Positions 1 to 64,000 of a stretch of 64,000 bases of DNA are shown here, in pieces (position 1 is the stretch's first letter; the number at the start of each line of letters is the position of its first letter). The position numbers were made by a program, and so were the translations under genes. The notes below the pieces were generated by a model that saw only the letters and a program-made list of their open reading frames with translations, did no database searches and was not told the origin of the DNA. Location of the stretch: positions 1-64,000 of the forward strand of contig JABABA010000012.1 in assembly GCA_014238415.1 (NCBI GenBank). The letters are read 5' to 3'. Source of the stretch: Planctomycetota bacterium (GTDB taxonomy: Bacteria; Planctomycetota; UBA1135; GCA-002686595).

Positions 1-1062
1 CCACTCGAATACCAGTTCACCCATGCTGTCGTATTCCAGTACGCGCCCCTCTTCCGAGAGGGTCAGCAGCAGGCGACCACCGTCAAGTTGCTGCACAAAG
101 CCGCGCGTACGGGTGAAGAAGGGTGCCTCGCCCCCGTCCTCTTCCCGCAGCACCGCGCCGCTTTCAGTGTCCACAATCAAGGCACGAGATCGTCCCCGGT
201 GCCACCCGTTGTCAAAAATTGAGAGCTGGCCTGCTTGGTTCAGCCGAGCTCCATGGGGCCGATCAAGGGCCGGGCTCTCCATGTGCCAGAGGACGCGTTT
301 GGAGGTTGGGTTGATGATCAAGACCAGATCCGCGTTGCGCAGACAAAGCAGCAGGTTCCCCGCTGCAAAGCGCTTGTCTCGCTGGCCCAGGTCTGATTCT
401 GGCAGGATCTGGATCGAGTTCAGGTGGAAGCGATCGTAGACCGTTTCGGGTTCACTGGTTGTTTCCTTGTCGAGGGGTGAAGGTTGTCCCAGTGCGATGA
501 GCTCTGCGCGCAAATCGAACAGGTCCAGCATCTGCGTGACCTGCCCATCGGAACTGACGCGTTCGATTGCATCAAAGCGCACCCTACGGCCCAGGTAGTC
601 GATCACGCGATGGGTCGCGGTGAGGAAACTCCCGTCATTGGCGGGGCTCAGCTCGTGGTGGGCGGCCAACTCGACCTGCCACTGAACTTCTCCTGTTGCT
701 GAAAGGCGCGTCAGGCCTTCATCCGTGGAGAGGGCCAGGATGCCGCCGTCTTCCAGTGGGGCGAAGAGTTCCACCCTGCTGCGTCCGGGAATCACGCGGC
801 TCCAGACGATTTCGCCCCTTCGATCAATGGCCAGGCAGCGCTGAACTCCGTCGGTGGTCAAGAGGATTTCGGAACCAGCCCCGGGTGCGCGCAGGCTGAC
901 TCCGGGCAGATGGTCTCCCGTGGCCGCGCCGCCATAACCCAGGGCCAGAAGGGAGGAGGGGATGTCGACCGTTTCGGGGGCGGTGGCTGGCGTGGAAACC
1001 TCTCCACAGGTCGTCAGCCCCCAGATCCACAGCAGCCCGAGCAAGCGACTCCGGCGGCTCAC
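1..1062 (-). CDS. Arylsulfotransferase-family lipoprotein, C-terminus beyond window edge
   Basis: Open without a stop from a GTG at 1062 to the left edge (354 codons). The GTG directly follows the TGA of the upstream outer-membrane gene, so the two are probably translationally coupled. The N-terminus is a short hydrophobic signal ending in a lipobox (Leu-Thr-Thr-Cys), so the protein is likely a lipoprotein. Repeated beta-propeller-like strands follow (for example GEIVWSRVIPG and GEVQWQVELAAHHELSPAND). Further on, a stretch containing RPHGARLN and LSIFDNGW matches the H-x-A-x-x-L-x-x-G-x-x-x-x-FDNG signature of the ASST (arylsulfotransferase) family. Whether it transfers sulfate or is only a propeller relative cannot be told, because the C-terminus is missing. 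Confidence 0.72.
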   Translation of the reverse strand, partial: MSRRSRLLGLLWIWGLTTCGEVSTPATAPETVDIPSSLLALGYGGAATGDHLPGVSLRAPGAGSEILLTTDGVQRCLAIDRRGEIVWSRVIPGRSRVELFAPLEDGGILALSTDEGLTRLSATGEVQWQVELAAHHELSPANDGSFLTATHRVIDYLGRRVRFDAIERVSSDGQVTQMLDLFDLRAELIALGQPSPLDKETTSEPETVYDRFHLNSIQILPESDLGQRDKRFAAGNLLLCLRNADLVLIINPTSKRVLWHMESPALDRPHGARLNQAGQLSIFDNGWHRGRSRALIVDTESGAVLREEDGGEAPFFTRTRGFVQQLDGGRLLLTLSEEGRVLEYDSMGELVFEW

Positions 1063-2091
1063 TCAAAAACCCAATCGCCAGCCAAAGCGCAGGCTAAAGT
1101 CCGCCGCCAGACCCGGCCCGTCCAGGTCCTCGTAGACCGGAAAGCCCGCCGCGATTTCCAGACGGTTGGATCCGACTCCGTGTCCGGGGGTCAAGTCCAC
1201 CGCAAGGCCTGCAAAGAGATCGATGCGATCGCCTCCTACTCGGCCATTGTCCTCCATGGGGTTTTGAAAGGGGTCCAGTCCTTCCGCCTCACCGCGTACG
1301 TCGCTGAAGCCCGAGGCCTGGGCGCGCAAGCTCATGACCCAGTTGGTCCAGAAACCCCGGGCGATCCAGGCATCCACCATCAGGGAACGCTCGCGAGCCC
1401 ATCCCTGATCGTTCTTGTTGAGGGGCAGGGTTCCAAGGGCTCCCAGTCCCAGGGTCCAGATCCCGCCATCCAGAATCCAACTGGCCTGGGCCGTCCCCTG
1501 CCAGGCGCCGCCGCCCAGTTGCAGACCGTAGGGCAGGAGCACATTCGCTTGTCCAGCCCAGGGCCCCGAGTGATTGTGTTCGCCGGTGGGAGCGAAGACT
1601 CCCAAGCCAGCAGTCAAACGGGAGCTCTCTGTTTCCAGCACTCGCATTTCGCTTCCCAGGTGAACGTCCCCGAGGCCCTCGTTGGTGCTGGTGCCACTGT
1701 TGGTTCCATCGCTCCAGGTCACCTCGCGATGTTCCAGGGGCAGACTGGCCGCGAGGGTGATGCGATCGCTGAGCCCATAGCGCGCCTCCAGATCCCAGCG
1801 GTTCATGCGCGCGTCCTCTACGGTGGTTGCCCAGGTGCTCAGGATCGTGGATGCACCCACTTGCTGGGTGCCATCGCGCAGACCCATGTAGGTCTGTTCA
1901 TTGAAATCCAGCTTCCAGGTCAACTCGCCCCGCGCCATGATCATTCCTTCCCCGAGGGCTCCAGCGGGTGCCAGTGAGTGGGGTTTACTTCTCTCCAAAC
2001 CAAAGGGGGTGGTGTCGATGACCGTGAGCGGTGTGTCGGCTTGGGCAACTGCATCTTGGGGCAGTAGCGCAAGCAAGAGGAGAAGAGACAT
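1063..2091 (-). CDS. Outer-membrane beta-barrel protein (transporter/porin-like)
   Basis: 342 residues with a short cleavable signal (MSLLLLLALLPQDAVAQA). Alternating hydrophobic/polar strands fill the rest, with many Gly and aromatic residues, and the chain ends in Phe (WRLGF), the classical terminal signature recognised by the BAM machinery. The strand pattern, including YGLSDRITLAASLPLEHREV and LGDVHLGSEMRV, resembles the family labelled 'MetA-pathway of phenol degradation, putative transporter', whose substrates are mostly unknown. It lies directly upstream of the ASST-like lipoprotein with no intergenic space, so the two probably share an mRNA. The function is inferred only at the level of an outer-membrane barrel. 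Confidence 0.8.
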   Translation of the reverse strand: MSLLLLLALLPQDAVAQADTPLTVIDTTPFGLERSKPHSLAPAGALGEGMIMARGELTWKLDFNEQTYMGLRDGTQQVGASTILSTWATTVEDARMNRWDLEARYGLSDRITLAASLPLEHREVTWSDGTNSGTSTNEGLGDVHLGSEMRVLETESSRLTAGLGVFAPTGEHNHSGPWAGQANVLLPYGLQLGGGAWQGTAQASWILDGGIWTLGLGALGTLPLNKNDQGWARERSLMVDAWIARGFWTNWVMSLRAQASGFSDVRGEAEGLDPFQNPMEDNGRVGGDRIDLFAGLAVDLTPGHGVGSNRLEIAAGFPVYEDLDGPGLAADFSLRFGWRLGF

Positions 2092-2124
2092 GGCTTGAGC
2101 TTAGCAGTCCGAATCTGGGCATAC

Positions 2125-2166
2125 AATCGGGGGCCGGGAAGGAGAGTTCCATCCCGGCCCCCGATT
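2125..2166. repeat. Perfect 15-bp inverted repeat (hairpin) between two minus-strand genes
   Basis: Arms 2125-2139 and 2152-2166 are exact reverse complements (AATCGGGGGCCGGGA and its complement) around a 12-nt loop. It sits in the 106-bp gap between the large secreted protein and the barrel protein. No T-run follows on either strand, so it is not a standard intrinsic terminator. An mRNA-stabilising or attenuating hairpin is more likely. A second, smaller hairpin (TGGGGC-CGCA-GCCCCA, 2177-2192) lies beside it. Confidence 0.75.
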
Positions 2167-2197
2167 GGGAAGCTGCTGGGGCCGCAGCCCCAACCCC

Positions 2198-4063
2198 TCA
2201 GATGTCGTCGTGAGAGTGGTCTGAAGGCTCGGCGTCTGGGTGGGAGTGGCTTGCCTCGGCCTCATCCTCAATTATGTCGAACTCTGCCGTGGGCACGGCT
2301 TCGAGTGGGTAATCGAAGGCTGGATGAGTAGCAGCAGTGCTTACCGACTGCCGCGCAGTCATGAATACAAGGGGCAGAACCATCATCAGCCCCGAGCGAT
2401 CAACGAAGCCCGCCAAGCCTGTCAAATTGACCATCAGTGAGGCATCACTTGCCGCTCTGGCGACAAGGTCGTCACCCTCATAGGTGCTGACCTGGAGCCA
2501 GGCCTTGGCATCTTGCGCCAGCACCGGGTAGGGGTCGAGCAGCATGCCCGGATCCGGGGAGCCACCCGTACGCAGCCCGTTGGAGGCGGCGGACATCAAG
2601 AGGTTCATCCAGGTGTATCCATCAGCAAGCAGAGCAGGGGCGTCGAAGAACTCGACCACCATGGCACTGTCTGAAGCGTTCAGGGCCTGGGCCTGTTCCA
2701 CGAAGCGCGGGTTGTCCCGCAGACCTGGGGTACCAGAACGAATCTGCCAGACCGCTGCGCGCGTGGCCTGGGGTGAGAGACCAAACACCAGCCACTTGTC
2801 CATGAGAGCGTACGTGGGCTCCACCGGAATCGGCATGCCGGGAAAGGTCATGGTGTTGAGCTCGACACCGTCAGCGTTGACAGTACTGCGTTGGATGGTC
2901 AAGCCGTTCGCTTGAGCTTCCTGCCACATCGGCGACATCAATTCGCAGATCTGATCAATGAAGTCATGCATGCCCTGGGCGTTGGTGAGTTCCACAATCG
3001 CAACGGCCGAGGCCATGGTGCCGCCTCCGGTGCTGTCGGACATGTAGAAACCCCAGGTCTCCCCCAGGTGCGGGAAGAAGTCCGCGCGCAGATCGAGGCC
3101 CGTCATCTGGGCCAGCAGGGCGAGGGGGTCATCGATGCCTGTGGCTCCTTCGCTGCTTGCTGCCTGCTCCAGTATCGGCGCGACCATGTTGAGGCCCATG
3201 TCGACGCTCGCCTCAAGGTTGAGCTTCATCAGCACGGCCAATTGGGCGTCCGCGGGAATCAGGCCCAGGTCTTGTGCGCTGATGCCGGAGGAGGGCATAG
3301 CATTCGCCTCGCGGGCCATGCGTCCTGCGCCCCCTTGAATCAGGGTGGTGTAGGACCGTTCGGCGTCATGACCGCCGGCCATGGTGAAGTTGAGGGAACC
3401 CAGGCTTGAGCTGAGTATTGAGAAGATCTCGGACTCGTCACTCCCCATGGGGGCCATGCTTCCGATCATTTCGTAGAGCTTGCCCAGCTGCATGGACATC
3501 TGCCAGTCGCGGCTGATGTCATAGGGCAATGATGGGGCTGCGATGGTCGCCGGCAGGGGGCTGTCGGTGCCCGCCGTGACCACAAACTCGTTGCCGATGG
3601 TGCCGATGCCTACCAGCATCGGGATCGGAATTTCCAGGGGATAGAGTCCCGAGGCCATCTGCTCGCCCAAGGGTGCGCCGCTGCCGCGCAACATGCTCAT
3701 CAGGTATTCATTGCGGGCGCCAGCTTCCTCTGCGTTCGTGGCGTCGAAACTGAAAGATGCCTGGATGGGGATAGGGCCATCCGGGGATCCGGTGGCGATG
3801 CGTAGGGTCTTACCTGCGGTGACCAGATCGGCGATCATGGCAACCAGGCCAGGGGGCAGCTGCTCTCCGTTCTCGACGGCGAGGGCCTCGATGCGGGCGG
3901 GCAGCAGTTCAAGAATGCGTAGCAAACCCGCATCCTTGGGGTGGCTGAGCATGGACTGGATGGGTTTCGCGCTGAATGAAAAGAGCTCGTCCTGGGGGGG
4001 AACGACAAGGGGCTGGGGGGTGGTCAGCAGGGGCAGGGCCAAGAGGCCAGAAATCAATACCAT
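2198..4063 (-). CDS. Large secreted protein of unknown function with His/Asp-rich tail
   Basis: 621 residues from ATG at 4063, starting with a hydrophobic signal (MVLISGLLALPLLTTPQ). The body has long helical and strand segments and looks duplicated, with similar stretches such as LMKLNLEASVDMGLNM and MVVEFFDAPALLADGY. This is reminiscent of DUF3352-like secreted proteins, but I cannot assign a family. The last 25 residues are rich in His, Asp and Glu (SHSHPDAEPSDHSHDDI), a plausible metal-binding tail. It is followed on the same strand by the hairpin pair and the barrel protein, so all may be one envelope operon. Confidence 0.75.
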   Translation of the reverse strand: MVLISGLLALPLLTTPQPLVVPPQDELFSFSAKPIQSMLSHPKDAGLLRILELLPARIEALAVENGEQLPPGLVAMIADLVTAGKTLRIATGSPDGPIPIQASFSFDATNAEEAGARNEYLMSMLRGSGAPLGEQMASGLYPLEIPIPMLVGIGTIGNEFVVTAGTDSPLPATIAAPSLPYDISRDWQMSMQLGKLYEMIGSMAPMGSDESEIFSILSSSLGSLNFTMAGGHDAERSYTTLIQGGAGRMAREANAMPSSGISAQDLGLIPADAQLAVLMKLNLEASVDMGLNMVAPILEQAASSEGATGIDDPLALLAQMTGLDLRADFFPHLGETWGFYMSDSTGGGTMASAVAIVELTNAQGMHDFIDQICELMSPMWQEAQANGLTIQRSTVNADGVELNTMTFPGMPIPVEPTYALMDKWLVFGLSPQATRAAVWQIRSGTPGLRDNPRFVEQAQALNASDSAMVVEFFDAPALLADGYTWMNLLMSAASNGLRTGGSPDPGMLLDPYPVLAQDAKAWLQVSTYEGDDLVARAASDASLMVNLTGLAGFVDRSGLMMVLPLVFMTARQSVSTAATHPAFDYPLEAVPTAEFDIIEDEAEASHSHPDAEPSDHSHDDI

Positions 4064-4247
4064 GTCAACAATTGGTTAGGGGGGCTGCCAGCCGTTGGTT
4101 TGCAGGATCCTGGTTGTGGATCGGGAGCAGCGGACTGACGGAAGAGAGAAGGGGGATTCGCCTAAGCAAGACGATACGCGAACCTGTAGATCATATTGCT
4201 GCGATTTGGTGCCCAATTGTCCTTTCTTTTGGGGCCCCGGGGCAGTG

Positions 4248-5087
4248 TCATTTCCAGGTGCCTGGAACCCATTCCAGGCGGGGGAGTGCCCGGCTTCCGA
4301 GGCGCTGGGGCTGGGCGATCAGGCGCCTGATGACGGTCCGGCGTGCCTTGAGTGCTTGTGGGACGAAGGTCTCCCTGGCGACCGGCCGGTCCTGCGCTGT
4401 GCGCTGGTCCAGGTATTCTGTCAGCCAGCGTTGCGTTTGCTCCCCGCCCACCAGATCCACCAGGTCAGAGAGCAGACAGCCCACATCCCAACTGGCCCCG
4501 CGCAGGTCGAACCCCGGCCCCCCTCGCCAACAGTCCAGCAGGAGCAGCTTGCGCGCCTGGGTCCCGCGCCACATGAGGTTGCGCAGGAACAGGTCCCGGT
4601 GGGTGAAGCCCAGGGCATGCATGCGCGCCACTTCTCGGGCGAGCTCCGTCAGGGCCGCTTGTTCTTGGTCCGAGTCGAGTTCGTCCCAGATCTCAAGCAA
4701 GGGTCGTGCGTCCTGTTGTTCCTGGGTTACGAGCCACTGGCCCCTGGGCAGGCCTGCGCGAAAGAGGACCAGCCCAATCAAGGGCTTAGGAACGACGAAC
4801 AGATGCCGGGCAAGCCAGGCGAGGTTCTTTGCTTCCCGCAATCGGGGCAGACCCAGTCCCAGGCGGAAACGCAGACCATGGCGCAGGGCGGTCTTGCCTT
4901 TGAGGGCGCTGCCCTTCAGCCAGGCGGGTTCGGGGAAGAGCGCGGCGGGGCCCTGGATTTCCACAGTCAGGTCCAAGAGGGTCAGGGTATCGAGGGCGGC
5001 GCGGGTCAGAGCTTCGCCCTGCTTGCCACCTTCGCTGCAGATTCGCCAGCGCCGACCGTCCCTGTTGAGCCAGTGGTCACTCAGCAT
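4248..5087 (-). CDS. WaaP/Kdo kinase-family lipopolysaccharide core kinase
   Basis: 279 residues of the protein-kinase-like fold used to phosphorylate LPS core sugars (Kdo/WaaP family). Visible landmarks are the catalytic loop FTHRDLFLRNLMW (His-Arg-Asp with downstream Asn) and the metal-binding Asp in KLLLLDCWRGG, which replaces DFG. A GKTALRHGLRFRLG segment lies near the N-terminus. The ATG at 5087 overlaps the end of the methyltransferase gene by 11 bp, indicating co-transcription. The substrate is inferred from the family; a second member is at 14107-15327. No signal peptide is seen, as expected for a cytoplasmic-face enzyme. Confidence 0.8.
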   Translation of the reverse strand: MLSDHWLNRDGRRWRICSEGGKQGEALTRAALDTLTLLDLTVEIQGPAALFPEPAWLKGSALKGKTALRHGLRFRLGLGLPRLREAKNLAWLARHLFVVPKPLIGLVLFRAGLPRGQWLVTQEQQDARPLLEIWDELDSDQEQAALTELAREVARMHALGFTHRDLFLRNLMWRGTQARKLLLLDCWRGGPGFDLRGASWDVGCLLSDLVDLVGGEQTQRWLTEYLDQRTAQDRPVARETFVPQALKARRTVIRRLIAQPQRLGSRALPRLEWVPGTWK

Positions 5088-5742
5088 GGGGGCTGGTCCT
5101 CGTTGCGTGGTTGTTTCTTGAACAGCGTCCAGGTTGGGGCGAGATGAAGCGCAGGCTTGAGCGTGACCACCAGCGCTCCAGCCCCGCAGTCAGACCCAAT
5201 TCGATCAGTTCACGGCGCCTCAATCCCACACGGTGGTCGTGACCCTTTCGCCAACCCATCCTGCGGCGAAGCACATGCCAGGAGGCTGCATCCCAATGGG
5301 AGACCGCCACCCAACCTGCAGAGACCCGCGCGAGTTCCCTCAGCAGCGCAGCTTGATCGGCTGGTTCCGCCAGATGGTGCAAGAGGCGGCAGCAGGTCAC
5401 CAGGGGGAAGCTGTGGTCTTTGAAGGGCAAGGCAAAGGCAGATCCCTGCAGGCGGGCACCAGTCTGAACCTGCTTGAGCATGGACGCGGAAAGATCCAGG
5501 CAGATCGAGTCCCTCTTGAGTCCACGCAGAACTGTCTGCAGGCGTCCTGTTCCGCAGGGGGCGTCGAGCAACGGACCTGGTCCGAGTTCCGCTTTGGTCA
5601 GCAGGCTTGTGAGCAGGCGACCATCCCGCTGTTCCGCTCGCGGGTTGCGCCAGCGGTCAGTGGAGTAGTTGCTTCCCGAATTGGGACCAATCCAGCGGCG
5701 CTCAATGGACATGCGCTGGTTGTGTGCATCAGGTTGGATCAT
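5077..5742 (-). CDS. Class I SAM-dependent methyltransferase
   Basis: 221 residues with the Rossmann methyltransferase motifs: LLDAPCGTGRL (motif I, SAM binding), ICLDLSASML (motif II, acidic end of strand 2), GSAFALPFKDHSFPLVTCCRLLHH (motif III-IV; residues 'DHSFPLVTC' mark the family) and RELARVSAGWVAVS (motif VI-like). It resembles Methyltransf_11 enzymes. It overlaps the LPS-kinase gene downstream, so it may modify a lipid, quinone or envelope saccharide, but the substrate is unknown. Confidence 0.82.
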   Translation of the reverse strand: MIQPDAHNQRMSIERRWIGPNSGSNYSTDRWRNPRAEQRDGRLLTSLLTKAELGPGPLLDAPCGTGRLQTVLRGLKRDSICLDLSASMLKQVQTGARLQGSAFALPFKDHSFPLVTCCRLLHHLAEPADQAALLRELARVSAGWVAVSHWDAASWHVLRRRMGWRKGHDHRVGLRRRELIELGLTAGLERWWSRSSLRFISPQPGRCSRNNHATRTSPHAE

Positions 5743-5767
5743 CTAGCCCGCTTACTTGTGAGACTAC

Positions 5768-5795
5768 TGGACAAGGCCGAGAAATCGGGCATAGT
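5768..5795 (+). promoter_or_regulatory. Candidate sigma-70 promoter for the small RNA
   Basis: TGGACA (5768-5773, five of six matches to the -35 consensus) and CATAGT (5790-5795, four of six to the -10) are separated by 16 bp. Transcription would start near 5802. Support is by consensus and by the strong terminator 125 bases downstream with no protein gene between. Confidence 0.4.
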
Positions 5796-5801
5796 TGTAG
5801 A

Positions 5802-5959
5802 TGAGCGACATGGAGCGATTCATACCTGATGAGCGAACAGGGTGTTGAGTTCCGAATCCTCTTCTGAGGATCCAGGTACTTCCGCGTGCTGGCAGGCAAA
5901 AACGGAACGAGCGACACCTGGAACACTAGCCCCCGGTCTTTGATCGGGGGCTTTTTTTT
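5802..5959 (+). ncRNA. Candidate structured small RNA
   Basis: About 158 nt between the candidate promoter and an intrinsic terminator, with no credible coding frame. Three pairings can be drawn: a closing helix GTGTT (5843-5847) with AACAC (5922-5926), a hairpin around 5853-5871 (ATCCTC with GAGGAT) and a long arm starting CCAGGT (near 5872) and closing with ACCTGG (near 5916). The arm contains an internal TTCCG/CGGAA helix and a GGCAGGCAAAAA loop region. That gives a three-way junction followed by the terminator stem. I do not recognise it as 6S, SRP, tmRNA or a common riboswitch. Confidence 0.5.
5929..5959 (+). terminator. Strong intrinsic terminator
   Basis: GCCCCCG (5929-5935) pairs with CGGGGGC (5945-5951), extended by GT/AT pairs around a CTTTG loop, and is followed at once by eight T (5952-5959). 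The T-run lies only on the plus-strand side, so it ends a plus-strand transcript. The only candidate upstream is the small RNA, since the neighbouring protein gene is on the minus strand. Confidence 0.9.
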
Positions 5960-6311
5960 GGAGGTTACGTGCCCTGCCCGCATCCAGAGGTGCGCCGGTT
6001 CCATGTTGCCTGAAAGCCATGACCGAAATCCTAGCAGTCGGTCAGGAGCAAGTCTGGGGAGAATCTGGCGGGCTGCTTTCAGGGGAGATCGATCTATCCT
6101 GGCGGGTCAGGGGGGGATCAGTCCGGTTTCAGGACCGAGCCTGGGGCCTGCTTCATTGAACTCAGGGTCGGTCGTTTCGAGCGGGACTCGCGCCTTGCCC
6201 CCTGATGGGCTCCTTTCCGGCCGAGACGACCCACAAGGAACCCTCCTTTCAAGCGGCTCCGCCCGAGTGCTGCGAACTCTTGCGGCCCGGGGGCGCTAGA
6301 ATCAGTGGCGC
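5960..6311. other. Intergenic region before the helicase gene; no gene seen
   Basis: No coding frame with credible composition is present on either strand. A TAGAAT hexamer (6297-6302) lies ten bases before the helicase ATG. If it is a -10 element, the helicase mRNA would be nearly leaderless. No matching -35 box is obvious. Confidence 0.5.
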
Positions 6312-8516
6312 ATGGATTGGATGGACGTACAGGCGGCCCAGGATGGGGCCGCAGCGGGGGTGAGCGCAGAGGATCTGCTCGCGGGTCTGAATGAACCCCA
6401 GAGGTCGGCGGTCATCCATGGGGAGGGACCGCTCCTGATCCTGGCGGGGCCGGGGTCGGGCAAGACGCGGGTGATGACCCATCGCATCGCCTGGCTGGTG
6501 ACCCAGGCGGGGGTGCGTCCGGAAGAGATCCTGGCGATCACTTTCACCAATAAAGCCGCTGCGGAAATGCGTGAGCGCGTGGATCGATTGCTGCCGAATC
6601 TGACGGGGGCATGGATCAGCACCTTTCACTCCATGTGCGCGCGCATTTTGCGCCGGGACATTGAGCATCTCGCGCCATTCACCCGGGATTTTTCGATCTA
6701 TGACACCTCGGATCGCAACCAGCTGATCAAGAAGATCATCAAGGACCTGGGCTATGACCCCAAGCGCTTTCGACCGGCGCTGGTGGGGGGCTGGATATCC
6801 AATGAGAAGAACCGGGTGGCGGATCAGGACCAGCCCCTGGTGATTGACGATGGCTCGGGCATGGATGATGAGGTCTTCAGCAAGGTGCGTGATGCCTATG
6901 CCCAAAGGATGGCGGATCAGAATGCTCTCGACTTCGATGATCTGTTGCTCAAGACCTTGGAGTTGTTCGACCGGCATCCCGGCGTGCGGGATTCCTACGC
7001 CACTCGCTTTCGTTTCGTGTTGGTGGACGAATACCAGGACACCAATCGGGTGCAATATCTGTTGACCTCCCATCTGGCCAGCGGCCATGGGAATCTGGCG
7101 GTTTGCGGAGATCCCGACCAGTCTATTTATGGTTGGCGCGGGGCGGACATTCGCAACATTCTTGACTTCGAAAAAGACTTCGGCGAACCCTTGGTGGTGC
7201 GTCTTGAGCAGAACTACCGTTCGACCAAGACGATTCTGGGAGCAGCGTCGGCTCTGATCGCCAACAACAAGCAGCGCAAGGTCAAGGAGCTTTGGACGGA
7301 AGGTGAAGAGGGTGAGCGACTGGTCATTTTGGAGTGCGGCGATGAGAACGAAGAGGCACGGGAGATCGCTGCCCAGATTCGGGGCGTTGAAGGTCGTGGC
7401 GGGTCCTTTGGGGATTGCGCGGGTTTCTATCGCATGAACTTCATGCAGCGTGCTCTGGAGAGTGCCTTGCGTCTCGCTGGCGTGCCCTATCAAGTGGTGG
7501 GTGGCTTGGAGTTCTACCAGCGCCGGGAGATTCGCGACCTGGTGGCCTACTTGCGGTTGCTGGTCAACCCCAAGGACGATCAGGCTTTCCTGCGGGTGGT
7601 CAACGCACCCCTGCGCGGGGTGGGACAGACTACAGTTGGGCGATTGATTCAGTGGAGCGTGGATCGGCGACTTTGTTTGCGCGATGCCCTGCGTTCAGAA
7701 GAGGCGATTGCCTTGGTGCGCGGTCGCGCCAAGAAGGGACTGGCGGAGTTCGCGGGAGTTCTGGAAGCCCTCGATCCCATGCGGGATGGCCCTGCGGGCG
7801 AAGCTCTGGCGGCCGTGCTTGAAGGTATTGGCCGTGAGCGTTGGATCGCGGAGATGGACGATGGAGATACGCTCGTGGACCGCGACTCCAATGTTGAGGA
7901 GCTTCTGGCCCATGCCCAGGAGTACGATCGCTTGCACCCGGATGGGAAGTTGCCGGGTTTCTTGCAGGATGTTGCGCTGGTGAGTGACACTGATGTCTAT
8001 GACGGTACGGAGGACGCGGTCAAGTTGATGACCTTGCACTCGGCCAAGGGGCTGGAGTTCCCCCAGGTGTTTATCGCCGGGTGTGAAGAGGAGCTGATTC
8101 CTCATGGCCGCGCCCTGGAAGAGGATCCCGTGAACGGCATCGAGGAAGAGCGGCGCTTGTTCTATGTGGGCTTGACCAGGGCCATGAAGCGGCTCTTCTT
8201 GACCCATGCAGTGACCCGTTTCTTCTTTGGTGATACGCGCTGGGCCCGTCCTTCGCCCTTCTTGGAAGAAATCCCTGCCGAATTTGTTGAGGGCCTGGAG
8301 CGAGATGACCCGGAGTCGGTTCTGGGAGCTTACGAACCAGAAGACGAGGGTGCTGCGGCTCTGGCGGTGGGCCAGCTGGTGGAGCACGAACACTTTGGCC
8401 GTGGTCGTATCGAGAGTCTGTCTGGCAGTGGCGTAAATGCCCGAGCTGAAGTCCGTTTTGATGAGCATGGCAGCAAACAGCTCCTGCTCTCATATGCCCA
8501 TCTGGTGGCGGTCTGA
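6312..8516 (+). CDS. pcrA: UvrD/PcrA-type ATP-dependent DNA helicase
   Basis: 734 residues with the full superfamily 1A motif set: Q-motif LNEPQRSAV, Walker A AGPGSGKTRVM, TFTNKAAAEMRER (Ia), DEYQDTN (Walker B/II), GDPDQSIYGWRGA (III), LEQNYRST (IV), TLHSAKGLEFPQVF (V) and EERRLFYVGLTRAM (VI). The last ~50 residues form the Tudor-like C-terminal domain typical of PcrA/UvrD (VEHEHFGRGRIESL ... AEVRFDEHGSKQLL). This is a 3'-5' helicase for nucleotide-excision and mismatch repair and for clearing proteins from DNA. Length is normal. Its TGA overlaps the next ATG by one base, so the sigma-54 AAA+ gene is co-translated. Confidence 0.97.
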   Translation: MDWMDVQAAQDGAAAGVSAEDLLAGLNEPQRSAVIHGEGPLLILAGPGSGKTRVMTHRIAWLVTQAGVRPEEILAITFTNKAAAEMRERVDRLLPNLTGAWISTFHSMCARILRRDIEHLAPFTRDFSIYDTSDRNQLIKKIIKDLGYDPKRFRPALVGGWISNEKNRVADQDQPLVIDDGSGMDDEVFSKVRDAYAQRMADQNALDFDDLLLKTLELFDRHPGVRDSYATRFRFVLVDEYQDTNRVQYLLTSHLASGHGNLAVCGDPDQSIYGWRGADIRNILDFEKDFGEPLVVRLEQNYRSTKTILGAASALIANNKQRKVKELWTEGEEGERLVILECGDENEEAREIAAQIRGVEGRGGSFGDCAGFYRMNFMQRALESALRLAGVPYQVVGGLEFYQRREIRDLVAYLRLLVNPKDDQAFLRVVNAPLRGVGQTTVGRLIQWSVDRRLCLRDALRSEEAIALVRGRAKKGLAEFAGVLEALDPMRDGPAGEALAAVLEGIGRERWIAEMDDGDTLVDRDSNVEELLAHAQEYDRLHPDGKLPGFLQDVALVSDTDVYDGTEDAVKLMTLHSAKGLEFPQVFIAGCEEELIPHGRALEEDPVNGIEEERRLFYVGLTRAMKRLFLTHAVTRFFFGDTRWARPSPFLEEIPAEFVEGLERDDPESVLGAYEPEDEGAAALAVGQLVEHEHFGRGRIESLSGSGVNARAEVRFDEHGSKQLLLSYAHLVAV

Positions 8517-9466
8517 TGGTGCCCAAAGAGGACTTTCTTTCCCGTTTGGATCGGTTGCTGGAAGAGGCGGCCCAGGCGGGGGAACTCTCTCGGGTGCAGG
8601 CACACGCTGCGGCCTATGGGGTCGAGTCTGACGTCCCTGATGATGCCAGCGGGTGGGGTGTGCTTTGTAAACGCCAACCCTTGAAGCATGGCATGGTGGG
8701 GAAAAGCCCCCAGATCGCGCGCGTACATCTATTGCTTGATCGACTGGCGCCAACAGATGTGACTGTGTTGATACTTGGAGAAACAGGTACGGGCAAGGAG
8801 TTGATCGCCAAGGCCTTGCACGCAGGCTCATCCCGCAAATCCAAGCGTTTGTTGGCGGAAAACTGCGCTGCGGTTCCGGCAGAGTTGCTCGAGAGCGAGT
8901 TGTTCGGCCACACTCGTGGATCCTTCACAGGCGCAGTGGGTGATCGGGACGGCCACTTTGTTGCTGCAGATGGGGGGACCATGTTCCTGGATGAGATTGG
9001 AGAGATGCCGCTGGCCATGCAGGCAAAACTCCTGCGCGTGTTGCAGGAAGGGGAGGTGCGACCAGTGGGTTCCAACAAGACCGTACAAGTCAATGTGCGC
9101 GTCGTGGCAGCCACCAACAAGAACTTGGAAGAGTCCTGCGCAGCTGGTGACTTTCGCGAAGACCTCTACTGGCGGCTGGCAGTCGTTACTGTGCAGTTGC
9201 CCTCTCTTCGCGAACGGGAGGGGGATGTGCGGCGCCTGACTTTGCACCTGCTGGCTGCTGAGGGCGAGAGCGCGGGTACGCCCGTGCGTATCAGCGAGGA
9301 GGCTCTTGCTTTTCTCGAATCTCAGTCCTGGCCCGGGAATGTGAGGCAGCTTGAGAATGAGCTTCGGCGGGCGGTTGCGCTTTGTGAGTTGACGCCGTGC
9401 GAGCCGAACGGTGCCGAACGCCGAATCGGTATCGAAAACCTCTCTTCAGACCTCTTGTCAAGGTGA
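8516..9466 (+). CDS. Sigma-54-interacting AAA+ activator lacking a DNA-binding domain
   Basis: 316 residues. A short N-terminal helical region (~1-55) precedes a complete bacterial enhancer-binding AAA+ domain: Walker A GETGTGKELIAKALH, sigma-54 contact loop GSFTGA (a GAFTGA variant), Walker B GGTMFLDEIGEM, arginine-finger region FREDLYWRL and sensor 2 WPGNVRQLENELRRAV. The protein ends about 40 residues after that with no Fis-type helix-turn-helix and has no receiver or GAF domain. Such forms, like Helicobacter FlgR, can activate sigma-54 polymerase from solution. The coupling with the helicase gene is unusual; the target is unknown. Confidence 0.9.
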   Translation: MVPKEDFLSRLDRLLEEAAQAGELSRVQAHAAAYGVESDVPDDASGWGVLCKRQPLKHGMVGKSPQIARVHLLLDRLAPTDVTVLILGETGTGKELIAKALHAGSSRKSKRLLAENCAAVPAELLESELFGHTRGSFTGAVGDRDGHFVAADGGTMFLDEIGEMPLAMQAKLLRVLQEGEVRPVGSNKTVQVNVRVVAATNKNLEESCAAGDFREDLYWRLAVVTVQLPSLREREGDVRRLTLHLLAAEGESAGTPVRISEEALAFLESQSWPGNVRQLENELRRAVALCELTPCEPNGAERRIGIENLSSDLLSR

Positions 9467-9559
9467 ACTGCCTGGGCAGGCTGCTTTCGGAGCTATGATT
9501 CGGTTGCCTTGGCTCACAGGTGGGTATTCTCTGAAGTTGGTATGGTGGCTGAGAATTCT

Positions 9560-12040
9560 ATGAAGCGCGCATGTCTGATTCTGTTGTTCGTGTCCTGCGG
9601 TGGCGGCGTGGAGCCCGGCGCTGTTGAGCAGCAGATCCTCTATGGACGGCTGGAATCGGCCGAGGAGTTGCTCGGGCGTATGGATCCTGACCATCCGAGC
9701 CGTAAGGGGTTGCAGGCTCAGATCGATGGGGTTTGGGCCGAGAGGGAGAGGGCCAAGATCGAGTGTGCCACCCTGCGAGCCGGGCGTGATGGCCGCAGTT
9801 TGGAGAGTCTGTTGGCGAGCCTAGATGATCTGGCCCAGAGCTTCACCGATGAGCAGGCTCGGGAAACAGTGTTGCGGGAGAAATCAGTCACGCTGGATTG
9901 GGATGCCGACCGCCGTTCGCGTAAGTCACATTTGATTGCGCGAGTCCCGAGCGGTGATCCTGTCCTGGACGAAGAGCAAGAGCCTGCCGTTCTGCCCCGT
10001 ATTCAGGGCCTGGTCAAGAGCATCATGGTCGATGTGGAGGCTGCCTCACGCTCGGGTGAATATGCTCGTGCCCTGGCATTGCTGGATCAGTTGATCGGAG
10101 ACCTGCCCGCACAGGCGTCCATGTTGGGGGTCGAGCTGCTGAAACATCGCGAGAGTCTTCGCAGTGCGGCAGATCAGGGCGCGAGGCGATTGATCGCGGG
10201 GGCCGAGAGCGCTCAGCGCTTACGCGGGGACCGGGCGGCCTGGGACCTGGTGGCTGCGGAGTATCTACGTTTTCCTGAGAGCGCCCTTGATGGCGAGTTT
10301 TCTCGTCGAGTCGAGCAGTGGCGTCAGGCAGTGAGCAGCATTCCCGATCGAGAAGGTGACGAATCCGAAGTGGCAGTCGCGGCTTCTGATGCGGGCACCT
10401 CTCTGGAGCCGCTTGTTGAACCGCCGGCTGCAAAGGTTGCTCCCAGTGTTCCAGAGATCGGCGATGCGCTGGGTGTGGTTGCGCGTCCTTACCCGCTTAC
10501 CTCCAGCGAACTCCTGGCTGATCCTGGCGAGCAGGCCCTGATGGGAGAAAAAGCACGCGTGGCGGGAGATCTACCCCGTGCAATTGCGCTTCTGCAAGTC
10601 GCTTCGCGTCTGACCCAGAATCCTGAATCCGCCCGCTATCGTCGCCGGGAGATGGAGTGCCGCTGGTTGGCTGCCCTGGCCAAGGTCTGGTCTTTGGACC
10701 ATGCTGAAGGAGGCGCCACCCGGGGGATCGCTCTTCAGCTCAAGGCCCTCGGTCATCAAGGGACCGAACGGGTTCTACTGGAGCTGGGGGACAATCCTCC
10801 TGCCAGTCTGGGAATCATGGTGGCATGTCTGGCCGATGGTGCGCCCAAGTTCAACGAATTGGGACTGACCATTCTCTGGGAGCAGCGGGCCGGGGGATTG
10901 CTGACAAGTGAACACACGGATCTGTTGGTAGCCCAGGCACGGGGAGAAGAAATGCCCGATGGTGGCTATTCCCTGGTGGCGGGCTCCTTTGTCGCCACCG
11001 TTGAGCATCAAGAGCAACTGATCGGAGCCAAGCTGAAATTGGAGCTGCGTAAGCTCACTACCCGCCAGGGGGAGGCCCGTGAAGAGGCTTGGGAGGTGCT
11101 CGTTGTCTTGGCCGATCAGTATCGGCTGGCTGAGATCCGTCTGGAAGAGACCCTGAATGATTTCCTTGTCCGGCACACCAAGCGAATCCTGAAGCGCGGA
11201 GAGTTCAAGCGTCTGCAGCAGCTTGCTGTGCGTCGCCGGAACCTCGAGGTGGCGAGGGAATTCGCTCTGGAACTGATCTTCGACGAGCAGGAGTACTTCT
11301 ATCCGATCCCCGACAACCGGCGCGGGGAATACAATCTGGTCCAGCGCAGGGTCGATGACCTGGTGGCCGAGGTGCGCGCGATCCGGGAGCAGCCATTCTC
11401 GGTCTCTTTGGGTGCAGCCTTCCACGAGGAACTGGGTGATCTGCAGTGGGTGCTGGGCAAGCTCCAGCGCTCAAGTCTTCCAAAGGAGCTGCCCTCCTGG
11501 CTGTTATTGATTCAACCGGAGGTCACGGATCTCAGCCTGGCAAACTTTGCTCCGAACAGGGCCGTACAGACTGAGATCCGCATCAGTGGTCTGGTGCAGG
11601 CTTACAACGAGAGCCTGTGGGCAGCAGAAGAGGAGGTGTGTCGATCCCAGGAGTCGGAACAGGTGCGAGTGACCAATCGATACAGGCGCCTCCTGGGTCG
11701 TGTCGCGTTGGCTTGGGATGCGCGGCTCCAGGCGGCGACGGTTGTACATGGGGAGTACATGAGTCGTACGGGGATCTTCAGTCACTTCGAGGAGGGCGTT
11801 CCCGGCAGGCGCACCCCTTTTGAGCGAATGACCGAGCAGGGCTATACCCAGGGTCTTGGGGAGAACATTCATGGCGGCGCGGGGGATCCCCTTGGAGCGC
11901 ATTTCGGCTGGACTCACTCATCGGGGCACCACCGAGCATTGCTTTCCCGCCAGGCCACCGAGATGGCGACATCCGTGGTGGGTCGCTATTGGACCCAGAA
12001 CTTTGGTACTGGTCGCGATTCTAGGCGCAGCATGGACTGA
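9560..12040 (+). CDS. Lipoprotein with long helical region and C-terminal CAP (SCP/PR-1) domain
   Basis: 826 residues from the ATG at 9560, chosen because it begins a lipoprotein signal (MKRACLILLFVSCGGG); an upstream in-frame start would bury it. Residues ~25-660 are alpha-helical and TPR-like, with a low-complexity linker near 290-320. The last ~150 residues form a CAP domain: VTNRYRRLLGRVALAWDARL, HGEYMSRTGIFSHF, LGENIHGG and GWTHSSGHHRALLSRQATEM. Bacterial CAP domains are extracellular and of mostly unknown activity. The next gene (81 bp on) is another helical envelope protein. Confidence 0.85.
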   Translation: MKRACLILLFVSCGGGVEPGAVEQQILYGRLESAEELLGRMDPDHPSRKGLQAQIDGVWAERERAKIECATLRAGRDGRSLESLLASLDDLAQSFTDEQARETVLREKSVTLDWDADRRSRKSHLIARVPSGDPVLDEEQEPAVLPRIQGLVKSIMVDVEAASRSGEYARALALLDQLIGDLPAQASMLGVELLKHRESLRSAADQGARRLIAGAESAQRLRGDRAAWDLVAAEYLRFPESALDGEFSRRVEQWRQAVSSIPDREGDESEVAVAASDAGTSLEPLVEPPAAKVAPSVPEIGDALGVVARPYPLTSSELLADPGEQALMGEKARVAGDLPRAIALLQVASRLTQNPESARYRRREMECRWLAALAKVWSLDHAEGGATRGIALQLKALGHQGTERVLLELGDNPPASLGIMVACLADGAPKFNELGLTILWEQRAGGLLTSEHTDLLVAQARGEEMPDGGYSLVAGSFVATVEHQEQLIGAKLKLELRKLTTRQGEAREEAWEVLVVLADQYRLAEIRLEETLNDFLVRHTKRILKRGEFKRLQQLAVRRRNLEVAREFALELIFDEQEYFYPIPDNRRGEYNLVQRRVDDLVAEVRAIREQPFSVSLGAAFHEELGDLQWVLGKLQRSSLPKELPSWLLLIQPEVTDLSLANFAPNRAVQTEIRISGLVQAYNESLWAAEEEVCRSQESEQVRVTNRYRRLLGRVALAWDARLQAATVVHGEYMSRTGIFSHFEEGVPGRRTPFERMTEQGYTQGLGENIHGGAGDPLGAHFGWTHSSGHHRALLSRQATEMATSVVGRYWTQNFGTGRDSRRSMD

Positions 12041-12121
12041 GTCCGGGCCTTGCGGGGGGCCGGAATCTCCGCTGCCCCAAAGCACAACCAATCCGGATTG
12101 TCAGCGGGTACACTGCCCCAC

Positions 12122-13165
12122 ATGGCACGAGTCAATCCCCGTACGCCCCGAACTTCAAAGAGTCAAGCTGGCCTGCATAAGGTCCAACGCACCCGTCAAA
12201 GGGCGGTCAAGAAAAGCCTGCCCACCTGGGTAATTCTGCTGGGCTTTGCTTTGGTGGTTGGGGTTGGCATTCAGGCTTTCATCAATTACGAGGAGTCTGT
12301 GAATCAGGAGAGCTTTGATGCATCTACGGTTCACGAGCAGATAACCGAGGCACTCAAGAATGGGAACGTAAAGAAGGCGGAGGAGGGATTCGAGAAGATC
12401 GAGCGCAACAATCACAGGTTGACCGCCGAGTGGCGTAAGACCTTTGCTGCTCTGAGGGTCCGATCCGAAGCCCTCTCCAAGACCAGTGTTCAGTTGGTGG
12501 ACAACATTGCGGGCACCAAGTATCTGCAGAAGAGCATACGCAACTACGAGTCGGGTTACCTGGCCAAGGAGCCCGTGCGCGCCAGAGCGCGAATTTTCGT
12601 GCAGCGTGCTCAGCACTTCCTCGACACCTGGCCCGACCATTCAGACGCAGAAGAGGTGCGCAATAAACTCAGCCGCTGGAGGGTTGTGGCGGACTTGTCG
12701 AGCCCTGCCAACCTTGAAGATGTTCTCTGGGAGACCAAGACCCTGACCTGGGCCTTTCCCAGGGACTACGCCAAAGCAATGCCCATGCTGGAGTCCTTTC
12801 GCGATGGGGCAGGCGGGGCGGATCAAACCATTCTTGAGGGAGTGATCAAGACCCACATTTCAGAGCGCGAAGAGTACTTTCAGGATCGATTTGAACAGGC
12901 AGCCTATCTGTGGGACAAGGGCGACCCTTCTAAGGCGATCGAGTACCTGGTGCAGTTGATCACAAAAATCGGTGACCCCAGCATGTCCGATCGTGCGGCC
13001 CGGGCCTTGGTCGCTTTCCACGGCCAGCTCTCCAAAGACGGCCAGACAATTCTCAACATTGTCGACACGATGAAGGGCTACAAGAACTCCCGTCGTCGGG
13101 ATTTTGACCGCATGGCCAAGAACTCCATTTGCCGGGCATTCTTCAGGGAACACGGGTTGCTCTAG
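12122..13165 (+). CDS. Single-pass membrane protein with periplasmic helical repeats
   Basis: 347 residues from ATG 12122. A basic N-terminus (RTRQRAVKKS) is followed by one membrane helix (TWVILLGFALVVGVGIQAF, about residues 36-55) and a long helical region with TPR-like pairs (EALKNGNVKKAEEGFEKIER; ARIFVQRAQHFLDTWPDH; FEQAAYLWDKGDPSKAIEYL). Orientation by the positive-inside rule puts the repeats outside the cytoplasm. It is probably transcribed with the CAP lipoprotein. No family was recognised. Confidence 0.75.
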   Translation: MARVNPRTPRTSKSQAGLHKVQRTRQRAVKKSLPTWVILLGFALVVGVGIQAFINYEESVNQESFDASTVHEQITEALKNGNVKKAEEGFEKIERNNHRLTAEWRKTFAALRVRSEALSKTSVQLVDNIAGTKYLQKSIRNYESGYLAKEPVRARARIFVQRAQHFLDTWPDHSDAEEVRNKLSRWRVVADLSSPANLEDVLWETKTLTWAFPRDYAKAMPMLESFRDGAGGADQTILEGVIKTHISEREEYFQDRFEQAAYLWDKGDPSKAIEYLVQLITKIGDPSMSDRAARALVAFHGQLSKDGQTILNIVDTMKGYKNSRRRDFDRMAKNSICRAFFREHGLL

Positions 13166-13169
13166 GAAC

Positions 13170-14120
13170 TCAAATGTCCCGCGCGCGTTTTTCTCTCCGG
13201 AAGGCGGGGTTGGGGATCGCATCGAACGAGCCGGGCTTGGTCCACCAGCGCCGTTGATGCCAGGCCCATTGCTCGGGGTTGGCCTTGATCCAGGATTCAT
13301 AGACCTGGTTCATGCGCTCCAAGAGGTCGGTGGTGGAGGCCTTGGGGTCCAGGTCTGTACGTGACCATAAGGGTGGGTCCACGTGGACTTGGTAACGGTC
13401 GCTTTGTGTATCAAACACGCAGCGCACAGGGAGCAGAGGAGCGTTGGCCGCGCGGGCGATGGCTGCAGGAGCGGTCATGGTCAGAGCCGGATGCCCCAGA
13501 AAGGACACAAACTCACCGTCCAATTGGCGGGCTTCAAGATCAGAGAGCAGGCCCAGGATGCGACCGGAGCGCAGCACGCGAAGGGTTTCCCGGGCGCTGG
13601 CATCCTGGGGCAGGGTCTCGACACCGTGTTGGGCGCGCATCTTGGTCAGCCAGTCTTGATCGCCTCGTGCGCGTCCTACCACGACCCCTCGTACTCCCCG
13701 GCGCACCAGGTAGATCGCCAGTATTTCCCAGTTGCCCATGTGTCCACCCAAGATAATCGTTCCGGGATTGGCGGCGAGGGTCTCGCTGAGGCGTTCGAAA
13801 CCTGGGCCCTCCTGCACGATTGCATCGACCCATTCACCAGCGTCTTGTCTTGAGAGGCGCACCCCGTCGGCGATTTGGCGTGCAGTGTGGGCTCGGATGG
13901 CGGCAGGCAAAGCGCGTAGTTGTGCTTCATCGAGGCCCAGGTTATCTGCTGCGAGTTTCAGATTTGAGTGCACCCTTCGGGCAGCTGAGGTGCCTCTTGC
14001 CAATCGCAGTGAGTGCTGGATCGAGCCTCGCATCAGACCGTGCGGCAACACCCGCGCCGGGATCAGAAAAGACTTCAAGAGGCCTCTACGCAGGGCTCTG
14101 GTGCGCCTAGAGGTCGCCAA
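13170..14120 (-). CDS. LpxL/HtrB-family lipid A acyltransferase
   Basis: 316 residues. The acyltransferase signature is HX4E in LGGHMGNWEILA; the later family block PEQWAWHQRRWW near the C-terminus is typical of LpxL/HtrB. A further conserved segment is LGLLSDLEARQLDGEFVSFL. These enzymes add secondary acyl chains to lipid A at the inner membrane. The gene overlaps the upstream WaaP-like kinase by 14 bp, so the two form an LPS operon reading away from lptF/lptG. Which acyl position it serves is not visible. Confidence 0.88.
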   Translation of the reverse strand: MATSRRTRALRRGLLKSFLIPARVLPHGLMRGSIQHSLRLARGTSAARRVHSNLKLAADNLGLDEAQLRALPAAIRAHTARQIADGVRLSRQDAGEWVDAIVQEGPGFERLSETLAANPGTIILGGHMGNWEILAIYLVRRGVRGVVVGRARGDQDWLTKMRAQHGVETLPQDASARETLRVLRSGRILGLLSDLEARQLDGEFVSFLGHPALTMTAPAAIARAANAPLLPVRCVFDTQSDRYQVHVDPPLWSRTDLDPKASTTDLLERMNQVYESWIKANPEQWAWHQRRWWTKPGSFDAIPNPAFRREKRARDI

Positions 14121-15327
14121 GCAAGGACTCCTTCAACTCTTGTTGTTCCTGGGGACCACATGCATGAGCCAGACACCAGGCTGAGCTGAACTCCCTGCGC
14201 TGGTCTGGGGTCCAGCCCGGGTTGAATCCCTCGATGTTGAAGCGCCAGGGGTTCACCTGCTCGGTGCGAGAGAGGTCGAGCAGATGGATATCTCCCGCGA
14301 GGATTGCTCCTTCCCGGGTGAGCCACCACTGTGAGATATTGCTGGCTTTCGGGCCGAGGCCTCGGTCGGCAATGCTGCCCAGAATGTGCCCCCAGGCCCC
14401 GGGAGAGCCTTCCTTGCCCGTCTTCATTCTGCGCGCGCCGGTCGGGACCTGGCTCACCACCCGTACGTTTCGGGAGCCAACCCAAAGGAGTACAGGTTGT
14501 TCGGCGGGAATGCCGTGCTCGGCCAGATGCCCGAGGGAGTTCCAACAGTCATGGGCTTGGTCCAAAGACGCGGGGGGCGTGCGGATCCAATCCCCGGGAA
14601 TGCGATCAAGGGCGAGCCATCCCGATTTTCGTCGGGTGGCAGCGGAACTTTCTCTCTGCCAGCGGCCGATGCGCTTGCGCCCATTCTTGCGCCGCAGGGC
14701 CCGTGCGCTGGTTTCGATAGCTGGCAGATCCAGGTTCCTTACCAGATGCGCCAGCTGTCCTTTGTTGCAGCACCGCCGTAAGCGAGCCATGACCGAAGCG
14801 CGCCAGCGGGGGCTCGTGGTTTCCCGGCAGGTCTGGCAGAGGTGCACGAGGAGCTCACGCAGCTCACGCTCACCATATGGCGCATCACTGCGTACCCCGC
14901 GCATGTCCACCAGCCAGAGCTTGTCTTGTTCGTCAAGCACCACATTTCCTGGGTGCAGATCGTCGTGCCGTACTTCGAGGACAAGTAGCTGGTACAGAAA
15001 ATCCGCCAGGGCGGCGGCGAGTGCGCATCGGGCTCCGTTCCGAGCAAAGACCTGCTCCAAGTTGCGTGCCCCTGGGATCTCTTCCATCACCAATTCCCAG
15101 TGGTTTCTCTGGAGTCGGACCTCCAGGGGTTTGGGGGCAGCGAGCCCCAACTCCCGCAAATGTACAAGGGTCTGGAACTCCTTCTGTGCGCGCCGTTGAT
15201 CCCGCAGGCCGCCGAGGAACTCAGGGGCGTGGTAGCGCTTGATCACTCTGCCCGGTCCTGGCATTGCCTGGGCAGGCACCATGAGCAGGACGGTGCGCCT
15301 GGGGCTTTGTTTGAGGATTCGCTCCAT
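14107..15327 (-). CDS. Second WaaP/Kdo kinase-family LPS core kinase
   Basis: 406 residues from the ATG at 15327. The same frame stays open far upstream, but that part is antisense to lptF. Kinase-like motifs: HAPEFLGGLRDQRRAQKEFQ, where the Ala-x-x-Glu region matches ATP-site helices; WELVMEEIPGARNL (hinge); VRHDDLHPGNVVLDE (catalytic loop) and LWLVDMRGVR (metal-binding Asp). A second half, ~210-400, with GWLALDRIPGDWIRTPP and NPWRFNIEGFNPGW, could be an additional sugar-binding or partner region. It overlaps the LpxL-like gene. The substrate is inferred to be core Kdo or heptose. Confidence 0.82.
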   Translation of the reverse strand: MERILKQSPRRTVLLMVPAQAMPGPGRVIKRYHAPEFLGGLRDQRRAQKEFQTLVHLRELGLAAPKPLEVRLQRNHWELVMEEIPGARNLEQVFARNGARCALAAALADFLYQLLVLEVRHDDLHPGNVVLDEQDKLWLVDMRGVRSDAPYGERELRELLVHLCQTCRETTSPRWRASVMARLRRCCNKGQLAHLVRNLDLPAIETSARALRRKNGRKRIGRWQRESSAATRRKSGWLALDRIPGDWIRTPPASLDQAHDCWNSLGHLAEHGIPAEQPVLLWVGSRNVRVVSQVPTGARRMKTGKEGSPGAWGHILGSIADRGLGPKASNISQWWLTREGAILAGDIHLLDLSRTEQVNPWRFNIEGFNPGWTPDQRREFSSAWCLAHACGPQEQQELKESLLGDL

Positions 15328-15423
15328 GTTCGGGGGCGTTCGACGCCCGGGTGGTGCATCATCGCATGAATCGTCGGGGTTAGGGCAATTGGGTCCGCGC
15401 ACCTGCGGTATAGAATCCGCTCC

Positions 15424-16503
15424 TTGAAGTTGCAGCTCTACATTTTGCGCCAGTTGGTCCAGGCCCTGGCCTTTGGTGTGGTGGCCATCGTTGTGCTGGC
15501 GGTGCCGGGAGTCGCCGTCAACGCGGTCCACAAGTTGCCTGCTGCGGATGCCGGTCTCCTGATGGCTTATCTGCCCACGGTGCTGCAGACCCTGGCGCCC
15601 TATGTATTGCCCCTCTGTTTTCTCCTGGCGGTTGTGGCGACCTATGGGCGGTTGGCTGCGGATCGAGAATGGACTGCGATTCAGATGGCGGGGTTTCACC
15701 CCGTCAAGCTGCTCCTGCCGGGGTTCGTTTTGGCCCTGGTTCTCTCTGGTGTGACCTGGTGGCTCTTCGCCGAGCGGGTGCCTCATACCAAATCCAACCA
15801 GAGGGCCCTGATTGCTCGCGGACTGGAGAGGACTCTCTCGAATTTGCCTCCGGGGCGCACCACAGTGGAGTTTCATGGTTTCTTTTTGCGTGGGGCCTGG
15901 CGTGATCCACGCGATCCGAATTTCTGGCATGAGGTCTACCTTCGGCGGGCGAATGAGAGCAGCGAAGAGCGCATTGATGTGTTTGCTGAACGGGCTCACA
16001 TTCGTACTGAGCAGGGTTCTCTGGTGGTAGACCTGGAGGGGGTGCGTGCCTTGGCTCCTGGTGCAGGGCTGCGTACGGAGCAGGCCCATGTGCGCTATTC
16101 GGTTCCGTTGGAGGAACTGATGGACCCGCCAAAGGTCGGTGAACGGCCGCGACCCCGTTATCGCACGGTGTCCCAGATCCACAAGGATTTGTTGGTGGAG
16201 CGGGATTCCGAAAAGCGCCGGGGTATGAGTTTTGAGATCCACAAGCGCGGCAGCCGGTCGGTGGTCTATCTCTTGTTCTTGCTGCTTGGTGCACCTACCG
16301 GATTGATTCTGCGCCGCGGGAATCAGCTGGCAGCTCTTGCGGTGGCTTCGGGCTATGGAATCGGGTACTACGCACTCTCTATGAGTTTGGGATCGGAGTT
16401 GGCAGGGCATACAAGTCTGCCCGTGGTGCTCGTGGCCTGGGGTCCAACTTGTCTGGGGGTCACGGCATCCCTGCCCCTCTTGTATCTGGGGTTGCGTCGA
16501 TGA
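15424..16503 (+). CDS. lptF: LPS transport permease LptF (YjgP/YjgQ family)
   Basis: 359 residues starting at TTG 15424. Three N-terminal membrane helices (LVQALAFGVVAIVVLAVPGV; LQTLAPYVLPLCFLLAVVAT; LLLPGFVLALVLSGVTWWLF), a ~150-residue periplasmic beta-jellyroll-like domain, and three C-terminal helices give the LptF/LptG topology. Together with LptB it forms the ABC transporter that extracts LPS from the inner membrane. It is divergent from the WaaP/LpxL pair with a 96-bp shared promoter region, and its TGA overlaps the LptG ATG (ATGA). Order makes this the F-type subunit; the F/G distinction is tentative. Confidence 0.88.
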   Translation: MKLQLYILRQLVQALAFGVVAIVVLAVPGVAVNAVHKLPAADAGLLMAYLPTVLQTLAPYVLPLCFLLAVVATYGRLAADREWTAIQMAGFHPVKLLLPGFVLALVLSGVTWWLFAERVPHTKSNQRALIARGLERTLSNLPPGRTTVEFHGFFLRGAWRDPRDPNFWHEVYLRRANESSEERIDVFAERAHIRTEQGSLVVDLEGVRALAPGAGLRTEQAHVRYSVPLEELMDPPKVGERPRPRYRTVSQIHKDLLVERDSEKRRGMSFEIHKRGSRSVVYLLFLLLGAPTGLILRRGNQLAALAVASGYGIGYYALSMSLGSELAGHTSLPVVLVAWGPTCLGVTASLPLLYLGLRR

Positions 16504-17615
16504 GAGTCCGTTATTTTTCTCACTTGCGCTTCCTGGGGAGGTTGGATCGCTATGTGGTGGCCCACTTTGTCGGCTCCTATGGCACCGCTCTTTTCTTGGT
16601 GGTTGGACTCTACCTCGTACTCGACATGGCCAACAATGCGGGTCAGTTTCTTTCCGCTGAGGATGGGAAAGAGCCGACTTCGCGAGGGGTGATCCTGCGT
16701 TACTACCTGATGCAGGTTCCTTTCCTGTTCTTGCAAGTTGCTCCCTTCGTGACCCTCCTGGCGGGTTTGTTCACGGTCAATCGTCTATTGAAGAAGAACG
16801 AAGTGACCGCCGTTCTTGCTGCTGGTGTGAGTGTTCGCAGGATACTGTTGCCGATTTTCCTGTTGGGTTGTGTTCTTTCCATGGGCATGTTTGTGTTGCG
16901 AGAGACCCTGGTGGAGACCTTGGCCGATCAGCGTGACCGTTTGCATTGGAAATTGACGGAGGGCGATCAGCCCCGGGTCTACTCCGATGTGGTGGTGCAC
17001 GACTTGTTAGGCAGTCTGGTCTTCTTGGAGCGCTTCTGGCCAGGCGAGAGCGAAGACAGTGCGCCTGAGGCCGAAGGTGTGGTGGCGATCGTGGCCGAAG
17101 CGGATGACTATGTGCGGATTGATGCGGAGAGTGCCTCCTGGAACGGCAAGGGTTGGGACCTGGTAGCTGGCCAGCGACAGGTGCTGGGCAACACTGCAGC
17201 CACGGAAGAGGTGAGCACACTCAGTGATTTTGACATGGATCCTGGACTGGCCTTGACCTATCGCCGTGCCAGGGCCGAGCCTTTGGAATTGTCCTTCACC
17301 GAAGTGGAGCGCTTGATTCGGCGTGAACCTGATGACACGGCCTTTCGTACCCTCTGGCACTACCATCTGACTTTCCCTCTGGCGAACCTGATCCTGCTCC
17401 TGGTGGGTCTGCCCCTGCTCTTCCACTATGAGCGTGGTCAGGGCTCCGAGCGTCTGATGGTGGGGGGCATCTTGTGCGTCTTCTATTTCGCTGCGGACTT
17501 CGTGTTCCGGAACCTGGGAATCAATGGAGGCCTGTCACCCCTCTTGGCCGCCTGGACCCCGGTGCTGGCTTTTGGGAGTCTGGGACTGGCGCTCTTTGAG
17601 GGCCTGCGCTCCTGA
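16500..17615 (+). CDS. lptG: LPS transport permease LptG (YjgP/YjgQ family)
   Basis: 371 residues from ATG 16500, which overlaps the stop of the upstream permease by 4 bp; a possible earlier in-frame start is within that gene and is rejected. Topology is as for its partner: TM1 GSYGTALFLVVGLYLVLDMA, TM2 LFLQVAPFVTLLAGLFTVN, TM3 RILLPIFLLGCVLSMGMFVL, a periplasmic domain (~130-270) and three C-terminal helices. The N-terminal LDRYVVAHF segment matches the coupling helix region of LptG (typically LDRY...). lptA, lptB and lptC are not in the window. Confidence 0.9.
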   Translation: MRVRYFSHLRFLGRLDRYVVAHFVGSYGTALFLVVGLYLVLDMANNAGQFLSAEDGKEPTSRGVILRYYLMQVPFLFLQVAPFVTLLAGLFTVNRLLKKNEVTAVLAAGVSVRRILLPIFLLGCVLSMGMFVLRETLVETLADQRDRLHWKLTEGDQPRVYSDVVVHDLLGSLVFLERFWPGESEDSAPEAEGVVAIVAEADDYVRIDAESASWNGKGWDLVAGQRQVLGNTAATEEVSTLSDFDMDPGLALTYRRARAEPLELSFTEVERLIRREPDDTAFRTLWHYHLTFPLANLILLLVGLPLLFHYERGQGSERLMVGGILCVFYFAADFVFRNLGINGGLSPLLAAWTPVLAFGSLGLALFEGLRS

Positions 17616-17744
17616 CTGGGCTACGGGGCCCGATCTCAGGGCCTGATAGGCCGAGATTCAAGATTGCTGCTTGCTGTTGGCCCTCGTCAGGGCTTCCATG
17701 GGGTTCCGGGAAGATTCCCCGGGTCCATTCGTCTCCCACCCACC

Positions 17745-18980
17745 ATGAAGGCCACTCTCCTCCTGCTCGCCATTCTTGTTGGCTGTCAAACTTCCACAGC
17801 CCCCGCTAAGACCCATTCCGTCGGGTGGCTAGTTAATCATGGGCTCTACGATGAGGCGCTTCGCACCGCTTCTGCTGATCTGGAGGCCGACCCGGGCAGC
17901 GCCGAGGCCAGTTTTCAACACCGCAGAGCCACGATTGCCTGGTATCTCGATCAGGCGCGCAGAATGACTTTTGCGGGTGACGATGAAGATGCTCTTGAGA
18001 TGGTGAAACTGGCGCTTGAACTCGAGCCAGACAACCATGTGACCAAGAGTTGGGAGCTCAAGGCCCTGCGCAAGCTAGGTATCACTTATTTGAATGCGGC
18101 ACAGGGCCTGCACTCGGCCGATAAGTTGAGAGAGGCTCGTGAGGCCTACATCAAGGCGCTTGGCTATCGCGCAGATCTTGTAGAGGCCGAGGCGGGTTTG
18201 ATTCAAGTGCAACGACAGATCGCCTGGCGCGAGTATCTTGGAGAGGATTACTACGACAAGGGTGTGCGGGCTATCAGTGACTGGCAACTGGATTTGGCAC
18301 AAAGCCGGTTCCGTGCATCTGGCAAGTACCGTCCGAATGATCCTCGTCCCACTCAGCGGGTGACTGAAGTGGAACGGGAGATTGCCAACCGCCATACGCG
18401 TATCGCCCTGCAATTGGAAGAGGCGGGGCACCATGCAGCCGCGCGTAACGATTTTCGCGTGGCTCTCTTGTTGGACCCTGGAAGTGACGCTGCTCAAGCG
18501 GGCCTTGATCGGGCGCGAATCGAGGCCAGGGCCGACGAGTTCCTCCTGAAAGGGAAGATGGCCATCCTGCGATCCGAGTTCAGCGAAGCTCGGGAGATCC
18601 TGCTTGAAGGCCAAGAAATCAGCGTGGCGCGTCCCGGGATGTTTGATGAAGCGCTTGCGGAAATCAAGGTGGCGCAAATCAAGGTGGCCTACCAAAAGGC
18701 AATCGACCTTGAGCATGACTTCCGCTATGAGGCTGCGATTGCCAAGTACAGTCAGATCCTGGCAGTTGAGGATTACTACGAGGACTGTCGCGCTCGCATG
18801 GGTACTTTAGAGGACTATGTTCGCGATGCAGCAGTACTCTATGAGCAGGCCATGGCGGCCGATGAGGAGTCCGAAGCCCTGCAGCTGCTGCGTCAGATCG
18901 AGCTTTTCTGGCCGGAGTACAAGGATATCCGCAAGCGCATTCAGGTGCTTGAGGATGCGTCTGCAGACTCTGACGCCTGA
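17745..18980 (+). CDS. TPR-repeat lipoprotein
   Basis: 411 residues from ATG 17745, giving a lipoprotein signal (MKATLLLLAILVGCQTS). At least eight helical repeats follow, for example GLYDEALRTASADLEADPGS, DALEMVKLALELEPDNHV and REAYIKALGYRADLVEAEAG, which match the TPR pattern (Ala/Leu pairs, Pro near repeat ends). It is probably an outer-membrane-anchored scaffold. The last 40 bp overlap the convergent membrane-protein gene on the other strand. Function unknown. Confidence 0.82.
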   Translation: MKATLLLLAILVGCQTSTAPAKTHSVGWLVNHGLYDEALRTASADLEADPGSAEASFQHRRATIAWYLDQARRMTFAGDDEDALEMVKLALELEPDNHVTKSWELKALRKLGITYLNAAQGLHSADKLREAREAYIKALGYRADLVEAEAGLIQVQRQIAWREYLGEDYYDKGVRAISDWQLDLAQSRFRASGKYRPNDPRPTQRVTEVEREIANRHTRIALQLEEAGHHAAARNDFRVALLLDPGSDAAQAGLDRARIEARADEFLLKGKMAILRSEFSEAREILLEGQEISVARPGMFDEALAEIKVAQIKVAYQKAIDLEHDFRYEAAIAKYSQILAVEDYYEDCRARMGTLEDYVRDAAVLYEQAMAADEESEALQLLRQIELFWPEYKDIRKRIQVLEDASADSDA

Positions 18981-19684
18981 CGTTTGGATTCCGAGCGCGC
19001 CAGCCACCAGACGACCAGGCCTGCCAGGCTGATTTCGATGAACGGGTGGATGGACGCGTCTGACAGTTTGCCCTCGCCCATGATGAATATCAGGTAGGCG
19101 TAGGGCAGCCAGGCTCCGATGGCCACAGCCATGGCTCCCTGGGCCAGACCTTCTGGCGTTGTGCCTTCCTGTTCAGCCAGCTTGTCTCCGACAGATGTGG
19201 CTTCTGATTCGATTTGATCGAGGGCGTTAGCGGCCTTGTCCACGATCAACTGGGTTCTGCGCAGGGCGCGGTATTCAACAGGCAGGGCCCACAAGTTGAG
19301 CAACAAAGCCAGACAGGCGGCTATCCAATGGGTTGCGGCCGGAAGTCCCAGTACGGGAGCACCAAAGGCAAGAACCGCCGCGCCTACGATGGAGAAGCTG
19401 CCAAAGATCGCCGCGGGGTAGGCGTTTGCTGCTGAAAAGAACTGGTTGAGTTCGTCGAGGAAGTCCTGGGGCAGGTCCCGGCACCGGACGGCCTCGCGGA
19501 GGATGCGACCAGTGACCACCATGAACAGGATCAACAGGGTATGGGCGCCCACAGTCAAGATTGCCGCAGGCAGGGCGACCTTGAAATGCAGGCTCAATGC
19601 ATTGCCGAAACCAAGGCCAGCGGAGACGAGCAAGGCCAGTATGGAGGCAATGCTGCCGGACAAGAAATAGGTGGACATTCTCAT
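18941..19684 (-). CDS. Polytopic membrane protein of unknown function
   Basis: 247 residues with about five membrane helices (GSIASILALLVSAGLGFGNA; ALPAAILTVGAHTLLILFMV; YPAAIFGSFSIVGAAVLAFG; WIAACLALLLNLWALPVEY; AMAVAIGAWLPYAYLIFIMG; IEISLAGLVVWWLA) and a cytoplasmic helical hairpin near 150-180. It ends in a Ser/Asp-rich tail. Ten bases separate it from the glycosyltransferase gene upstream on the same strand, so they are likely co-transcribed. No family assigned. Confidence 0.72.
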   Translation of the reverse strand: MRMSTYFLSGSIASILALLVSAGLGFGNALSLHFKVALPAAILTVGAHTLLILFMVVTGRILREAVRCRDLPQDFLDELNQFFSAANAYPAAIFGSFSIVGAAVLAFGAPVLGLPAATHWIAACLALLLNLWALPVEYRALRRTQLIVDKAANALDQIESEATSVGDKLAEQEGTTPEGLAQGAMAVAIGAWLPYAYLIFIMGEGKLSDASIHPFIEISLAGLVVWWLARSESKRQASESADASSST

Positions 19685-19694
19685 GGGTTCATAC

Positions 19695-20720
19695 TCAAGG
19701 GCAGAGCACTGACTCGAGCAGCGTTTGAGCGAGTTGCTCGCCCCTCAGATCCGAGATATTACCGCTTGGGGAGCGGTGCGCGGTGTGGATCGTGTCAGGG
19801 GATGAGACCAAAGGCCAGGGGCCGGTTGCCTCGGGATCCGTTGGTCCGGTCCACATGTCTACGCCCATGTTCATGGCCGCCGCCAGGTGCGTGGGACCCG
19901 AGTCTCCGGCAACGAGGCGGATGTGCTGTTTGGCGGCTGCGGAAAAGAGGGCTGTGATCAAGGGCAGTCCTCGCTGACCAATCCAATGTTGTACAGCCGG
20001 GTTGTACTGCAGGCGCTTTGAGAGTTTCTTGCCACTGTCCTCTTCCCCTGGGCCGCTGAGCAGCAGTACATCCTCGCCCCCTTGCACCAGGCCCTGCACC
20101 AGTTCCTCGATCTCGTCCACTGGCAGACTGCGCGAATCTCCCGGGCAGCCAGGGTGCACTATGCGCCTGGGGCGGCCGCGGTCCGGGAGACGGGCGGCGA
20201 GTTCCTTCGCGCCTCGCTGTTGCGCTGCGTGGGTGATGGGCAGATGAAAGGGGGCAGGTTGATCCTCGGCGAGCACAACTTGCGCGAGTTTCTGCACTCG
20301 CTGGATGCTGTGGGGACCCTCGGCAGGTTTCGCTTGTTCAGTCATGGCCCGGGCTCCGAGGGGCTCGCGCCAGTCTCCCCGATGAAAGCCCAACCGGCGG
20401 GGGGCGCCGGAGAGGCGCGTGACCATGGCGCTCTTCAGGTTGCCCTGGGAGTCGATGGCCCAGTCCGGTTGCCAGTTCCTCAGGGACCGGCGCAGGCGGA
20501 GCCAGGCAGGCAGACCTTTTGTCCGTTCAAAAAGGAATACCTCCTCCAGCCCCGGCAGACCCCGCACCAGGTCTTGGAATGGCGGCTGGATGGCCCATCC
20601 AAGTTGGGCGTCGGGATGTGCTGTCCGCAGGGCGTGGTAGAGCGGCAGCGCATGGCACACATCCCCCAGGTGCGACAGGCGCACAATCAGGATGCGGCGG
20701 GGAGGTGAACTGGAGGCCAT
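19695..20720 (-). CDS. Glycosyltransferase family 9 (heptosyltransferase-like)
   Basis: 341 residues with the GT9 layout: N-terminal RILIVRLSHLGDVCHALPL (acceptor-site loop with the conserved Gly-Asp), central RIVHPGCPGDSRSLPVDEI (nucleotide-sugar binding; the family usually has a Lys/Arg-x-W here) and C-terminal VAGDSGPTHLAAAMN. These enzymes add heptose to LPS inner core. Its place within the LPS-related stretch fits, but the sugar donor cannot be read from sequence. Confidence 0.87.
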   Translation of the reverse strand: MASSSPPRRILIVRLSHLGDVCHALPLYHALRTAHPDAQLGWAIQPPFQDLVRGLPGLEEVFLFERTKGLPAWLRLRRSLRNWQPDWAIDSQGNLKSAMVTRLSGAPRRLGFHRGDWREPLGARAMTEQAKPAEGPHSIQRVQKLAQVVLAEDQPAPFHLPITHAAQQRGAKELAARLPDRGRPRRIVHPGCPGDSRSLPVDEIEELVQGLVQGGEDVLLLSGPGEEDSGKKLSKRLQYNPAVQHWIGQRGLPLITALFSAAAKQHIRLVAGDSGPTHLAAAMNMGVDMWTGPTDPEATGPWPLVSSPDTIHTAHRSPSGNISDLRGEQLAQTLLESVLCP

Positions 20721-20780
20721 TGGGTTCGTCCCGAGGATTCAGGAGGGTCAGAGGATAAGCTGGGCTGGCCCCACCGGACC

Positions 20781-22718
20781 TTGGGTCCTCGGGCGATTGT
20801 CCTCAACCTGACCTTCTCCGTGTTTCGTCGCATCTCCACCAAGTGGACCCTGGCCGTACTGGTCGCGGTCGCCGTGCCATTCATCGGCTTTTCCACCTGG
20901 GTGGACCGTGAGGTCTCCCAGCGTCTGGCTGACGATTCTGTACGTTTCCACCTGCTGTCCACCGCCACGGACCTTGCGGATCAGATCGACACGGAGATCC
21001 GCGAGCGTTGGCAGGACCTTGAGTACCTTGCGGGAGTTCCCTTGGTCAGTTGGTATGCCGCTGGCGGTGAGGAGGATCGCGGAAGTTGGGAGGCCACCGT
21101 GCAGGATCTATTCGACCGCTTGGTGCGCCTTTCTGGTGCACACAGCATCGTTACTGCGGTCGATGGCGATGGAGAGATCTTGATCGCCAATCAGTTCGGG
21201 TCAGATGGCGCTCCAAATAACTCCATTTCCCTTGGTGGGAGTGTTTCAGATCAGCCTTGGTTCGAGAAACTGATGAGCGAAGGGCGGGCAGCGATTGGTT
21301 TTGGAACGCTGGAGGACCTGCTTGGTGTGGAATCAGATGGGCGCTCCTATGTGGGTCTGGCCGTGCGGCTGGAGGCTCCCAGTGAAGGTCTGCCTGCTGG
21401 AGCCGTGATAGGCTTGATGCATACCGATCGTCTGCAGGGCTGGGTTGAGGAATATGGCGTGCGTCGCTTGGGCAGTGATGGTGGCCAGACTACGGAGGAC
21501 TTGTACACTTCTTCATATGCCTGGATTTGGGGATCCGACGCGGACACGATCGTGGCTCACCCTACGCGTCGTCTCGTGGGGCAAAAGGTCAGCGAGTTGG
21601 AAGCAGGTTCGTTGATCCCCCTGGTGGAAGCTGCCCGCCGCGGACCCTGGGGCATGTATCCGGACTATGTCTTTCGCGGAGTGCAGAAGAAGGCAGCATT
21701 CAAGCACCTGACATCTGTCGACGGTGGTGGTTTGGGTTGGGTGGTTGGCGTTGGCGTGGACTATGGAGACATCTACGCGCCGGTGGCCGCGGTTTCGCAG
21801 ACTCTGCTGCTGGCGACTCTGGTGGGTCTTTTTCTTGCGGCCGTACTCTCTTTCATGGTGGCTCGGCGCACCCTGCAGCCGATTCTGGAGTTGGAGCGGC
21901 ACACCAGGCGCATTGCTGGGGGGGAATTGGAAGCTCGCTTGGACTCCAGACGGCAGGATGAACTGGGGGACCTGGCACGCTCCTTCGACCGTATGACTGA
22001 GGACCTGTCCCGTAGCCGCTCACGGCTGGTGCGCGCAGAAAAAGACGCTGCCTGGCGCGAAATGGCTCGTCAGGTGGCCCACGAGATCAAGAATCCCCTG
22101 ACTCCGATTTCCCTTTCGATCAGCTTGCTGAGACGGGCTCGGGCTGAGGGCAGTCCCGAGGCGGATTCGATTCAGGAGCGCACCATGGACATGATCGAGC
22201 GCCAGGTCGCGGCAATGCGTGAGATCGCCAGCGATTTTCACGCCTTCGCTGGTCATCACATCGAGCCCGAGCCAGTGGAAGTTGGCAGCCTCTTGGATGA
22301 GGTCCTGGAATTGACCCATGCCTGGGCCAAAGACCTTGATGTGGAAGTGGTTCGAGAGGGAGAAGGTGGCTGCGTGTTGGCGGACGAGGGTGAGTTGAGG
22401 CGAGCTTTGCTCAACTTGGTTTCCAACGCACTAGAAGCAATGGATGGGATGGATGAGCGCAAGCGTCTGATCGCGCGCGTCGACGTGGTGGGGGAGCGTG
22501 TGGAAGTCCTGCTGAGTGACACGGGTCCAGGTCTGGACACGGAGCAAGAGGCGCACCTCTTTGATCCTTACTTCACCACGCGCTCAAGCGGTACCGGTCT
22601 GGGGTTGGCGATTGTGCGCCGAATTGTGGGAGATCTGGGAGGTACAGTGACTCTCACCAACGGGCCCGAAGGCAAAGGCGCTATAGCGCGCGTTGAGATA
22701 CCTTGGCACCGGCGCTGA
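20781..22718 (+). CDS. NtrY-like sensor histidine kinase with extracytoplasmic Cache-type domain
   Basis: 645 residues from a TTG at 20781; a GTG at 20820 is an alternative start. TM1 is near 22-42, an extracytoplasmic sensor of ~300 residues follows (double-Cache-like; IVTAVDGDGEILIANQFGS and GGLGWVVGVGVDYGDIYAPV), then TM2 (LLLATLVGLFLAAVLSFMVA), HAMP (TLQPILELERHTRRIAGGEL), the dimerisation/phosphoacceptor helix with His434 in QVAHEIKNPLTPIS, and the ATPase domain (NLVSNALEAM; DTGPGLD; SGTGLGLAIVRR). The AHEIKNPL form is typical of NtrY/NtrB-type kinases, which often act on sigma-54 regulators. No response regulator is adjacent. Confidence 0.92.
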   Translation: MGPRAIVLNLTFSVFRRISTKWTLAVLVAVAVPFIGFSTWVDREVSQRLADDSVRFHLLSTATDLADQIDTEIRERWQDLEYLAGVPLVSWYAAGGEEDRGSWEATVQDLFDRLVRLSGAHSIVTAVDGDGEILIANQFGSDGAPNNSISLGGSVSDQPWFEKLMSEGRAAIGFGTLEDLLGVESDGRSYVGLAVRLEAPSEGLPAGAVIGLMHTDRLQGWVEEYGVRRLGSDGGQTTEDLYTSSYAWIWGSDADTIVAHPTRRLVGQKVSELEAGSLIPLVEAARRGPWGMYPDYVFRGVQKKAAFKHLTSVDGGGLGWVVGVGVDYGDIYAPVAAVSQTLLLATLVGLFLAAVLSFMVARRTLQPILELERHTRRIAGGELEARLDSRRQDELGDLARSFDRMTEDLSRSRSRLVRAEKDAAWREMARQVAHEIKNPLTPISLSISLLRRARAEGSPEADSIQERTMDMIERQVAAMREIASDFHAFAGHHIEPEPVEVGSLLDEVLELTHAWAKDLDVEVVREGEGGCVLADEGELRRALLNLVSNALEAMDGMDERKRLIARVDVVGERVEVLLSDTGPGLDTEQEAHLFDPYFTTRSSGTGLGLAIVRRIVGDLGGTVTLTNGPEGKGAIARVEIPWHRR

Positions 22719-22760
22719 GACCGTGTGCTCTTCACCCCATGCGGGGCAGGGGTCAACGGA

Positions 22761-23150
22761 TCAGGACCCAAGCAACGGAGTGCCGGTTGCTTTTTCCTTA
22801 CGCAGTTGCTCGCCAGAGAAACCCCAGGTGCCGGTCAACACGGTCTTGCGCACTCCGACGACGTCGAGTAGCCAGTCCCACCACCCAAGGTAGGGGGTAG
22901 TTATCACGTTGGTGACATCCAGGTTGGAGAGCCCCGCGTCAAAAACATTGTCTCGTGCGATCTGGACCGACTCCTTGGGGAAGTCCCAGGCAAAGATCGT
23001 GAAAGCCCAGGCTTCGGAGCGAAAGGTGCCGGAGGTTTCGGTCTCGCGCTCAAACGAAATCGTGGCGCAGGCAGAGAGCATTCCAGCCAGGAAAAGACTG
23101 GGGAGCAGGCGCTGGAGACTGGGACCCCTCGGAAGCGATTGACTGACCAT
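22761..23150 (-). CDS. Small lipoprotein of unknown function
   Basis: 129 residues from ATG 23150, selected because it starts a lipoprotein signal (LFLAGMLSACATIS). The mature part is short and contains RDNVFDAGLSNLDVTNVIT and PYLGWWDWLLDVVGVRKTV, weakly reminiscent of TRL-like lipoproteins. It faces the histidine kinase gene convergently with a 42-bp gap. Expression level and role are unknown. Confidence 0.7.
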   Translation of the reverse strand: MVSQSLPRGPSLQRLLPSLFLAGMLSACATISFERETETSGTFRSEAWAFTIFAWDFPKESVQIARDNVFDAGLSNLDVTNVITTPYLGWWDWLLDVVGVRKTVLTGTWGFSGEQLRKEKATGTPLLGS

Positions 23151-23322
23151 GGCAGGCACTCTATCGTCCTGGAAGGTCTGAAACCGCAGCGCTGTGCTGA
23201 AGATCTCCCCTTCCTTTGGGCAATCTGTGTCCCGGAAAGGGGATCGGTGGTGTTGGGGCCCTTCAGGAGTCCTCACGTGGCCTTGGCGCTTGGGTCCACA
23301 GGCGCACCGAAGAATCAACCTT

Positions 23323-24519
23323 ATGTCCTCCGCCTCCCTCGACCCAGCTGTTCACAGGCGTCATGTGGCCCAGATGGACCGTCACCTGGGGTCGTCTAGC
23401 ACTCCGGCGCGTCTTTTCTTTGCTCCCGGACGGGTCAATTTGTTCGGTGCGCATTTGGACTACAACGGGGGTCCGGTGATGCCCACGGCAATTCACCGGG
23501 GCACCTTGATTGGCGTGCGATCGCGGGCAGATGGGAGGATTCGAATGGCCTCTACCCTGGGTGGTGTGACCCTCGATGCGGACTTGGATACTCTGCCCCA
23601 AGTCGCAAGCGGTGCCTGGTTCGACTATCCCTTGGGTGTCTTGATCCAGTTGCTCGGCAAGCGTCCCAAGACCATGGCGGGTCTTGATCTGTTCTTTGGT
23701 GGGGACCTGCCCATTGGGGCAGGCTTGTCTTCCTCCGCTTCGATTTGCGTGGGCACGGCTCTGGCTCTTGATCTTTGCTGGGAACTGGGTGTGGGATGTG
23801 AGGGTTGGGTCAACGCGGCCTTGCAAGGCGAGCGGGGCTTTGTGGGCGTTCAGTGCGGCATCATGGATCCCTACGCAGTGGGCTACGCCAAGCCCGGGCA
23901 CCTCTTGTGGCTGGATTGCAAGGACGGCAGCTTCAGCTACTTGCCCTTGGATCCGAAGGCGGTCTCCATCGTCGTGATGGACTCTGGAGTCAAGCGTGAG
24001 TTGGCCGCTGGTGCTTTCAATCAGCGTGTGCAGGAGTGCAAAGCCGCCGCGGAGTTCTTAGTTCCTTTGAGCTCTGGCGCTGATTGCCTGCGGGATGTGA
24101 AGGCAGAGGTGTTGGCCGAGCATGGATCAAGGATGGACCCGGTCTTGCAGCGGCGCACCCGGCATGTGATCAATGAAGTGCAGCGCACCTTCCAGGCGCG
24201 GGATTTCCTGGCACAGGGAGACATTGCTGCAGCGGGTGACCTGATGGTGGAGTCCCACGAATCCCTTAGGCGTGACTTTGAAGTCTCAGTGCCGGAACTC
24301 GATCTTCTGGTGGATGCGGTCTCGGCAGGGGAGGAGAGTTTCGGCGGAAGGCTGACAGGGGCCGGCTTTGGAGGTTGCGTGGTGGCCCTGGTCCGGAGGG
24401 GCCAAGAAGAAGCCCTGCGCGAGAGGGCGCAGGGCTGGTTCGTTGAGCGTTTTGGCCGTGACCCTGGATTTGCGGTTTTCCTGGGGGACGAAGGCCCCCG
24501 GGAATTGAGCCTGTCCTAG
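23323..24519 (+). CDS. Galactokinase-family GHMP kinase with altered sugar-binding residues
   Basis: 398 residues from ATG 23323. GHMP landmarks: APGRVNLFGAHLDYNGG (motif 1), PIGAGLSSSASICVGTAL (ATP loop), CGIMDPYAVGYAKPG (catalytic Asp region), MDSGVKRELAAGAFNQR and GRLTGAGFGGCVVAL (motif 3). In galactokinases motif 1 reads G[DE]H; here Glu is Ala43. The Tyr of the 'S-E/A-Y-N-x-R' segment is Phe232. Both contact the sugar in known galactokinases, so the true substrate may be a different hexose or uronic acid. No galT or galE gene is nearby. Confidence 0.85.
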   Translation: MSSASLDPAVHRRHVAQMDRHLGSSSTPARLFFAPGRVNLFGAHLDYNGGPVMPTAIHRGTLIGVRSRADGRIRMASTLGGVTLDADLDTLPQVASGAWFDYPLGVLIQLLGKRPKTMAGLDLFFGGDLPIGAGLSSSASICVGTALALDLCWELGVGCEGWVNAALQGERGFVGVQCGIMDPYAVGYAKPGHLLWLDCKDGSFSYLPLDPKAVSIVVMDSGVKRELAAGAFNQRVQECKAAAEFLVPLSSGADCLRDVKAEVLAEHGSRMDPVLQRRTRHVINEVQRTFQARDFLAQGDIAAAGDLMVESHESLRRDFEVSVPELDLLVDAVSAGEESFGGRLTGAGFGGCVVALVRRGQEEALRERAQGWFVERFGRDPGFAVFLGDEGPRELSLS

Positions 24520-26555
24520 TTTTCTTCCCCTTGCAGGGCAGGCGTCCCGTGCTGGATCGAGCGGGCCGCTTCGAGCAGCACTGCTCCAGGTCCGGTGCTG
24601 ACCACCGCTGCGCTGAAGGGACTCTCCAGAAGGTCCACCGCAGCGGCCGGTCGGCCACCGAAGTGGTAGTTTCCGGCCAGGAGCAGGCGCGCGTCTTCGT
24701 CCAGGAAGTGGTCGCTCAGGTAGCGTTCAAGGGTTGCCAGTTGCTGGTCGAACTGAACCGGGTCCCCATAGAAGGTGTGCTTGTCAACCACGTGAAGGGC
24801 CAGGCTCGGGTCCAGCTCAAGAGCCACGCGCAATTCCGCGGCGGCCCAGCGATAGTCACCTATCGCCATGAGTGCATCGGAGAGCACAAGGTGAAGGATG
24901 CCGATCTTCGGGGCAAATTCCACCGCCCGTGAGTAGTGACTGGCCGCGTCGCTGAAGCGCCCCGCGCGAAAGGCCTCGTCTCCAAGGGTCAGGTAGTGCT
25001 GAGCGACCCGATTGAGTTCCTCTTGCCTGGCCTGGTCTACTTGTCCTTGGGGAGTTCCTGCCGCAGCTGGCACCACGACCTCGCCGAGGGGGATGGCCTC
25101 TTGCGCCACAGCTTGCGGTGCCTGCTCCACATAGATTACTTCGGGCTCGGCCTCGATCACTATCGTGGTCGTTTCCGGATAGTAGCCATATGGCACCATG
25201 GGTCCGTACCAGGAGTACCTTGAGGGCCACCAGCCCCAGTAGGAGTGTCCGCCGCCCCACCACCAACTGTGCCACCAAAACGAGGAGCAGTAGATGGGAC
25301 AAGAAAGCCAACCCCAGGAGTTCCAGCCCCAGGAGGAGTAGCAACCCCAGAATATGCTGTGGGAGCCATAGCCATAGCCGTCGTGCCAGCCATCGTGGTA
25401 GCCATCGCCATATCCGTCGTCGTACTCGCCGCCAGAGCCTGCTCCCGATCCGGAACTGCCCGTGGCGCCTCCGTCGGAGTCGAGGCCCGGGCGCACCGCG
25501 GCCTGGACACCATTGGGGTCATCCCCGGCGGAGAAGGCACCGCCTCCAAGCGCGTTGTTCTTGGCGTCAAGAGCTGCCTGACGACGACGGTTGTTGGTTA
25601 CCTCTTGATACTGTTCCCGCGCCTTGGCTACTCGGGTCAAGCGCTGCTGCAGGCGACCTTCTGCTGTCCGCTGCTTGCGTTGGGTACTGTCCTGACGTGC
25701 TTGAGTGGTGCGTGCGTTTCGGATCTGCTTGCCTTGACGCGCGGCTTGCACACGTTGGGCCAGGGTGGAGCCGCGGGCAGGCTCGATGTCTGTTGCTCTG
25801 GTCTGGGCCGTACGGTAACGGCCTAACAGTGAAGCGCGATTGGATGAAGGCACACTGTTGGCTCTTGAGGTTGCGGAGGGTGATTGTCCGCTGAGACTCC
25901 AGCGGCTACGTACGGAGGCTGAGGGACCTGAGCCCACTGGCGTGGAGCGCGGGCGCCAGGAGGGCGCACCTGTCGCAGTGGGGCTGGAATTGGAGCCCGA
26001 GTAGGATTGCGGGAAGCGCACTCTGCGCGTCGGAGAGGTCACCGGTTCGCGGGGAGCAGGGGTATTCCTTTCAGGCGTCGAACGGGAACTTGTGGGACGC
26101 CAGGTCGAACTGCTGCTGCCACGCGCAGCGCTAGCGCTGCTGGATGTGCTCGTGACGGGAGCGGTGCTGCGCGTGGGAACCGTGCTGGTGCGGCTCGGGG
26201 CCCTTGAGGTCGAGCGTGTGGTCGGCTGGGTTGTCACCCTGGGCGAGGTGCTGCGGCTGGGGCTGTAGGTCGGGCTTGAGCTTCTCGCGCGTGAGCTGCT
26301 TGTACGGGAAGGTGTGGAGCGGGAACTGCTCGACCGTGAGGGGGTGGAGCGGGAACTGCTCGATCGTGAGGGTGTTGAGCGGGAGCTGCTCGACCGTGAG
26401 GGGGTGGAGCGGGAGGGGCTGGGACGCTGGGAGCGGCTGGAACTCTGGGTGCGACTGCCTTGGGAACTGCTGCGACTGCGTTGGCCGAAGGCCTCAGCGG
26501 AGGGAAGGGCCAGCAGGAGGATCAGGGTGGTGGTGATCAGGCGGGGGGTACTCAT
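24516..26555 (-). CDS. Secreted Ser/Arg-repeat protein with Gly/Tyr/Trp-rich middle and TPR tail
   Basis: 679 residues with a cleavable signal (LILLLALPSAEAFG). Residues ~25-260 are Ser/Arg/Thr/Pro-rich with a 10-residue tandem repeat STPSRSSSSR. ~260-340 is basic, helical and Gln/Arg-rich. ~365-450 is extremely rich in Gly, Tyr, Asp and Trp (YDDGYGDGYHDGWHDGYGYG). The C-terminus (~520-670) holds TPR-like helices (YLTLGDEAFRAGRFSDAASH; WAAAELRVALELDPSLAL). The composition suggests an extracellular or surface-structure protein that may bind polyanions through the Arg repeats. Its stop overlaps the convergent kinase gene by 4 bp. Confidence 0.8.
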   Translation of the reverse strand: MSTPRLITTTLILLLALPSAEAFGQRSRSSSQGSRTQSSSRSQRPSPSRSTPSRSSSSRSTPSRSSSSRSTPSRSSSSRSTPSRTSSSRARSSSPTYSPSRSTSPRVTTQPTTRSTSRAPSRTSTVPTRSTAPVTSTSSSASAARGSSSSTWRPTSSRSTPERNTPAPREPVTSPTRRVRFPQSYSGSNSSPTATGAPSWRPRSTPVGSGPSASVRSRWSLSGQSPSATSRANSVPSSNRASLLGRYRTAQTRATDIEPARGSTLAQRVQAARQGKQIRNARTTQARQDSTQRKQRTAEGRLQQRLTRVAKAREQYQEVTNNRRRQAALDAKNNALGGGAFSAGDDPNGVQAAVRPGLDSDGGATGSSGSGAGSGGEYDDGYGDGYHDGWHDGYGYGSHSIFWGCYSSWGWNSWGWLSCPIYCSSFWWHSWWWGGGHSYWGWWPSRYSWYGPMVPYGYYPETTTIVIEAEPEVIYVEQAPQAVAQEAIPLGEVVVPAAAGTPQGQVDQARQEELNRVAQHYLTLGDEAFRAGRFSDAASHYSRAVEFAPKIGILHLVLSDALMAIGDYRWAAAELRVALELDPSLALHVVDKHTFYGDPVQFDQQLATLERYLSDHFLDEDARLLLAGNYHFGGRPAAAVDLLESPFSAAVVSTGPGAVLLEAARSIQHGTPALQGEEN
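26311..26415. repeat. 30-bp tandem repeat, about 3.5 copies, inside the Ser/Arg-repeat gene
   Basis: Units at 26311, 26341 and 26371 differ by only a few bases, and a partial fourth starts at 26401; a degenerate copy precedes them. The 30-bp period keeps the frame and encodes STPSRSSSSR on the minus strand. High identity suggests recent slippage expansion, so the copy number may vary between strains. Confidence 0.85.
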
Positions 26556-26713
26556 GGGAGCTAGGGTGGGGTTCAGGGTTCGACCTCTTCACAGCAAGGA
26601 GGGTGCCAGCCTCTGAAGACCCCCAGGAGGCATGTGGGGAGGGTCCCTGACCTACCTGGAAGACACCGGCGGTGTGTTCTCCATAGGGGACGCGATGCGG
26701 TGCAAGGAGAGGG

Positions 26714-27853
26714 TCACGGGGCTACCTCCACACGAATCTCTCGGGTTCCTTTCCCAGTCTCCCAGAGCACAATGCGGGAGGGGGTGCCTCCCTCTCGGGC
26801 TTCGGCCACCAGGGCTCTGAGCTGGGCTGAATCCAGGGGGCCCGTTTGGGGCAGGCGTTGAATCAGGCCTGCCCTGGGTGGCGTCACTTTCCAGGAGCCA
26901 CCCGCTTCAGCCTGACCCGGCTTGGCAATCAAGAGCACGGCCACCAGTCGTCCCCCTTCGTCGATCACGCGTCCCAGACCCGTGAGCAGCTCGCCCCCTT
27001 CTTTTCCAAGCTCACGCTTCGCCTGATCTCGCCAGCGAGCCGAGGCTATGGGGTCGAGCACTCCATTCTTCACCATGTGTTCCCATTCAAGGCCGGCCGG
27101 GGATGCGAATCGGCGGCTCTTCTGTCCGACACGGGGTGGAGCCTTGGGCCGTTGGTCGTGGGGCATGAAATAGCTGTCGAGGAATCTCAGGCCGCGGTCC
27201 ACGCGCAGGATCTTCTCATGCCAGATCTTCTTGCCGTTGACGATCATGTTGAAGGACGTGGGACGGGGCTTGCCGTCGACTTCCTTCCAATGCAGATCGG
27301 TCAGGGTCTCATAGGCGCTGCCGTCAGGATGGCGTACCTCCAAGAGGATCGGGTAGTCCTGCTCATTGAGGTGTGCTCGCAGGGAACCGAGTTTGCCCAA
27401 GGATGCTTCACGCTGTTTGCCTTCTCCAGTCCACTCGAATTGGTGAGGCCAGGCCAGGAGTGCCCGGCGAAGCGCGAACATCAAGCGCATGTCTTGGGCT
27501 TTTTTGTCTGTGGCCGCGTAGCTGGTAGCGGTGCCAAAGGGGATCGACCAGAGTCTTGAGCCATAACGGTAGATCAATGTTCGACGGTCTTCCCCCGGAT
27601 CCTTCGCCCGCAACATCCAGCGACCGCGCTGCGGATAGGCCAGATCCACAGCCAGCGTGTGAGGGCGATCTGGTGCGCTGGTGAAGACCAATTGTGAGCG
27701 CATGGACAGGGTCCAAGCGCCACGGTGGCGGCGCATGGGGGGGGGATCTGCCGGCAGCTCAACTGTGGGCTCCTGGGGGCCGACATCGAGTGGCTCTGCA
27801 ACGAGCAAGGCGCCTGTCCAGATCAGTGCGCTGAGTCCCAGGAAGAGTCGCAT
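26714..27853 (-). CDS. Secreted protein of unknown function (LolA-like fold possible)
   Basis: 379 residues from ATG 27853, which starts a signal peptide (MRLFLGLSALIWTGALLVA). A GTG 69 bases upstream in frame would overlap the neighbouring HEAT-repeat gene and is less likely. Strand-rich segments such as LSMRSQLVFTSAPDRPHTLA, GRWMLRAKDPGEDRRTLIYR and YGSRLWSIPFGTATSY recall LolA/LolB-type lipid-carrier barrels, but the match is loose. Forty-one bases separate it from the HEAT lipoprotein upstream, so they probably form one operon. Confidence 0.7.
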   Translation of the reverse strand: MRLFLGLSALIWTGALLVAEPLDVGPQEPTVELPADPPPMRRHRGAWTLSMRSQLVFTSAPDRPHTLAVDLAYPQRGRWMLRAKDPGEDRRTLIYRYGSRLWSIPFGTATSYAATDKKAQDMRLMFALRRALLAWPHQFEWTGEGKQREASLGKLGSLRAHLNEQDYPILLEVRHPDGSAYETLTDLHWKEVDGKPRPTSFNMIVNGKKIWHEKILRVDRGLRFLDSYFMPHDQRPKAPPRVGQKSRRFASPAGLEWEHMVKNGVLDPIASARWRDQAKRELGKEGGELLTGLGRVIDEGGRLVAVLLIAKPGQAEAGGSWKVTPPRAGLIQRLPQTGPLDSAQLRALVAEAREGGTPSRIVLWETGKGTREIRVEVAP

Positions 27854-27894
27854 CAGTGCCCAGGATAGGCGATTGGGACGGCCTTGGGGCGGTG

Positions 27895-28842
27895 TCAGCT
27901 CTGGGGCAGGCGGTTGGCCCACTTGATCCAGGCTTCGTCCTCATCACCGTAGTTGCTCTTGGACAAAAGTTGTAGATCACGCAGCAGGCTGCTGCGCCGG
28001 GGGCCCTCTTTGTTTTCCAGCAGGGCCCCTGTCAAGATGCGCGCGGCGCGGCCTTTTGAATGGGGATCAGCCAGGCCGAGCTTGGTGATCGTGCGGCTTG
28101 CGGCGCGCAGTACCAACAGGCGTTCGCTGTGCAGCATCAGGCCTATGTCTCCCATGGATTGGGTGTCCCCCAGACGAGCCAGGATCAGGACGCAGTGCAC
28201 TTGTACGGATGGTTCCGTGTCAAACAAGCCGTGGCGAGCAGCTTCAAGGGCGAGGGTTCCGTCTGCTCCAGCCTTGATCAATTCGGAAACAGCCCACGAG
28301 GCACTGCTTCGTTCGTTTGCCTCTTGTGCATTCAGCATGGCGATCAGCCCGCCCAGTGGTGTGTCTGACATGCGCAAGAGGCCCAATGCAAAAGCCGCGT
28401 TGGCGCGTACGGTGGTCTGGCTGTCTTCCAAGGCGGCCAGCAGTGGAGCGACGGCTCGTTTGGAGCGACTGAAACCAAGGGCCATGGCCGAAACCTGTCG
28501 ATTGCGAGTTGGACCGGTTTCCAGCTCTTCCAGGAAGAGACGCAGGTCCTTGGCCGCGCGGTGGGAGATCTTCTCATCCAGAACCCGGAACTTCTGTTGG
28601 TCAGCGCCCTTGCGAGCTCGCAGGAGAAGGTTGTTCCAGGCGGTGACCATGCCGTCCATCTCGGACAGGATGTAGCCCTTGCTTTTGATCCGGTTCTCGT
28701 GAGGGTCGCTGACCTTCCAGTCTTCCACATTCTCCCACTTGTCCTTGGGAATCACGGGTTCGGTGTCAGGGGAGGCGCCTTTTTTGCCAGTTGAGGCACA
28801 GGCAACGGTCAGAAGCAGGCAGAGGCAGGGAAGGGGTCGCAT
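27895..28842 (-). CDS. HEAT-repeat lipoprotein
   Basis: 315 residues with a lipoprotein signal (LCLLLTVACAST). From about residue 95 on, HEAT-like helix pairs appear: RNRQVSAMALGFSRSKRAVA, LLAALEDSQTTVRANAAFAL, LGLLRMSDTPLGGLIAMLNA, HCVLILARLGDTQSMGDIGL. HEAT arrays usually bind proteins. It may work with the next secreted protein on the same strand. No enzyme domain was seen. Confidence 0.82.
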   Translation of the reverse strand: MRPLPCLCLLLTVACASTGKKGASPDTEPVIPKDKWENVEDWKVSDPHENRIKSKGYILSEMDGMVTAWNNLLLRARKGADQQKFRVLDEKISHRAAKDLRLFLEELETGPTRNRQVSAMALGFSRSKRAVAPLLAALEDSQTTVRANAAFALGLLRMSDTPLGGLIAMLNAQEANERSSASWAVSELIKAGADGTLALEAARHGLFDTEPSVQVHCVLILARLGDTQSMGDIGLMLHSERLLVLRAASRTITKLGLADPHSKGRAARILTGALLENKEGPRRSSLLRDLQLLSKSNYGDEDEAWIKWANRLPQS

Positions 28843-28970
28843 GTGGGGGTCGAGACGATTGGTGAGCTGGGATCTTTCCCCGGATCTTATTGAATGTCAG
28901 CCTACTTCTTCGGTCGGCCTGCTGGGGCGCCTCATGGTGCTTGGGGACCGGGAGAGCTATCTTTAGGCCG

Positions 28971-30002
28971 ATGCCATTGCAACTTTTTGACGCCATGGCC
29001 CGCGAGGGCTTTGAAGAACTCCTCGCCCTGCACGACGCGAAATCGGGCATGCGCGCACTGCTTGCAATTCACGACAGCTCTCGGGGCCCCGCTTTTGGGG
29101 GTATCCGTCGCTGGTCCTATGCGGTGAATTCCACAGCCTTGATGGACGCCCTGCGTCTGGCGCGGGCAATGACCCGCAAGTGTGTGTTGCTCGATTTGCC
29201 CTGCGGGGGTGGCAAGGTGGTCTTGCTTGATCAGGAGGGACTGGATTTGAAGCAGGCCTACGGATCAATCGGGCGAGCGGTGGAGCGTCTCAACGGACGC
29301 TACTACACGGGGCCCGATGTGAATACCGGGCCGCAGGAACTTGGTTGGGTGAGTGCTGAAACAGCCTACTGCACCGATCCCGGTCCGGCGGGACCTGGCG
29401 AGTTGGCCAGCTGCACAGCCGAGGGGGTTTTTCAGGGTATGGAGGCGGCTCTGCTCAATCTGGACGGAGAGCTGGACTGGCCCCGGCGCAGGGTATTGAT
29501 CCAGGGCCTTGGGGCAGTGGGGCAGGGGCTTGCCCAGCGGCTGTTGGAACGTGGCGCCAAGGTACTGGCTACAGAGATCGATCCTGAGCAGGTGAGCAGC
29601 GTGCGTGCCACTCTTGACGTGGAAATGGTCGAACCCGGTTCCGAGATGGAAGTGGCCTGTGATGTTTTTTCTCCCTGTGCAATGGGCGGGATCCTGCACG
29701 ACTTGTCGGTGGAGCGATTGCAATGCAAGCTAGTGGCGGGTGGTGCCAACAATCCCCTTTCGCGCAAGGAGCATGGAGAGCGATTGCACGAACGGGGCAT
29801 CCTCTTTGTTCCGGACTTTGTGATCAACGCAGGTGCGTTGGTGCGTGGTTCGGTTTTTCACCTCGAGGGCCGTCGTGAGCCCGTAGAAGATGTGGGAGCT
29901 CGTGTGCGCCGTAGCGTGGAGCGCGTACTGAGTGTGGCGGTGGAGAGTGATTCCTCGCCTATGGCCGCAGCTCTGCGTTTGGCTGACGGCGCGGAAAACT
30001 AG
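28971..30002 (+). CDS. Leucine/valine-dehydrogenase-like Glu/Leu/Phe/Val dehydrogenase
   Basis: 343 residues from ATG 28971. Substrate domain: HDSSRGPAFGGIRRWSY, ARAMTRKCVLLDLPCGGGKV, holding the two conserved lysines of the family (in MTRK and GGGK) and GPDVNTGPQELGWV. NAD domain: VLIQGLGAVGQGLAQRLLER (GxGxxG) with an acidic ATEID end, then VFSPCAMGGIL and VAGGANNPL. The family deaminates branched-chain amino acids to keto acids, e.g. for branched fatty acid precursors. The exact amino acid is not predictable. The gene stands alone and converges with ygfZ (4-bp overlap). Confidence 0.9.
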   Translation: MPLQLFDAMAREGFEELLALHDAKSGMRALLAIHDSSRGPAFGGIRRWSYAVNSTALMDALRLARAMTRKCVLLDLPCGGGKVVLLDQEGLDLKQAYGSIGRAVERLNGRYYTGPDVNTGPQELGWVSAETAYCTDPGPAGPGELASCTAEGVFQGMEAALLNLDGELDWPRRRVLIQGLGAVGQGLAQRLLERGAKVLATEIDPEQVSSVRATLDVEMVEPGSEMEVACDVFSPCAMGGILHDLSVERLQCKLVAGGANNPLSRKEHGERLHERGILFVPDFVINAGALVRGSVFHLEGRREPVEDVGARVRRSVERVLSVAVESDSSPMAAALRLADGAEN

Positions 30003-31090
30003 GGCTGAGGGGCGTTCCAGGCCCCCGCAATCTGCCGTAGGGGCTTGCCCTTCAGCAGGGTGGCGGTGGCCCCCGTATCTCCCACCTGGAACTGAGTGCC
30101 AGGCTCCTGATGGCGCTTCTTGATGTAGCCCAATGCAACCGCCTGATCGAGGTGAAAGGAGTAGGCCCAGGTAGTGATCAGGCCCAGGTCGCGGGTCTCA
30201 CCATCCACATCGCGGGTCAGTCTCGCACCCAGGGGCAGAGGATCATCCGTGTCGAGGGCCAGGCAGAAGAGCTGCTTGTTGAGGCCTCCATAGGTGTTGA
30301 TCTTGGCAACAACCTCCTGCCCGATGTAGCAACCCTTTTCTAGATTGAACTCGTTGTCCAGGCGCGCTTCGGAGGGATAGATTTCATCGCTGATGTCCAA
30401 GCCCCAGCGGGGGCGCAATGCTTCGACGCGGAGCGAGTCCTCGGCCACCCGGCCGAGGGGTGTTGCGCCTGCGGTTTGCAGGGCTTGCCAGAGGGCGAGG
30501 CAACCCTGTTCCCCCGCATCCAGGCGCAGACCCCGGTCACCCGCTACCTCTGCTGAACTGATGCGCAGGGGAAAGCCTTGCCAGTCACGGATATCCATGT
30601 TGCCTGTCAGTGGCCCGACTGTTGTTTCAGCGATCTCCTTGGCCTTTGGGCCACCTAGCAAGAGAGCTGCGCATTCTGCGCCCACATCCTGCAACTCAAC
30701 ATCTTCTCCGAAGAGATACATGTCCAGGGCAGTGAGCAGGGATTCGGTCAAACCCATCGGGGTCTCAAGGCGGTAACCGTCCGGTTCGCGAAAGAGGTCG
30801 AAGCGGGCTTGAATCTTGCCTTTGGAAGTCAGCAGCAGATTTGGATTGCCCTCTTGGATCTGCAGTGGCAAGACTTCATTGGCCAGCAGGCGATGCAGGA
30901 AAGCCGGAGCGTCTGGCCCTCGGACCGAAATCGCCCCACAGGTGCTGGCGTCGATCAGAGAGCAGGATTGCGTCCCGGCGGCGTACTCTTCAGGAACGGC
31001 CCCAAAGGTCAGAACCTGAGCATTGGCCTGCGTCCCCGTGACACGCGCTCCTTGGGCATGGTGGTGGTCGAGGAGGGGGGACTGATGCAT
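29999..31090 (-). CDS. ygfZ: Folate-binding YgfZ/GcvT-like Fe-S maintenance protein
   Basis: 363 residues from ATG 31090. The diagnostic motif KGCYIGQEVVAK with the conserved Cys is present, together with GcvT-like segments (CSLIDASTCGAISVRGPDA; LHRLLANEVLPL; GKIQARFDLFREPDGYRLE). YgfZ/IBA57 proteins bind tetrahydrofolate and help repair or assemble Fe-S clusters. The gene is transcribed away from the cox operon and shares a 275-bp upstream region with it. Confidence 0.92.
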   Translation of the reverse strand: MHQSPLLDHHHAQGARVTGTQANAQVLTFGAVPEEYAAGTQSCSLIDASTCGAISVRGPDAPAFLHRLLANEVLPLQIQEGNPNLLLTSKGKIQARFDLFREPDGYRLETPMGLTESLLTALDMYLFGEDVELQDVGAECAALLLGGPKAKEIAETTVGPLTGNMDIRDWQGFPLRISSAEVAGDRGLRLDAGEQGCLALWQALQTAGATPLGRVAEDSLRVEALRPRWGLDISDEIYPSEARLDNEFNLEKGCYIGQEVVAKINTYGGLNKQLFCLALDTDDPLPLGARLTRDVDGETRDLGLITTWAYSFHLDQAVALGYIKKRHQEPGTQFQVGDTGATATLLKGKPLRQIAGAWNAPQP

Positions 31091-31365
31091 GTGTGTTGGG
31101 GAGGCCTGGGTGGAAAGTCCGTGCGAAGAGCCTTCTGGGTCGCGGGTTCTTGGCTTGGTGCTGGTGGAGGGGCTGATGATAGTGCTTTGTGGGCCGGATT
31201 CGCCGTGGCGGATTGTCGCATGAGCCCTGGCAGTCCTGCCATGGGACTCTTGACACCACGACCCCACGCTTTGGATCCTGCACCTTGCTACGAGCCGGTA
31301 CAGGTTCGAAAGATCTAATTCCATTCCCGATTCTCGGGTCTGGAAAACCCGAATCCCCAACCCCC
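31091..31365. promoter_or_regulatory. Divergent regulatory region between ygfZ and the cox operon
   Basis: No gene is seen in these 275 bp. A TTGACA hexamer (near 31248) is a possible -35 element for the cox operon, though no convincing -10 follows. A hairpin TCGGGT-CTGGAAA-ACCCGA (about 31334-31352) lies just upstream of the first cox ATG and could affect its translation. Confidence 0.4.
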
Positions 31366-33057
31366 ATGGCAACTCAGCGATTGATGTGTCTGCGGCCCCT
31401 GGCCCAGCGCAACCCTTTCGTCCTAGCGGGCATGCTTGTGGGCGTTTTCGCCTCCTGCGACTACGGCCCCGGACACGCGGACCTGGAATTTGGTCTCTCC
31501 GAGCGCACGATGACCTCTTTGGATGAAGTGGGCCTTGCGAGCTCAAGCTCCCAGGTCAGCGGCGCACTGACGACCCTCTTCGGTACGCCCCAGGACCCCC
31601 ACTTCTTGATCACCACCGACATGCTCGATGGAGATGAGAACCCGAATTTTCCTGGGGACTATGAAATCTCCGAAGAGCAGTGGGAGGTTATCGTCACGGA
31701 CAACCGGTCCCGGCGCTTCCTACGACAATTGGACCTGATCAAGGCCGGTAGCTACGCAATCGTGCCAGAGCCTCTCTATGCGGAGGACCTGTGGGCTATC
31801 TGGACCAGCGACTTCGCACCCCTGCACACTGGCGAGGCGGCAGAAGTCGGTGGCACTGCAGAGAAGGTCGATCCCGCCTCTGCTTTTGATGAGGACCTCT
31901 GGGTTCCGGGCCTGCCTGAAGACGGGGCCACCTGGGCTGAAGCGGCTGAGTTGCTCTTCACCAACTGGTACCCCTCCTTGCGTGAGTCCGCTGAGATGTA
32001 CCGCGTCCAGTGCTTGCACTGTCATGGTGTTGAAGGGGGTGGCGACGGCCTCACCGCAGAATTCCTTGAGCCGCGTCCCAGGGACTATCGCCTGGGCAAG
32101 TTCAAGTGGATCGCCGTTGGTAACGGCAAACGGCCGCGGCGTCAGGACCTGGTCGATATTCTGATGCAGGGCTCCTACACAACAGCCATGCCCTCATTTG
32201 CCCGCTTCAGCTCGGGTCAGCTGCACGGCTTGGTGGACTATGTGCGCCTCTTGGCCATGCGCGGTGAGACCGAGGCCCGGCTCGCGTTGGAGATGGCAGA
32301 TTCAGATTCAGGCGACTTGCCACTGGGCACGATTGAAAGCACCTATACCGATGTCTGGACCAACTGGCGCGACGCGGATGAGAACTATGTGGCCTTCAAT
32401 GTGGCTGTGCCACGATGGGATCAGATGAGTGTGGGTGAACAGGTGACCCGTGGTGAGCATGGGCGCGAGCTGTTCATGGGCACCCTGGCCAACTGCTTCT
32501 CCTGTCACGGGATGGACGGGCGCGGCGCGGATGCGCCCAACCTTCCGATCTCTCTGGCAGAAGTGGTGGATGCGGACGAGCATGAAATCGATCCCGAATA
32601 TGAGGCCCGCGGGGGCTATCGCTGGGTCGAGATAAAGGATGCGGCTGGTCACACCATGAAGGATGAGGATGGGCACGCCCTGCGAGATCTATATCGCATC
32701 AAGCCAGACGATTGGGGCAATCCCTCCATGCCGCGTAACTTCACGCGCAGCATTTTCCGTGGTGGGTCACGACCAATCGATCTCTATCGCCGGATCAAGT
32801 ACGGAATCACCGGCACGATCATGCCGGCCGCTGAGGTTTCGATCAGCGATGACGACATCTGGGACTTGGTGATCTATGTCCGAATGCTGTCAAACTCACA
32901 CGATCTGGCGCGGGTCTATGAACACAAGCAGGCTGCTCTTGCGGATCGCCATGCCAAGGAGCACGGGCATTCTGATTCGGATGGCTCCAGTGGCGCTCAA
33001 TCTGGTGATGGCGACCAGGACACCGACAACAACCACAACGAGGCCTCCGGTAACTAG
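31366..33057 (+). CDS. Diheme cytochrome c lipoprotein, first gene of the cox operon
   Basis: 563 residues from ATG 31366; another in-frame ATG at 31384 is possible. Lipoprotein-like signal (LAGMLVGVFASCDYG). Two class I heme-binding motifs: CLHCHG near residue 221 with a downstream AMPSFARF Met region, and CFSCHG near 380 with TIMPAAEVS as the probable Met-ligand loop. The C-terminus is Asp/Asn/His-rich. It precedes coxB by 11 bp and is the likely electron donor or an integral cytochrome subunit of the oxidase, delivering electrons to CuA. Confidence 0.9.
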   Translation: MATQRLMCLRPLAQRNPFVLAGMLVGVFASCDYGPGHADLEFGLSERTMTSLDEVGLASSSSQVSGALTTLFGTPQDPHFLITTDMLDGDENPNFPGDYEISEEQWEVIVTDNRSRRFLRQLDLIKAGSYAIVPEPLYAEDLWAIWTSDFAPLHTGEAAEVGGTAEKVDPASAFDEDLWVPGLPEDGATWAEAAELLFTNWYPSLRESAEMYRVQCLHCHGVEGGGDGLTAEFLEPRPRDYRLGKFKWIAVGNGKRPRRQDLVDILMQGSYTTAMPSFARFSSGQLHGLVDYVRLLAMRGETEARLALEMADSDSGDLPLGTIESTYTDVWTNWRDADENYVAFNVAVPRWDQMSVGEQVTRGEHGRELFMGTLANCFSCHGMDGRGADAPNLPISLAEVVDADEHEIDPEYEARGGYRWVEIKDAAGHTMKDEDGHALRDLYRIKPDDWGNPSMPRNFTRSIFRGGSRPIDLYRRIKYGITGTIMPAAEVSISDDDIWDLVIYVRMLSNSHDLARVYEHKQAALADRHAKEHGHSDSDGSSGAQSGDGDQDTDNNHNEASGN

Positions 33058-33068
33058 GAGGATCAATC

Positions 33069-33926
33069 ATGATCATGCGAATCACTACAACCCTGTTGAT
33101 GGTTGGTCTCCTTGTTCTGGGGATTGTCTCCTGGGTGGACTATGAATATTGGCTGATGGCTCCATCACCCTCTCACTACACCTGGTGGTGGCCGGAGGAG
33201 ATGAGCACTCTTGGACAGCGCTCGGACAATTTGTTCTGGCTGATCCTGGTGATGGTCACGGTGATGTTTGTGATCACCATGGGCGCCCTGATCCTGTCTA
33301 TATGGAAGTTCTCGGCCAAGCGTGAAGACAAGGCGGTCTTCATCCACGGCTCTCATAAGCTCGAGTTGCTCTGGACAGCCATCCCTGCAGCCCTGCTGCT
33401 GGTGATTGCTTTCAGCCAGATGAGCACATTTGCCGCCATGCAGTTCGACAGTTCCATGCAGGACGAGGACGGGAATGATCTGCCGGTGCTCTGCGAAATC
33501 TGGGGCAGCCAGTTTGATTGGCGCTTCCGCTATCCCGGCAAGGACGGCCGCTTCGGTACCAACGATGACTTCGAGAGCGTCTACGAGTTGGTTATGCCCC
33601 TGCTTGACACGGTGAAGGACAACGACAAGAAGAAGGTCATCTTTCTATTGCGCTCACGGGACGTGCTGCACTCGTTCTTTGTGCCACATCTGCGCTTCAA
33701 ACGCGACGCAGTGCCGGGTATGACCCAGCGCATTTGGATGGCGGTTGACGACAAACAGCTGGACGAGGTCATGGGCGGTCGCGAGGACAAGACCTTCGAC
33801 ATCATCTGCGCCGAGTTGTGTGGATGGGGTCATTACAAGATGAGCGGCAGGGTGCGTGTTCTCCCTGACGCGGAATACGAGGCGTGGGTGGATGAAATGA
33901 CTGCCCGTCAATTCGGAAACTCTTGA
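33069..33926 (+). CDS. coxB: Cytochrome c oxidase subunit II (CuA)
   Basis: 285 residues, preceded by AGGAGG seven bases before the ATG. Two N-terminal membrane helices (TTTLLMVGLLVLGIVSWV; FWLILVMVTVMFVITMGAL), then LELLWTAIPAALLLVIAF. The CuA site is complete: the His in RDVLHSFFVPHLRF and the loop CAELCGWGHYKM (Cys-x-Glu-x-Cys-x3-His-x2-Met). It receives electrons from cytochrome c. An insertion of about 15 residues near 160-180 (GKDGRFGTNDDFESVYEL) is longer than in mitochondrial forms. Confidence 0.97.
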   Translation: MIMRITTTLLMVGLLVLGIVSWVDYEYWLMAPSPSHYTWWWPEEMSTLGQRSDNLFWLILVMVTVMFVITMGALILSIWKFSAKREDKAVFIHGSHKLELLWTAIPAALLLVIAFSQMSTFAAMQFDSSMQDEDGNDLPVLCEIWGSQFDWRFRYPGKDGRFGTNDDFESVYELVMPLLDTVKDNDKKKVIFLLRSRDVLHSFFVPHLRFKRDAVPGMTQRIWMAVDDKQLDEVMGGREDKTFDIICAELCGWGHYKMSGRVRVLPDAEYEAWVDEMTARQFGNS

Positions 33927-33951
33927 AAACGAACTGAACCCGAAACGAATC

Positions 33952-35760
33952 ATGTCTGATACTCACGCATCCAACGCTCGCCCGGGAATGGGCGAAGCCG
34001 GAACCACGCGCACGAGCCACGAGCACCACGAGCTTGGCTTCATCCGCAAGTACATTTTCTCTACCGACCACAAAGTCATCGGCATCCAGTTCATGTTGCT
34101 GGGGCTTGTGTTCTTCGTGCTCGGCGGCTTGTTCGCCATGGCGATCCGGTACCAGTTGGCCTGGCCCTGGGAGAGCATGCCTGTAATTGGTGACTTGTTG
34201 TTCCCCAATACTGGACAGGCGATCACTCCAGAGTTCTACACCATGCTGTTCACCATGCACGGCACGATCATGATCTTCTTCGTGATCATCCCGCTGTTGA
34301 CCGGCGCCTTTGGCAATTTCCTGATCCCCTTGATGATCGGTGCACCTGACATGGCCTTCCCCAAGCTGAACATGTTCGGCTTCTGGGCCATGATTCCGGC
34401 TGTCTTCTGTGTGCTGATGTCCTTTTACCAGCCTGGTGGTGGACCTGCTGCGGGTTGGACCGCCTACCCAACCCTCTCGACCATCGAGAGCGCCGCTCCC
34501 GGGTCGGTATCGGCCCAAACCTGGTGGCTTCTGGCGCTGACTTGGGTTGGTGTGAGTTCAATGATGGGTGCGGTCAACTATGTGACCACCATCGTCAAGA
34601 TGCGGGCGCCAGGCATGACCATGTTCCGCATGCCATTGTCTATCTGGGCCCTGTGGATCGCAGCCTTGTTGCAGCTTTTCGCTTTGCCGGTCCTGACCGC
34701 TGCAAGTTTGATGCAGATCTCAGACCGAGTTTTGCAGTCTGGCTTCTTCACACCGACGAATCTGGTAATCAATCAGCTCAACCCCGAGGGGGCTGGTGCC
34801 GCCGCAGGTGGCCAGCCTCTTCTTTGGCAGCACCTTTTCTGGTTCTACAGTCACCCTGCTGTCTACATCATGGTTGTTCCGGCAATGGGCCTTGCGTCTG
34901 ACATCCTCAGCGTACATGCCCGCAAGCCGATCTTTGGCTACAAGCCCATGGTCTACTCCCTGAGTTCGATTGCGGGCCTGGGGTTCATTGTCTGGGGACA
35001 CCACATGTTTGCCTCGGGCATGAACCCTGCACTAGGCATGACTTTCATGGTGGCTACCATGATGATCGCCCTGCCGAGCGCGGTCAAAGTCTTCAATTGG
35101 CTGGGCACCCTTTGGGGCGCGCGAATTCAGTTGACCACCCCGATGCTCTTCATCTTGGGGTTCATTGCCATGTTCATCATTGGTGGTCTGTCGGGTATCT
35201 GGATGGCTGCTACTCCAGTTGACATCTATATTCACGACACGTACATCATCGTGGCCCACTTCCACTATGTGGTTTTCGCTGGTTCAGTGTTTGCAATCTT
35301 CGCAGCGATCTATCACTGGTTCCCCAAGATGTTCGGACGGGTGATGAACGAAACCCTGGGCAAGATCCACTTTGTGGGCAGTTTCATCTTCACTAACGGA
35401 GTCTTCTACATGATGCACCAGCTTGGTATGGCCGGTTTGATGCGTCGTACGGCAGACCCCTACGATTATGAAACCTACGCCCATCTGCAGCCCCTGAATG
35501 TGTTCATCACGATAAGTGCATTCTGTCTCTTTGTCTGGCAGATCTTCTTTGTGTGGAACTTCTTCCATTCCATGTTCTGGGGTAAACGTGTCAGTCGAAA
35601 TCCTTGGAACGCCTGCAGCTTGGAGTGGGAAGCCCCCTCGCCTCCGGGGCACGGCAATTTTGATCGCGCCCTGCGTGTTCACCGTGGTCCCTACGAATAC
35701 GCCAGCCCGGATGTGGAAGAGGACTTCTTTGTTCAGACCCGGGAAGTTGAGAGCAAGTAA
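33952..35760 (+). CDS. coxA: Cytochrome c oxidase subunit I, A2-type heme-copper oxidase
   Basis: 602 residues, about 12 membrane helices. Heme and CuB ligands are visible: MLFTMHGTIMIFF (heme a His), FWFYSHPAVYIMVVPAMG (CuB His plus cross-linked Tyr), IVWGHHMFASGM (two CuB His) and HDTYIIVAHFHYVV (heme a3 and heme a His). The D-channel Glu of A1 enzymes (HPEVY) is absent; the YSHPAVY form defines type A2, in which Tyr-Ser substitute. It reduces O2 to water at the membrane and pumps protons. A 35-residue hydrophilic tail follows the last helix. Confidence 0.97.
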   Translation: MSDTHASNARPGMGEAGTTRTSHEHHELGFIRKYIFSTDHKVIGIQFMLLGLVFFVLGGLFAMAIRYQLAWPWESMPVIGDLLFPNTGQAITPEFYTMLFTMHGTIMIFFVIIPLLTGAFGNFLIPLMIGAPDMAFPKLNMFGFWAMIPAVFCVLMSFYQPGGGPAAGWTAYPTLSTIESAAPGSVSAQTWWLLALTWVGVSSMMGAVNYVTTIVKMRAPGMTMFRMPLSIWALWIAALLQLFALPVLTAASLMQISDRVLQSGFFTPTNLVINQLNPEGAGAAAGGQPLLWQHLFWFYSHPAVYIMVVPAMGLASDILSVHARKPIFGYKPMVYSLSSIAGLGFIVWGHHMFASGMNPALGMTFMVATMMIALPSAVKVFNWLGTLWGARIQLTTPMLFILGFIAMFIIGGLSGIWMAATPVDIYIHDTYIIVAHFHYVVFAGSVFAIFAAIYHWFPKMFGRVMNETLGKIHFVGSFIFTNGVFYMMHQLGMAGLMRRTADPYDYETYAHLQPLNVFITISAFCLFVWQIFFVWNFFHSMFWGKRVSRNPWNACSLEWEAPSPPGHGNFDRALRVHRGPYEYASPDVEEDFFVQTREVESK

Positions 35761-35769
35761 TCAAGCGTC

Positions 35770-36936
35770 GTGATTGACTCCATCCGTACTGCCCCACTTG
35801 CGCGCACATTAGCGCGCCTGTTGGTTCTGACCACCCTGCTGCTCCTTGGAGTTGGTGGGTTGGTGACGACCTATCGGGTGGGGATGGCGGTGCCGGATTG
35901 GCCCACGACCTTTGGTCAGACAATGTTCTCCTATCCCCTCGGAGAGATGCTGGAGGATCTGGGGCGAACCCTGGAGCATAGCCATCGTTTGCTTGGAAGC
36001 GTGGTGGGCCTCTTGTCCATTGTTCTGCTGCTTGCCGTTGCTCTGCCGGCGGGGCGGCAGGCCATGACCGCCTGCTGCGTTGGAATTGGCTTGGAGGTAG
36101 TCGCGGTGGGGCAGCTTTATACCCAAAGTGGCAGCATCAATGCCGGCGAAGCAGTGGATTGGGCGGCGCCTGCGGGGCCCTTTGCTGGAGCGGTTTTTGT
36201 GCTGTTGGCCGGGCTCATGTTCGGTAGTCACAAGGGTCCACGTGCTCTTGCGCTTCTGACCCATTTCGCGATCATCGGCCAGGGAATCCTGGGCGGCACT
36301 CGCGTGCTGGAGAACAACGTGGAACTGGCTTTCCTGCATGGCTCCCTGGCCCAGCTGGTGTTCTTGATTGCTGCCTTGACTGCCACCCTGGTGGGCAGTG
36401 TCCGTCTGGTGACCCGATCGGGGAACGCGGATCTCCAACGGGGGCCGTTCCTGTTGTCTGTTCTGACTTTGCTGGCGGTGCTGGGCCAGGCAGTTCTGGG
36501 TGCCTGGACACGCCACACGGGCGGGCACGTGTCTGCTGGTATGCATGCGGTCTTTGCGCTCTTTGTGCTGGGCCTTGTGCTGCTGCTTGCTGGCCGCCTG
36601 GGTGCGCTTGAGCGCCTGACCCAATCCTCCGTGTTGGGCAATTTGCGGCGCGGCCTGTTGCAGTTGGTGGTTGTCCAGATCGTGCTGGGGGTTGCGACTC
36701 TGGTCGTGATCTTGGTGCTGGCAGGCGGATTCAACGGTCATGTGACCGTTGCAGAGGGGATTCTGGCTTCGGCTCATGTGATGGTGGGGGCTCTGCTCCT
36801 GGCCGCGGTGGGGCGTGTGGCGGTGATTTCAATGGGCGTGCGTCTCCAGCTGAGCTCAGAACCCAAGGTGGAATCGAAGGCTGATTCAACTGCCATGGAT
36901 TCCAGTCAATCACTCCAGGCCGGAGGGATGGCATGA
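35770..36936 (+). CDS. ctaA: Heme A synthase
   Basis: 388 residues from GTG 35770. Eight membrane helices in a two-fold pattern, with heme-ligand histidines in LEHSHRLLGSVVGL, AFLHGSLAQLVF, SAGMHAVFALFV and ASAHVMVGALLL. PDWPTTFGQ after TM1 is a CtaA/Cox15 signature. It oxidises heme O to heme A for the oxidase. The last ~35 residues are a hydrophilic tail. Its stop overlaps the ctaB ATG (ATGA), so the two heme genes are translationally coupled. Confidence 0.93.
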   Translation: MIDSIRTAPLARTLARLLVLTTLLLLGVGGLVTTYRVGMAVPDWPTTFGQTMFSYPLGEMLEDLGRTLEHSHRLLGSVVGLLSIVLLLAVALPAGRQAMTACCVGIGLEVVAVGQLYTQSGSINAGEAVDWAAPAGPFAGAVFVLLAGLMFGSHKGPRALALLTHFAIIGQGILGGTRVLENNVELAFLHGSLAQLVFLIAALTATLVGSVRLVTRSGNADLQRGPFLLSVLTLLAVLGQAVLGAWTRHTGGHVSAGMHAVFALFVLGLVLLLAGRLGALERLTQSSVLGNLRRGLLQLVVVQIVLGVATLVVILVLAGGFNGHVTVAEGILASAHVMVGALLLAAVGRVAVISMGVRLQLSSEPKVESKADSTAMDSSQSLQAGGMA

Positions 36937-37832
36937 AGCGCTCGACTCAGGCCCTGGCACAAGCCGCGGCCACCCAGAACCCCTGGCTGGTCTTGCTGCG
37001 TCCGCGCATCGCCCTGATGGTCATGATCATGGCGCTGCTCGGTGCGGCCGTGGTGCCCGGATTCTCCTGGGGCCCGGCGATTGAAGCAGCGCTCTTGATC
37101 ACCCTGGTCACTGGCAGTGCGAGCATCCTGAATCAGGTACTGGAGCGGGACACTGACGCACTCATGGAGCGAACCCGCATGCGCCCATTGGTGACCGGAG
37201 AAGTGGGCGTGGGTGCTGCTTTGATCTATGCGGTTTTGCTGGGCACAGCGGGCGTGGCGGGACTCGCAGTGCGCTTCAATTTGCTCTCTGCTCTGCTGTC
37301 ATTGGCGACCCTCGTGAGCTACGTGGTGATCTACACACCCGTGAAGCGGATCAGCACCACCAACACGGTGGTAGGTGCAATTCCTGGCGCGGCCCCACCT
37401 CTCTTGGGCTATGCGGCCTTGGCTGGGAATGTCGGCCCCTGGGCCTGGTGCATGTTTGCGGTCATCTTCGCTTGGCAGTTCCCGCACTTTTTTGCAATCG
37501 CTTGGATCTACCGCGAGGATTATCGTCGCGCGGGTTTCCGCATGTTGCCCACGATTAGCGACGCGAAGGGTCTGGCGGGCCGCCATGGCACGCTTTACGC
37601 CCTCGCCCTGGTGCCAGTTGCCCTGCTGCCGATTTCCTCGGGCCTTGCGGGCTGGACCTACGGTATTGGAGTCACGCTCCTGTCCCTGCTTTATCTGGGC
37701 GCCTCTATTCGATTCGCTCTTCATGAGAATCGCCGGTGCGCGCGCTCACTGGTCCTGGTTTCCCTTTTGTACCTGCCCCTTTGGGCAGTGCTCATTCTGA
37801 TCGACCCCTTCCTGACCGGATCCGTTCGATGA
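36933..37832 (+). CDS. ctaB: Protoheme IX farnesyltransferase (heme O synthase)
   Basis: 299 residues, UbiA-fold, about nine helices. The prenyl-diphosphate/Mg motif NQVLERDTDALMERTRMRPL and the second loop YTPVKRISTTNTVVGAIPGA are both intact, followed by WQFPHFFAIAWIYREDYRRA. It farnesylates heme B to heme O, the substrate of CtaA. It overlaps both neighbours by 4 bp (ATGA), which makes a tightly coupled ctaA-ctaB-coxC block. Confidence 0.96.
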   Translation: MKRSTQALAQAAATQNPWLVLLRPRIALMVMIMALLGAAVVPGFSWGPAIEAALLITLVTGSASILNQVLERDTDALMERTRMRPLVTGEVGVGAALIYAVLLGTAGVAGLAVRFNLLSALLSLATLVSYVVIYTPVKRISTTNTVVGAIPGAAPPLLGYAALAGNVGPWAWCMFAVIFAWQFPHFFAIAWIYREDYRRAGFRMLPTISDAKGLAGRHGTLYALALVPVALLPISSGLAGWTYGIGVTLLSLLYLGASIRFALHENRRCARSLVLVSLLYLPLWAVLILIDPFLTGSVR

Positions 37833-38458
37833 CTACAGCAATCACAAGCTACGATCCCGCGGTGGATGCCCCAGAGCACCACCATCCCGTCTATGACTAC
37901 GACTCGGGCCCGCCTGTTGATCGCGGCAAGTTCGCGATCTGGGTGTTCCTGGGCACCGAGATCATGTTCTTCACCGGTCTGATCGGCACTTATATCGTGC
38001 TGCGGGCTGGATCCCCCGAATGGCCAAATCCGGCTCACCGACTGGCCGTGGGCATCACCGCCTTCAATACCTTTGTGCTGATCTGCTCTTCGGCAACGGT
38101 TGTGGCCGGTCTGTTTGCAGTGCAGAAGGATGACCTGGCTGGGCTACGAAAGTGGTGGGGCCTGTCGATCCTATTGGGAGCGGGCTTTGTGGGCATTCAG
38201 GTCTATGAGTACGTCCACCTGATTCAGCACGGCATGACCCCTAACCAGGATCTTTTCTGGTCGACTTTCTATCTGATGACGGGCCTGCACGGGATCCACG
38301 TGGTGGTGGGTGTGCTCTGGCTGGCAGCGGTCTATGTCCAGGTTCTGCGCGGAGGGTTCTCATCCAAAAATTGGGTCGGCTTGGAGCTTGCCGGTCTTTA
38401 CTGGCACTTTGTTGACCTGGTCTGGGTGCTGCTCTTCACTCTCATCTACCTCATGTGA
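37829..38458 (+). CDS. coxC: Cytochrome c oxidase subunit III
   Basis: 209 residues from ATG 37829, inside the ctaB stop. Five membrane helices are predicted, as in short bacterial subunit III (GKFAIWVFLGTEIMFFTGLI; FNTFVLICSSATVVAGLFA; LYWHFVDLVWVLLFTLIYLM). The TGLHGIHVVVGVLWL and WHFVDLVWVLLF segments are family signatures. The N-terminal ~30 residues are His/Asp-rich and soluble. It stabilises subunit I and its proton uptake. Confidence 0.95.
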   Translation: MTTAITSYDPAVDAPEHHHPVYDYDSGPPVDRGKFAIWVFLGTEIMFFTGLIGTYIVLRAGSPEWPNPAHRLAVGITAFNTFVLICSSATVVAGLFAVQKDDLAGLRKWWGLSILLGAGFVGIQVYEYVHLIQHGMTPNQDLFWSTFYLMTGLHGIHVVVGVLWLAAVYVQVLRGGFSSKNWVGLELAGLYWHFVDLVWVLLFTLIYLM

Positions 38459-38473
38459 TCGGAGGAATCTCAA

Positions 38474-38929
38474 ATGTCTGAACACCCCCCGCAATTCAGT
38501 GTCAAGAAACTGTGGATCATCTTGCTTGCTCTCACCGCAGCAGAGGTGGTCTACGGAGAAATTGGCAACCGCAACTTCTATGAACAAAAGCTACTGCTCT
38601 GGGGCGGCTTGCTGATCTTTGCCTACTTCAAGGGCTATTACATCTATCAGTACTTCATGCACATGAAGTACGAGGGAGCAATCGTCAAGGGCAATGTCTG
38701 GTTCACGGTCCCACTGGTGATCTACTTCATGATCATGCTCTGGCCAGACACGGCCGCCAACGACAAACTGAACTACGAGATCGCCCATCAGCTTGACCCC
38801 ATGACCGGGGACATAGCGACGATCATCGAAGGCTCACGCAATCTCGTGAACGAGGAATTCCGTTATCTCTATGATGATTATGCTGCGACTCATCCGGGTG
38901 CTGAGATCCACGGAGAGGGCGGGAACTAG
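38474..38929 (+). CDS. Cytochrome c oxidase subunit IV-family protein
   Basis: 151 residues, with GGAGG nine bases before the ATG. Three membrane segments (LWIILLALTAAEVVYGEIG; KLLLWGGLLIFAYFKGYYIY; WFTVPLVIYFMIMLW), separated by FMHMKYEGAIVKGN, the typical prokaryotic subunit IV pattern (FMHL/MKYE). A C-terminal soluble tail of ~45 residues is longer than usual. Its last 59 bp overlap the predicted start of the SCO-DUF420 gene in another frame. Confidence 0.88.
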   Translation: MSEHPPQFSVKKLWIILLALTAAEVVYGEIGNRNFYEQKLLLWGGLLIFAYFKGYYIYQYFMHMKYEGAIVKGNVWFTVPLVIYFMIMLWPDTAANDKLNYEIAHQLDPMTGDIATIIEGSRNLVNEEFRYLYDDYAATHPGAEIHGEGGN

Positions 38930-40049
38930 TAGCTCTCGAGCGGCGAGCCTGGCCCTTCTGTGCTGCCTTGCCTTTTCCGTCGAGGGGGCACTTGCTTTGC
39001 CAGGTGCAGCTGTGGAGGAGGGGGGTCCCGTCCAGGGGGCTGCGTCTCCGCCCGTGGATTCCGAGGTACGCTTCACTATTGTGCCGGAGTTCTCCTTCAT
39101 AGAGCGCTCCGGTCAGGTGCTGTCTTTAGACGACTTGTTGGGTGCACCTTGGATCGCTATCCCTTTCTATGCTCGCTGTATGGGGCCCTGTCCCTCCATG
39201 ACAGGGGATTTGCGGGCCCAGGTCTATCCTCTCTTGGCGGGTTCCGATGTGCGCATGGTTTCGTTTTCGGTGGACCCCGACTACGACACGCCTGAGGTCC
39301 TGGGCGAATGGGCCGCCCGCTTCAAGGTCGAGGACGAGCGTTGGGTGTTCCTGACCGGTGATTCCTCAGAGATGGAGAACTTTGTGCGCCAAGGCCTCAA
39401 AGTTGCTCTTGCCCGTAGTGGAGATCCTGCCCTGGAGCCGGGGCTGGCGATCACCCATGCCACGCGCTTGCCGGTGATTGATCCTGAGGGACGGATCGCC
39501 GGCTGGTATGAGTGCGCAGGCGATGATCTTTCCCGGGAAGAGTTGGTCGGGAACATGGTTCTGATGGCGGAGCGCGCTCTGGCCCTGGGTGAATCGTTCG
39601 GGGCCAAGAGCTCTGCTTCGATCTTGCCTTTGGTCAATGCCAGCCTGAATGGCATCGCGGGGATCTTGCTGGTGGCGGGATTGATTGCGATCAAGTCCGG
39701 ACGCAAGCAGCGCCACGCGGCCCTCATGAAGTCGGCCTTCCTGGTCAGCGCCGCATTTCTCGTCAGCTATGTCTACTACCACACCATGGTCCTGCCGTTA
39801 CAGGGAGGCCCCACGGAGTTCCATGGCAAAGGGGCCGCCAAGGTGGCTTATTTGGTGTTGTTGGGGACCCACGTGCTGCTGGCGGCTGTCAATCTGCCAA
39901 TGGTTCTTCGCACCATCCTGCTGGCCCAGCGCGAGGATTGGGTCCGTCACCGTTGGTGGGCGCGTCTGACCTACCCTATCTGGCTCTATGTGAGCGTGAC
40001 CGGTGTGCTGGTTTATTTTGTTCTGTATCATTGGAACCCGACACCATGA
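38871..40049 (+). CDS. SCO1/SenC copper chaperone fused to a DUF420 membrane domain
   Basis: 392 residues. Signal/anchor near 25-45, then a thioredoxin-fold SCO domain with its copper site YARCMGPCPSM (CxxxC) and the distal His in AITHATRLPVIDPEG. From about residue 245 on, four helices match DUF420: LPLVNASLNGIAGILLVAGL, LMKSAFLVSAAFLVSYVYYH, VAYLVLLGTHVLLAAVNLPM, YPIWLYVSVTGVLVYFVLYH. SCO proteins insert copper into CuA; DUF420 is found with oxidase operons. The 5' end is uncertain because it overlaps coxD by 59 bp and has no clear ribosome site; a GTG at 38898 is an alternative. Confidence 0.9.
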   Translation: MMIMLRLIRVLRSTERAGTSSSRAASLALLCCLAFSVEGALALPGAAVEEGGPVQGAASPPVDSEVRFTIVPEFSFIERSGQVLSLDDLLGAPWIAIPFYARCMGPCPSMTGDLRAQVYPLLAGSDVRMVSFSVDPDYDTPEVLGEWAARFKVEDERWVFLTGDSSEMENFVRQGLKVALARSGDPALEPGLAITHATRLPVIDPEGRIAGWYECAGDDLSREELVGNMVLMAERALALGESFGAKSSASILPLVNASLNGIAGILLVAGLIAIKSGRKQRHAALMKSAFLVSAAFLVSYVYYHTMVLPLQGGPTEFHGKGAAKVAYLVLLGTHVLLAAVNLPMVLRTILLAQREDWVRHRWWARLTYPIWLYVSVTGVLVYFVLYHWNPTP

Positions 40050-40375
40050 GAACCCTGCAATACACCCTGATTCCTGTGACTCTGCTGCTGGCCTTGGCGC
40101 CGGTGGGCTTCACTTGAGACTCTTGTAAAGAGGCATTGGCCAGTGAGGGCGGGTCCCTCAGCGCAGGATTTACCTACAGCATCTACTTCATGCTGGGTGT
40201 GGTGATGATTCTGATTCCTGCTCTCTACGCGGGACTCTTGTGGAATACCTATCGGGGCCAGCGTGCGCGCAAGAAAGAGGGCAAGGAATTCACTCCTTCA
40301 AGCGGTGCCTTGCGTTGGGTGGATGAGGAACCGCTGGAATCAAGCGATTCCAGCGGCAGTGATTCCAAAGAGTGA
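40046..40375 (+). CDS. Putative UxxC selenoprotein, small cox-operon membrane protein (in-frame TGA at 40115-40117)
   Basis: 109 codons from ATG 40046, which overlaps the SCO-DUF420 stop (ATGA), the same coupling used by ctaA/ctaB/coxC. Residues 1-23 are a clean signal peptide (MRTLQYTLIPVTLLLALAPV...). Codon 24 is TGA; the frame then runs Asp-Ser-Cys-Lys-Glu-Ala-Leu, a membrane helix (FTYSIYFMLGVVMILIPALY) and a basic/acidic tail to TGA 40375. Small proteins at this operon position in related bacteria, as I recall them, begin their mature part with Cys-Pro-x-Cys-Lys-Glu, so TGA replaces the first Cys and gives Sec-x-x-Cys. A SECIS-like hairpin follows. Without recoding only a 79-residue TTG-started remnant would be made, lacking the signal peptide. 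The probable role is thiol/copper redox chemistry in oxidase assembly. Confidence 0.8.
40144..40160 (+). promoter_or_regulatory. SECIS-like hairpin downstream of the TGA in the cox selenoprotein candidate
   Basis: TGAGGG (40144-40149) pairs perfectly with CCCTCA (40155-40160) around the loop CGGGT. The loop starts 33 nt after the TGA and has G at its second position, both within the bacterial SECIS rules (loop with a G among its first two bases, 16-37 nt from UGA). The loop matches the one in the AhpD-like gene at 62600. Confidence 0.65.
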
Positions 40376-40378
40376 GTC

Positions 40379-40915
40379 ATGGCTGCGTCTCTTCTGCGTA
40401 GGGTCGTGGAGACCCCTTTCGGATCCTTCGAGTTGATCGGAAACGATCAGGGTTTGGTCTGGGTTTCTCTGCCAGGGCTTGGCGCCACCAGTGGTAGAGA
40501 TGCACATCTCGCCCGTTGGTATGAAGGGGTTGAAATCAAGGACGCTCCTCGTTCTCAAGGGGATGGGGTGCGTGCCTTGAAGAGTTGGTCAGAGGGTATT
40601 TTTGAGCCTTTCAAATTGCGGCTTGCGCCAATGGGGACCCCCTTTCAGCTTGAAGTCTGGCACGCCCTCAGGCGCGTCAATGCGGGCAGGACCCTGACCT
40701 ATGGAGAACTGGCCGCAAAGGTGGGTCGGCCTGGTGCGGCCCGGGCAGTGGGCACGGCCATGAGGAAGAACCCTTTGCCGCTCTTCGTGCCCTGTCATCG
40801 CGTGCTGGCGGGCAGCGGTCTGGGAGGATTCTCTGGTGGCGTGTGTGGAGCTCTTGATCTCAAGCGTCGAATGCTGGAGCACGAAGGAGCCTGGCCCCTG
40901 CTTACGCGGGCTTGA
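40379..40915 (+). CDS. ogt: Methylated-DNA--protein-cysteine methyltransferase
   Basis: 178 residues. The active-site motif PCHRVLAGSG (Cys acceptor) is intact, with the preceding helix FQLEVWHALRRVNAGRTLTYGELAAKVGRPGAARAVGTAM split here as TYGELAAKVGRP and AARAVGTAMRKNP (arginine finger and helix-turn-helix). The N-terminal domain is short. It transfers alkyl groups from O6-alkylguanine to its own Cys in a suicide reaction. It begins three bases after the selenoprotein stop and could be read from the cox transcript. Confidence 0.94.
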   Translation: MAASLLRRVVETPFGSFELIGNDQGLVWVSLPGLGATSGRDAHLARWYEGVEIKDAPRSQGDGVRALKSWSEGIFEPFKLRLAPMGTPFQLEVWHALRRVNAGRTLTYGELAAKVGRPGAARAVGTAMRKNPLPLFVPCHRVLAGSGLGGFSGGVCGALDLKRRMLEHEGAWPLLTRA

Positions 40916-40981
40916 GAGAGAGATCGTGGAAGCCGTCCGAAAGAGTTGACACCTGCGGTTGATCTCTGCGTCTAGTCAGAT

Positions 40982-42022
40982 GTGACCAGCCACATTCATC
41001 GCCGAACTGTGATTCGCCTAGGCGCAGCGCTGGGGGGGCTGGGGGCTTCACTCCTGGGCCTTGGTCATCGGCATGCAACTCCACTGGTGGGTTGGTCTGA
41101 GCCGGGGCCCTCGCGGGTAGTGTTGGCGGATCGATCTCAGGGCGTGCTGGTCATGCTCGATGGGAGGTTGATTCCCAAACGGGTTTGGCTCGTGCCACCG
41201 CCAACCCACCTGGCCCTTGTGGAGCAGGGTCTTGCCTGGGTGGCTCGCTCCAACGGGCGTGAGGAAGAAGGCAGCGCCACCCTGATGCATGTGGCCATCA
41301 ACTCCAAGGATGTATCAGAGTCGTGGAGTCTCTCGGAGTCTCCCCTGGACATCTGCGCGGACGAGGCGGGTCGGGGGTGGGTCCTGGCAGGTGAGACCGG
41401 GAAGTACAGCCTTCGGTGTTTTGAGCCGGGCAGGTCGGGCCCCAAGGTTCATGTGGTCCCTGCGAATGCGGGTGCATGTTGGTTGAGGGGGAAGAGGCTG
41501 CTCTTCCTGCGCGGAGAAGACCTTTGCTGGGTTGAGTTGGCAAGGCTTGGGAGTGGTGGACCGCTTATTGAAGAGGGGTCCATCTCCGTTGGGGAGATGC
41601 AGATCTTCGATCTCGCGGTTCATCGCGATGGGCTTCTTCTCCTGGGAGATGATCCTCGGACGAAGGGACGCACCAGGCGTGTGGTGCAGCGCAGGAATTG
41701 GGGCGAAGAGTCATTCAGTGTGCAGCAGGTGGGGGACAAGGCTGAGCGTGTTCTCCTGCGCAACGGGGGATCCCGGCTCCTGAATGCGAGCGAAGCCTGG
41801 GTGGTTCATGCCCGCAGTCGGAAGATCGAATTGCTGCCAGTTCCAGGCGAGCGCGGACACTTGATTGCCACCGGCGGGTCCGGGGGCATCATGGCACTGG
41901 GCGATCTGGAGGGCAGGCTGCTCCTGGCTACGCCTACTTGCTTGCGCCTCTTTGATCGTGCCGGACGCCTTTTGGCCAGCCAAGGGGGCTTTGACCAGTT
42001 GGTGGCTCTGGGAGTTCTCTAG
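40982..42022 (+). CDS. Exported protein of unknown function, Tat-like signal
   Basis: 346 residues from GTG 40982. The N-terminus HRRTVIRLGAALGGLGASLLGLG looks like a twin-arginine signal (RRTVIRL; residues 7-25). The remainder is rich in short strands ending in Gly/Asp turns (GPSRVVLADRSQGVLVMLDG; LLLATPTCLRLFDRAGRLL), suggesting a beta-propeller. Codon use resembles the neighbours. No homologous family can be named from sequence alone. Confidence 0.72.
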   Translation: MTSHIHRRTVIRLGAALGGLGASLLGLGHRHATPLVGWSEPGPSRVVLADRSQGVLVMLDGRLIPKRVWLVPPPTHLALVEQGLAWVARSNGREEEGSATLMHVAINSKDVSESWSLSESPLDICADEAGRGWVLAGETGKYSLRCFEPGRSGPKVHVVPANAGACWLRGKRLLFLRGEDLCWVELARLGSGGPLIEEGSISVGEMQIFDLAVHRDGLLLLGDDPRTKGRTRRVVQRRNWGEESFSVQQVGDKAERVLLRNGGSRLLNASEAWVVHARSRKIELLPVPGERGHLIATGGSGGIMALGDLEGRLLLATPTCLRLFDRAGRLLASQGGFDQLVALGVL

Positions 42023-42029
42023 AGGCTGG

Positions 42030-42296
42030 TCAGGAACTCTTGACCTGGCGCTCCAACATGGAGATGAACGCCATGGCCGAGTTGCTTATGTCCGAGCGAT
42101 CGTTGTCCATGCAGGTCTGAGCGAAGGAGACGACCTTCTTCTTGAATTTGGAAAATTCCTTGGCGACCGGGTCACTGCCCCGCTCCTTGGCTTCCTTGCG
42201 GGCCTTGAGTGCCTCGATCTGGGCTTCGTAGTCCGAGATGATCTGCTCGTCGGTTCGTCGGTTGTAGGAACGCTTTGTAGGAATGGAATTGGTCAT
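42030..42296 (-). CDS. Small charged helical protein of unknown function
   Basis: 88 residues from ATG 42296. The frame stays open further upstream, but those codons look non-coding. The sequence is highly charged and helical (RRTDEQIISDYEAQIEALKA; RKEAKERGSDPVAKEFSKFK), with a central coiled-coil and a C-terminal FAQTCMDNDRSDISNSAMAF helix. It converges with the preceding exported protein. It may be a nucleic-acid or ribosome-associated protein, but this is a guess. Confidence 0.6.
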   Translation of the reverse strand: MTNSIPTKRSYNRRTDEQIISDYEAQIEALKARKEAKERGSDPVAKEFSKFKKKVVSFAQTCMDNDRSDISNSAMAFISMLERQVKSS

Positions 42297-42805
42297 GGTT
42301 GCTTGTTGGGCTTTGTACGAAACAAACAGTATTGGATGGGTGCCTGTGGAACGCAGTTCGGGATTCGAGTCCTCGAGTGGATTCTGATAGCACTCCTCGT
42401 TTTCATGGGGCTTTGGCTTCGCCGTGCCACAGGGACCAGGAGGTCCGTGGTAGGGCAAGGCTTTGCCCCTGTCGCTGGTGCCGTTTTCTGGCACCGATTA
42501 TCTCGGGTTCGCTAAATCAGGACCAACGCCTTTGTGCGTAAATTATCTCTCGGAGGTTGCCGGGTGGGTTAGCCCCAAGGTCAACGCGCTAGTGGGCATG
42601 CGGCATGCGGCCCGGACCGTTGGTTTCCTTGGGATCAAGCATACCTCTGGGGGGTTGGCTTGTCACCCCCAATAGAGAGTCATCTTGTAAGGAATGGGGC
42701 AATCCGATCCCCCCAGACGCCTCTGGAAGGGGTATCCTCTCTCTCTTCGCCGGACTCCGGTGAACCTTGCATAAGCCTATCCCCGCATAAAGAGAGTGAA
42801 ACAAC
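42297..42805. other. 509-bp divergent intergenic region with three stacked hairpins; no gene seen
   Basis: Hairpins at 42427-42450 (CCAC-GGACC-AGGA-GGTCC-GTGG with a two-base bulge), 42453-42468 (GGGCAA-GGCT-TTGCCC) and 42477-42495 (GGTGCC-7 nt-GGCACC) lie within 70 bases. No T-run follows. They may be part of the leader of the small minus-strand gene or of hpt. Near hpt, GAGAG (42794-42798) precedes the ATG as a weak ribosome site. No tRNA could be folded. Confidence 0.45.
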
Positions 42806-43393
42806 ATGCATGAAGATGTTGAATGCGTCCTCCTGGACGAAGAGGCCATTCGGGCCGGAATTGACCGCGTAGCAGAAGAAGTGACCAAGGCCTATGAAGG
42901 CAAGGACTTCACCGTGGTTTCGATTCTCAAAGGGTCCTGTATTTTTGCTTCGGACCTGATCCGGCGCATTCCGATTCCTCTGGAACTGGCCTTTGTCAGT
43001 GCTTCCAGTTATGGATCCGGGACTGAGTCCGGCAAGTTGAAGGTTAATTTTCTACCCGCCGGAAACGAGATCGAAGGGCGTAACATTCTTCTGGTAGACG
43101 ATATTCTTGACACGGGCCGCACCATGCGAACCCTCAAGGATGAGTTCCTTGCCCTTGGTGCCAGCACGGTCAAGTCTTGCGTCTTCCTGGACAAGCCTTC
43201 ACGGCGCGCAGTGGAGTTTGATGCGGACTTCTGTGCCTTCGAGGTGGAGGATCTGTTTGTGGTGGGCTACGGCCTCGATTTCGCAGGGCGCTATCGCAAT
43301 CTGCCCTATGTGGGGGCCCTGCGTCCCGAGGCGCAAGCGCGGGTCGCTCGCAGTGCAGAACAATCGCTCACTGCCCAAGCGGCACGCTCCTGA
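42806..43393 (+). CDS. hpt: Hypoxanthine phosphoribosyltransferase
   Basis: 195 residues. The PRPP-binding loop ILLVDDILDTGRTMRTL is intact. Other family blocks are VVSILKGSCIFASDLIRRI (pyrophosphate loop), SSYGSGTESG (flexible catalytic loop) and VVGYGLDFAGRYRNLPYVG (base-binding). It salvages hypoxanthine or guanine to IMP/GMP in the cytoplasm. The length fits the family with a ~15-residue extra tail. Eleven bases precede the pseudouridine-synthase GTG, so the two are co-transcribed. Confidence 0.95.
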   Translation: MHEDVECVLLDEEAIRAGIDRVAEEVTKAYEGKDFTVVSILKGSCIFASDLIRRIPIPLELAFVSASSYGSGTESGKLKVNFLPAGNEIEGRNILLVDDILDTGRTMRTLKDEFLALGASTVKSCVFLDKPSRRAVEFDADFCAFEVEDLFVVGYGLDFAGRYRNLPYVGALRPEAQARVARSAEQSLTAQAARS

Positions 43394-43404
43394 CCGGAGG
43401 TTCC

Positions 43405-44421
43405 GTGGAACATCTGACCGTCCCCGAGGATCGGGTTGGGCTTGAGCTCGATGAGTTCCTTTGTCTGATCTACCCCTTCATCAACAAGGGCTTCTTGCGT
43501 ACCCAGGTTCGTGAGGGCGCTGTGCTTGTGGACGGAGCACCCGCCAAACCCGGCCACCATCTGCGTGAATGCGAGGTGGTTTCGGTCTGTTTTTCGGAAG
43601 CAGATCTCCCTAGCAGGCCCGTTGCTCCTGGGGAATCCGTGGAGATTCTCCATGAGGATGCCTCCGTGCTAGTGGCCAACAAGCCCGCTGGCCTGGCTGT
43701 TGAGCCTGAGCGCTGGCACAGGGATAAGGGTTGTCTTAGCGGGGCACTGCTGCAGGATGCGTTGGAGCGAAGTGACCTGGAAGGGGACACCATGCTCAAA
43801 TTTCGCCCCCGCCTGGTTCACCGTATCGACAAGGACACCTCTGGCGCGTTGCTCGTGGCGAAGAATCTCGAAGCCGAGCGCATCCTGCGGGCGGCCTTTG
43901 ATTCTGGCGGCATTCGAAAGGAATACCTGGCCCTGGTGGAGGGTGAGAGTCCTCTCCCTGATGGGGAATGGGAAGAGATCAATACCGCCATTGGCCCCGA
44001 CCCCCGCAAGCCGGGGCGCATGCTGGTGGACCAACAGGAGGGCAAATCCTCTTGCACACACATCAAAGTCGAACAGCGCTTTGAGGGCTACACTCTCATG
44101 CGCTGCCAACCCGTTACAGGGCGGACGCACCAGATTCGCGTGCACCTTTCTTGGGCTGGTTTTCCTCTGATGGTGGATACTCTGTATGGGCGCCGGGGGG
44201 AGCTGTTGCTTTCCGAGATCAAGCGCAACTACCGACCCAAGCGTGGGGTCAGTGAGCGGCCGTTGATGAACCGCTTGACCCTGCACGCGCACTCGATTGC
44301 TTGGATTGATCCTTTGGATGGCAAGACTCCGCGCCGCGCGGAGGCCCCCCTGCCCGCTGACTTTTCGCGGCTGCTGAAACAACTGTCCCGTGTACGGCCA
44401 CCAAGGGAATGGCGATCATGA
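43405..44421 (+). CDS. RluA/RluD-family pseudouridine synthase
   Basis: 338 residues from GTG 43405, with GGAGG six bases upstream. An S4-like N-terminal domain (residues ~10-60) precedes the catalytic domain with HRIDKDTSGALLVAKN (catalytic Asp), EYLALVEGESP, GRTHQIRVHLSWAGFPLMVD and LTLHAHSIAWIDPL. It isomerises uridines in rRNA or tRNA; the exact site cannot be read. The 3' end overlaps truD by 13 bp, so two RNA-modifying enzymes are coupled. Confidence 0.92.
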   Translation: MEHLTVPEDRVGLELDEFLCLIYPFINKGFLRTQVREGAVLVDGAPAKPGHHLRECEVVSVCFSEADLPSRPVAPGESVEILHEDASVLVANKPAGLAVEPERWHRDKGCLSGALLQDALERSDLEGDTMLKFRPRLVHRIDKDTSGALLVAKNLEAERILRAAFDSGGIRKEYLALVEGESPLPDGEWEEINTAIGPDPRKPGRMLVDQQEGKSSCTHIKVEQRFEGYTLMRCQPVTGRTHQIRVHLSWAGFPLMVDTLYGRRGELLLSEIKRNYRPKRGVSERPLMNRLTLHAHSIAWIDPLDGKTPRRAEAPLPADFSRLLKQLSRVRPPREWRS

Positions 44422-46232
44422 AGCTGAAATCAAGACCTCAAGACTTTCGCGTCACGGAACTGCTCTGTGAAGACATCATTCAACCCGCCGGTCCCCAGCG
44501 GGTCTACCGGGTACACAAGCGCAAGATAACTTCTTTTGAGGCTGCTGCCGATTTGGCTCGGTTGGTGGGTGTGACCCCGGCTGATGTTTCCATGGCGGGT
44601 CTGAAGGATCGCCAGGGCGTTACGATTCAGCACATGAGTGTGTCCCGCGGCAAGGAGGTCCACATTCGTCAGCCTGATCTCAAGATCGAGACTGTTGGTT
44701 ACTGTGAAGAGCCTCTTAGCCCAGCTGCCTCTGTCGGTAACAGTTTCCGCATCATTGTGCGCGAACTCACTCCAAGGCAGGTGACTCGCATGCGCGAGAA
44801 CATCCCCACGGTGCGTGAGCATGGTTATCCCAACTACTTTGACGAGCAGCGCTTTGGTAATCTGCGTCATCGCCAGGGCTGGATCATGCTCGATCTGATT
44901 CGTGGGGATCAGGAAGATGCTCTCAAGCGCCTATTGGCTTCCCTTTCGCCTTTTGATTCCCCTGCGGCCAGAGACGCCAAGGCGGCGATCTGGCGTAGCT
45001 GGGGCAACTGGGGTGCCTGTCGAGATCACGCCGGACGCTACGGCAAGCACCACTCAGTCTTCGAGCATCTACGGCGCAATGATGGGGATTGGGCCGGTGC
45101 CTTTCATCGGATCGCGACTCGCGAGCGCCTGATTCACCTATATGCCTTTCAATCGCATCTTTGGAATCTGGCGCTTGAGTCCTGGTTCGAACAGTACCTC
45201 AACCCGCGCGAACGTTTCGCTGTTCTGTCCCGGGAGAGCCGTCTGATTTTCCCGCGTCAGGAAGTCAAGTTTCCCGAGGCGTGGAACGGAACCTTCCCCC
45301 TGCCCGGCCCGCGTCTCAGCGAGGTGCAGGATTCTGAGCAGCTACGGCATTTGCGTCTGGCTTTGGCGCAGCACAAACTCAGTCCCGATGACTTGATCGT
45401 CGAGGGCGTTCCGGGCTTTGCCCTCAAACATGAGGAGCGGCCATTGATGATCTTGCCCCAGAACCTCAAGGCACGTTCCGCTGCGGGCGGTGGCGAGGAG
45501 CAAGATGATCAGGCCGTAGAACTTGGTTTCGAATTGCCCAGGGGCGCCTACGCCACCATGCTGGTGCGTTGCCTGGTCGGCCCTGTGGCTGGTCATCATG
45601 AGGACGGACCTCAACGTTTGATTCGTGGTCGCGGACCTCAGAGGTTCGAGCAGGCTCACGGTCGCTTCGGTTCCCGGCGCGCTGGTGTGGGTGGGAGAGA
45701 TGGGGGAATCGGGCCCGGGCCCCATGAAACCGTAGGCCGAGGGGCTCGGTACCCGGACAGGACTGATCGCCTTGATCGTGGCTCTCGTTCCGGTGGGGAT
45801 GGTTATCAAGGGGGCGGGTACCGCTCCGGCGGCGGTGATCGGCGAACACGGGGCAGTCATGGTCTTGAAGGCGCCGGGCATGGCGCAGGTGGAGGGGATC
45901 AAAAGCGCGGTGGCCATCGATCCGATGGAGACGGTTATCAAGGTCGTGGAGGACAGCGTTCTGGAGGCGGTGGTTATCGGGGCGGCGGTGGCCATCGGCT
46001 CGGCAATCATCAGGAGGGCAGCGCTCAACGAGGTCAAACCAAGCGGGACGGCGGTCCTGGGTCCCGGCCTTCGGACATGCGTTCCTTTCCCCGAAACCGT
46101 GGCCGAGACGAACGTGAGAGGGGTCAGCAGGGTCCTGATCCCCGCAAGAGGCCCAAGCACGATGGCCGTTCCGACTGGGCGGAGGGACATGATTCCGAGG
46201 CCGACTGGGGTCGTGAGCCTGAGGCTCCCTGA
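44409..46232 (+). CDS. truD: tRNA pseudouridine synthase TruD with Arg-Gly-rich tail
   Basis: 607 residues from ATG 44409; ATG 44418 is equally possible. TruD core (1-~395): GLKDRQGVTIQ (catalytic Asp), NYFDEQRFGNLRH, AFQSHLWNLALE and ELPRGAYATMLVRCLVG. It makes pseudouridine 13 in tRNA-Glu. The remaining ~210 residues are not part of normal TruD (usual length ~350): repeated Gly-Gly-Gly-Tyr-Arg, Gly-Gly-Asp-Gly-Tyr-Gln-Gly and His-Arg-Ser-Gly blocks, i.e. an RGG-box-like disordered region that could bind RNA. Confidence 0.92.
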   Translation: MAIMKLKSRPQDFRVTELLCEDIIQPAGPQRVYRVHKRKITSFEAAADLARLVGVTPADVSMAGLKDRQGVTIQHMSVSRGKEVHIRQPDLKIETVGYCEEPLSPAASVGNSFRIIVRELTPRQVTRMRENIPTVREHGYPNYFDEQRFGNLRHRQGWIMLDLIRGDQEDALKRLLASLSPFDSPAARDAKAAIWRSWGNWGACRDHAGRYGKHHSVFEHLRRNDGDWAGAFHRIATRERLIHLYAFQSHLWNLALESWFEQYLNPRERFAVLSRESRLIFPRQEVKFPEAWNGTFPLPGPRLSEVQDSEQLRHLRLALAQHKLSPDDLIVEGVPGFALKHEERPLMILPQNLKARSAAGGGEEQDDQAVELGFELPRGAYATMLVRCLVGPVAGHHEDGPQRLIRGRGPQRFEQAHGRFGSRRAGVGGRDGGIGPGPHETVGRGARYPDRTDRLDRGSRSGGDGYQGGGYRSGGGDRRTRGSHGLEGAGHGAGGGDQKRGGHRSDGDGYQGRGGQRSGGGGYRGGGGHRLGNHQEGSAQRGQTKRDGGPGSRPSDMRSFPRNRGRDERERGQQGPDPRKRPKHDGRSDWAEGHDSEADWGREPEAP

Positions 46233-46314
46233 GAAACAAGGGTCATCCCCGAAGGACGGTGGTGGCGATTGGGAGCCCTGATCGCGCAAACTGGCGCGAG
46301 CAGCAGACCACTCC

Positions 46315-47202
46315 ATGAATACACCATTCAAGATCGGCGTGTTGGGCGGTTCGGGCCTTTATGAGCTCGAGGGCTTCAAGAACGCCCAAGAGGTTCCCCT
46401 CTCTACACCTTTTGGTGATCCCAGCGACGCCTATGTGACTGGCGAACTCGACGGTACGCCCCTAGTTTTTCTGCCCCGACACGGGCGTGGGCACCGTTTG
46501 ACTCCCTCGGAGATCAACTACCCCGCAAACCTCTGGGGCATGAAGGCGCTTGGAGTGACGCACATCGTTTCGGTTTCCGCAGTGGGTTCGATGAGAGAGG
46601 AAATCGTGCCCGGGCATTTTGTGGTCATCGATCAATTCATTGATCGTACTCGCCACCGGGTGGATACTTTCTTCGGAAACGGCTGTGTCGCCCATGTGCA
46701 GTTCGCTGATCCGGTTTGTCCACTGGTGCGCAAGGCGTTGCTCGAGGCTTCAGATGACGCGGGGGTCACGGTTCACGACGGTGGTACCTATCTCTGTATG
46801 GAAGGGCCCCAGTTCTCAACTCGTGCCGAGTCAAAACTCTATCGGTCCTGGGGCATTGATGTGATCGGCATGACCAACCTGACCGAGGCAAAGCTGGCCC
46901 GGGAAGCGGAAATGTGTTACGCCACCGTAGCCATGTCTACTGACTATGACTGCTGGCATGAGGGTCATGATGATGTGACCGTCGATGCGATTTTGGAGAT
47001 AATGGCCAAGAATGTTGCTGGTGTGCGTTCTCTGCTGCGTACGGTGGTTGAGCCACTCAAGCGGGTGGCGGCTACGGGCAGCTGTTCCTGTAGTACGGCC
47101 CTCGACGGTGCAATCTTGACCCACTCCGATGTGCTCACGGACGCAACTCGCGCGCGCCTTGGGTTGCTTCTTGAGCGCTCGACCCAATCATCTCCAAGCT
47201 AG
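46315..47202 (+). CDS. mtnP: S-methyl-5'-thioadenosine phosphorylase
   Basis: 295 residues. Phosphate/ribose/base sites: VLGGSGLYELEGF, LPRHGRGHRLTPSEINYPAN, YLCMEGPQFSTRAES and MCYATVAMSTDYDCWHEGH, the last of which (Asp-Tyr-Asp) is the adenine-type base signature that separates MTAP from guanosine/inosine PNP. It splits methylthioadenosine to adenine and methylthioribose-1-P in the methionine salvage pathway. Adenine produced here could feed the purine-salvage enzyme encoded 3 kb upstream. Length is normal. Confidence 0.95.
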   Translation: MNTPFKIGVLGGSGLYELEGFKNAQEVPLSTPFGDPSDAYVTGELDGTPLVFLPRHGRGHRLTPSEINYPANLWGMKALGVTHIVSVSAVGSMREEIVPGHFVVIDQFIDRTRHRVDTFFGNGCVAHVQFADPVCPLVRKALLEASDDAGVTVHDGGTYLCMEGPQFSTRAESKLYRSWGIDVIGMTNLTEAKLAREAEMCYATVAMSTDYDCWHEGHDDVTVDAILEIMAKNVAGVRSLLRTVVEPLKRVAATGSCSCSTALDGAILTHSDVLTDATRARLGLLLERSTQSSPS

Positions 47203-47225
47203 GCAGACCATGCGCCGGGAGCAGC

Positions 47226-48380
47226 ATGATCCTGCTCTGCTTGCTTCTTTGCTCTTGCGAAGCCACCCCTGACCTGCCTCCCGGATGGGATCTTGGTGGC
47301 AATGCCCGGGCCTATCACATGGGTCCCTACGTGGCGGCGGGTCCAGAGTCTGCCCGGCGTTTCTGTGAACCCCTTTTTGCAGCCCTCCCTGACGGAGTCT
47401 GGCCTGCACCGACTGATAGCCTGGATCAATTGGCCGAGCGTTTGAGCAAAGTCTTCGGCCAGGACCCGCGCACGACTCTTGTTCGGCGTGAAGTTGGAGA
47501 GAATGAACTGCTGGTCGCAGTGATCATCGGTGCAGAAATCCCCCAGCAGGTCGTTGCCCTGGTCGTGGATCTGGACTCTGCCACAGGCTTCGAGGATGGG
47601 GCTTGGATGGTGGCGGGCGCTCTGGCATTGGTGCGCGCTATTGACGGTGAGGGTCAGGCGCGGGAAGTACCGCGCAGCGGTATGGGTCCCGACATCCCTG
47701 TCGATCGTTTGCAGGCCGCGCACCCTAGGCGCAGCGTGGCCTTCGTGTTTGGGACCGAGCCACTTGAAGGTATGCTCGGAGCCGAGGGGGATGCACCCAT
47801 CAGTGTGATCCTGGCAGAGGGCCTCCGTGGAGAGGCAGACCCAGAACGCTCGGTGGTCTTGATGGAGCGTTCTCCGGATCCCGCAGCACGCGCGCCACTC
47901 TTTCCCGATCCGCCTGGTGAGTGGGGGGTGCAGACTGGCCCAGGGAACATCAGCGGCCTTGCCTTGGTGGGGCGCATGTCCCTGGTGGACAGCGGCACGG
48001 TTTCACGGCCCTGGTCCTCCAGCGAACATCCTTATGCAAGAGAGAGTTCGTTGGCGTCTCTGGTAGCTGCGGGTGTGCCCGGTATTCGTATCTATCGCCC
48101 GAACAGTGGCGAGAGTCGTACGCTTGAAGATTACTTCGAAGTGGAACGCATGTTGACTGCGGTCATTGCCACCGCAGCCGCTGTGGCCGATGCTCGCCCC
48201 AGTGACTTGCGGCGTTTGCAGCGCTCTCTCAGTTTGGAGCGCCGTCTACGCATGTCTGCCGCCCTCGATCAGGCTCAGGACGAGCCCTTGGCTGATGAAT
48301 GGGAGCAGTGGTTGGGGACGGCTTCCCATTGGTGTCGTCGCTTGTGCCTGGGGCTGGCTCTCGACGGCAGTCAGGACTAG
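47226..48380 (+). CDS. Lipoprotein of unknown function
   Basis: 384 residues. Lipobox in MILLCLLLCSCEATP. The mature part has repeated strand-helix units (LAERLSKVFGQDPRTTLVRR; VALVVDLDSATGFEDGAWMV; GLALVGRMSLVDSGTVSRPW) and could be alpha/beta. No catalytic motif is recognised. It lies between the MTA phosphorylase and the asparaginase-family gene on the same strand and may be co-transcribed with either. Confidence 0.7.
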   Translation: MILLCLLLCSCEATPDLPPGWDLGGNARAYHMGPYVAAGPESARRFCEPLFAALPDGVWPAPTDSLDQLAERLSKVFGQDPRTTLVRREVGENELLVAVIIGAEIPQQVVALVVDLDSATGFEDGAWMVAGALALVRAIDGEGQAREVPRSGMGPDIPVDRLQAAHPRRSVAFVFGTEPLEGMLGAEGDAPISVILAEGLRGEADPERSVVLMERSPDPAARAPLFPDPPGEWGVQTGPGNISGLALVGRMSLVDSGTVSRPWSSSEHPYARESSLASLVAAGVPGIRIYRPNSGESRTLEDYFEVERMLTAVIATAAAVADARPSDLRRLQRSLSLERRLRMSAALDQAQDEPLADEWEQWLGTASHWCRRLCLGLALDGSQD

Positions 48381-48411
48381 CGTCCGGGTTCGGCAACGGG
48401 TACAAGAGGGC

Positions 48412-49533
48412 ATGTCTCAAGCAAATCTGCCCAAGGGCCAACCGAATCGACGCTCTCTCTTGCTGGCCGCCGGAGCTCTGGCCAGTGGTCCCGCTGCTGC
48501 TCTCAACAGTGCCAAAGGCCCTGCGATCCATGAGTCCCGCAAGCGCCCTGTGATGGTGGGCAGCGCCAATGCACTTCGCGGCATGAAAACACAGTATCCC
48601 CGGTTGCTGGAGGGACTTGAGCCTCTGGATGCGGCGGTCGAGGTGGTCAAGGTGGTAGAAGCAGATCCGAATGATATGAGTGTGGGCCTTGGCGGTATGC
48701 CCGATGAGGAGGGCAGGGTGACCCTTGATGCGGCGGTGATGCACGGCCCGACTCATAACTCGGGGGCCGTGGGTGCGCTTGAGAACACGGTCCACGCCGT
48801 AGAAGTTGCGCGGCTGGTGATGGAGCGCACGGACCATTGCATGCTCGTGGCTCAGGGGGCGACTCGCTTTGCCAAGCAGTACGGACATCCCCAGGTTGAT
48901 CTCCTGACACCGAAGGCCAGGGAGGTCTGGCTTGCTTGGAAGGAGAGCATGAGCGGCAAGGACGATCGACTGGCGCCTAAGAAGTCCCAGAAATCCGGCA
49001 AGTTGTACGAGTACATGGGTGAGAAGTGGACCCTCGAACAATTGATCAGCGATCAACGCATCACAGGCACGATCCACTGTTCCAGCTTGTCACTTAAGGG
49101 CGAACTCGCTTGCTGCACCACTACCTCGGGCCTTTCTTTCAAGATCCCCGGACGGGTGGGGGATTCGCCAATCATCGGCGCAGGTCTCTACTGCGATCAG
49201 GAGGTGGGTAGTGCCGGGGGCACTGGGCGCGGAGAATCCGCAATCCTCTCTTGCGCGAGTTTCCTTTGCGTCGAGCTGTTGCGCTCTGGTATGTCGCCCG
49301 AGGAGGCTGGTCTGACCGTTCTGCGTCGGGTCACCGCCCAGGCCCAGCGGGCTTCTGCCTGGCAACCGGAAATCGTGCGTGCAGATGGCTTGCCTGCATT
49401 CAACTTGCAGCTCTACTTACTGGGTTTGGACGGCAAGCACGCTGGTGTTTCCCTGTTTGGCACCAGTGCCTATTCGGTGGCTGACGAGGAGGGTGTGCGG
49501 CATGTGCCGCTGGTCGCCCTGCATGCCAAGTAG
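48412..49533 (+). CDS. Tat-exported N4-glycosylasparaginase/isoaspartyl-peptidase family (Ntn hydrolase)
   Basis: 373 residues from ATG 48412. Twin-arginine signal (NRRSLLLAAGALASGPAAA). The Ntn-hydrolase nucleophile Thr lies in ITGTIHCSSL and downstream binding residues in SGLSFKIPGRVGDSPIIGAG and GGTGRGESAI. The usual HDTIG motif is GTIHC here, a form I recall in a secreted subgroup of the family. The enzyme self-cleaves before Thr into two chains and cleaves the Asn-linked sugar or isoaspartyl bond. The substrate is unknown. Confidence 0.87.
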   Translation: MSQANLPKGQPNRRSLLLAAGALASGPAAALNSAKGPAIHESRKRPVMVGSANALRGMKTQYPRLLEGLEPLDAAVEVVKVVEADPNDMSVGLGGMPDEEGRVTLDAAVMHGPTHNSGAVGALENTVHAVEVARLVMERTDHCMLVAQGATRFAKQYGHPQVDLLTPKAREVWLAWKESMSGKDDRLAPKKSQKSGKLYEYMGEKWTLEQLISDQRITGTIHCSSLSLKGELACCTTTSGLSFKIPGRVGDSPIIGAGLYCDQEVGSAGGTGRGESAILSCASFLCVELLRSGMSPEEAGLTVLRRVTAQAQRASAWQPEIVRADGLPAFNLQLYLLGLDGKHAGVSLFGTSAYSVADEEGVRHVPLVALHAK

Positions 49534-49548
49534 GCGCGATCGCTATCG

Positions 49549-50640
49549 TTAGCGTACATCCCCGAGGGCCGCACGTAACTCCGCTCGGTCCAGAGAGCCA
49601 TCGCCGTTTGCATCTAGTGCATGCAGAATCGGGGCGATGCGAATGTTGGTGCGCATGGGGCGCTGCAGCGCCTCCAGGTCTGCCAGGCTCACACCGCCAT
49701 CGCCATTCAGGTCCAGGCGACGGAAGGGAGTGATCGGTCCGACGATGCGTGGTGGATGAGTGCCCATGTAGACCTCAGATCCGGCCAGGGCTCCGAACAA
49801 CTCATCTACGCCGGCGACCGACGCTAATGGCATGTTGTCCAAGTCTTCCGGGGTGGCGGCGGCCAGAAGCAAGGTTATGGCCTCCAACTCATCTCGGTTG
49901 AGTTGCATGTCGCCGGTGATGTCATGGTCCTCCATGACTTCAATGACCGTCAGGTCGTAGCGGCCGTAGGACTCAAGCAGAGCCGTAAGTTCATCAGCAT
50001 CGATCCTGTCGTTCGCATCTCCGTCGAAGGCCAATCGCAATTGAGTGGCCGCCCGGGGGGGAGCAGCAATGCGCTTGGTCTTGACCGCCGGGGGCCGGAA
50101 TCCTCCGGAGCTGATGATGCGGTAGCGATAGTAGTCGGTGAACTCGTTTAACTTGATGCGCCCATCGTTGTCCTCGTCAAAGGCTCGAAATTGGGGGCGA
50201 TCAAAGGTCAGAGCCGCCTTGGTCTCGCGGAAACGCAGCCAGCCATTGGCGTCCGCATCACAGACCGAGAACCACTGCAGGATCTGGTTGTCGTCTGCCA
50301 GGTCGGTTGAGACTATCAGTTAACCTCTTTGCATCGTGCCCGGACCGGAGCGGGTAGGAACCACCCCATCCCGAGGCAGCTTGCCGCGATTGATGAAGGG
50401 CTGTAGATCCTTCATGGCACTCTTGTCCGCAGGCCCTGGCTTACGTACGACGCGCTTGCGGGAGCCTCTGGATTTATCTCCACCCAGGCGATCCGAGCTG
50501 GGGGCAAACCGTCCGCCTCCACGCTGTTGTCCCCCACGCTGCTGTTGGCCGCCACGACCTTGGAAAGCAGCTTCTGTGGGCGCCGCCAATGCAACGCTCA
50601 GGAACAGGCAGAAAGAGGTGATCAGATGGGAAGGTCGCAT
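49549..50640 (-). pseudogene. Secreted EF-hand protein interrupted by an in-frame TAA
   Basis: ATG 50640 gives a signal peptide (LITSFCLFLSVALAAPTEA), an Arg/Gly/Gln-rich stretch and then TAA at 50320-50322 (codon 107). The same frame continues without another stop for 256 codons and holds six EF-hand loops, for example CDADANGWLRF, FDEDNDGRIKLNEF, FDGDANDRIDADEL and DANGDGSLDRAEL. The part before the TAA has no calcium loop, and no ATG, GTG or TTG lies between the TAA and the TTG at 50040, after which only four loops remain. One calcium-binding secreted protein seems to have been broken by a nonsense change. A sequencing error is possible. Confidence 0.7.
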
Positions 50641-50736
50641 GAGGGCTCAGAGCATTGGTTCGGCACATACCGTCCACGAGCGCACCAGAGTACTGATAAT
50701 CTCATTTTGAGGATTCTGAACCCCCCAGGGGGTGCT

Positions 50737-52626
50737 TCAGATGAAGGGTTTGATTTCTCCGGACCCCAGCTTGCCCCAGTAGTCATTGAAGGCGGTTTTT
50801 ACCTTGCCGGACAGGAGCACCAGGCCCAAGACGTTGGGGAAGGCCATGCCAAGGATCATCAGGTCGCCGAAGTCGAGCACTTCCTTGGCGGTGATGACCG
50901 ATCCCAGGAAGACGAAGACTAGGAAGAGGCCCTTGTACAAAAGGGATGATTTGTCGCCGAAGAGCCAGACAAAACAGCGCTCGCCATAGTAGGACCAGGA
51001 GATCATGGTTGAGAACGCGAACAGCACCACCGCGACGCTGAGCACATAGGGGAACCAGCTGATCTGCATACCAAAAGCAGCGCTCGTCAGGCCTGCGCCG
51101 TTCGTGTCCGCAAGGTAGGGAGCAAACATGCCGTCATGGGCCGTGGGGTCATAGGCTCCCGTGATCACGATCACGAGCGCCGTCATGGTGCATACGATGA
51201 CCGTATCGATGAAGGGTTCGAGCAGGGCCACGATTCCTTCGCGCACCGCATAGGGGGTGCGCGCTGCAGAGTGGGCGATGGCTGCGGATCCTACGCCAGC
51301 TTCATTGGAGAAAGCAGCACGTTTGAAACCTACGATCAAGACCCCAACCAGGCCGCCGAAGCCGGCCATGGGCGTGAAGGCTCCAGAGATGATCTTGCCG
51401 AACGCGTCTGGCACCATTGACGCGTTACTGATAATGACCCACAGGGAAGCCATCACATAGATGCCGCACATCGTGGGGACAATCTTTTCCGCTACCTGGG
51501 CAATTCGTTTGAGGCCGCCCAGGATCACTGCGCCCACCAATACAGTCATGATCAGCCCATAGATCCATCCGTTTTCGGCTATGAAGGGAACGGTTTCTTG
51601 CAGCGCTTTCATTGATTGGTTGACCTGAAAGGAGTTGCCTCCCGCGAAAGAACCGCCCACGCACAGAACCGCGAAAAGCACGGCTAGAACCTTTCCGAGG
51701 CCTCCCAGGCCCATTTCCTTCAAACCATTTGAGAGGTAGTACATGGCACCACCCATCACACTCCCGTCGGGCCTGACTTGACGATACATCTGACCCAGAG
51801 TGCATTCGGTGAACTTGCTGGCCATGCCAAGGAACCCTGCAAGGATCATCCAGACCGTTGCCCCGGGACCACCGAGGCTGATGGCGATTGCCACACCGGC
51901 GATGTTGCCAAGGCCGACCGTTGCGCTCAATGCAGCAGTCAGAGCCTGAAAGTGGCTGACCTCGCCTTTGTCATTGGGATCTGAGTAGTCACCCTTGGTG
52001 ACATGAATCGCGTGCTTGAAGGCGCGCAATTGAACTAGTCCCATTCGAAAGGTGAAGAAGATCGCGCCGAGCACCAGCCAGAGTACGGCCAGAGGGACGC
52101 CGCTGCGTTTGATTGTCAGTTTGGGCTCGTCATCAGAGCCGATCTTGGGCAGATCGAGCACCAGAGACGAATTGCTCAGGGGTACACCCTCGGCCTCCGC
52201 GTCCTTGAGAAATCCGTCGATCTTGGTGAGCAGGGTTGCATCGGTTGCCAGATCTGCTTTCTCGATGGTCTCCACGTGGGACTTTTCAAAGAGGGGGTAG
52301 AAGAAGACCGAGGCAATCACTTTGTTGACCTTGCCCATGACATCATCGATATCGTCTTGCCAGGTAAGCTCGGACTTCTCTTTGCCAGGAGTCTTGACCG
52401 CCACCGCGTCCACCCGGTCGCTGAGGTGTGCTTTCAGTGTGGTCTTGAGGGCGGCAGCCTGTTCTTTGAGTACCTCTTCGGAGGTTGGAGGCGCAACGGT
52501 TCCGTTTCCCCCCTGTACAGGCTCTTCATTGACTGGAGCCGCCCAAAGGGCAGAGGTCAGAAGAAGGGGAGCAAGGAGGGTCAAGGACCTCAAGAGAGGT
52601 CTGCTATGGAGATCAGGGCTGCGCAT
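50737..52626 (-). CDS. Sodium:alanine symporter (AGCS family) with periplasmic N-terminal extension
   Basis: 629 residues from ATG 52626. An N-terminal signal (SLTLLAPLLLTSALWAAPV) and about 150 soluble residues (VDAVAVKTPGKEKSELTWQD; TLLTKIDGFLKDAEAEGVPL) precede the transporter. From ~177 on, about 11 helices match AGCS: ATVGLGNIAGVAIAISLGGP (signature region), SKFTECTLGQMYRQV, GIVALLEPFIDTVIVCTMTA and FSNEAGVGSAAIAHSAA. The family imports Ala or Gly with Na+. Ordinary AGCS proteins lack the long extension. The C-terminus is short. Confidence 0.9.
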   Translation of the reverse strand: MRSPDLHSRPLLRSLTLLAPLLLTSALWAAPVNEEPVQGGNGTVAPPTSEEVLKEQAAALKTTLKAHLSDRVDAVAVKTPGKEKSELTWQDDIDDVMGKVNKVIASVFFYPLFEKSHVETIEKADLATDATLLTKIDGFLKDAEAEGVPLSNSSLVLDLPKIGSDDEPKLTIKRSGVPLAVLWLVLGAIFFTFRMGLVQLRAFKHAIHVTKGDYSDPNDKGEVSHFQALTAALSATVGLGNIAGVAIAISLGGPGATVWMILAGFLGMASKFTECTLGQMYRQVRPDGSVMGGAMYYLSNGLKEMGLGGLGKVLAVLFAVLCVGGSFAGGNSFQVNQSMKALQETVPFIAENGWIYGLIMTVLVGAVILGGLKRIAQVAEKIVPTMCGIYVMASLWVIISNASMVPDAFGKIISGAFTPMAGFGGLVGVLIVGFKRAAFSNEAGVGSAAIAHSAARTPYAVREGIVALLEPFIDTVIVCTMTALVIVITGAYDPTAHDGMFAPYLADTNGAGLTSAAFGMQISWFPYVLSVAVVLFAFSTMISWSYYGERCFVWLFGDKSSLLYKGLFLVFVFLGSVITAKEVLDFGDLMILGMAFPNVLGLVLLSGKVKTAFNDYWGKLGSGEIKPFI

Positions 52627-52760
52627 GGGAGCAAGATCCTGCCAAAGGGTCGCGCCACTGGGCAAGCGTCCTGGGTCCTTCTGCCCCATCGGTTTTGTAT
52701 TACACTCCTGATTCCCAGTCGAATTGGTGGCAGCCGCCCCCCAAACCCTCTCCCTTTCCC

Positions 52761-54044
52761 ATGCTGATCTGCCTGACCGCCTTCTTCGTCCTGGCACAGG
52801 ACGCGCCCGTCCCTGCACTCGATCTCGCCGCCCTTGGCGAAGCAATCGAGGTGGATGTGGCCAAGATTACGGGCCGCAGCTTCAAGCGCCCGGTCAAGAT
52901 CAAGGCTACCAACGCGAAGCAGTTCACCGATTATGTGATTGAGAAACTCGCCCATGACGGGGGTACTCTGCGTATGGCCCAGGACGAGAAGATCGCCAAG
53001 ATGCTGGGCATGATCCCGCGCGATCTGGACCTCAAGGCTTTGACCCTGGCGGTGTTGGCAGAGCAGGTTGGCGGTTTCTATGACCCGCCCACGGAATCGT
53101 TTCATGTGGTGGAGGGTCTGTCCGAGGACTTGACCCGGGTGGTGATGGCTCACGAGTTCACTCACGCCTTGGACGATCAGTACCAGGACCTGGACAAACT
53201 CGACAAGGACTGCAAATACCAGACCGACGCCCAGCTGGCGTTGCATGCTTTGGCAGAGGGGAGCGCCATGGAGGTCATGGAACGCTGGATGATGCTCAAC
53301 ATTCGAAGTCTTGACATGGCTGCCGTGGCCGAATCCCAGGCTTCGTTCTCCACCGATACTCTGGCAGCGGCCCCGCCATACCTTTGGAAGCCTCTGCTGG
53401 GTAGCTATATGGCAGGTCAGACTTTCCTGCGAAAGGTCGAGGTTCGCACCCTGATGACGCGGCCTGCGGAGATCTCGGTTCTTGACCTGGCATGGGCCAG
53501 GCCTCCGGTATCAACCGAGCAGATCCTGCATCCTGCAAAGTACTGGGATGCAGAGATGGTTGACCTGCCTACGCCCCTCCTGACGGACACTTCTCGGCTT
53601 CCCGAAGGCTGGAGCATGGAGCGCAGGGATGTGCTCGGGGAGTTGATGTTGGCGATCATGACTACGCCAATCGATCAGCGCGAAGGAGTCGAGACCAATC
53701 CGCTCAAGTTGCTGGCCATCCGTTACACAAATCCGGCAGCCACGGGCTGGGACGGGGACGAGGTGTTGTTGCTCAAGGGCCCCCATGGCGCGTCCGCGAC
53801 GGTTCTGTTCACTTGGTGGGATGACGAGAAGGAAGCCGCAGAGTTTGCTGCATCGTGTGAGCCCATTCTTGCGATGATCGGGTCTGACGGCGGATTTGAA
53901 GAGGGCCAGGAGTTGTCCTTCACGTTGTCCGTTTTGGGTCAGGGAGTTGTTCTTGGCGTTGTCTCAGCACCAAAGGAAATGGAAGGCTTGGACTGCCTAG
54001 CCTTGGGGAAGGTGGCCTTCGAGGGTGTCAAGACTGTGCGCTGA
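52761..54044 (+). CDS. Secreted zinc metallopeptidase-like protein (HExxH)
   Basis: 427 residues from ATG 52761, with a short signal (MLICLTAFFVLAQDAPV). The HExxH motif is VMAHEFTHALDDQYQDL (near residue 133), preceded by a GGFYDPPTESFHVVEGLS strand and followed by LAEGSAMEVMERWMM, where a Glu may be the third zinc ligand (gluzincin style). The last ~200 residues have no known motif. It is probably exported. It diverges from the symporter gene, so the two share a 134-bp promoter region. Confidence 0.83.
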   Translation: MLICLTAFFVLAQDAPVPALDLAALGEAIEVDVAKITGRSFKRPVKIKATNAKQFTDYVIEKLAHDGGTLRMAQDEKIAKMLGMIPRDLDLKALTLAVLAEQVGGFYDPPTESFHVVEGLSEDLTRVVMAHEFTHALDDQYQDLDKLDKDCKYQTDAQLALHALAEGSAMEVMERWMMLNIRSLDMAAVAESQASFSTDTLAAAPPYLWKPLLGSYMAGQTFLRKVEVRTLMTRPAEISVLDLAWARPPVSTEQILHPAKYWDAEMVDLPTPLLTDTSRLPEGWSMERRDVLGELMLAIMTTPIDQREGVETNPLKLLAIRYTNPAATGWDGDEVLLLKGPHGASATVLFTWWDDEKEAAEFAASCEPILAMIGSDGGFEEGQELSFTLSVLGQGVVLGVVSAPKEMEGLDCLALGKVAFEGVKTVR

Positions 54045-54214
54045 GGCAGTCGGCTGGAGCGCTCATTGGTGACTCTCTGTACTCAAGCAACAGAACCATG
54101 AAGTACCCCTTTGGTGAAGCGGGTGACCAGGGCCTACCTGGCTCCAAGAGCGCCCTGTAGAGGGAGCATTCACTATTGAGCCAACGGCCCTGACAATTGA
54201 CCGAAAAGTCTTGG

Positions 54215-56965
54215 TCAGTTGTTGGCAGTCACGCCGTTGTCTTTCGTCTTGGACTTCAATGAGGGGAGGAGAGTCTCAATCCCCATCAGCAGCACTTTCG
54301 TCGCAGCCTTGACCTCCTCGGGAGGCTGGGAGTTGCGGATGGCACTTTCCACGTCAGCGGCGGCCTGAGAGACTCCTGGCAGTCCGTAGCTCCCGGCTGA
54401 TCCATGCAACTTGTGGGCACACAGTTCGAGCCCTGGAAGGTCCTCGCGGGACAGGAGTTCATTTAGCTCTTTGGCTACCCCGGCCAGGCTCAGCTTATAG
54501 GCTTCGATCAGCTGGATGAGGGGGTCGGGCACTGACGGCTGTGACTCCTCTTCCTGCAACTCATGTGACTGGTTTTTGTGTTGATTGAGCTCGTGCATGA
54601 TGCCATGAATGAACTGCTCCCTTTCAATCGGCTTTCCAATGTAGCCGCTGCAGCCCGCCTCAATGCAGCGCTCAGCGTCTCCACTCATGGTGTGGGCGGT
54701 GAGGGCGATTATCGGCATGGTTGCCCCCATACCTCGCAACTTCTTGGTTGCGGTGTAACCGTCCATTCTGGGCATCCGCATGTCCATCACGATGATGTCA
54801 AAGGGGCGTTGGGCCTCGCGGTACATCTGCACGCTTTCCAATCCATCCTTTGCAAGGGTCACCTCGGCACCGGCAGCCTTCAAAAACAACTCGTAGATGC
54901 GGCGGTTGTCTTGATTGTCGTCCGCCACAAGGACTGAGATGCTCTCAAGGCTGGTGCTGGAAGTCTCTTGAATAGGGTTTGCCTTGAGTTCCTTTTCCGG
55001 TAGCAAATCGGCAACCAGATTGAGGGGGTGGTGAAGGGTGAAGGTGCTGCCAAAACCAACTTTGGTTTCGACCGTGATATTGCCTCCAAGGATGCGTGCC
55101 AGGCGCCGTGAGATATCAAGGCCCAGACCGCTACCACCGAGTTCAGAGTCGCGGTTGATGTTGGCTTGCGTGAACGGCTGGAAAAGGCGCGGGACGCACT
55201 CTTCGGAGATTCCAATGCCGGTGTCCTGGACCGATATTTGCATCATTGGATCACCTTCCGGGGAATCGTCGCCCAGGTTCAGGGCTATCGTGACCTCGCC
55301 TACTTCGGTGAACTTGATGGCATTGCTCACGAGGTTGATGAGAATCTGCTTGAGGCGAACCTTGTCCGTCACGATTCTCTCGGGTAGCGGTCCTTTGCTC
55401 TTGATTGAGAGTGAAAGGTCTTTCTGGTTTGCCCGTGGGGACATGAGAGCTTGGACATCTTCGACTAGGGCGTTGAGGGGCTGGCTGCGCTTTTGGACCG
55501 CCATTTCGTCTGCCTCAATTTTTGACATATCGAGGATGTCATTGAGCAGAAACAGCAGGTGTTCGGCATTGTGGTTCAGCCGTCCTAGGTACGTCCGAGT
55601 TTCAGCTGTGAGATTCGGAATATCATTGCTCAGGATCTCAAGATAGCCAAGCAGAGCCGTCAACGGAGTTCGGATTTCGTGGCTCATGCTGGCCAAGAAT
55701 CGGGTCTTGGCGTGGTTGGCCTCAACAGCGCCTTGCTTTGCATGCCTGAGCTCTGTGTTGGCCGTTTTGAGCTCATTTTGCTGGATCGCCATTTGCTCCT
55801 GATTCGAGATCTGCAGCTTGTACGCGGTCTTGAGTTCGTTGGAGTTTTTCCTCAGTTGCCCTTCGATTGTCAGACGGTCTGCGATTTCGCTTTCCAGGTC
55901 TGCTGTCCTCTCTTTGACACGGTTTTCCAACTGCTGATGGGATTGTAGGAGTGTCTCCTCACGTTCGCGGACCTTGGCACGCATTCCAACGAATGCTCGC
56001 GACAGGTCCCGGAGCTCACGAAGGAACTGCTTCTTGGGGATATTGGGTTGAATATCCGTTTCGGCAATGAGTGTCGCAGTATGCCGTAGATTCTCCAATG
56101 GATTCGAAAATATCCGCCTGCTGGCAAGAATCGCTATCAACAAGCTCACGAAATTGACCACGACGAGGGCCAGGATCAGTTCCCCAATGATGTCCTCGTA
56201 TCCGCTGGCCATCGAATCGCCGGAAATCCGGAAATGAATGCCGAATCCGTACAAGGGTGAGAAGCCTGTCTTCCAGGGGCTGTCTACTTCCTGCCCGAAG
56301 CTCCCGAGCAGGGTGTCTTCCAGGAAGATTTCTGTTTCAGCGTTCTCAATGAGGGTCGAGGGCATCCCTTTCGAGTGCAGAAGCCCAACCGGGAGGTCTG
56401 CTGCGAAGAACCCTTCAACCTGCTGGGAGTAGGTCACTGGCACGATGATGCGGCAGAAGCGTTCTTCTTCCGAATTGAAGATCTCGATCCTCGCGGGGAT
56501 CTCCTCCGCCGTCATCGATTGGACCCACTTGTCTTCAATGTGGGGGACCTCAAGGTCTCTGTCCATTGAGTGGATCATCTTGCCCTCGGAATCGAAGAGC
56601 AGCATGTTGTGTTTGTGCCCCAGGACCGTGAGCGTGCCCATCAGGTCAGATAGGTCGGCGGTTCTCGCCTCGGGCTGCATCACACTGTGGATGATCTGAG
56701 GCAGTTTGGCGAAGTCCGTGAGAATCACGATACGGTTGTCGATGAAAGAATCCAGACTGTGACCGATCGCCTTCAAGGTACGCGACTCGATCTGTTCCAC
56801 GTTGCGTAGGCGAACGCGTTCACCGCCCAAGACGATCAGCAGGATAGTGATCCCTGCAGCGAGCATGCATTTGCCCGTGAGGAAGCAGCCAAGAGCCCAT
56901 GATGTGGAAACTCCCCCTTTGTCGGATGTCCGGCCCTGGCGACTATCTTTCTTGGTTCTAGACAT
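54215..56965 (-). CDS. Hybrid sensor histidine kinase with receiver and HPt domains
   Basis: 916 residues. TM1 ([15 protein letters not shown]), extracytoplasmic sensor ~50-260, TM2 ([20 protein letters not shown]), HAMP/coiled-coil to ~410, phosphoacceptor His429 ([20 protein letters not shown]), ATPase ([49 protein letters not shown]), receiver with Asp728 ([22 protein letters not shown] acidic pocket) and HPt with His851 ([13 protein letters not shown]). Three phosphotransfer sites make a full internal phosphorelay of the BarA/TorS kind. Its base composition seems more AT-rich than the neighbours, which may indicate transfer. No output response regulator is adjacent. Confidence 0.94.
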
Positions 56966-56974
56966 GGTCGCGAG

Positions 56975-57202
56975 CTAGTCGTGGATGAGGAGGATCTCGC
57001 CTGGTTTCCCGGAGCGGGCCATTACCGGGTCTTCGATAGCAGGGGCCTCGCGGGCGTCAGGGTGACCCTCTTCAGAGGCACTGAACGGTTGCTCGTACGT
57101 CTTGATCAGCCCGGGTATGTCACCGGAGAACTCGATCTCATCCGCTGTAGCGAGCAGGATTGTGGTTAGGTCAGTCCTCGGGGTTGTTGTAGCGATCGAC
57201 AT
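56975..57202 (-). CDS. Small protein of unknown function just upstream of the hybrid kinase
   Basis: 75 residues from ATG 57202 (start MSIATTTPRTDLTTILLATA) to TAG 56975, nine bases before the kinase ATG. Acidic in the middle (ADEIEFSGDIPGLIKTYEQP) and ends GKPGEILLIHD. No domain. It could be a short co-transcribed partner or a chance frame in the leader; the compact spacing is the only support. Confidence 0.35.
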   Translation of the reverse strand: MSIATTTPRTDLTTILLATADEIEFSGDIPGLIKTYEQPFSASEEGHPDAREAPAIEDPVMARSGKPGEILLIHD

Positions 57203-57508
57203 GGGAGCATACTAGGGGGTTCCTTCCCATGGTTACAGATAGATACTTATAGAATAGGAGAACAATGCTATAATTGGACACAATCATAGGTGTTTACCCT
57301 ATGGCCAGACAGGGGCTGGGAGCCTGCGTGGTCTCCATTGCAGGGCAAGTGGGAGCACAGTGCCGTGCTCGCACGGTTCATCCCGGAGTCCGTTTCAGCA
57401 CTCTGCTTGGTTTGTCCTTCTGGGACGATCAGGAAATGCGAGGCTCAGTCGATTTCCTCGGGCGCTCGCGCTCCGTATGGAGGCCAGGGGTCGACTTCGG
57501 ATCCTGGG
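57203..57508. promoter_or_regulatory. AT-rich intergenic region with extended -10 element; no gene seen
   Basis: 57230-57295 is clearly AT-richer than its surroundings. It contains an extended -10 TGCTATAAT (57266-57274, plus strand) with a weak -35; on the minus strand TATAAG lies at 57251-57246. Either could drive the hybrid kinase (minus) or a transcript reading toward the membrane-protein genes. The rest of the region shows no credible frame. Confidence 0.4.
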
Positions 57509-57763
57509 TCAAACAACCCCTCCTCCGAGGAAGCAGCGGATCGCACCAACTCCGATCAGGCAGACCCCCAGGATCAGGGCGGCCAGATGCACCCCCTTGT
57601 CGCTTTCTGGGGTGTCCTTGCTGGTAGTGCCGATCAGGCCCAGGATCGCGCAAATGCTCGAGCATGGAATTCCAATCCAGTTGATCCAACCCAGACAAGG
57701 GAACAAACCGCCGATTGTGATAGTGCAGGAAAGGACAATGAAGATGATTGTGGCTGTACGCAT
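57509..57763 (-). CDS. Small two-helix/three-helix membrane protein
   Basis: 84 residues from ATG 57763. Membrane segments MRTATIIFIVLSCTITIGGL, WINWIGIPCSSICAILGLIG and LILGVCLIGVGAIRCFLGGG with a short charged loop (TTSKDTPESDKGVH). The layout resembles DUF4190-type small proteins found next to DUF2752 genes. It lies ten bases downstream of the DUF2752 gene, so the pair is probably co-transcribed. Confidence 0.68.
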   Translation of the reverse strand: MRTATIIFIVLSCTITIGGLFPCLGWINWIGIPCSSICAILGLIGTTSKDTPESDKGVHLAALILGVCLIGVGAIRCFLGGGVV

Positions 57764-57773
57764 GCTGTGGGGT

Positions 57774-58139
57774 CTACTTTTGGAAGATAAGGGTTCTCAG
57801 CGCAAGTGGGACCTGCATAGCTCCTGCGATTGCAGAGAGAAAGAAGGGCCAGAAGGCGAGATTGAGGTTGCTGGCGATTGTGAACTTGCCGCGCATAGCG
57901 AAGGCAAATCCCCGTGACAGTCCACAGAGCGGGCAACCGGGGCATTTCTCGATAACCAGACCGGTCCAGGAGAGGTGTTCTCCGGCGGCAATCTGGGTGG
58001 GATCAAACCATGCGGCGCAAACCAGAAGGCCTAGTGCCAGCAGTCCCATGACCAGACGGACTACGGTTAGGTCCCGTGGTCCATTCCGGGCAACTGAGGG
58101 TCTCAAAGGAGATGTTGAAGCTCTGCTTCCTGGAATCAT
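57774..58139 (-). CDS. DUF2752-family membrane protein
   Basis: 121 residues from ATG 58139. The diagnostic block is CPGCPLCGLSRGFAFAMRGK (Cys-Pro-x-Cys-Gly-x-Ser-Arg), flanked by membrane helices VRLVMGLLALGLLVCAAWF and ASNLNLAFWPFFLSAIAGAM. The family's role is unknown; the cysteines suggest redox or metal chemistry. The first ~25 residues are soluble and may contain a later true start. It is the upstream partner of the small membrane protein. Confidence 0.8.
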   Translation of the reverse strand: MIPGSRASTSPLRPSVARNGPRDLTVVRLVMGLLALGLLVCAAWFDPTQIAAGEHLSWTGLVIEKCPGCPLCGLSRGFAFAMRGKFTIASNLNLAFWPFFLSAIAGAMQVPLALRTLIFQK

Positions 58140-58409
58140 TGTGAGTTCTGAAAGGCTTGACGAAAGTAGCCTAACGGCTGGATGGCCGGGGGTGCGGCTC
58201 CGAATTCGGCGGAATGACGCAGGGAGTTGTGCGATTTTTGGTCATCAGTCTTGGTGGCAGCTACAGAATCTGATCCATGTTCTTTGCTGAGTATTCGTGT
58301 CGCATGGAATTCACCCCATGGAGCTCAGAGAGCTGCTTGGTTTCTACTGCCGGAGTATGGCTTGGTGCGGCACCTGGGTTTGGTGCCGGCCAACCGGTTC
58401 GCTGTCGCT

Positions 58410-59195
58410 TCACCCAAAAGCTCGCCCTGCTACTTTCTTGGGCCCCGGGATGCCGCCGCCAAGTTCTCCCAGGAACAGAAAGGTCCCTTCGATGCGTAGA
58501 CCTGGGCGGGGTGCGGGCAGACCCTCTGCTTCCACTTGCCAGGGGCTGATGAGCAGAGCAAGGGGGCGCTCTGGCGCATCGCACAAACAGACTTGTACGG
58601 TCTCGCCACTGACCTGGTTCTTCAGGTTGCGGACTTCTTTGATGCGCAAAGAGAGTTGTGCGCATCCGCCAGGATTGTCGAGGCCACCAAGAGGTTCAAT
58701 CAGGGCTCCGTTGGGGCGTTCGAGGAGAGCTCTTGGCGCGAGTTCCTGGTTCGGGCCGATGTTCTCCAAGTCCACAGCGAAGCCGGCCACATGCAGGGCC
58801 AGGGTGTGCCCCGGGGGGAGAGGTTTCGGCAGGCGCGCGGCGTCTGAAATCCAGACGCTCAGCAAGTATGTACCGTATTCATCCGCCGATAGACCGGGTA
58901 CTGGAGGCGCGGCCCAGCCATGCATCAATGCCTCGAAGCGCGAGTCCTCCGGGGAGGTGAGTTCTTGCGCGGAGATTCTGAGGAGCGTGTCTACCCGATA
59001 GTGTGGTAGCAGGGTCCAGCTTCCGTTGGCGTGACGTTCGCCTCGCAACTCCAGTCCTTGACCCAGACGCAGGCGTCGCTGATCCGTGCTGTTCCCTCGC
59101 CAGGGGGTCGGCTCGCCCTGTTCTTCAAGCAAGCCCTGCAGGCTCAACGGGTTGCTCTTGGGCCCAAAGCCAATGCACTCGATCAGAAAATCCAT
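58410..59195 (-). CDS. Protein of unknown function
   Basis: 261 residues from ATG 59195, no signal peptide. Strand-rich with Gly/Pro turns: LRLGQGLELRGERHANGSWT, VDTLLRISAQELTSPEDSRF, PPGHTLALHVAGFAVDLENI and RLRIEGTFLFLGEL (starts at LRIEGTF). It is probably cytoplasmic. The two strands overlap little with other credible frames, and its composition fits real coding sequence. It is divergent from the M1 peptidase gene (65 bp). Confidence 0.68.
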   Translation of the reverse strand: MDFLIECIGFGPKSNPLSLQGLLEEQGEPTPWRGNSTDQRRLRLGQGLELRGERHANGSWTLLPHYRVDTLLRISAQELTSPEDSRFEALMHGWAAPPVPGLSADEYGTYLLSVWISDAARLPKPLPPGHTLALHVAGFAVDLENIGPNQELAPRALLERPNGALIEPLGGLDNPGGCAQLSLRIKEVRNLKNQVSGETVQVCLCDAPERPLALLISPWQVEAEGLPAPRPGLRIEGTFLFLGELGGGIPGPKKVAGRAFG

Positions 59196-59260
59196 ACTTC
59201 ATGGATGCTAACGGGGGACAGGGCCCACCGACGGCGTGTTGCTTGGCTTAGCATGGGGCC

Positions 59261-61786
59261 ATGTCGATGCACGCATTCAGGGCAGCCGCACCCGGTATTC
59301 TTCTGGCCACGGCACCTTTCTGTTTGCTTGGTATTTGTGCTTGCGTGGCGCCCCCACCGGGAAAGCTGCGCCCGGTTCAGTCGAACATGGTGCTCCTTGA
59401 GGGGCGGCGTGCGCCAGCGGCCCTCGTCCCCCTCAGGGGTGAGTGGGATGTGGAGCACTATAGGTTGGAGTTGACGCTTCTGCCCGCGAAGCGGGCCATG
59501 GAAGGAGTAGCGCGTATTCGTGCAATCAGCCGGACCTCGGGCAACCGCAACCTGGTTCTTGACTTGGCGGTACTTCAGGTGTCGGGGGTCAGTGATGCAG
59601 CGGGTCGCGAGTTGGGTTGGCGTCATGGAGGGGACCAATTGACCATTGACCTGGGAAGGGACTTCTTTCCCGGCGAGGTCGCCGAAGTGGTGGTCGCCTA
59701 TGGGGGCGTTCCCCACAGGGGACTCTGGTACGCTCCGGAAGATCCTGCTACGCATTGTTTCACCCAGGGCGAATGCGAAGACGCCCGGCGTTGGTTTCCT
59801 TGCGTGGACCATCCCTCCGAGAGGGCAACCAGTGAATTGATCGTTCATATGCCTGCGTCTTGGACCTCCATGGCGGGGGGCATGCTGCTTGAACGCAGGT
59901 TGGAGGGATCAAGAGCCATCGAGCACTGGGCCCATCACATGCCCCACCCTGCCTACTTGGAAACCCTCGTGGCTGGAGAGTTGGTCAGCGTCTTTGACCG
60001 GGGCCCGGTGCCTGTGACCTATGTGGGCACGCCTGCCATGGCCAGGTACCTGAAACCCAGTCTGGGCTCTACAGGCCAGGTGCTTGAATTCTTGGCAGAA
60101 CTCACATCTCGGCCCTATCCCTATTCCAAGTACGCAACCTGTGCAGTAGATGGTTTTCCTTTTGGTGGCATGGAGAACGCTAGCGCGACAACGATCACGA
60201 GTGCGTCTCTCTGTGATGTGCGAGGGCGCATGGACGGCGGAGCGGAATCGCTGGTGGTGCATGAAGCTGCGCACCAGTGGTTCGGAAATCTGCTGACCTG
60301 CGCGGACTGGTCGGAGATCTGGTTGAACGAGGGCTTTGCCACCTACTGCACTCTGCTTTGGTACGAAAGAACCCGTGGGCAGGGGGAATTTTTGCGTCAC
60401 ATCAGAGACATGCAGGTTGCGGCCATCGGGGCGGATGAGAGAACCCATCGGCCCATTGTGCATGGTTCTTGTATCGACCCCCTCGATCTCTTCTTTACCG
60501 GCCATGTGTACCAGGGTGGCGCCAGTCGCTTACATCACCTGCGCTTTGTCTTGGGAGACGATGCTTTTTTTGCGGGATTGCGAGCCTATGTGGGGGGCCA
60601 TGAGAATTCGGGCGTGACTTCCCTCGATTTGCAGCGCAGTCTTGAAGCTGCTTCGGGTTTGGATTTGACCCAGCATTTTGAACAGTGGTTGCACTCCCCC
60701 GGATTGCCCAAGTTCAGCCTGAGCTGGTCGCGGCGTTCGGAAGATGGGCCGACCCGGGTGACCATCGAGCAAGTCCATAGTCTGCGTACGGGAACTCCCA
60801 CGGTTTTTGTGACCCCGGCTGAAATTGAGTGGCGAACAAGCACCGGAATCCATCGCAAGCGCGTGAAGCTCGACCAGCGCAAGCAGACCCTTGAACTTGC
60901 CACCGATGGGGAGGAACTGCTCTGGGTGCGGTTTGATCCTCTGCATTGGATTCCCGGGGAACGCATCGAGGTCCATGAGTTGGCGACCCAGATCATGCTG
61001 GTGTATGAGGCTCCGGACGCCATGGGTCGAATGCAGGCCCTGGCTTCACTTGGAGAGCAGTGGCCAGGATTGCCCGAAGGGGCCCGACGGCAAGCTCTCT
61101 CCGCGGCGGCTCGGCGCCTGGCGGCGGACCCTGTTGTGGCCGTGCGCGTGGAAGCGGCGCGTTTTATGGGAAAGACTCAAAGTGCCGGAGCGCGTGATCT
61201 ACTGAGTGCCTTGGCGCTGGACGACGGCTCTGTTCGCTTACGCCGGGCCGTGTTGCAGGCCTTGGTGAAATTCACCCCTTCCACCAGCTTGTTTGAGCTG
61301 GCCCAGGCTGCTTTTGTTTCTGCGCCCTCATGGGATTGCGCGGGCGCGGCAGTCATGTTGGGGGTCAAAGCTGATCCTGTGCGTGGTCTGCGTTGGGTCG
61401 AAGAGCTGATCAAGGCCCCAGGTGTGATGCAGGTGGATGGCCCAGCGGGGCGCCTGGCCGTGCATGTGGTTGCTGCTCTGGAGACTCTTGGTTCGAAGCA
61501 AGCTCTACCGATTGTGCGTTCCTGGGCACTTGCACCAACGGCCCCTGCTGGCCCCCGGGCTGCCGCGATTGCTTTGCTCGGGGACTGGGGTCGCGAGGCT
61601 CCGGGCTTGGTGCAGGATCTGGCGGGTCTCCTGGGGCACTCCGATCCGCGCTTGTCGCGGGCGGCGGTGATTGCCCTGCGGCGCATTGGCAATCAGCAGG
61701 CCCGGGATGCCCTGAGGGAGTTCTATCCCCATTCGGCGGCACCTGTCGAGCGACGAGCAATCGAGGCACTTTTTCCCCTGCGATGA
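59261..61786 (+). CDS. M1-family aminopeptidase lipoprotein with C-terminal HEAT repeats
   Basis: 841 residues. Lipobox in LLGICACVAP. M1 catalytic features: GGMENASATTI (GxMEN), VVHEAAHQWFGNLL (HExxH) and downstream Glu in SEIWLNEGFATY, with a Tyr-bearing TGHVYQGGAS near the active site. From ~585 on, HEAT/ARM-like repeats (VVAVRVEAARFMGKTQSAGA; GSVRLRRAVLQALVKFTPST; PRLSRAAVIALRRIGNQQAR). It trims N-terminal residues of peptides, probably outside the cytoplasm. Its TGA overlaps the next ATG (ATGA). Confidence 0.93.
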   Translation: MSMHAFRAAAPGILLATAPFCLLGICACVAPPPGKLRPVQSNMVLLEGRRAPAALVPLRGEWDVEHYRLELTLLPAKRAMEGVARIRAISRTSGNRNLVLDLAVLQVSGVSDAAGRELGWRHGGDQLTIDLGRDFFPGEVAEVVVAYGGVPHRGLWYAPEDPATHCFTQGECEDARRWFPCVDHPSERATSELIVHMPASWTSMAGGMLLERRLEGSRAIEHWAHHMPHPAYLETLVAGELVSVFDRGPVPVTYVGTPAMARYLKPSLGSTGQVLEFLAELTSRPYPYSKYATCAVDGFPFGGMENASATTITSASLCDVRGRMDGGAESLVVHEAAHQWFGNLLTCADWSEIWLNEGFATYCTLLWYERTRGQGEFLRHIRDMQVAAIGADERTHRPIVHGSCIDPLDLFFTGHVYQGGASRLHHLRFVLGDDAFFAGLRAYVGGHENSGVTSLDLQRSLEAASGLDLTQHFEQWLHSPGLPKFSLSWSRRSEDGPTRVTIEQVHSLRTGTPTVFVTPAEIEWRTSTGIHRKRVKLDQRKQTLELATDGEELLWVRFDPLHWIPGERIEVHELATQIMLVYEAPDAMGRMQALASLGEQWPGLPEGARRQALSAAARRLAADPVVAVRVEAARFMGKTQSAGARDLLSALALDDGSVRLRRAVLQALVKFTPSTSLFELAQAAFVSAPSWDCAGAAVMLGVKADPVRGLRWVEELIKAPGVMQVDGPAGRLAVHVVAALETLGSKQALPIVRSWALAPTAPAGPRAAAIALLGDWGREAPGLVQDLAGLLGHSDPRLSRAAVIALRRIGNQQARDALREFYPHSAAPVERRAIEALFPLR

Positions 61787-62295
61787 ATTCGGCCTCCGGA
61801 TCCACAAGCCCCGCTCCTTCTAGAGGAGCGGTTCTCGGGGCGAACCTGGGCAGTCAGGCTCGGCAGGCACTCTGTCGGGAGTTGAAGTTGGCCTTGTTGT
61901 CGGAATTCGGTGCAAGGGCAATTTGCGATCACCTTGGGAGGTTGGTTGAAGACACTGCTCTTGGTGATTCTCTTGAGCGGGTCAACCGTGAAGGGAGCGA
62001 GGTGGTGCAGGAGGTCCAGAACTTGCTGCGCATCCTTGGCGCAACACCGCGCAGGACGAGTTTCCGTCGCCGTGTCCTGGCCCGCGCCCTGGCCATGGTT
62101 GCCCGTATGAGTGGCCCGCGACCCGTTGTGCGAATCGCTCAGCAGGCCTGCGAAACAGTGGCTCGTTGGTATCTGCAATACGCTTTCTTTCTGGTAGAGC
62201 ATGGAGAAGTGGAGTTGGCTCGCCGTTGTGAGGGTTTGGCGGAGATCAAACAGCGCCATGCCAGTTCTTTGGGGGCTTGGACCAGGCATGGATAA
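61783..62295 (+). CDS. Helical protein of unknown function, coupled to the M1 peptidase
   Basis: 170 residues from ATG 61783 within the peptidase stop. Strongly helical: ALCRELKLALLSEFGARAIC, HLGRLVEDTALGDSLERVNR, RRVLARALAMVARMSGPRPV and VARWYLQYAFFLVEHGEVEL. A four-helix-bundle fold is possible, but no metal-binding pattern is clear. It precedes the AhpD-like gene by 34 bp and could belong to the same operon. Confidence 0.75.
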   Translation: MNSASGSTSPAPSRGAVLGANLGSQARQALCRELKLALLSEFGARAICDHLGRLVEDTALGDSLERVNREGSEVVQEVQNLLRILGATPRRTSFRRRVLARALAMVARMSGPRPVVRIAQQACETVARWYLQYAFFLVEHGEVELARRCEGLAEIKQRHASSLGAWTRHG

Positions 62296-62329
62296 GCCCA
62301 ATCCCCCTGACTTGGCGTAGGCTAGGTTC

Positions 62330-62905
62330 ATGCCTTGGATCAAGACCATTGCCCCGGACGAAGCCAGCGGGCGCCTAGCAAAGACATATGCAGCTTCAAT
62401 CGAACGCGTGGGCAAGGTGTTTGGGATCGTGCGTTCCATGAGCCTCGACCCGCGTGTGTTGGATTCGTCTATGGGGCTCTACCGCAACATTGTCAAGGAA
62501 GGCAACGCTCTCTCTCGGCGCCAGCGTGAGATGCTGGCCACGGTGGTCAGCAAGGCCAACGATTGTCATTACTGAATGCTCTCCCACGCGGACGATCTCC
62601 GGGTTGAGATCGAAAATGAGGGGGGCGACCCCAAGATTGCCGAGCGGGTGCTGGAAGAGTGGCGCGAGGCGAATCTGGACTCGGTGGACACTGCCCTCTG
62701 CACCTATGCAGAAAAACTAACTCATTCTCCAGCTGCTATGACCTCCACAGACATACAGCTTCTACGGGACCAAGGTCTGTCAGACGAGGCAATTCACAGC
62801 GCGATCCAAACGATCTCTTATTTCAACTACATCAACCGAGTAGCAGACGCGGTGCATGTTGAGTTGGAGCCCGAGATGCCGCCCTATGGGGACGGTGGAC
62901 GCTGA
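62330..62905 (+). CDS. AhpD/CMD-family peroxidase-like selenoprotein (in-frame TGA at 62573-62575)
   Basis: 191 codons from ATG 62330, TGA at codon 82. The family block runs SRRQREMLATVVSKANDCHY, then TGA, then MLSHADDL. In AhpD proteins this is Glu...Cys-x-x-Cys...His: Glu67 is 15 residues before the second Cys position and His86 is four after, exactly as in known AhpD (Glu118/Cys130/Cys133/His137 in M. tuberculosis). The TGA takes the second, nucleophilic Cys, so the product would be Cys-His-Tyr-Sec. The C-terminus holds YFNYINRVADAV, a peroxidase-related signature. Reading TGA as stop leaves an 81-residue fragment and a separate ATG-started remainder with no catalytic Cys. A matching SECIS-like hairpin follows. 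Confidence 0.85.
62593..62612 (+). promoter_or_regulatory. SECIS-like hairpin downstream of the TGA in the AhpD-like gene
   Basis: CGATCTC (62593-62599) and GAGATCG (62606-62612) are perfect 7-bp arms around the loop CGGGTT. The loop begins 25 nt after the TGA and has G as its second base, fitting the bacterial SECIS model. Its first five bases match the loop found after the TGA at 40115. Confidence 0.75.
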
Positions 62906-63259
62906 GCCGAGATTCTTGAATTGAGGTGCGCGGCCTGTGCGCTGGAAACAGGCATTGGCAGCAGCGCGTTCTTGCTGAGCGTCAGGAACCTGGTTGGGAT
63001 TTGGCAGGCCTGGACCAGGCTGCGGATCGGGGGCGGTTCGTGTGGCGCAGGGATGGTTCCGGAGCAGAGCCAGCTGATCGGCGTTCGGCGGTGAAAGACT
63101 GTTCATGTGTTGATCCTCTCTGGTCATGCGCGGGATCTACTAGCATTGAATTGCGTAAGATCTCCGCAGGGTTGATACTCGGCTCTGATCCTACGAGACC
63201 CGAAAGGGTATCTTCTGGGATCGGTACCTTCTGCTGGATGCGGATTGTTGCCTCATGCC
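62906..63259. other. 354-bp intergenic region, no gene seen
   Basis: Neither strand shows a frame with signal, motif or neighbour-like composition. No T-run terminator follows the AhpD-like gene. It probably holds the ABC exporter promoter, but no clear -35/-10 pair was identified. Confidence 0.5.
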
Positions 63260-64000
63260 TTGAGCCCCTCAGCAAACAGTAAACCGCTTGGCCTTTATGG
63301 GCTGACCCGTGGCTACCGCAGCCCATACCTTGCCTCGGTGGGGGCTATGGCTGTGGGTATTGGGTTACTATTTGTCGTGCCCGTCGTGATTCGCAGCATG
63401 ATCGACGGGTTTGTTCCTATTGAAGGCGAGGGTGGTAGGCGCTATTCCTTCGTCGCTCCCGAGTGGGTTCGTTTTGTAGCCGATGCCCTTGGTGTAGGTA
63501 CGGAGGTTGTCACGAGCATGATGGTCGCCGGAGCGCTGATCATTGTGGTGACGGTCATGGCGGGACTGTTTCAGTATCTCAAGGGTCACTTGGCGGCGCG
63601 GGCTTCGGAGGCCATTGTGCGCAGCATGCGCAACACCCTGCACTCCCATCTGGCCGCTTTGCCCGCCACCTACTTCGACACTGCAGAGACCGGGGATCTG
63701 GTCCAGCGCTGCACAAGTGATGTGGAGACCGTAAGAGTGTTCCTGGCGGCTCAGGTGGTGGAGATCGGCCGCTCGATTCTGCTGGTGATCTGTGTCACTC
63801 CTGTGCTGTTTGCGCTGTCTGCGTCCCTGGCTTGGGTGACTTTGGCTCTCCTGCCCTTGCTGGTGATCTACTCGGTGTTCTTCTTTGGCAGATTGATCCG
63901 GTATTTCACGGATGTTGACGAAGCGGAGGCGCGCCTGACCACGGTCTTGCAGGAGAACTTGACGGGGATTCGGGTGGTGCGGTCTTTTGGACGGCGTGAG
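63260..64000 (+). CDS. ABC exporter (permease-ATPase fusion), 5' part only
   Basis: 247 codons in frame to the right edge. The best start is TTG 63260, giving MSPSANSKPLGLYGLTRGYR before TM1 (YLASVGAMAVGIGLLFVVPV). Type-I exporter features: TM2 (VAGALIIVVTVMAGLFQYLK), the family block YFDTAETGDLVQRCTSDVET, further helices (SILLVICVTPVLFALSASL; TLALLPLLVIYSVFFFGRL) and LQENLTGIRVVRSFGR at the edge. The nucleotide-binding domain lies beyond the window. It belongs to the MsbA/multidrug-type exporter group; its substrate is unknown. Confidence 0.85.
   Translation, partial: MSPSANSKPLGLYGLTRGYRSPYLASVGAMAVGIGLLFVVPVVIRSMIDGFVPIEGEGGRRYSFVAPEWVRFVADALGVGTEVVTSMMVAGALIIVVTVMAGLFQYLKGHLAARASEAIVRSMRNTLHSHLAALPATYFDTAETGDLVQRCTSDVETVRVFLAAQVVEIGRSILLVICVTPVLFALSASLAWVTLALLPLLVIYSVFFFGRLIRYFTDVDEAEARLTTVLQENLTGIRVVRSFGRRE

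What the first reader, a model, noticed from the sequence alone, without database searches (positions are those of the whole stretch)
40046..40375. Probable new selenoprotein family ending the cytochrome oxidase operon (Sec-x-x-Cys)
An ATG overlapping the SCO-DUF420 stop opens a signal peptide, then an in-frame TGA, Asp-Ser-Cys-Lys-Glu-Ala-Leu, a membrane helix and a normal stop. TGA sits where I recall relatives in other bacteria having the first Cys of a CxxCKE motif, giving UxxC. A SECIS-like hairpin lies 26-43 nt after the TGA. I do not know of this cox-linked family being described as a selenoprotein. It would add a selenol to a copper/oxidase assembly pathway.
Basis: partly seen in the sequence, partly recalled or inferred. 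Interest (0 to 1): 0.94.

Follow-up and report, generated by a model that had tools for sequence, protein, structure and literature searches.

The report
Selenium protein in oxidase assembly operon
At the end of a cytochrome oxidase operon in Planctomycetota bacteria sits the gene of a small, predicted membrane protein whose in-frame UGA codon is kept across many genera, mostly with an RNA hairpin behind it, so it likely encodes a selenium-containing protein that would help build the respiratory oxidase, a role in which our literature searches showed no selenoprotein.

Summary
Window 40046-40375 reads signal peptide, TGA, DSCKE, membrane helix, stop (also TGA), opening on the stop of the SCO-DUF420 gene. 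The genome carries selA, selB, tRNA-Sec and selD. A profile finds the family in 49 of 81 genomes of the same family and 106 of 392 sampled from the phylum. Of 135 hits read, 68 have TGA at the first motif position (UxxC), 13 at the second (CxxU), 51 are CxxC, 3 do not fit. tRNA-Sec accompanies 71 of 81 Sec forms and 24 of 51 Cys forms. A covarying GGU-loop hairpin sits at a set distance behind the TGA (GGT at +21 to +26 in 57 of 68 and 11 of 12; Cys forms 4 of 51) and shifts with it; the window's own genus has a more distant, less certain version. Cox genes flank 113 of 135 hits; DUF420 lies directly upstream of 84. No Pfam, NCBIfam or PDB family matches, and a 2026 catalogue of 119 selenoprotein families lists nothing like it. 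Function is inferred: a membrane-tethered Sec/Cys pair serving copper loading of the oxidase, more likely as reductant than copper carrier. Selenium itself is untested.

The parts
40046..40375 (+). gene of the predicted selenoprotein, 109 residues plus stop (TGA at both codon 24 and the end)
40046..40114 (+). predicted signal peptide / first hydrophobic helix, residues 1-23; the motif follows at once
   Evidence: hydropathy; helix 2-21 in the model; in Cys forms Ala at -1 in 40 of 50 and at -3 in 31 of 50, as for signal peptidase I (rule recalled)
40115..40117 (+). TGA, predicted selenocysteine 24 of the Sec-x-x-Cys motif
   Evidence: in 7 of 7 genomes of the genus
40124..40126 (+). TGT, Cys27 of the motif
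40144..40160 (+). candidate SECIS hairpin TGAGGG-CGGGT-CCCTCA, loop 40150-40154; competes with a longer fold
   Evidence: fits limits quoted in PMC13188914 section 5
40169..40243 (+). membrane helix, about residues 42-66, followed by a basic stretch
38871..40049 (+). SCO1/SenC (CMGPC motif present) fused to DUF420 (CtaM-like)
   Evidence: Pfam; motif
38474..38929 (+). oxidase subunit IV
   Evidence: PF03626
37736..38458 (+). oxidase subunit III (ORF as listed; true start may lie downstream)
   Evidence: PF00510
36933..37832 (+). UbiA family, presumably heme O synthase
   Evidence: PF01040
35770..36936 (+). multi-helix protein that I read as heme A synthase; no Pfam match at 1e-5
   Evidence: negative
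33952..35760 (+). oxidase subunit I
   Evidence: PF00115
33069..33926 (+). oxidase subunit II with a CuA-type CAELCGWGHYKM stretch
   Evidence: PF00116 and PF02790; motif

Best explanation
The gene at 40046-40375 has an in-frame TGA, kept across many genera, that is predicted to encode selenocysteine in a Sec-x-x-Cys motif of a small, predicted membrane protein, which would likely serve copper loading of the neighbouring cytochrome oxidase by keeping the copper-receiving thiols of SCO and subunit II reduced. Shown by sequence: the frame, the conserved TGA, Cys relatives at both motif positions, the selenocysteine genes, the family's hairpin that follows the TGA, the cox-operon linkage. Predicted: a signal peptide puts the motif at or next to the mature N-terminus on the outer face of the membrane, at the start of a short helix, tethered by one membrane helix with a basic inner tail. 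Inferred: UGA is read as Sec by SelB on the hairpin; the Sec-Cys pair passes electrons to oxidised SCO (CMGPC) or to the CuA cysteines so that Cu(I) can bind, in genomes where the usual CuB factor Cox11 was not found. Who re-reduces it is unknown.
For: Own genome: selB 344.5 bits, over cut-off; tRNA-Sec 73.7 bits; selD 331.9 bits, itself with one in-frame TGA; selA 449.6 bits. Family: of 135 hits, 68 UxxC in 11 taxonomic families, 13 CxxU in 6, 51 CxxC in 23, 3 not classifiable (G245 placed by hand). tRNA-Sec over 60 bits with 71 of 81 Sec-form and 24 of 51 Cys-form hits (Fisher p 8e-7, kinship not corrected); of the 10 Sec-form genomes without it, 7 have selB over cut-off. Hairpin: GGT at +21 to +26 in 57 of 68 UxxC and 11 of 12 CxxU genes, counted from the TGA, against 4 of 51 Cys genes from either Cys codon. 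A hairpin of 5 or more pairs with GGT in or beside its loop at +13 to +44: 58 of 68, 8 of 12, 1 of 51. Covariation on 59 genes: 5 of 6 pairs with two-sided change (5 of 500 shuffles reach that), covariation score reached by 0 of 500; slid versions score 0.13 at most against 0.31. Context: cox genes in 113 of 135 loci, DUF420 directly upstream on the same strand in 84. Cox11 in 0 of 44 and Caa3_CtaG in 6 of 44 genomes with the gene. Reductant role by analogy: TlpA reduces ScoI and COX II (PMC6696091, passages).
Against: No experiment, and no isolate identified: the 81 Sec-form hits are in assemblies of 20 contigs or more. The redox role is inference; a Cu(I)-binding role is not excluded. Only 5 of 13 CxxU genes lie near cox genes in the DNA held; two of the others looked at have different neighbours. 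The window's own hairpin is more distant than the family's usual one, folds no better than shuffles alone, loses to a longer fold in longer stretches and shows no significant covariation in the genus. 4 further UxxC genes lack GGT in place. 10 of 81 Sec-form genomes showed no tRNA-Sec, 3 of these no selB over cut-off either. 32 of 81 family genomes lack the gene at E 0.001. Codon-position bias in the genus is weak before the TGA (154 against 126 and 100). Model confidence at the motif is low (pLDDT 63 for residues 21-30).
Confidence: 0.62

Rival explanations
1. Same selenoprotein, but the Sec-Cys pair is a Cu(I) ligand: a membrane-tethered copper carrier that hands Cu(I) to SCO, to CuA or to CuB, standing in for the missing Cox11.
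For: Cox11 in 0 of 44 and Caa3_CtaG in 6 of 44 genomes searched. Sec occurs at either motif position (68 and 13 hits), as one would expect of two equal ligands. DUF420/CtaM beside it is proposed to export copper to Sco, and planctomycete Sco-DUF420 fusions are noted (PMC13344008, passages). The 2026 catalogue lists Sec in metal-binding families such as a mercuric transport protein and a cation-transporting ATPase.
Against: The 2026 review judges that most uncharacterised selenoproteins likely serve redox functions (PMC13188914). No conserved His is seen in the alignment, and the one common Met lies in the membrane helix.
Confidence: 0.27
2. Selenoprotein that is a small accessory subunit of the oxidase, or a general periplasmic redox protein that only shares the operon.
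For: Small single-helix protein; 8 of 13 CxxU and 10 of 51 CxxC genes have no cox gene in the DNA held.
Against: 113 of 135 hits near cox genes, 84 directly behind DUF420.
Confidence: 0.08
3. Not a selenoprotein: the TGA is a real stop, a sequencing error or a pseudogene, and the product starts downstream (as databases now have it) or is nothing.
For: The protein database holds the window's product only as a 79-residue piece starting after the TGA (P0002). Three hits have TGAs that do not fit the motif.
Against: TGA in 7 of 7 genomes of the genus and at a motif position in 81 of 135 hits; behind the TGA, differences in the genus favour codon position 3 (514 against 252 and 235); Cys relatives, family hairpin and tRNA-Sec agree.
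Confidence: 0.03

Closest known systems
Bacterial selenoproteins with UxxC/CxxU redox motifs (catalogue of 119 families, PMC13188914 Table 1, read in full)
   Same: in-frame UGA, Cys homologues, bSECIS-type hairpin, UxxC or CxxU pair
   Different: no listed family is named as a cox-linked single-helix membrane protein; no Pfam or NCBIfam match at E 0.01 for 26 Cys members; Sec at either of the two positions within one family
TlpA / ScoI redox pair for CuA (PMC6696091, passages)
   Same: proposed role: membrane-tethered dithiol near Sco and subunit II
   Different: TlpA is thioredoxin-like; this is a short helical protein with no thioredoxin match
Cox11_CtaG
   Same: membrane-anchored cysteine-pair protein of oxidase assembly
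   Different: no PF04442 match, CxxC rather than CXC (CXC as quoted in PMC9145763, passages), anchor C-terminal to the motif
FixS/CcoS small oxidase maturation proteins
   Same: size, one membrane helix, oxidase link
   Different: PF03597 at E 0.14, 12.3 bits, below cut-off 23.1 and covering the membrane helix only

Membership tests
Bacterial selenoprotein | in-frame TGA at a conserved place in many genomes | tested here: met
   81 of 135 hits, 7 of 7 in the genus
Bacterial selenoprotein | Cys at the same place in relatives | tested here: met
   51 of 135 hits CxxC
Bacterial selenoprotein | selA, selB, selC, selD in the genome | tested here: met
   tRNA-Sec with 71 of 81 Sec forms
Bacterial selenoprotein | SECIS hairpin behind the TGA, family level | tested here: met
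   GGT at +21 to +26 in 57 of 68 and 11 of 12 against 4 of 51 Cys forms; covariation
Bacterial selenoprotein | SECIS hairpin in the window itself (loop 3-9 nt, stem 4-16 bp, G in first two loop positions, 16-37 nt from UGA, MFE -7.5 or lower) | tested here: inconclusive
   limits met by loop 5, stem 6, G second, 32 nt, -8.8; but z +0.12, another fold wins in longer stretches, covariation not significant
Bacterial selenoprotein | selenium in the protein | not testable with these tools
   needs 75Se or mass spectrometry
Thioredoxin-fold UxxC oxidoreductase | thioredoxin-like fold | tested here: not met
   no Pfam match; all-helix model, mean pLDDT 79.5
Cox11_CtaG | PF04442 domain with CXC | tested here: not met
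   no match; motif is UxxC, CxxU or CxxC
FixS/CcoS | PF03597 over cut-off | tested here: not met
   12.3 against 23.1 bits
Known NCBIfam selenoprotein family | match to an NCBIfam model over its cut-off | tested here: not met
   (one sub-threshold match, a transporter model, E 0.023, for L031)

The most novel reading that the evidence does not exclude
Planctomycetota build their cytochrome oxidase with a dedicated selenium-dependent step: a Sec/Cys pair at the mature N-terminus of a tiny membrane protein works with the SCO-CtaM fusion in place of Cox11, and within this one family selenocysteine has taken either of the two cysteine positions, the SECIS hairpin moving along with it.
Probability: 0.4. 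Interest if true: 0.9.

Novelty: new variant of a known kind. Interest (0 to 1): 0.82.

Why it matters
It would tie selenium to the assembly of a respiratory cytochrome oxidase, and give a lead on how copper is placed in the oxidases of Planctomycetota, where Cox11 was not found in 44 genomes. The family is also a natural experiment on Sec against Cys: both positions, both letters, and a hairpin that follows the codon. The database searched holds the window's protein cut off behind the active site, so ordinary annotation hides the feature.

Tried and rejected
Reassigned TGA (another genetic code): rejected, TGA ends 6 of the 8 neighbouring genes checked and none has an internal stop. Sequencing error: rejected, same TGA in 7 genomes of the genus, six of them matched by records of different isolates. 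Chance hairpin: not excluded for the window alone, rejected for the family. Gene tree to count Sec/Cys switches: unresolved, 75 columns for 126 rows, 17 of 123 inner branches well supported; 11 changes is the fewest on that tree, and one origin of each form is not ruled out; the independent-pairs test had 1 usable pair. Plasmid search with the protein: no match. Rfam on the window at gathering cut-offs: no match. PDB sequence search with the Cys profile: best E 0.18. No fold search of the model was run; a single long helix would match much by chance. Literature searches on selenoproteins with cytochrome c oxidase, Sco1, heme-copper oxidase or Planctomycetota: nothing on this family in the listings (one returned no paper).

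Rows left out: of 144 distinct family and phylum matches 135 were read; left out were G075 (E 4e-4, partial) and 8 others not used (5 of genus g111, 2 of g90, a second match in G177). The 5 + 2 rows list no stop inside; the G177 row lists a TAA. CxxU hairpin counts use 12 of 13, since G245 was placed by hand after the script. The motif classes were set by a search for [Cys or TGA]-x-x-[Cys or TGA], so they cannot show other residues; 3 rows did not fit. tRNA-Sec presence was typed by hand with a limit of 60 bits. Protein-feature counts use the 65, 11 and 50 rows for which a start codon could be set.

Full report
WHAT IS THERE. Upstream lie subunit II, subunit I, a multi-helix protein that I read as heme A synthase (no Pfam match at 1e-5), a UbiA-family protein, subunit III, subunit IV and SCO fused to DUF420. 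SCO has CMGPC and subunit II has CAELCGWGHYKM. Downstream is a methylated-DNA methyltransferase. None of the eight neighbouring genes has an internal stop and six of them end in TGA, so the code is standard.

MACHINERY. The genome (an 88.9% complete draft) has selB on contig 20 and, on contig 17, tRNA-Sec, selD with its own in-frame TGA and selA.

FAMILY. A search of 61 genomes (own and 60 relatives) with the read-through protein found relatives with the TGA at the same place (translations). Six loci with titles are five Planctomycetota and one uncultured bacterium. A profile of 22 members then hit 49 of 81 genomes of the family and 106 of 392 genomes sampled from the phylum; 13 matches are shared, 144 are distinct. 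I read 135 of these. The motif is UxxC in 68, CxxU in 13 (one, G245, placed by hand), CxxC in 51, and 3 do not fit (G293, G373, G367). UxxC occurs in 11 taxonomic families, CxxU in 6, CxxC in 23, and no family has both Sec forms. Both motif cysteines are thus replaced by TGA, in different lineages. The gene tree is too short to count the switches.

COUPLING TO THE SELENOCYSTEINE TRAIT. Reported tRNA-Sec scores fall in two groups, 65 bits or more and 55 or less; I took over 60 as present. It is present with 71 of 81 Sec-form and 24 of 51 Cys-form hits (Fisher p 8e-7; kinship not corrected). The ten Sec-form genomes without it are drafts, 62 to 92% complete; seven have selB over its cut-off, three do not. 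All 22 genomes of 97% completeness or more that were searched and lack tRNA-Sec carry the Cys form.

HAIRPIN. From the TGA, most UxxC genes read like CTGCAAGGAGGC-GGTC-GCCTCC: GGT begins at +21 to +26 in 57 of 68, and in 11 of 12 CxxU genes counted from their own TGA, nine bases further on in the gene. In Cys genes it is 4 of 51 from the first and 4 of 51 from the second Cys codon. A hairpin of five or more pairs with GGT in or beside its loop at +13 to +44: 58 of 68, 8 of 12, 1 of 51. On 59 distinct UxxC genes outside the window's genus 90.4% of cells pair, five of six pairs show two-sided change (5 of 500 shuffles reach that), and 0 of 500 shuffles reach the covariation score; related sequences can exceed shuffles, but the slid controls stay at 0.13 or less against 0.31. 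The folding z-score averages -0.81, -0.92 and +0.10 for UxxC, CxxU and CxxC. A side effect: the residue at +7 is Val in 57 of 65 UxxC proteins but 8 of 50 Cys proteins, presumably because GTC carries the loop. The window's genus is an exception: its 7 genomes have a hairpin with GGGT in or at the loop at +36 to +40 instead. It meets the published limits, and selD of the same genome has a GGTT hairpin with GGT at +36. Against it: covariation in the genus is not significant (190 of 500 shuffles), alone it folds like shuffles, and in two longer stretches a different, longer hairpin with loop AGUGAG is the lowest-energy fold. Four further UxxC genes lack GGT in place.

PROTEIN. Cys forms have Ala at -1 in 40 of 50 and at -3 in 31 of 50, which looks like a signal peptidase I site just before the motif (recalled rule). 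The model has helices 2-21, 25-33 and 38-77 with mean pLDDT 79.5, the motif at the start of the second, where confidence is low (63 for residues 21-30). So the mature protein would be a Sec/Cys pair outside the membrane on a single anchor. No Pfam or NCBIfam family over cut-off for the window's protein, and none at E 0.01 for 26 Cys members; no PDB relative. Where a source names database relatives, it calls them hypothetical protein, except one 'heme/copper-type cytochrome/quinol oxidase subunit 2' (P0014) and one 'uncharacterized membrane protein' (P0049).

CONTEXT. Cox genes lie in 113 of 135 loci and DUF420 directly upstream in 84; by form, any cox gene in 65 of 68 UxxC, 41 of 51 CxxC, 5 of 13 CxxU, 2 of 3 unclassified. 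Many loci reach only 1.5 kb either side and the search used the window's proteins, so these are lower bounds. Three loci without cox genes (L155, L163, L179) have other neighbours. Cox11 is in 0 of 44 and Caa3_CtaG in 6 of 44 genomes searched, all of which have the gene (44 of 142 genomes with a match).

HOW IT MOST LIKELY WORKS. DUF420 is CtaM, required for aa3- and caa3-type oxidases in Bacillota (PMC9145763, passages), and proposed to export copper to Sco, with planctomycete Sco-DUF420 fusions cited as support (PMC13344008, passages). In B. japonicum TlpA reduces ScoI and subunit II (PMC6696091, passages). I propose that the Sec-Cys pair is that reductant here. The rival, that it binds and passes Cu(I), is close behind: two interchangeable Sec positions and the missing Cox11 would fit it. 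Neither is tested.

LITERATURE. Table 1 of the 2026 review (PMC13188914) was read in full (section 5 also): 119 families, none named as a cox-linked small membrane protein. Passages of four further papers and the listings of searches showed none either. Several catalogue entries are hypothetical proteins that I know by name only; no NCBIfam model matched our proteins over its cut-off. Supplements and figures were not seen, and most subscription papers are not held, so 'not in print' holds for these searches only.

VERDICT. That this is a selenoprotein family I put at about 0.96; that it serves oxidase biogenesis at about 0.85; that its job is reduction rather than copper carrying at about 0.65.

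Noticed in passing
P0002; window 40136-40372: The protein database holds the window's product only as a 79-residue piece starting behind the TGA, so the active site is lost from annotation.
   Followed up: yes
L053 (G000 contig 17, 18001-18948): selD of the same genome has an in-frame TGA and a GGTT hairpin with GGT at +36; tRNA-Sec and selA lie on the same contig.
   Followed up: partly
window 38871-40049: SCO and DUF420 (CtaM) are one fused protein; matches to both parts recur upstream of the small gene in many loci.
   Followed up: partly
L155, L163, L179: Some CxxU and CxxC genes stand outside cox operons (neighbours include a nucleoside symporter, diaminopimelate epimerase, a two-component regulator), so part of the family may have another task.
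   Followed up: partly
L147 (G293), L165 (G373): Two hits near cox genes have TGA codons in places that fit neither motif class (two adjacent TGAs in one, Cys next to TGA in the other); unexplained.
   Followed up: no
44 genomes: No Cox11 in any of 44 Planctomycetota genomes searched and Caa3_CtaG in only 6: how CuB is loaded there is open.
   Followed up: partly
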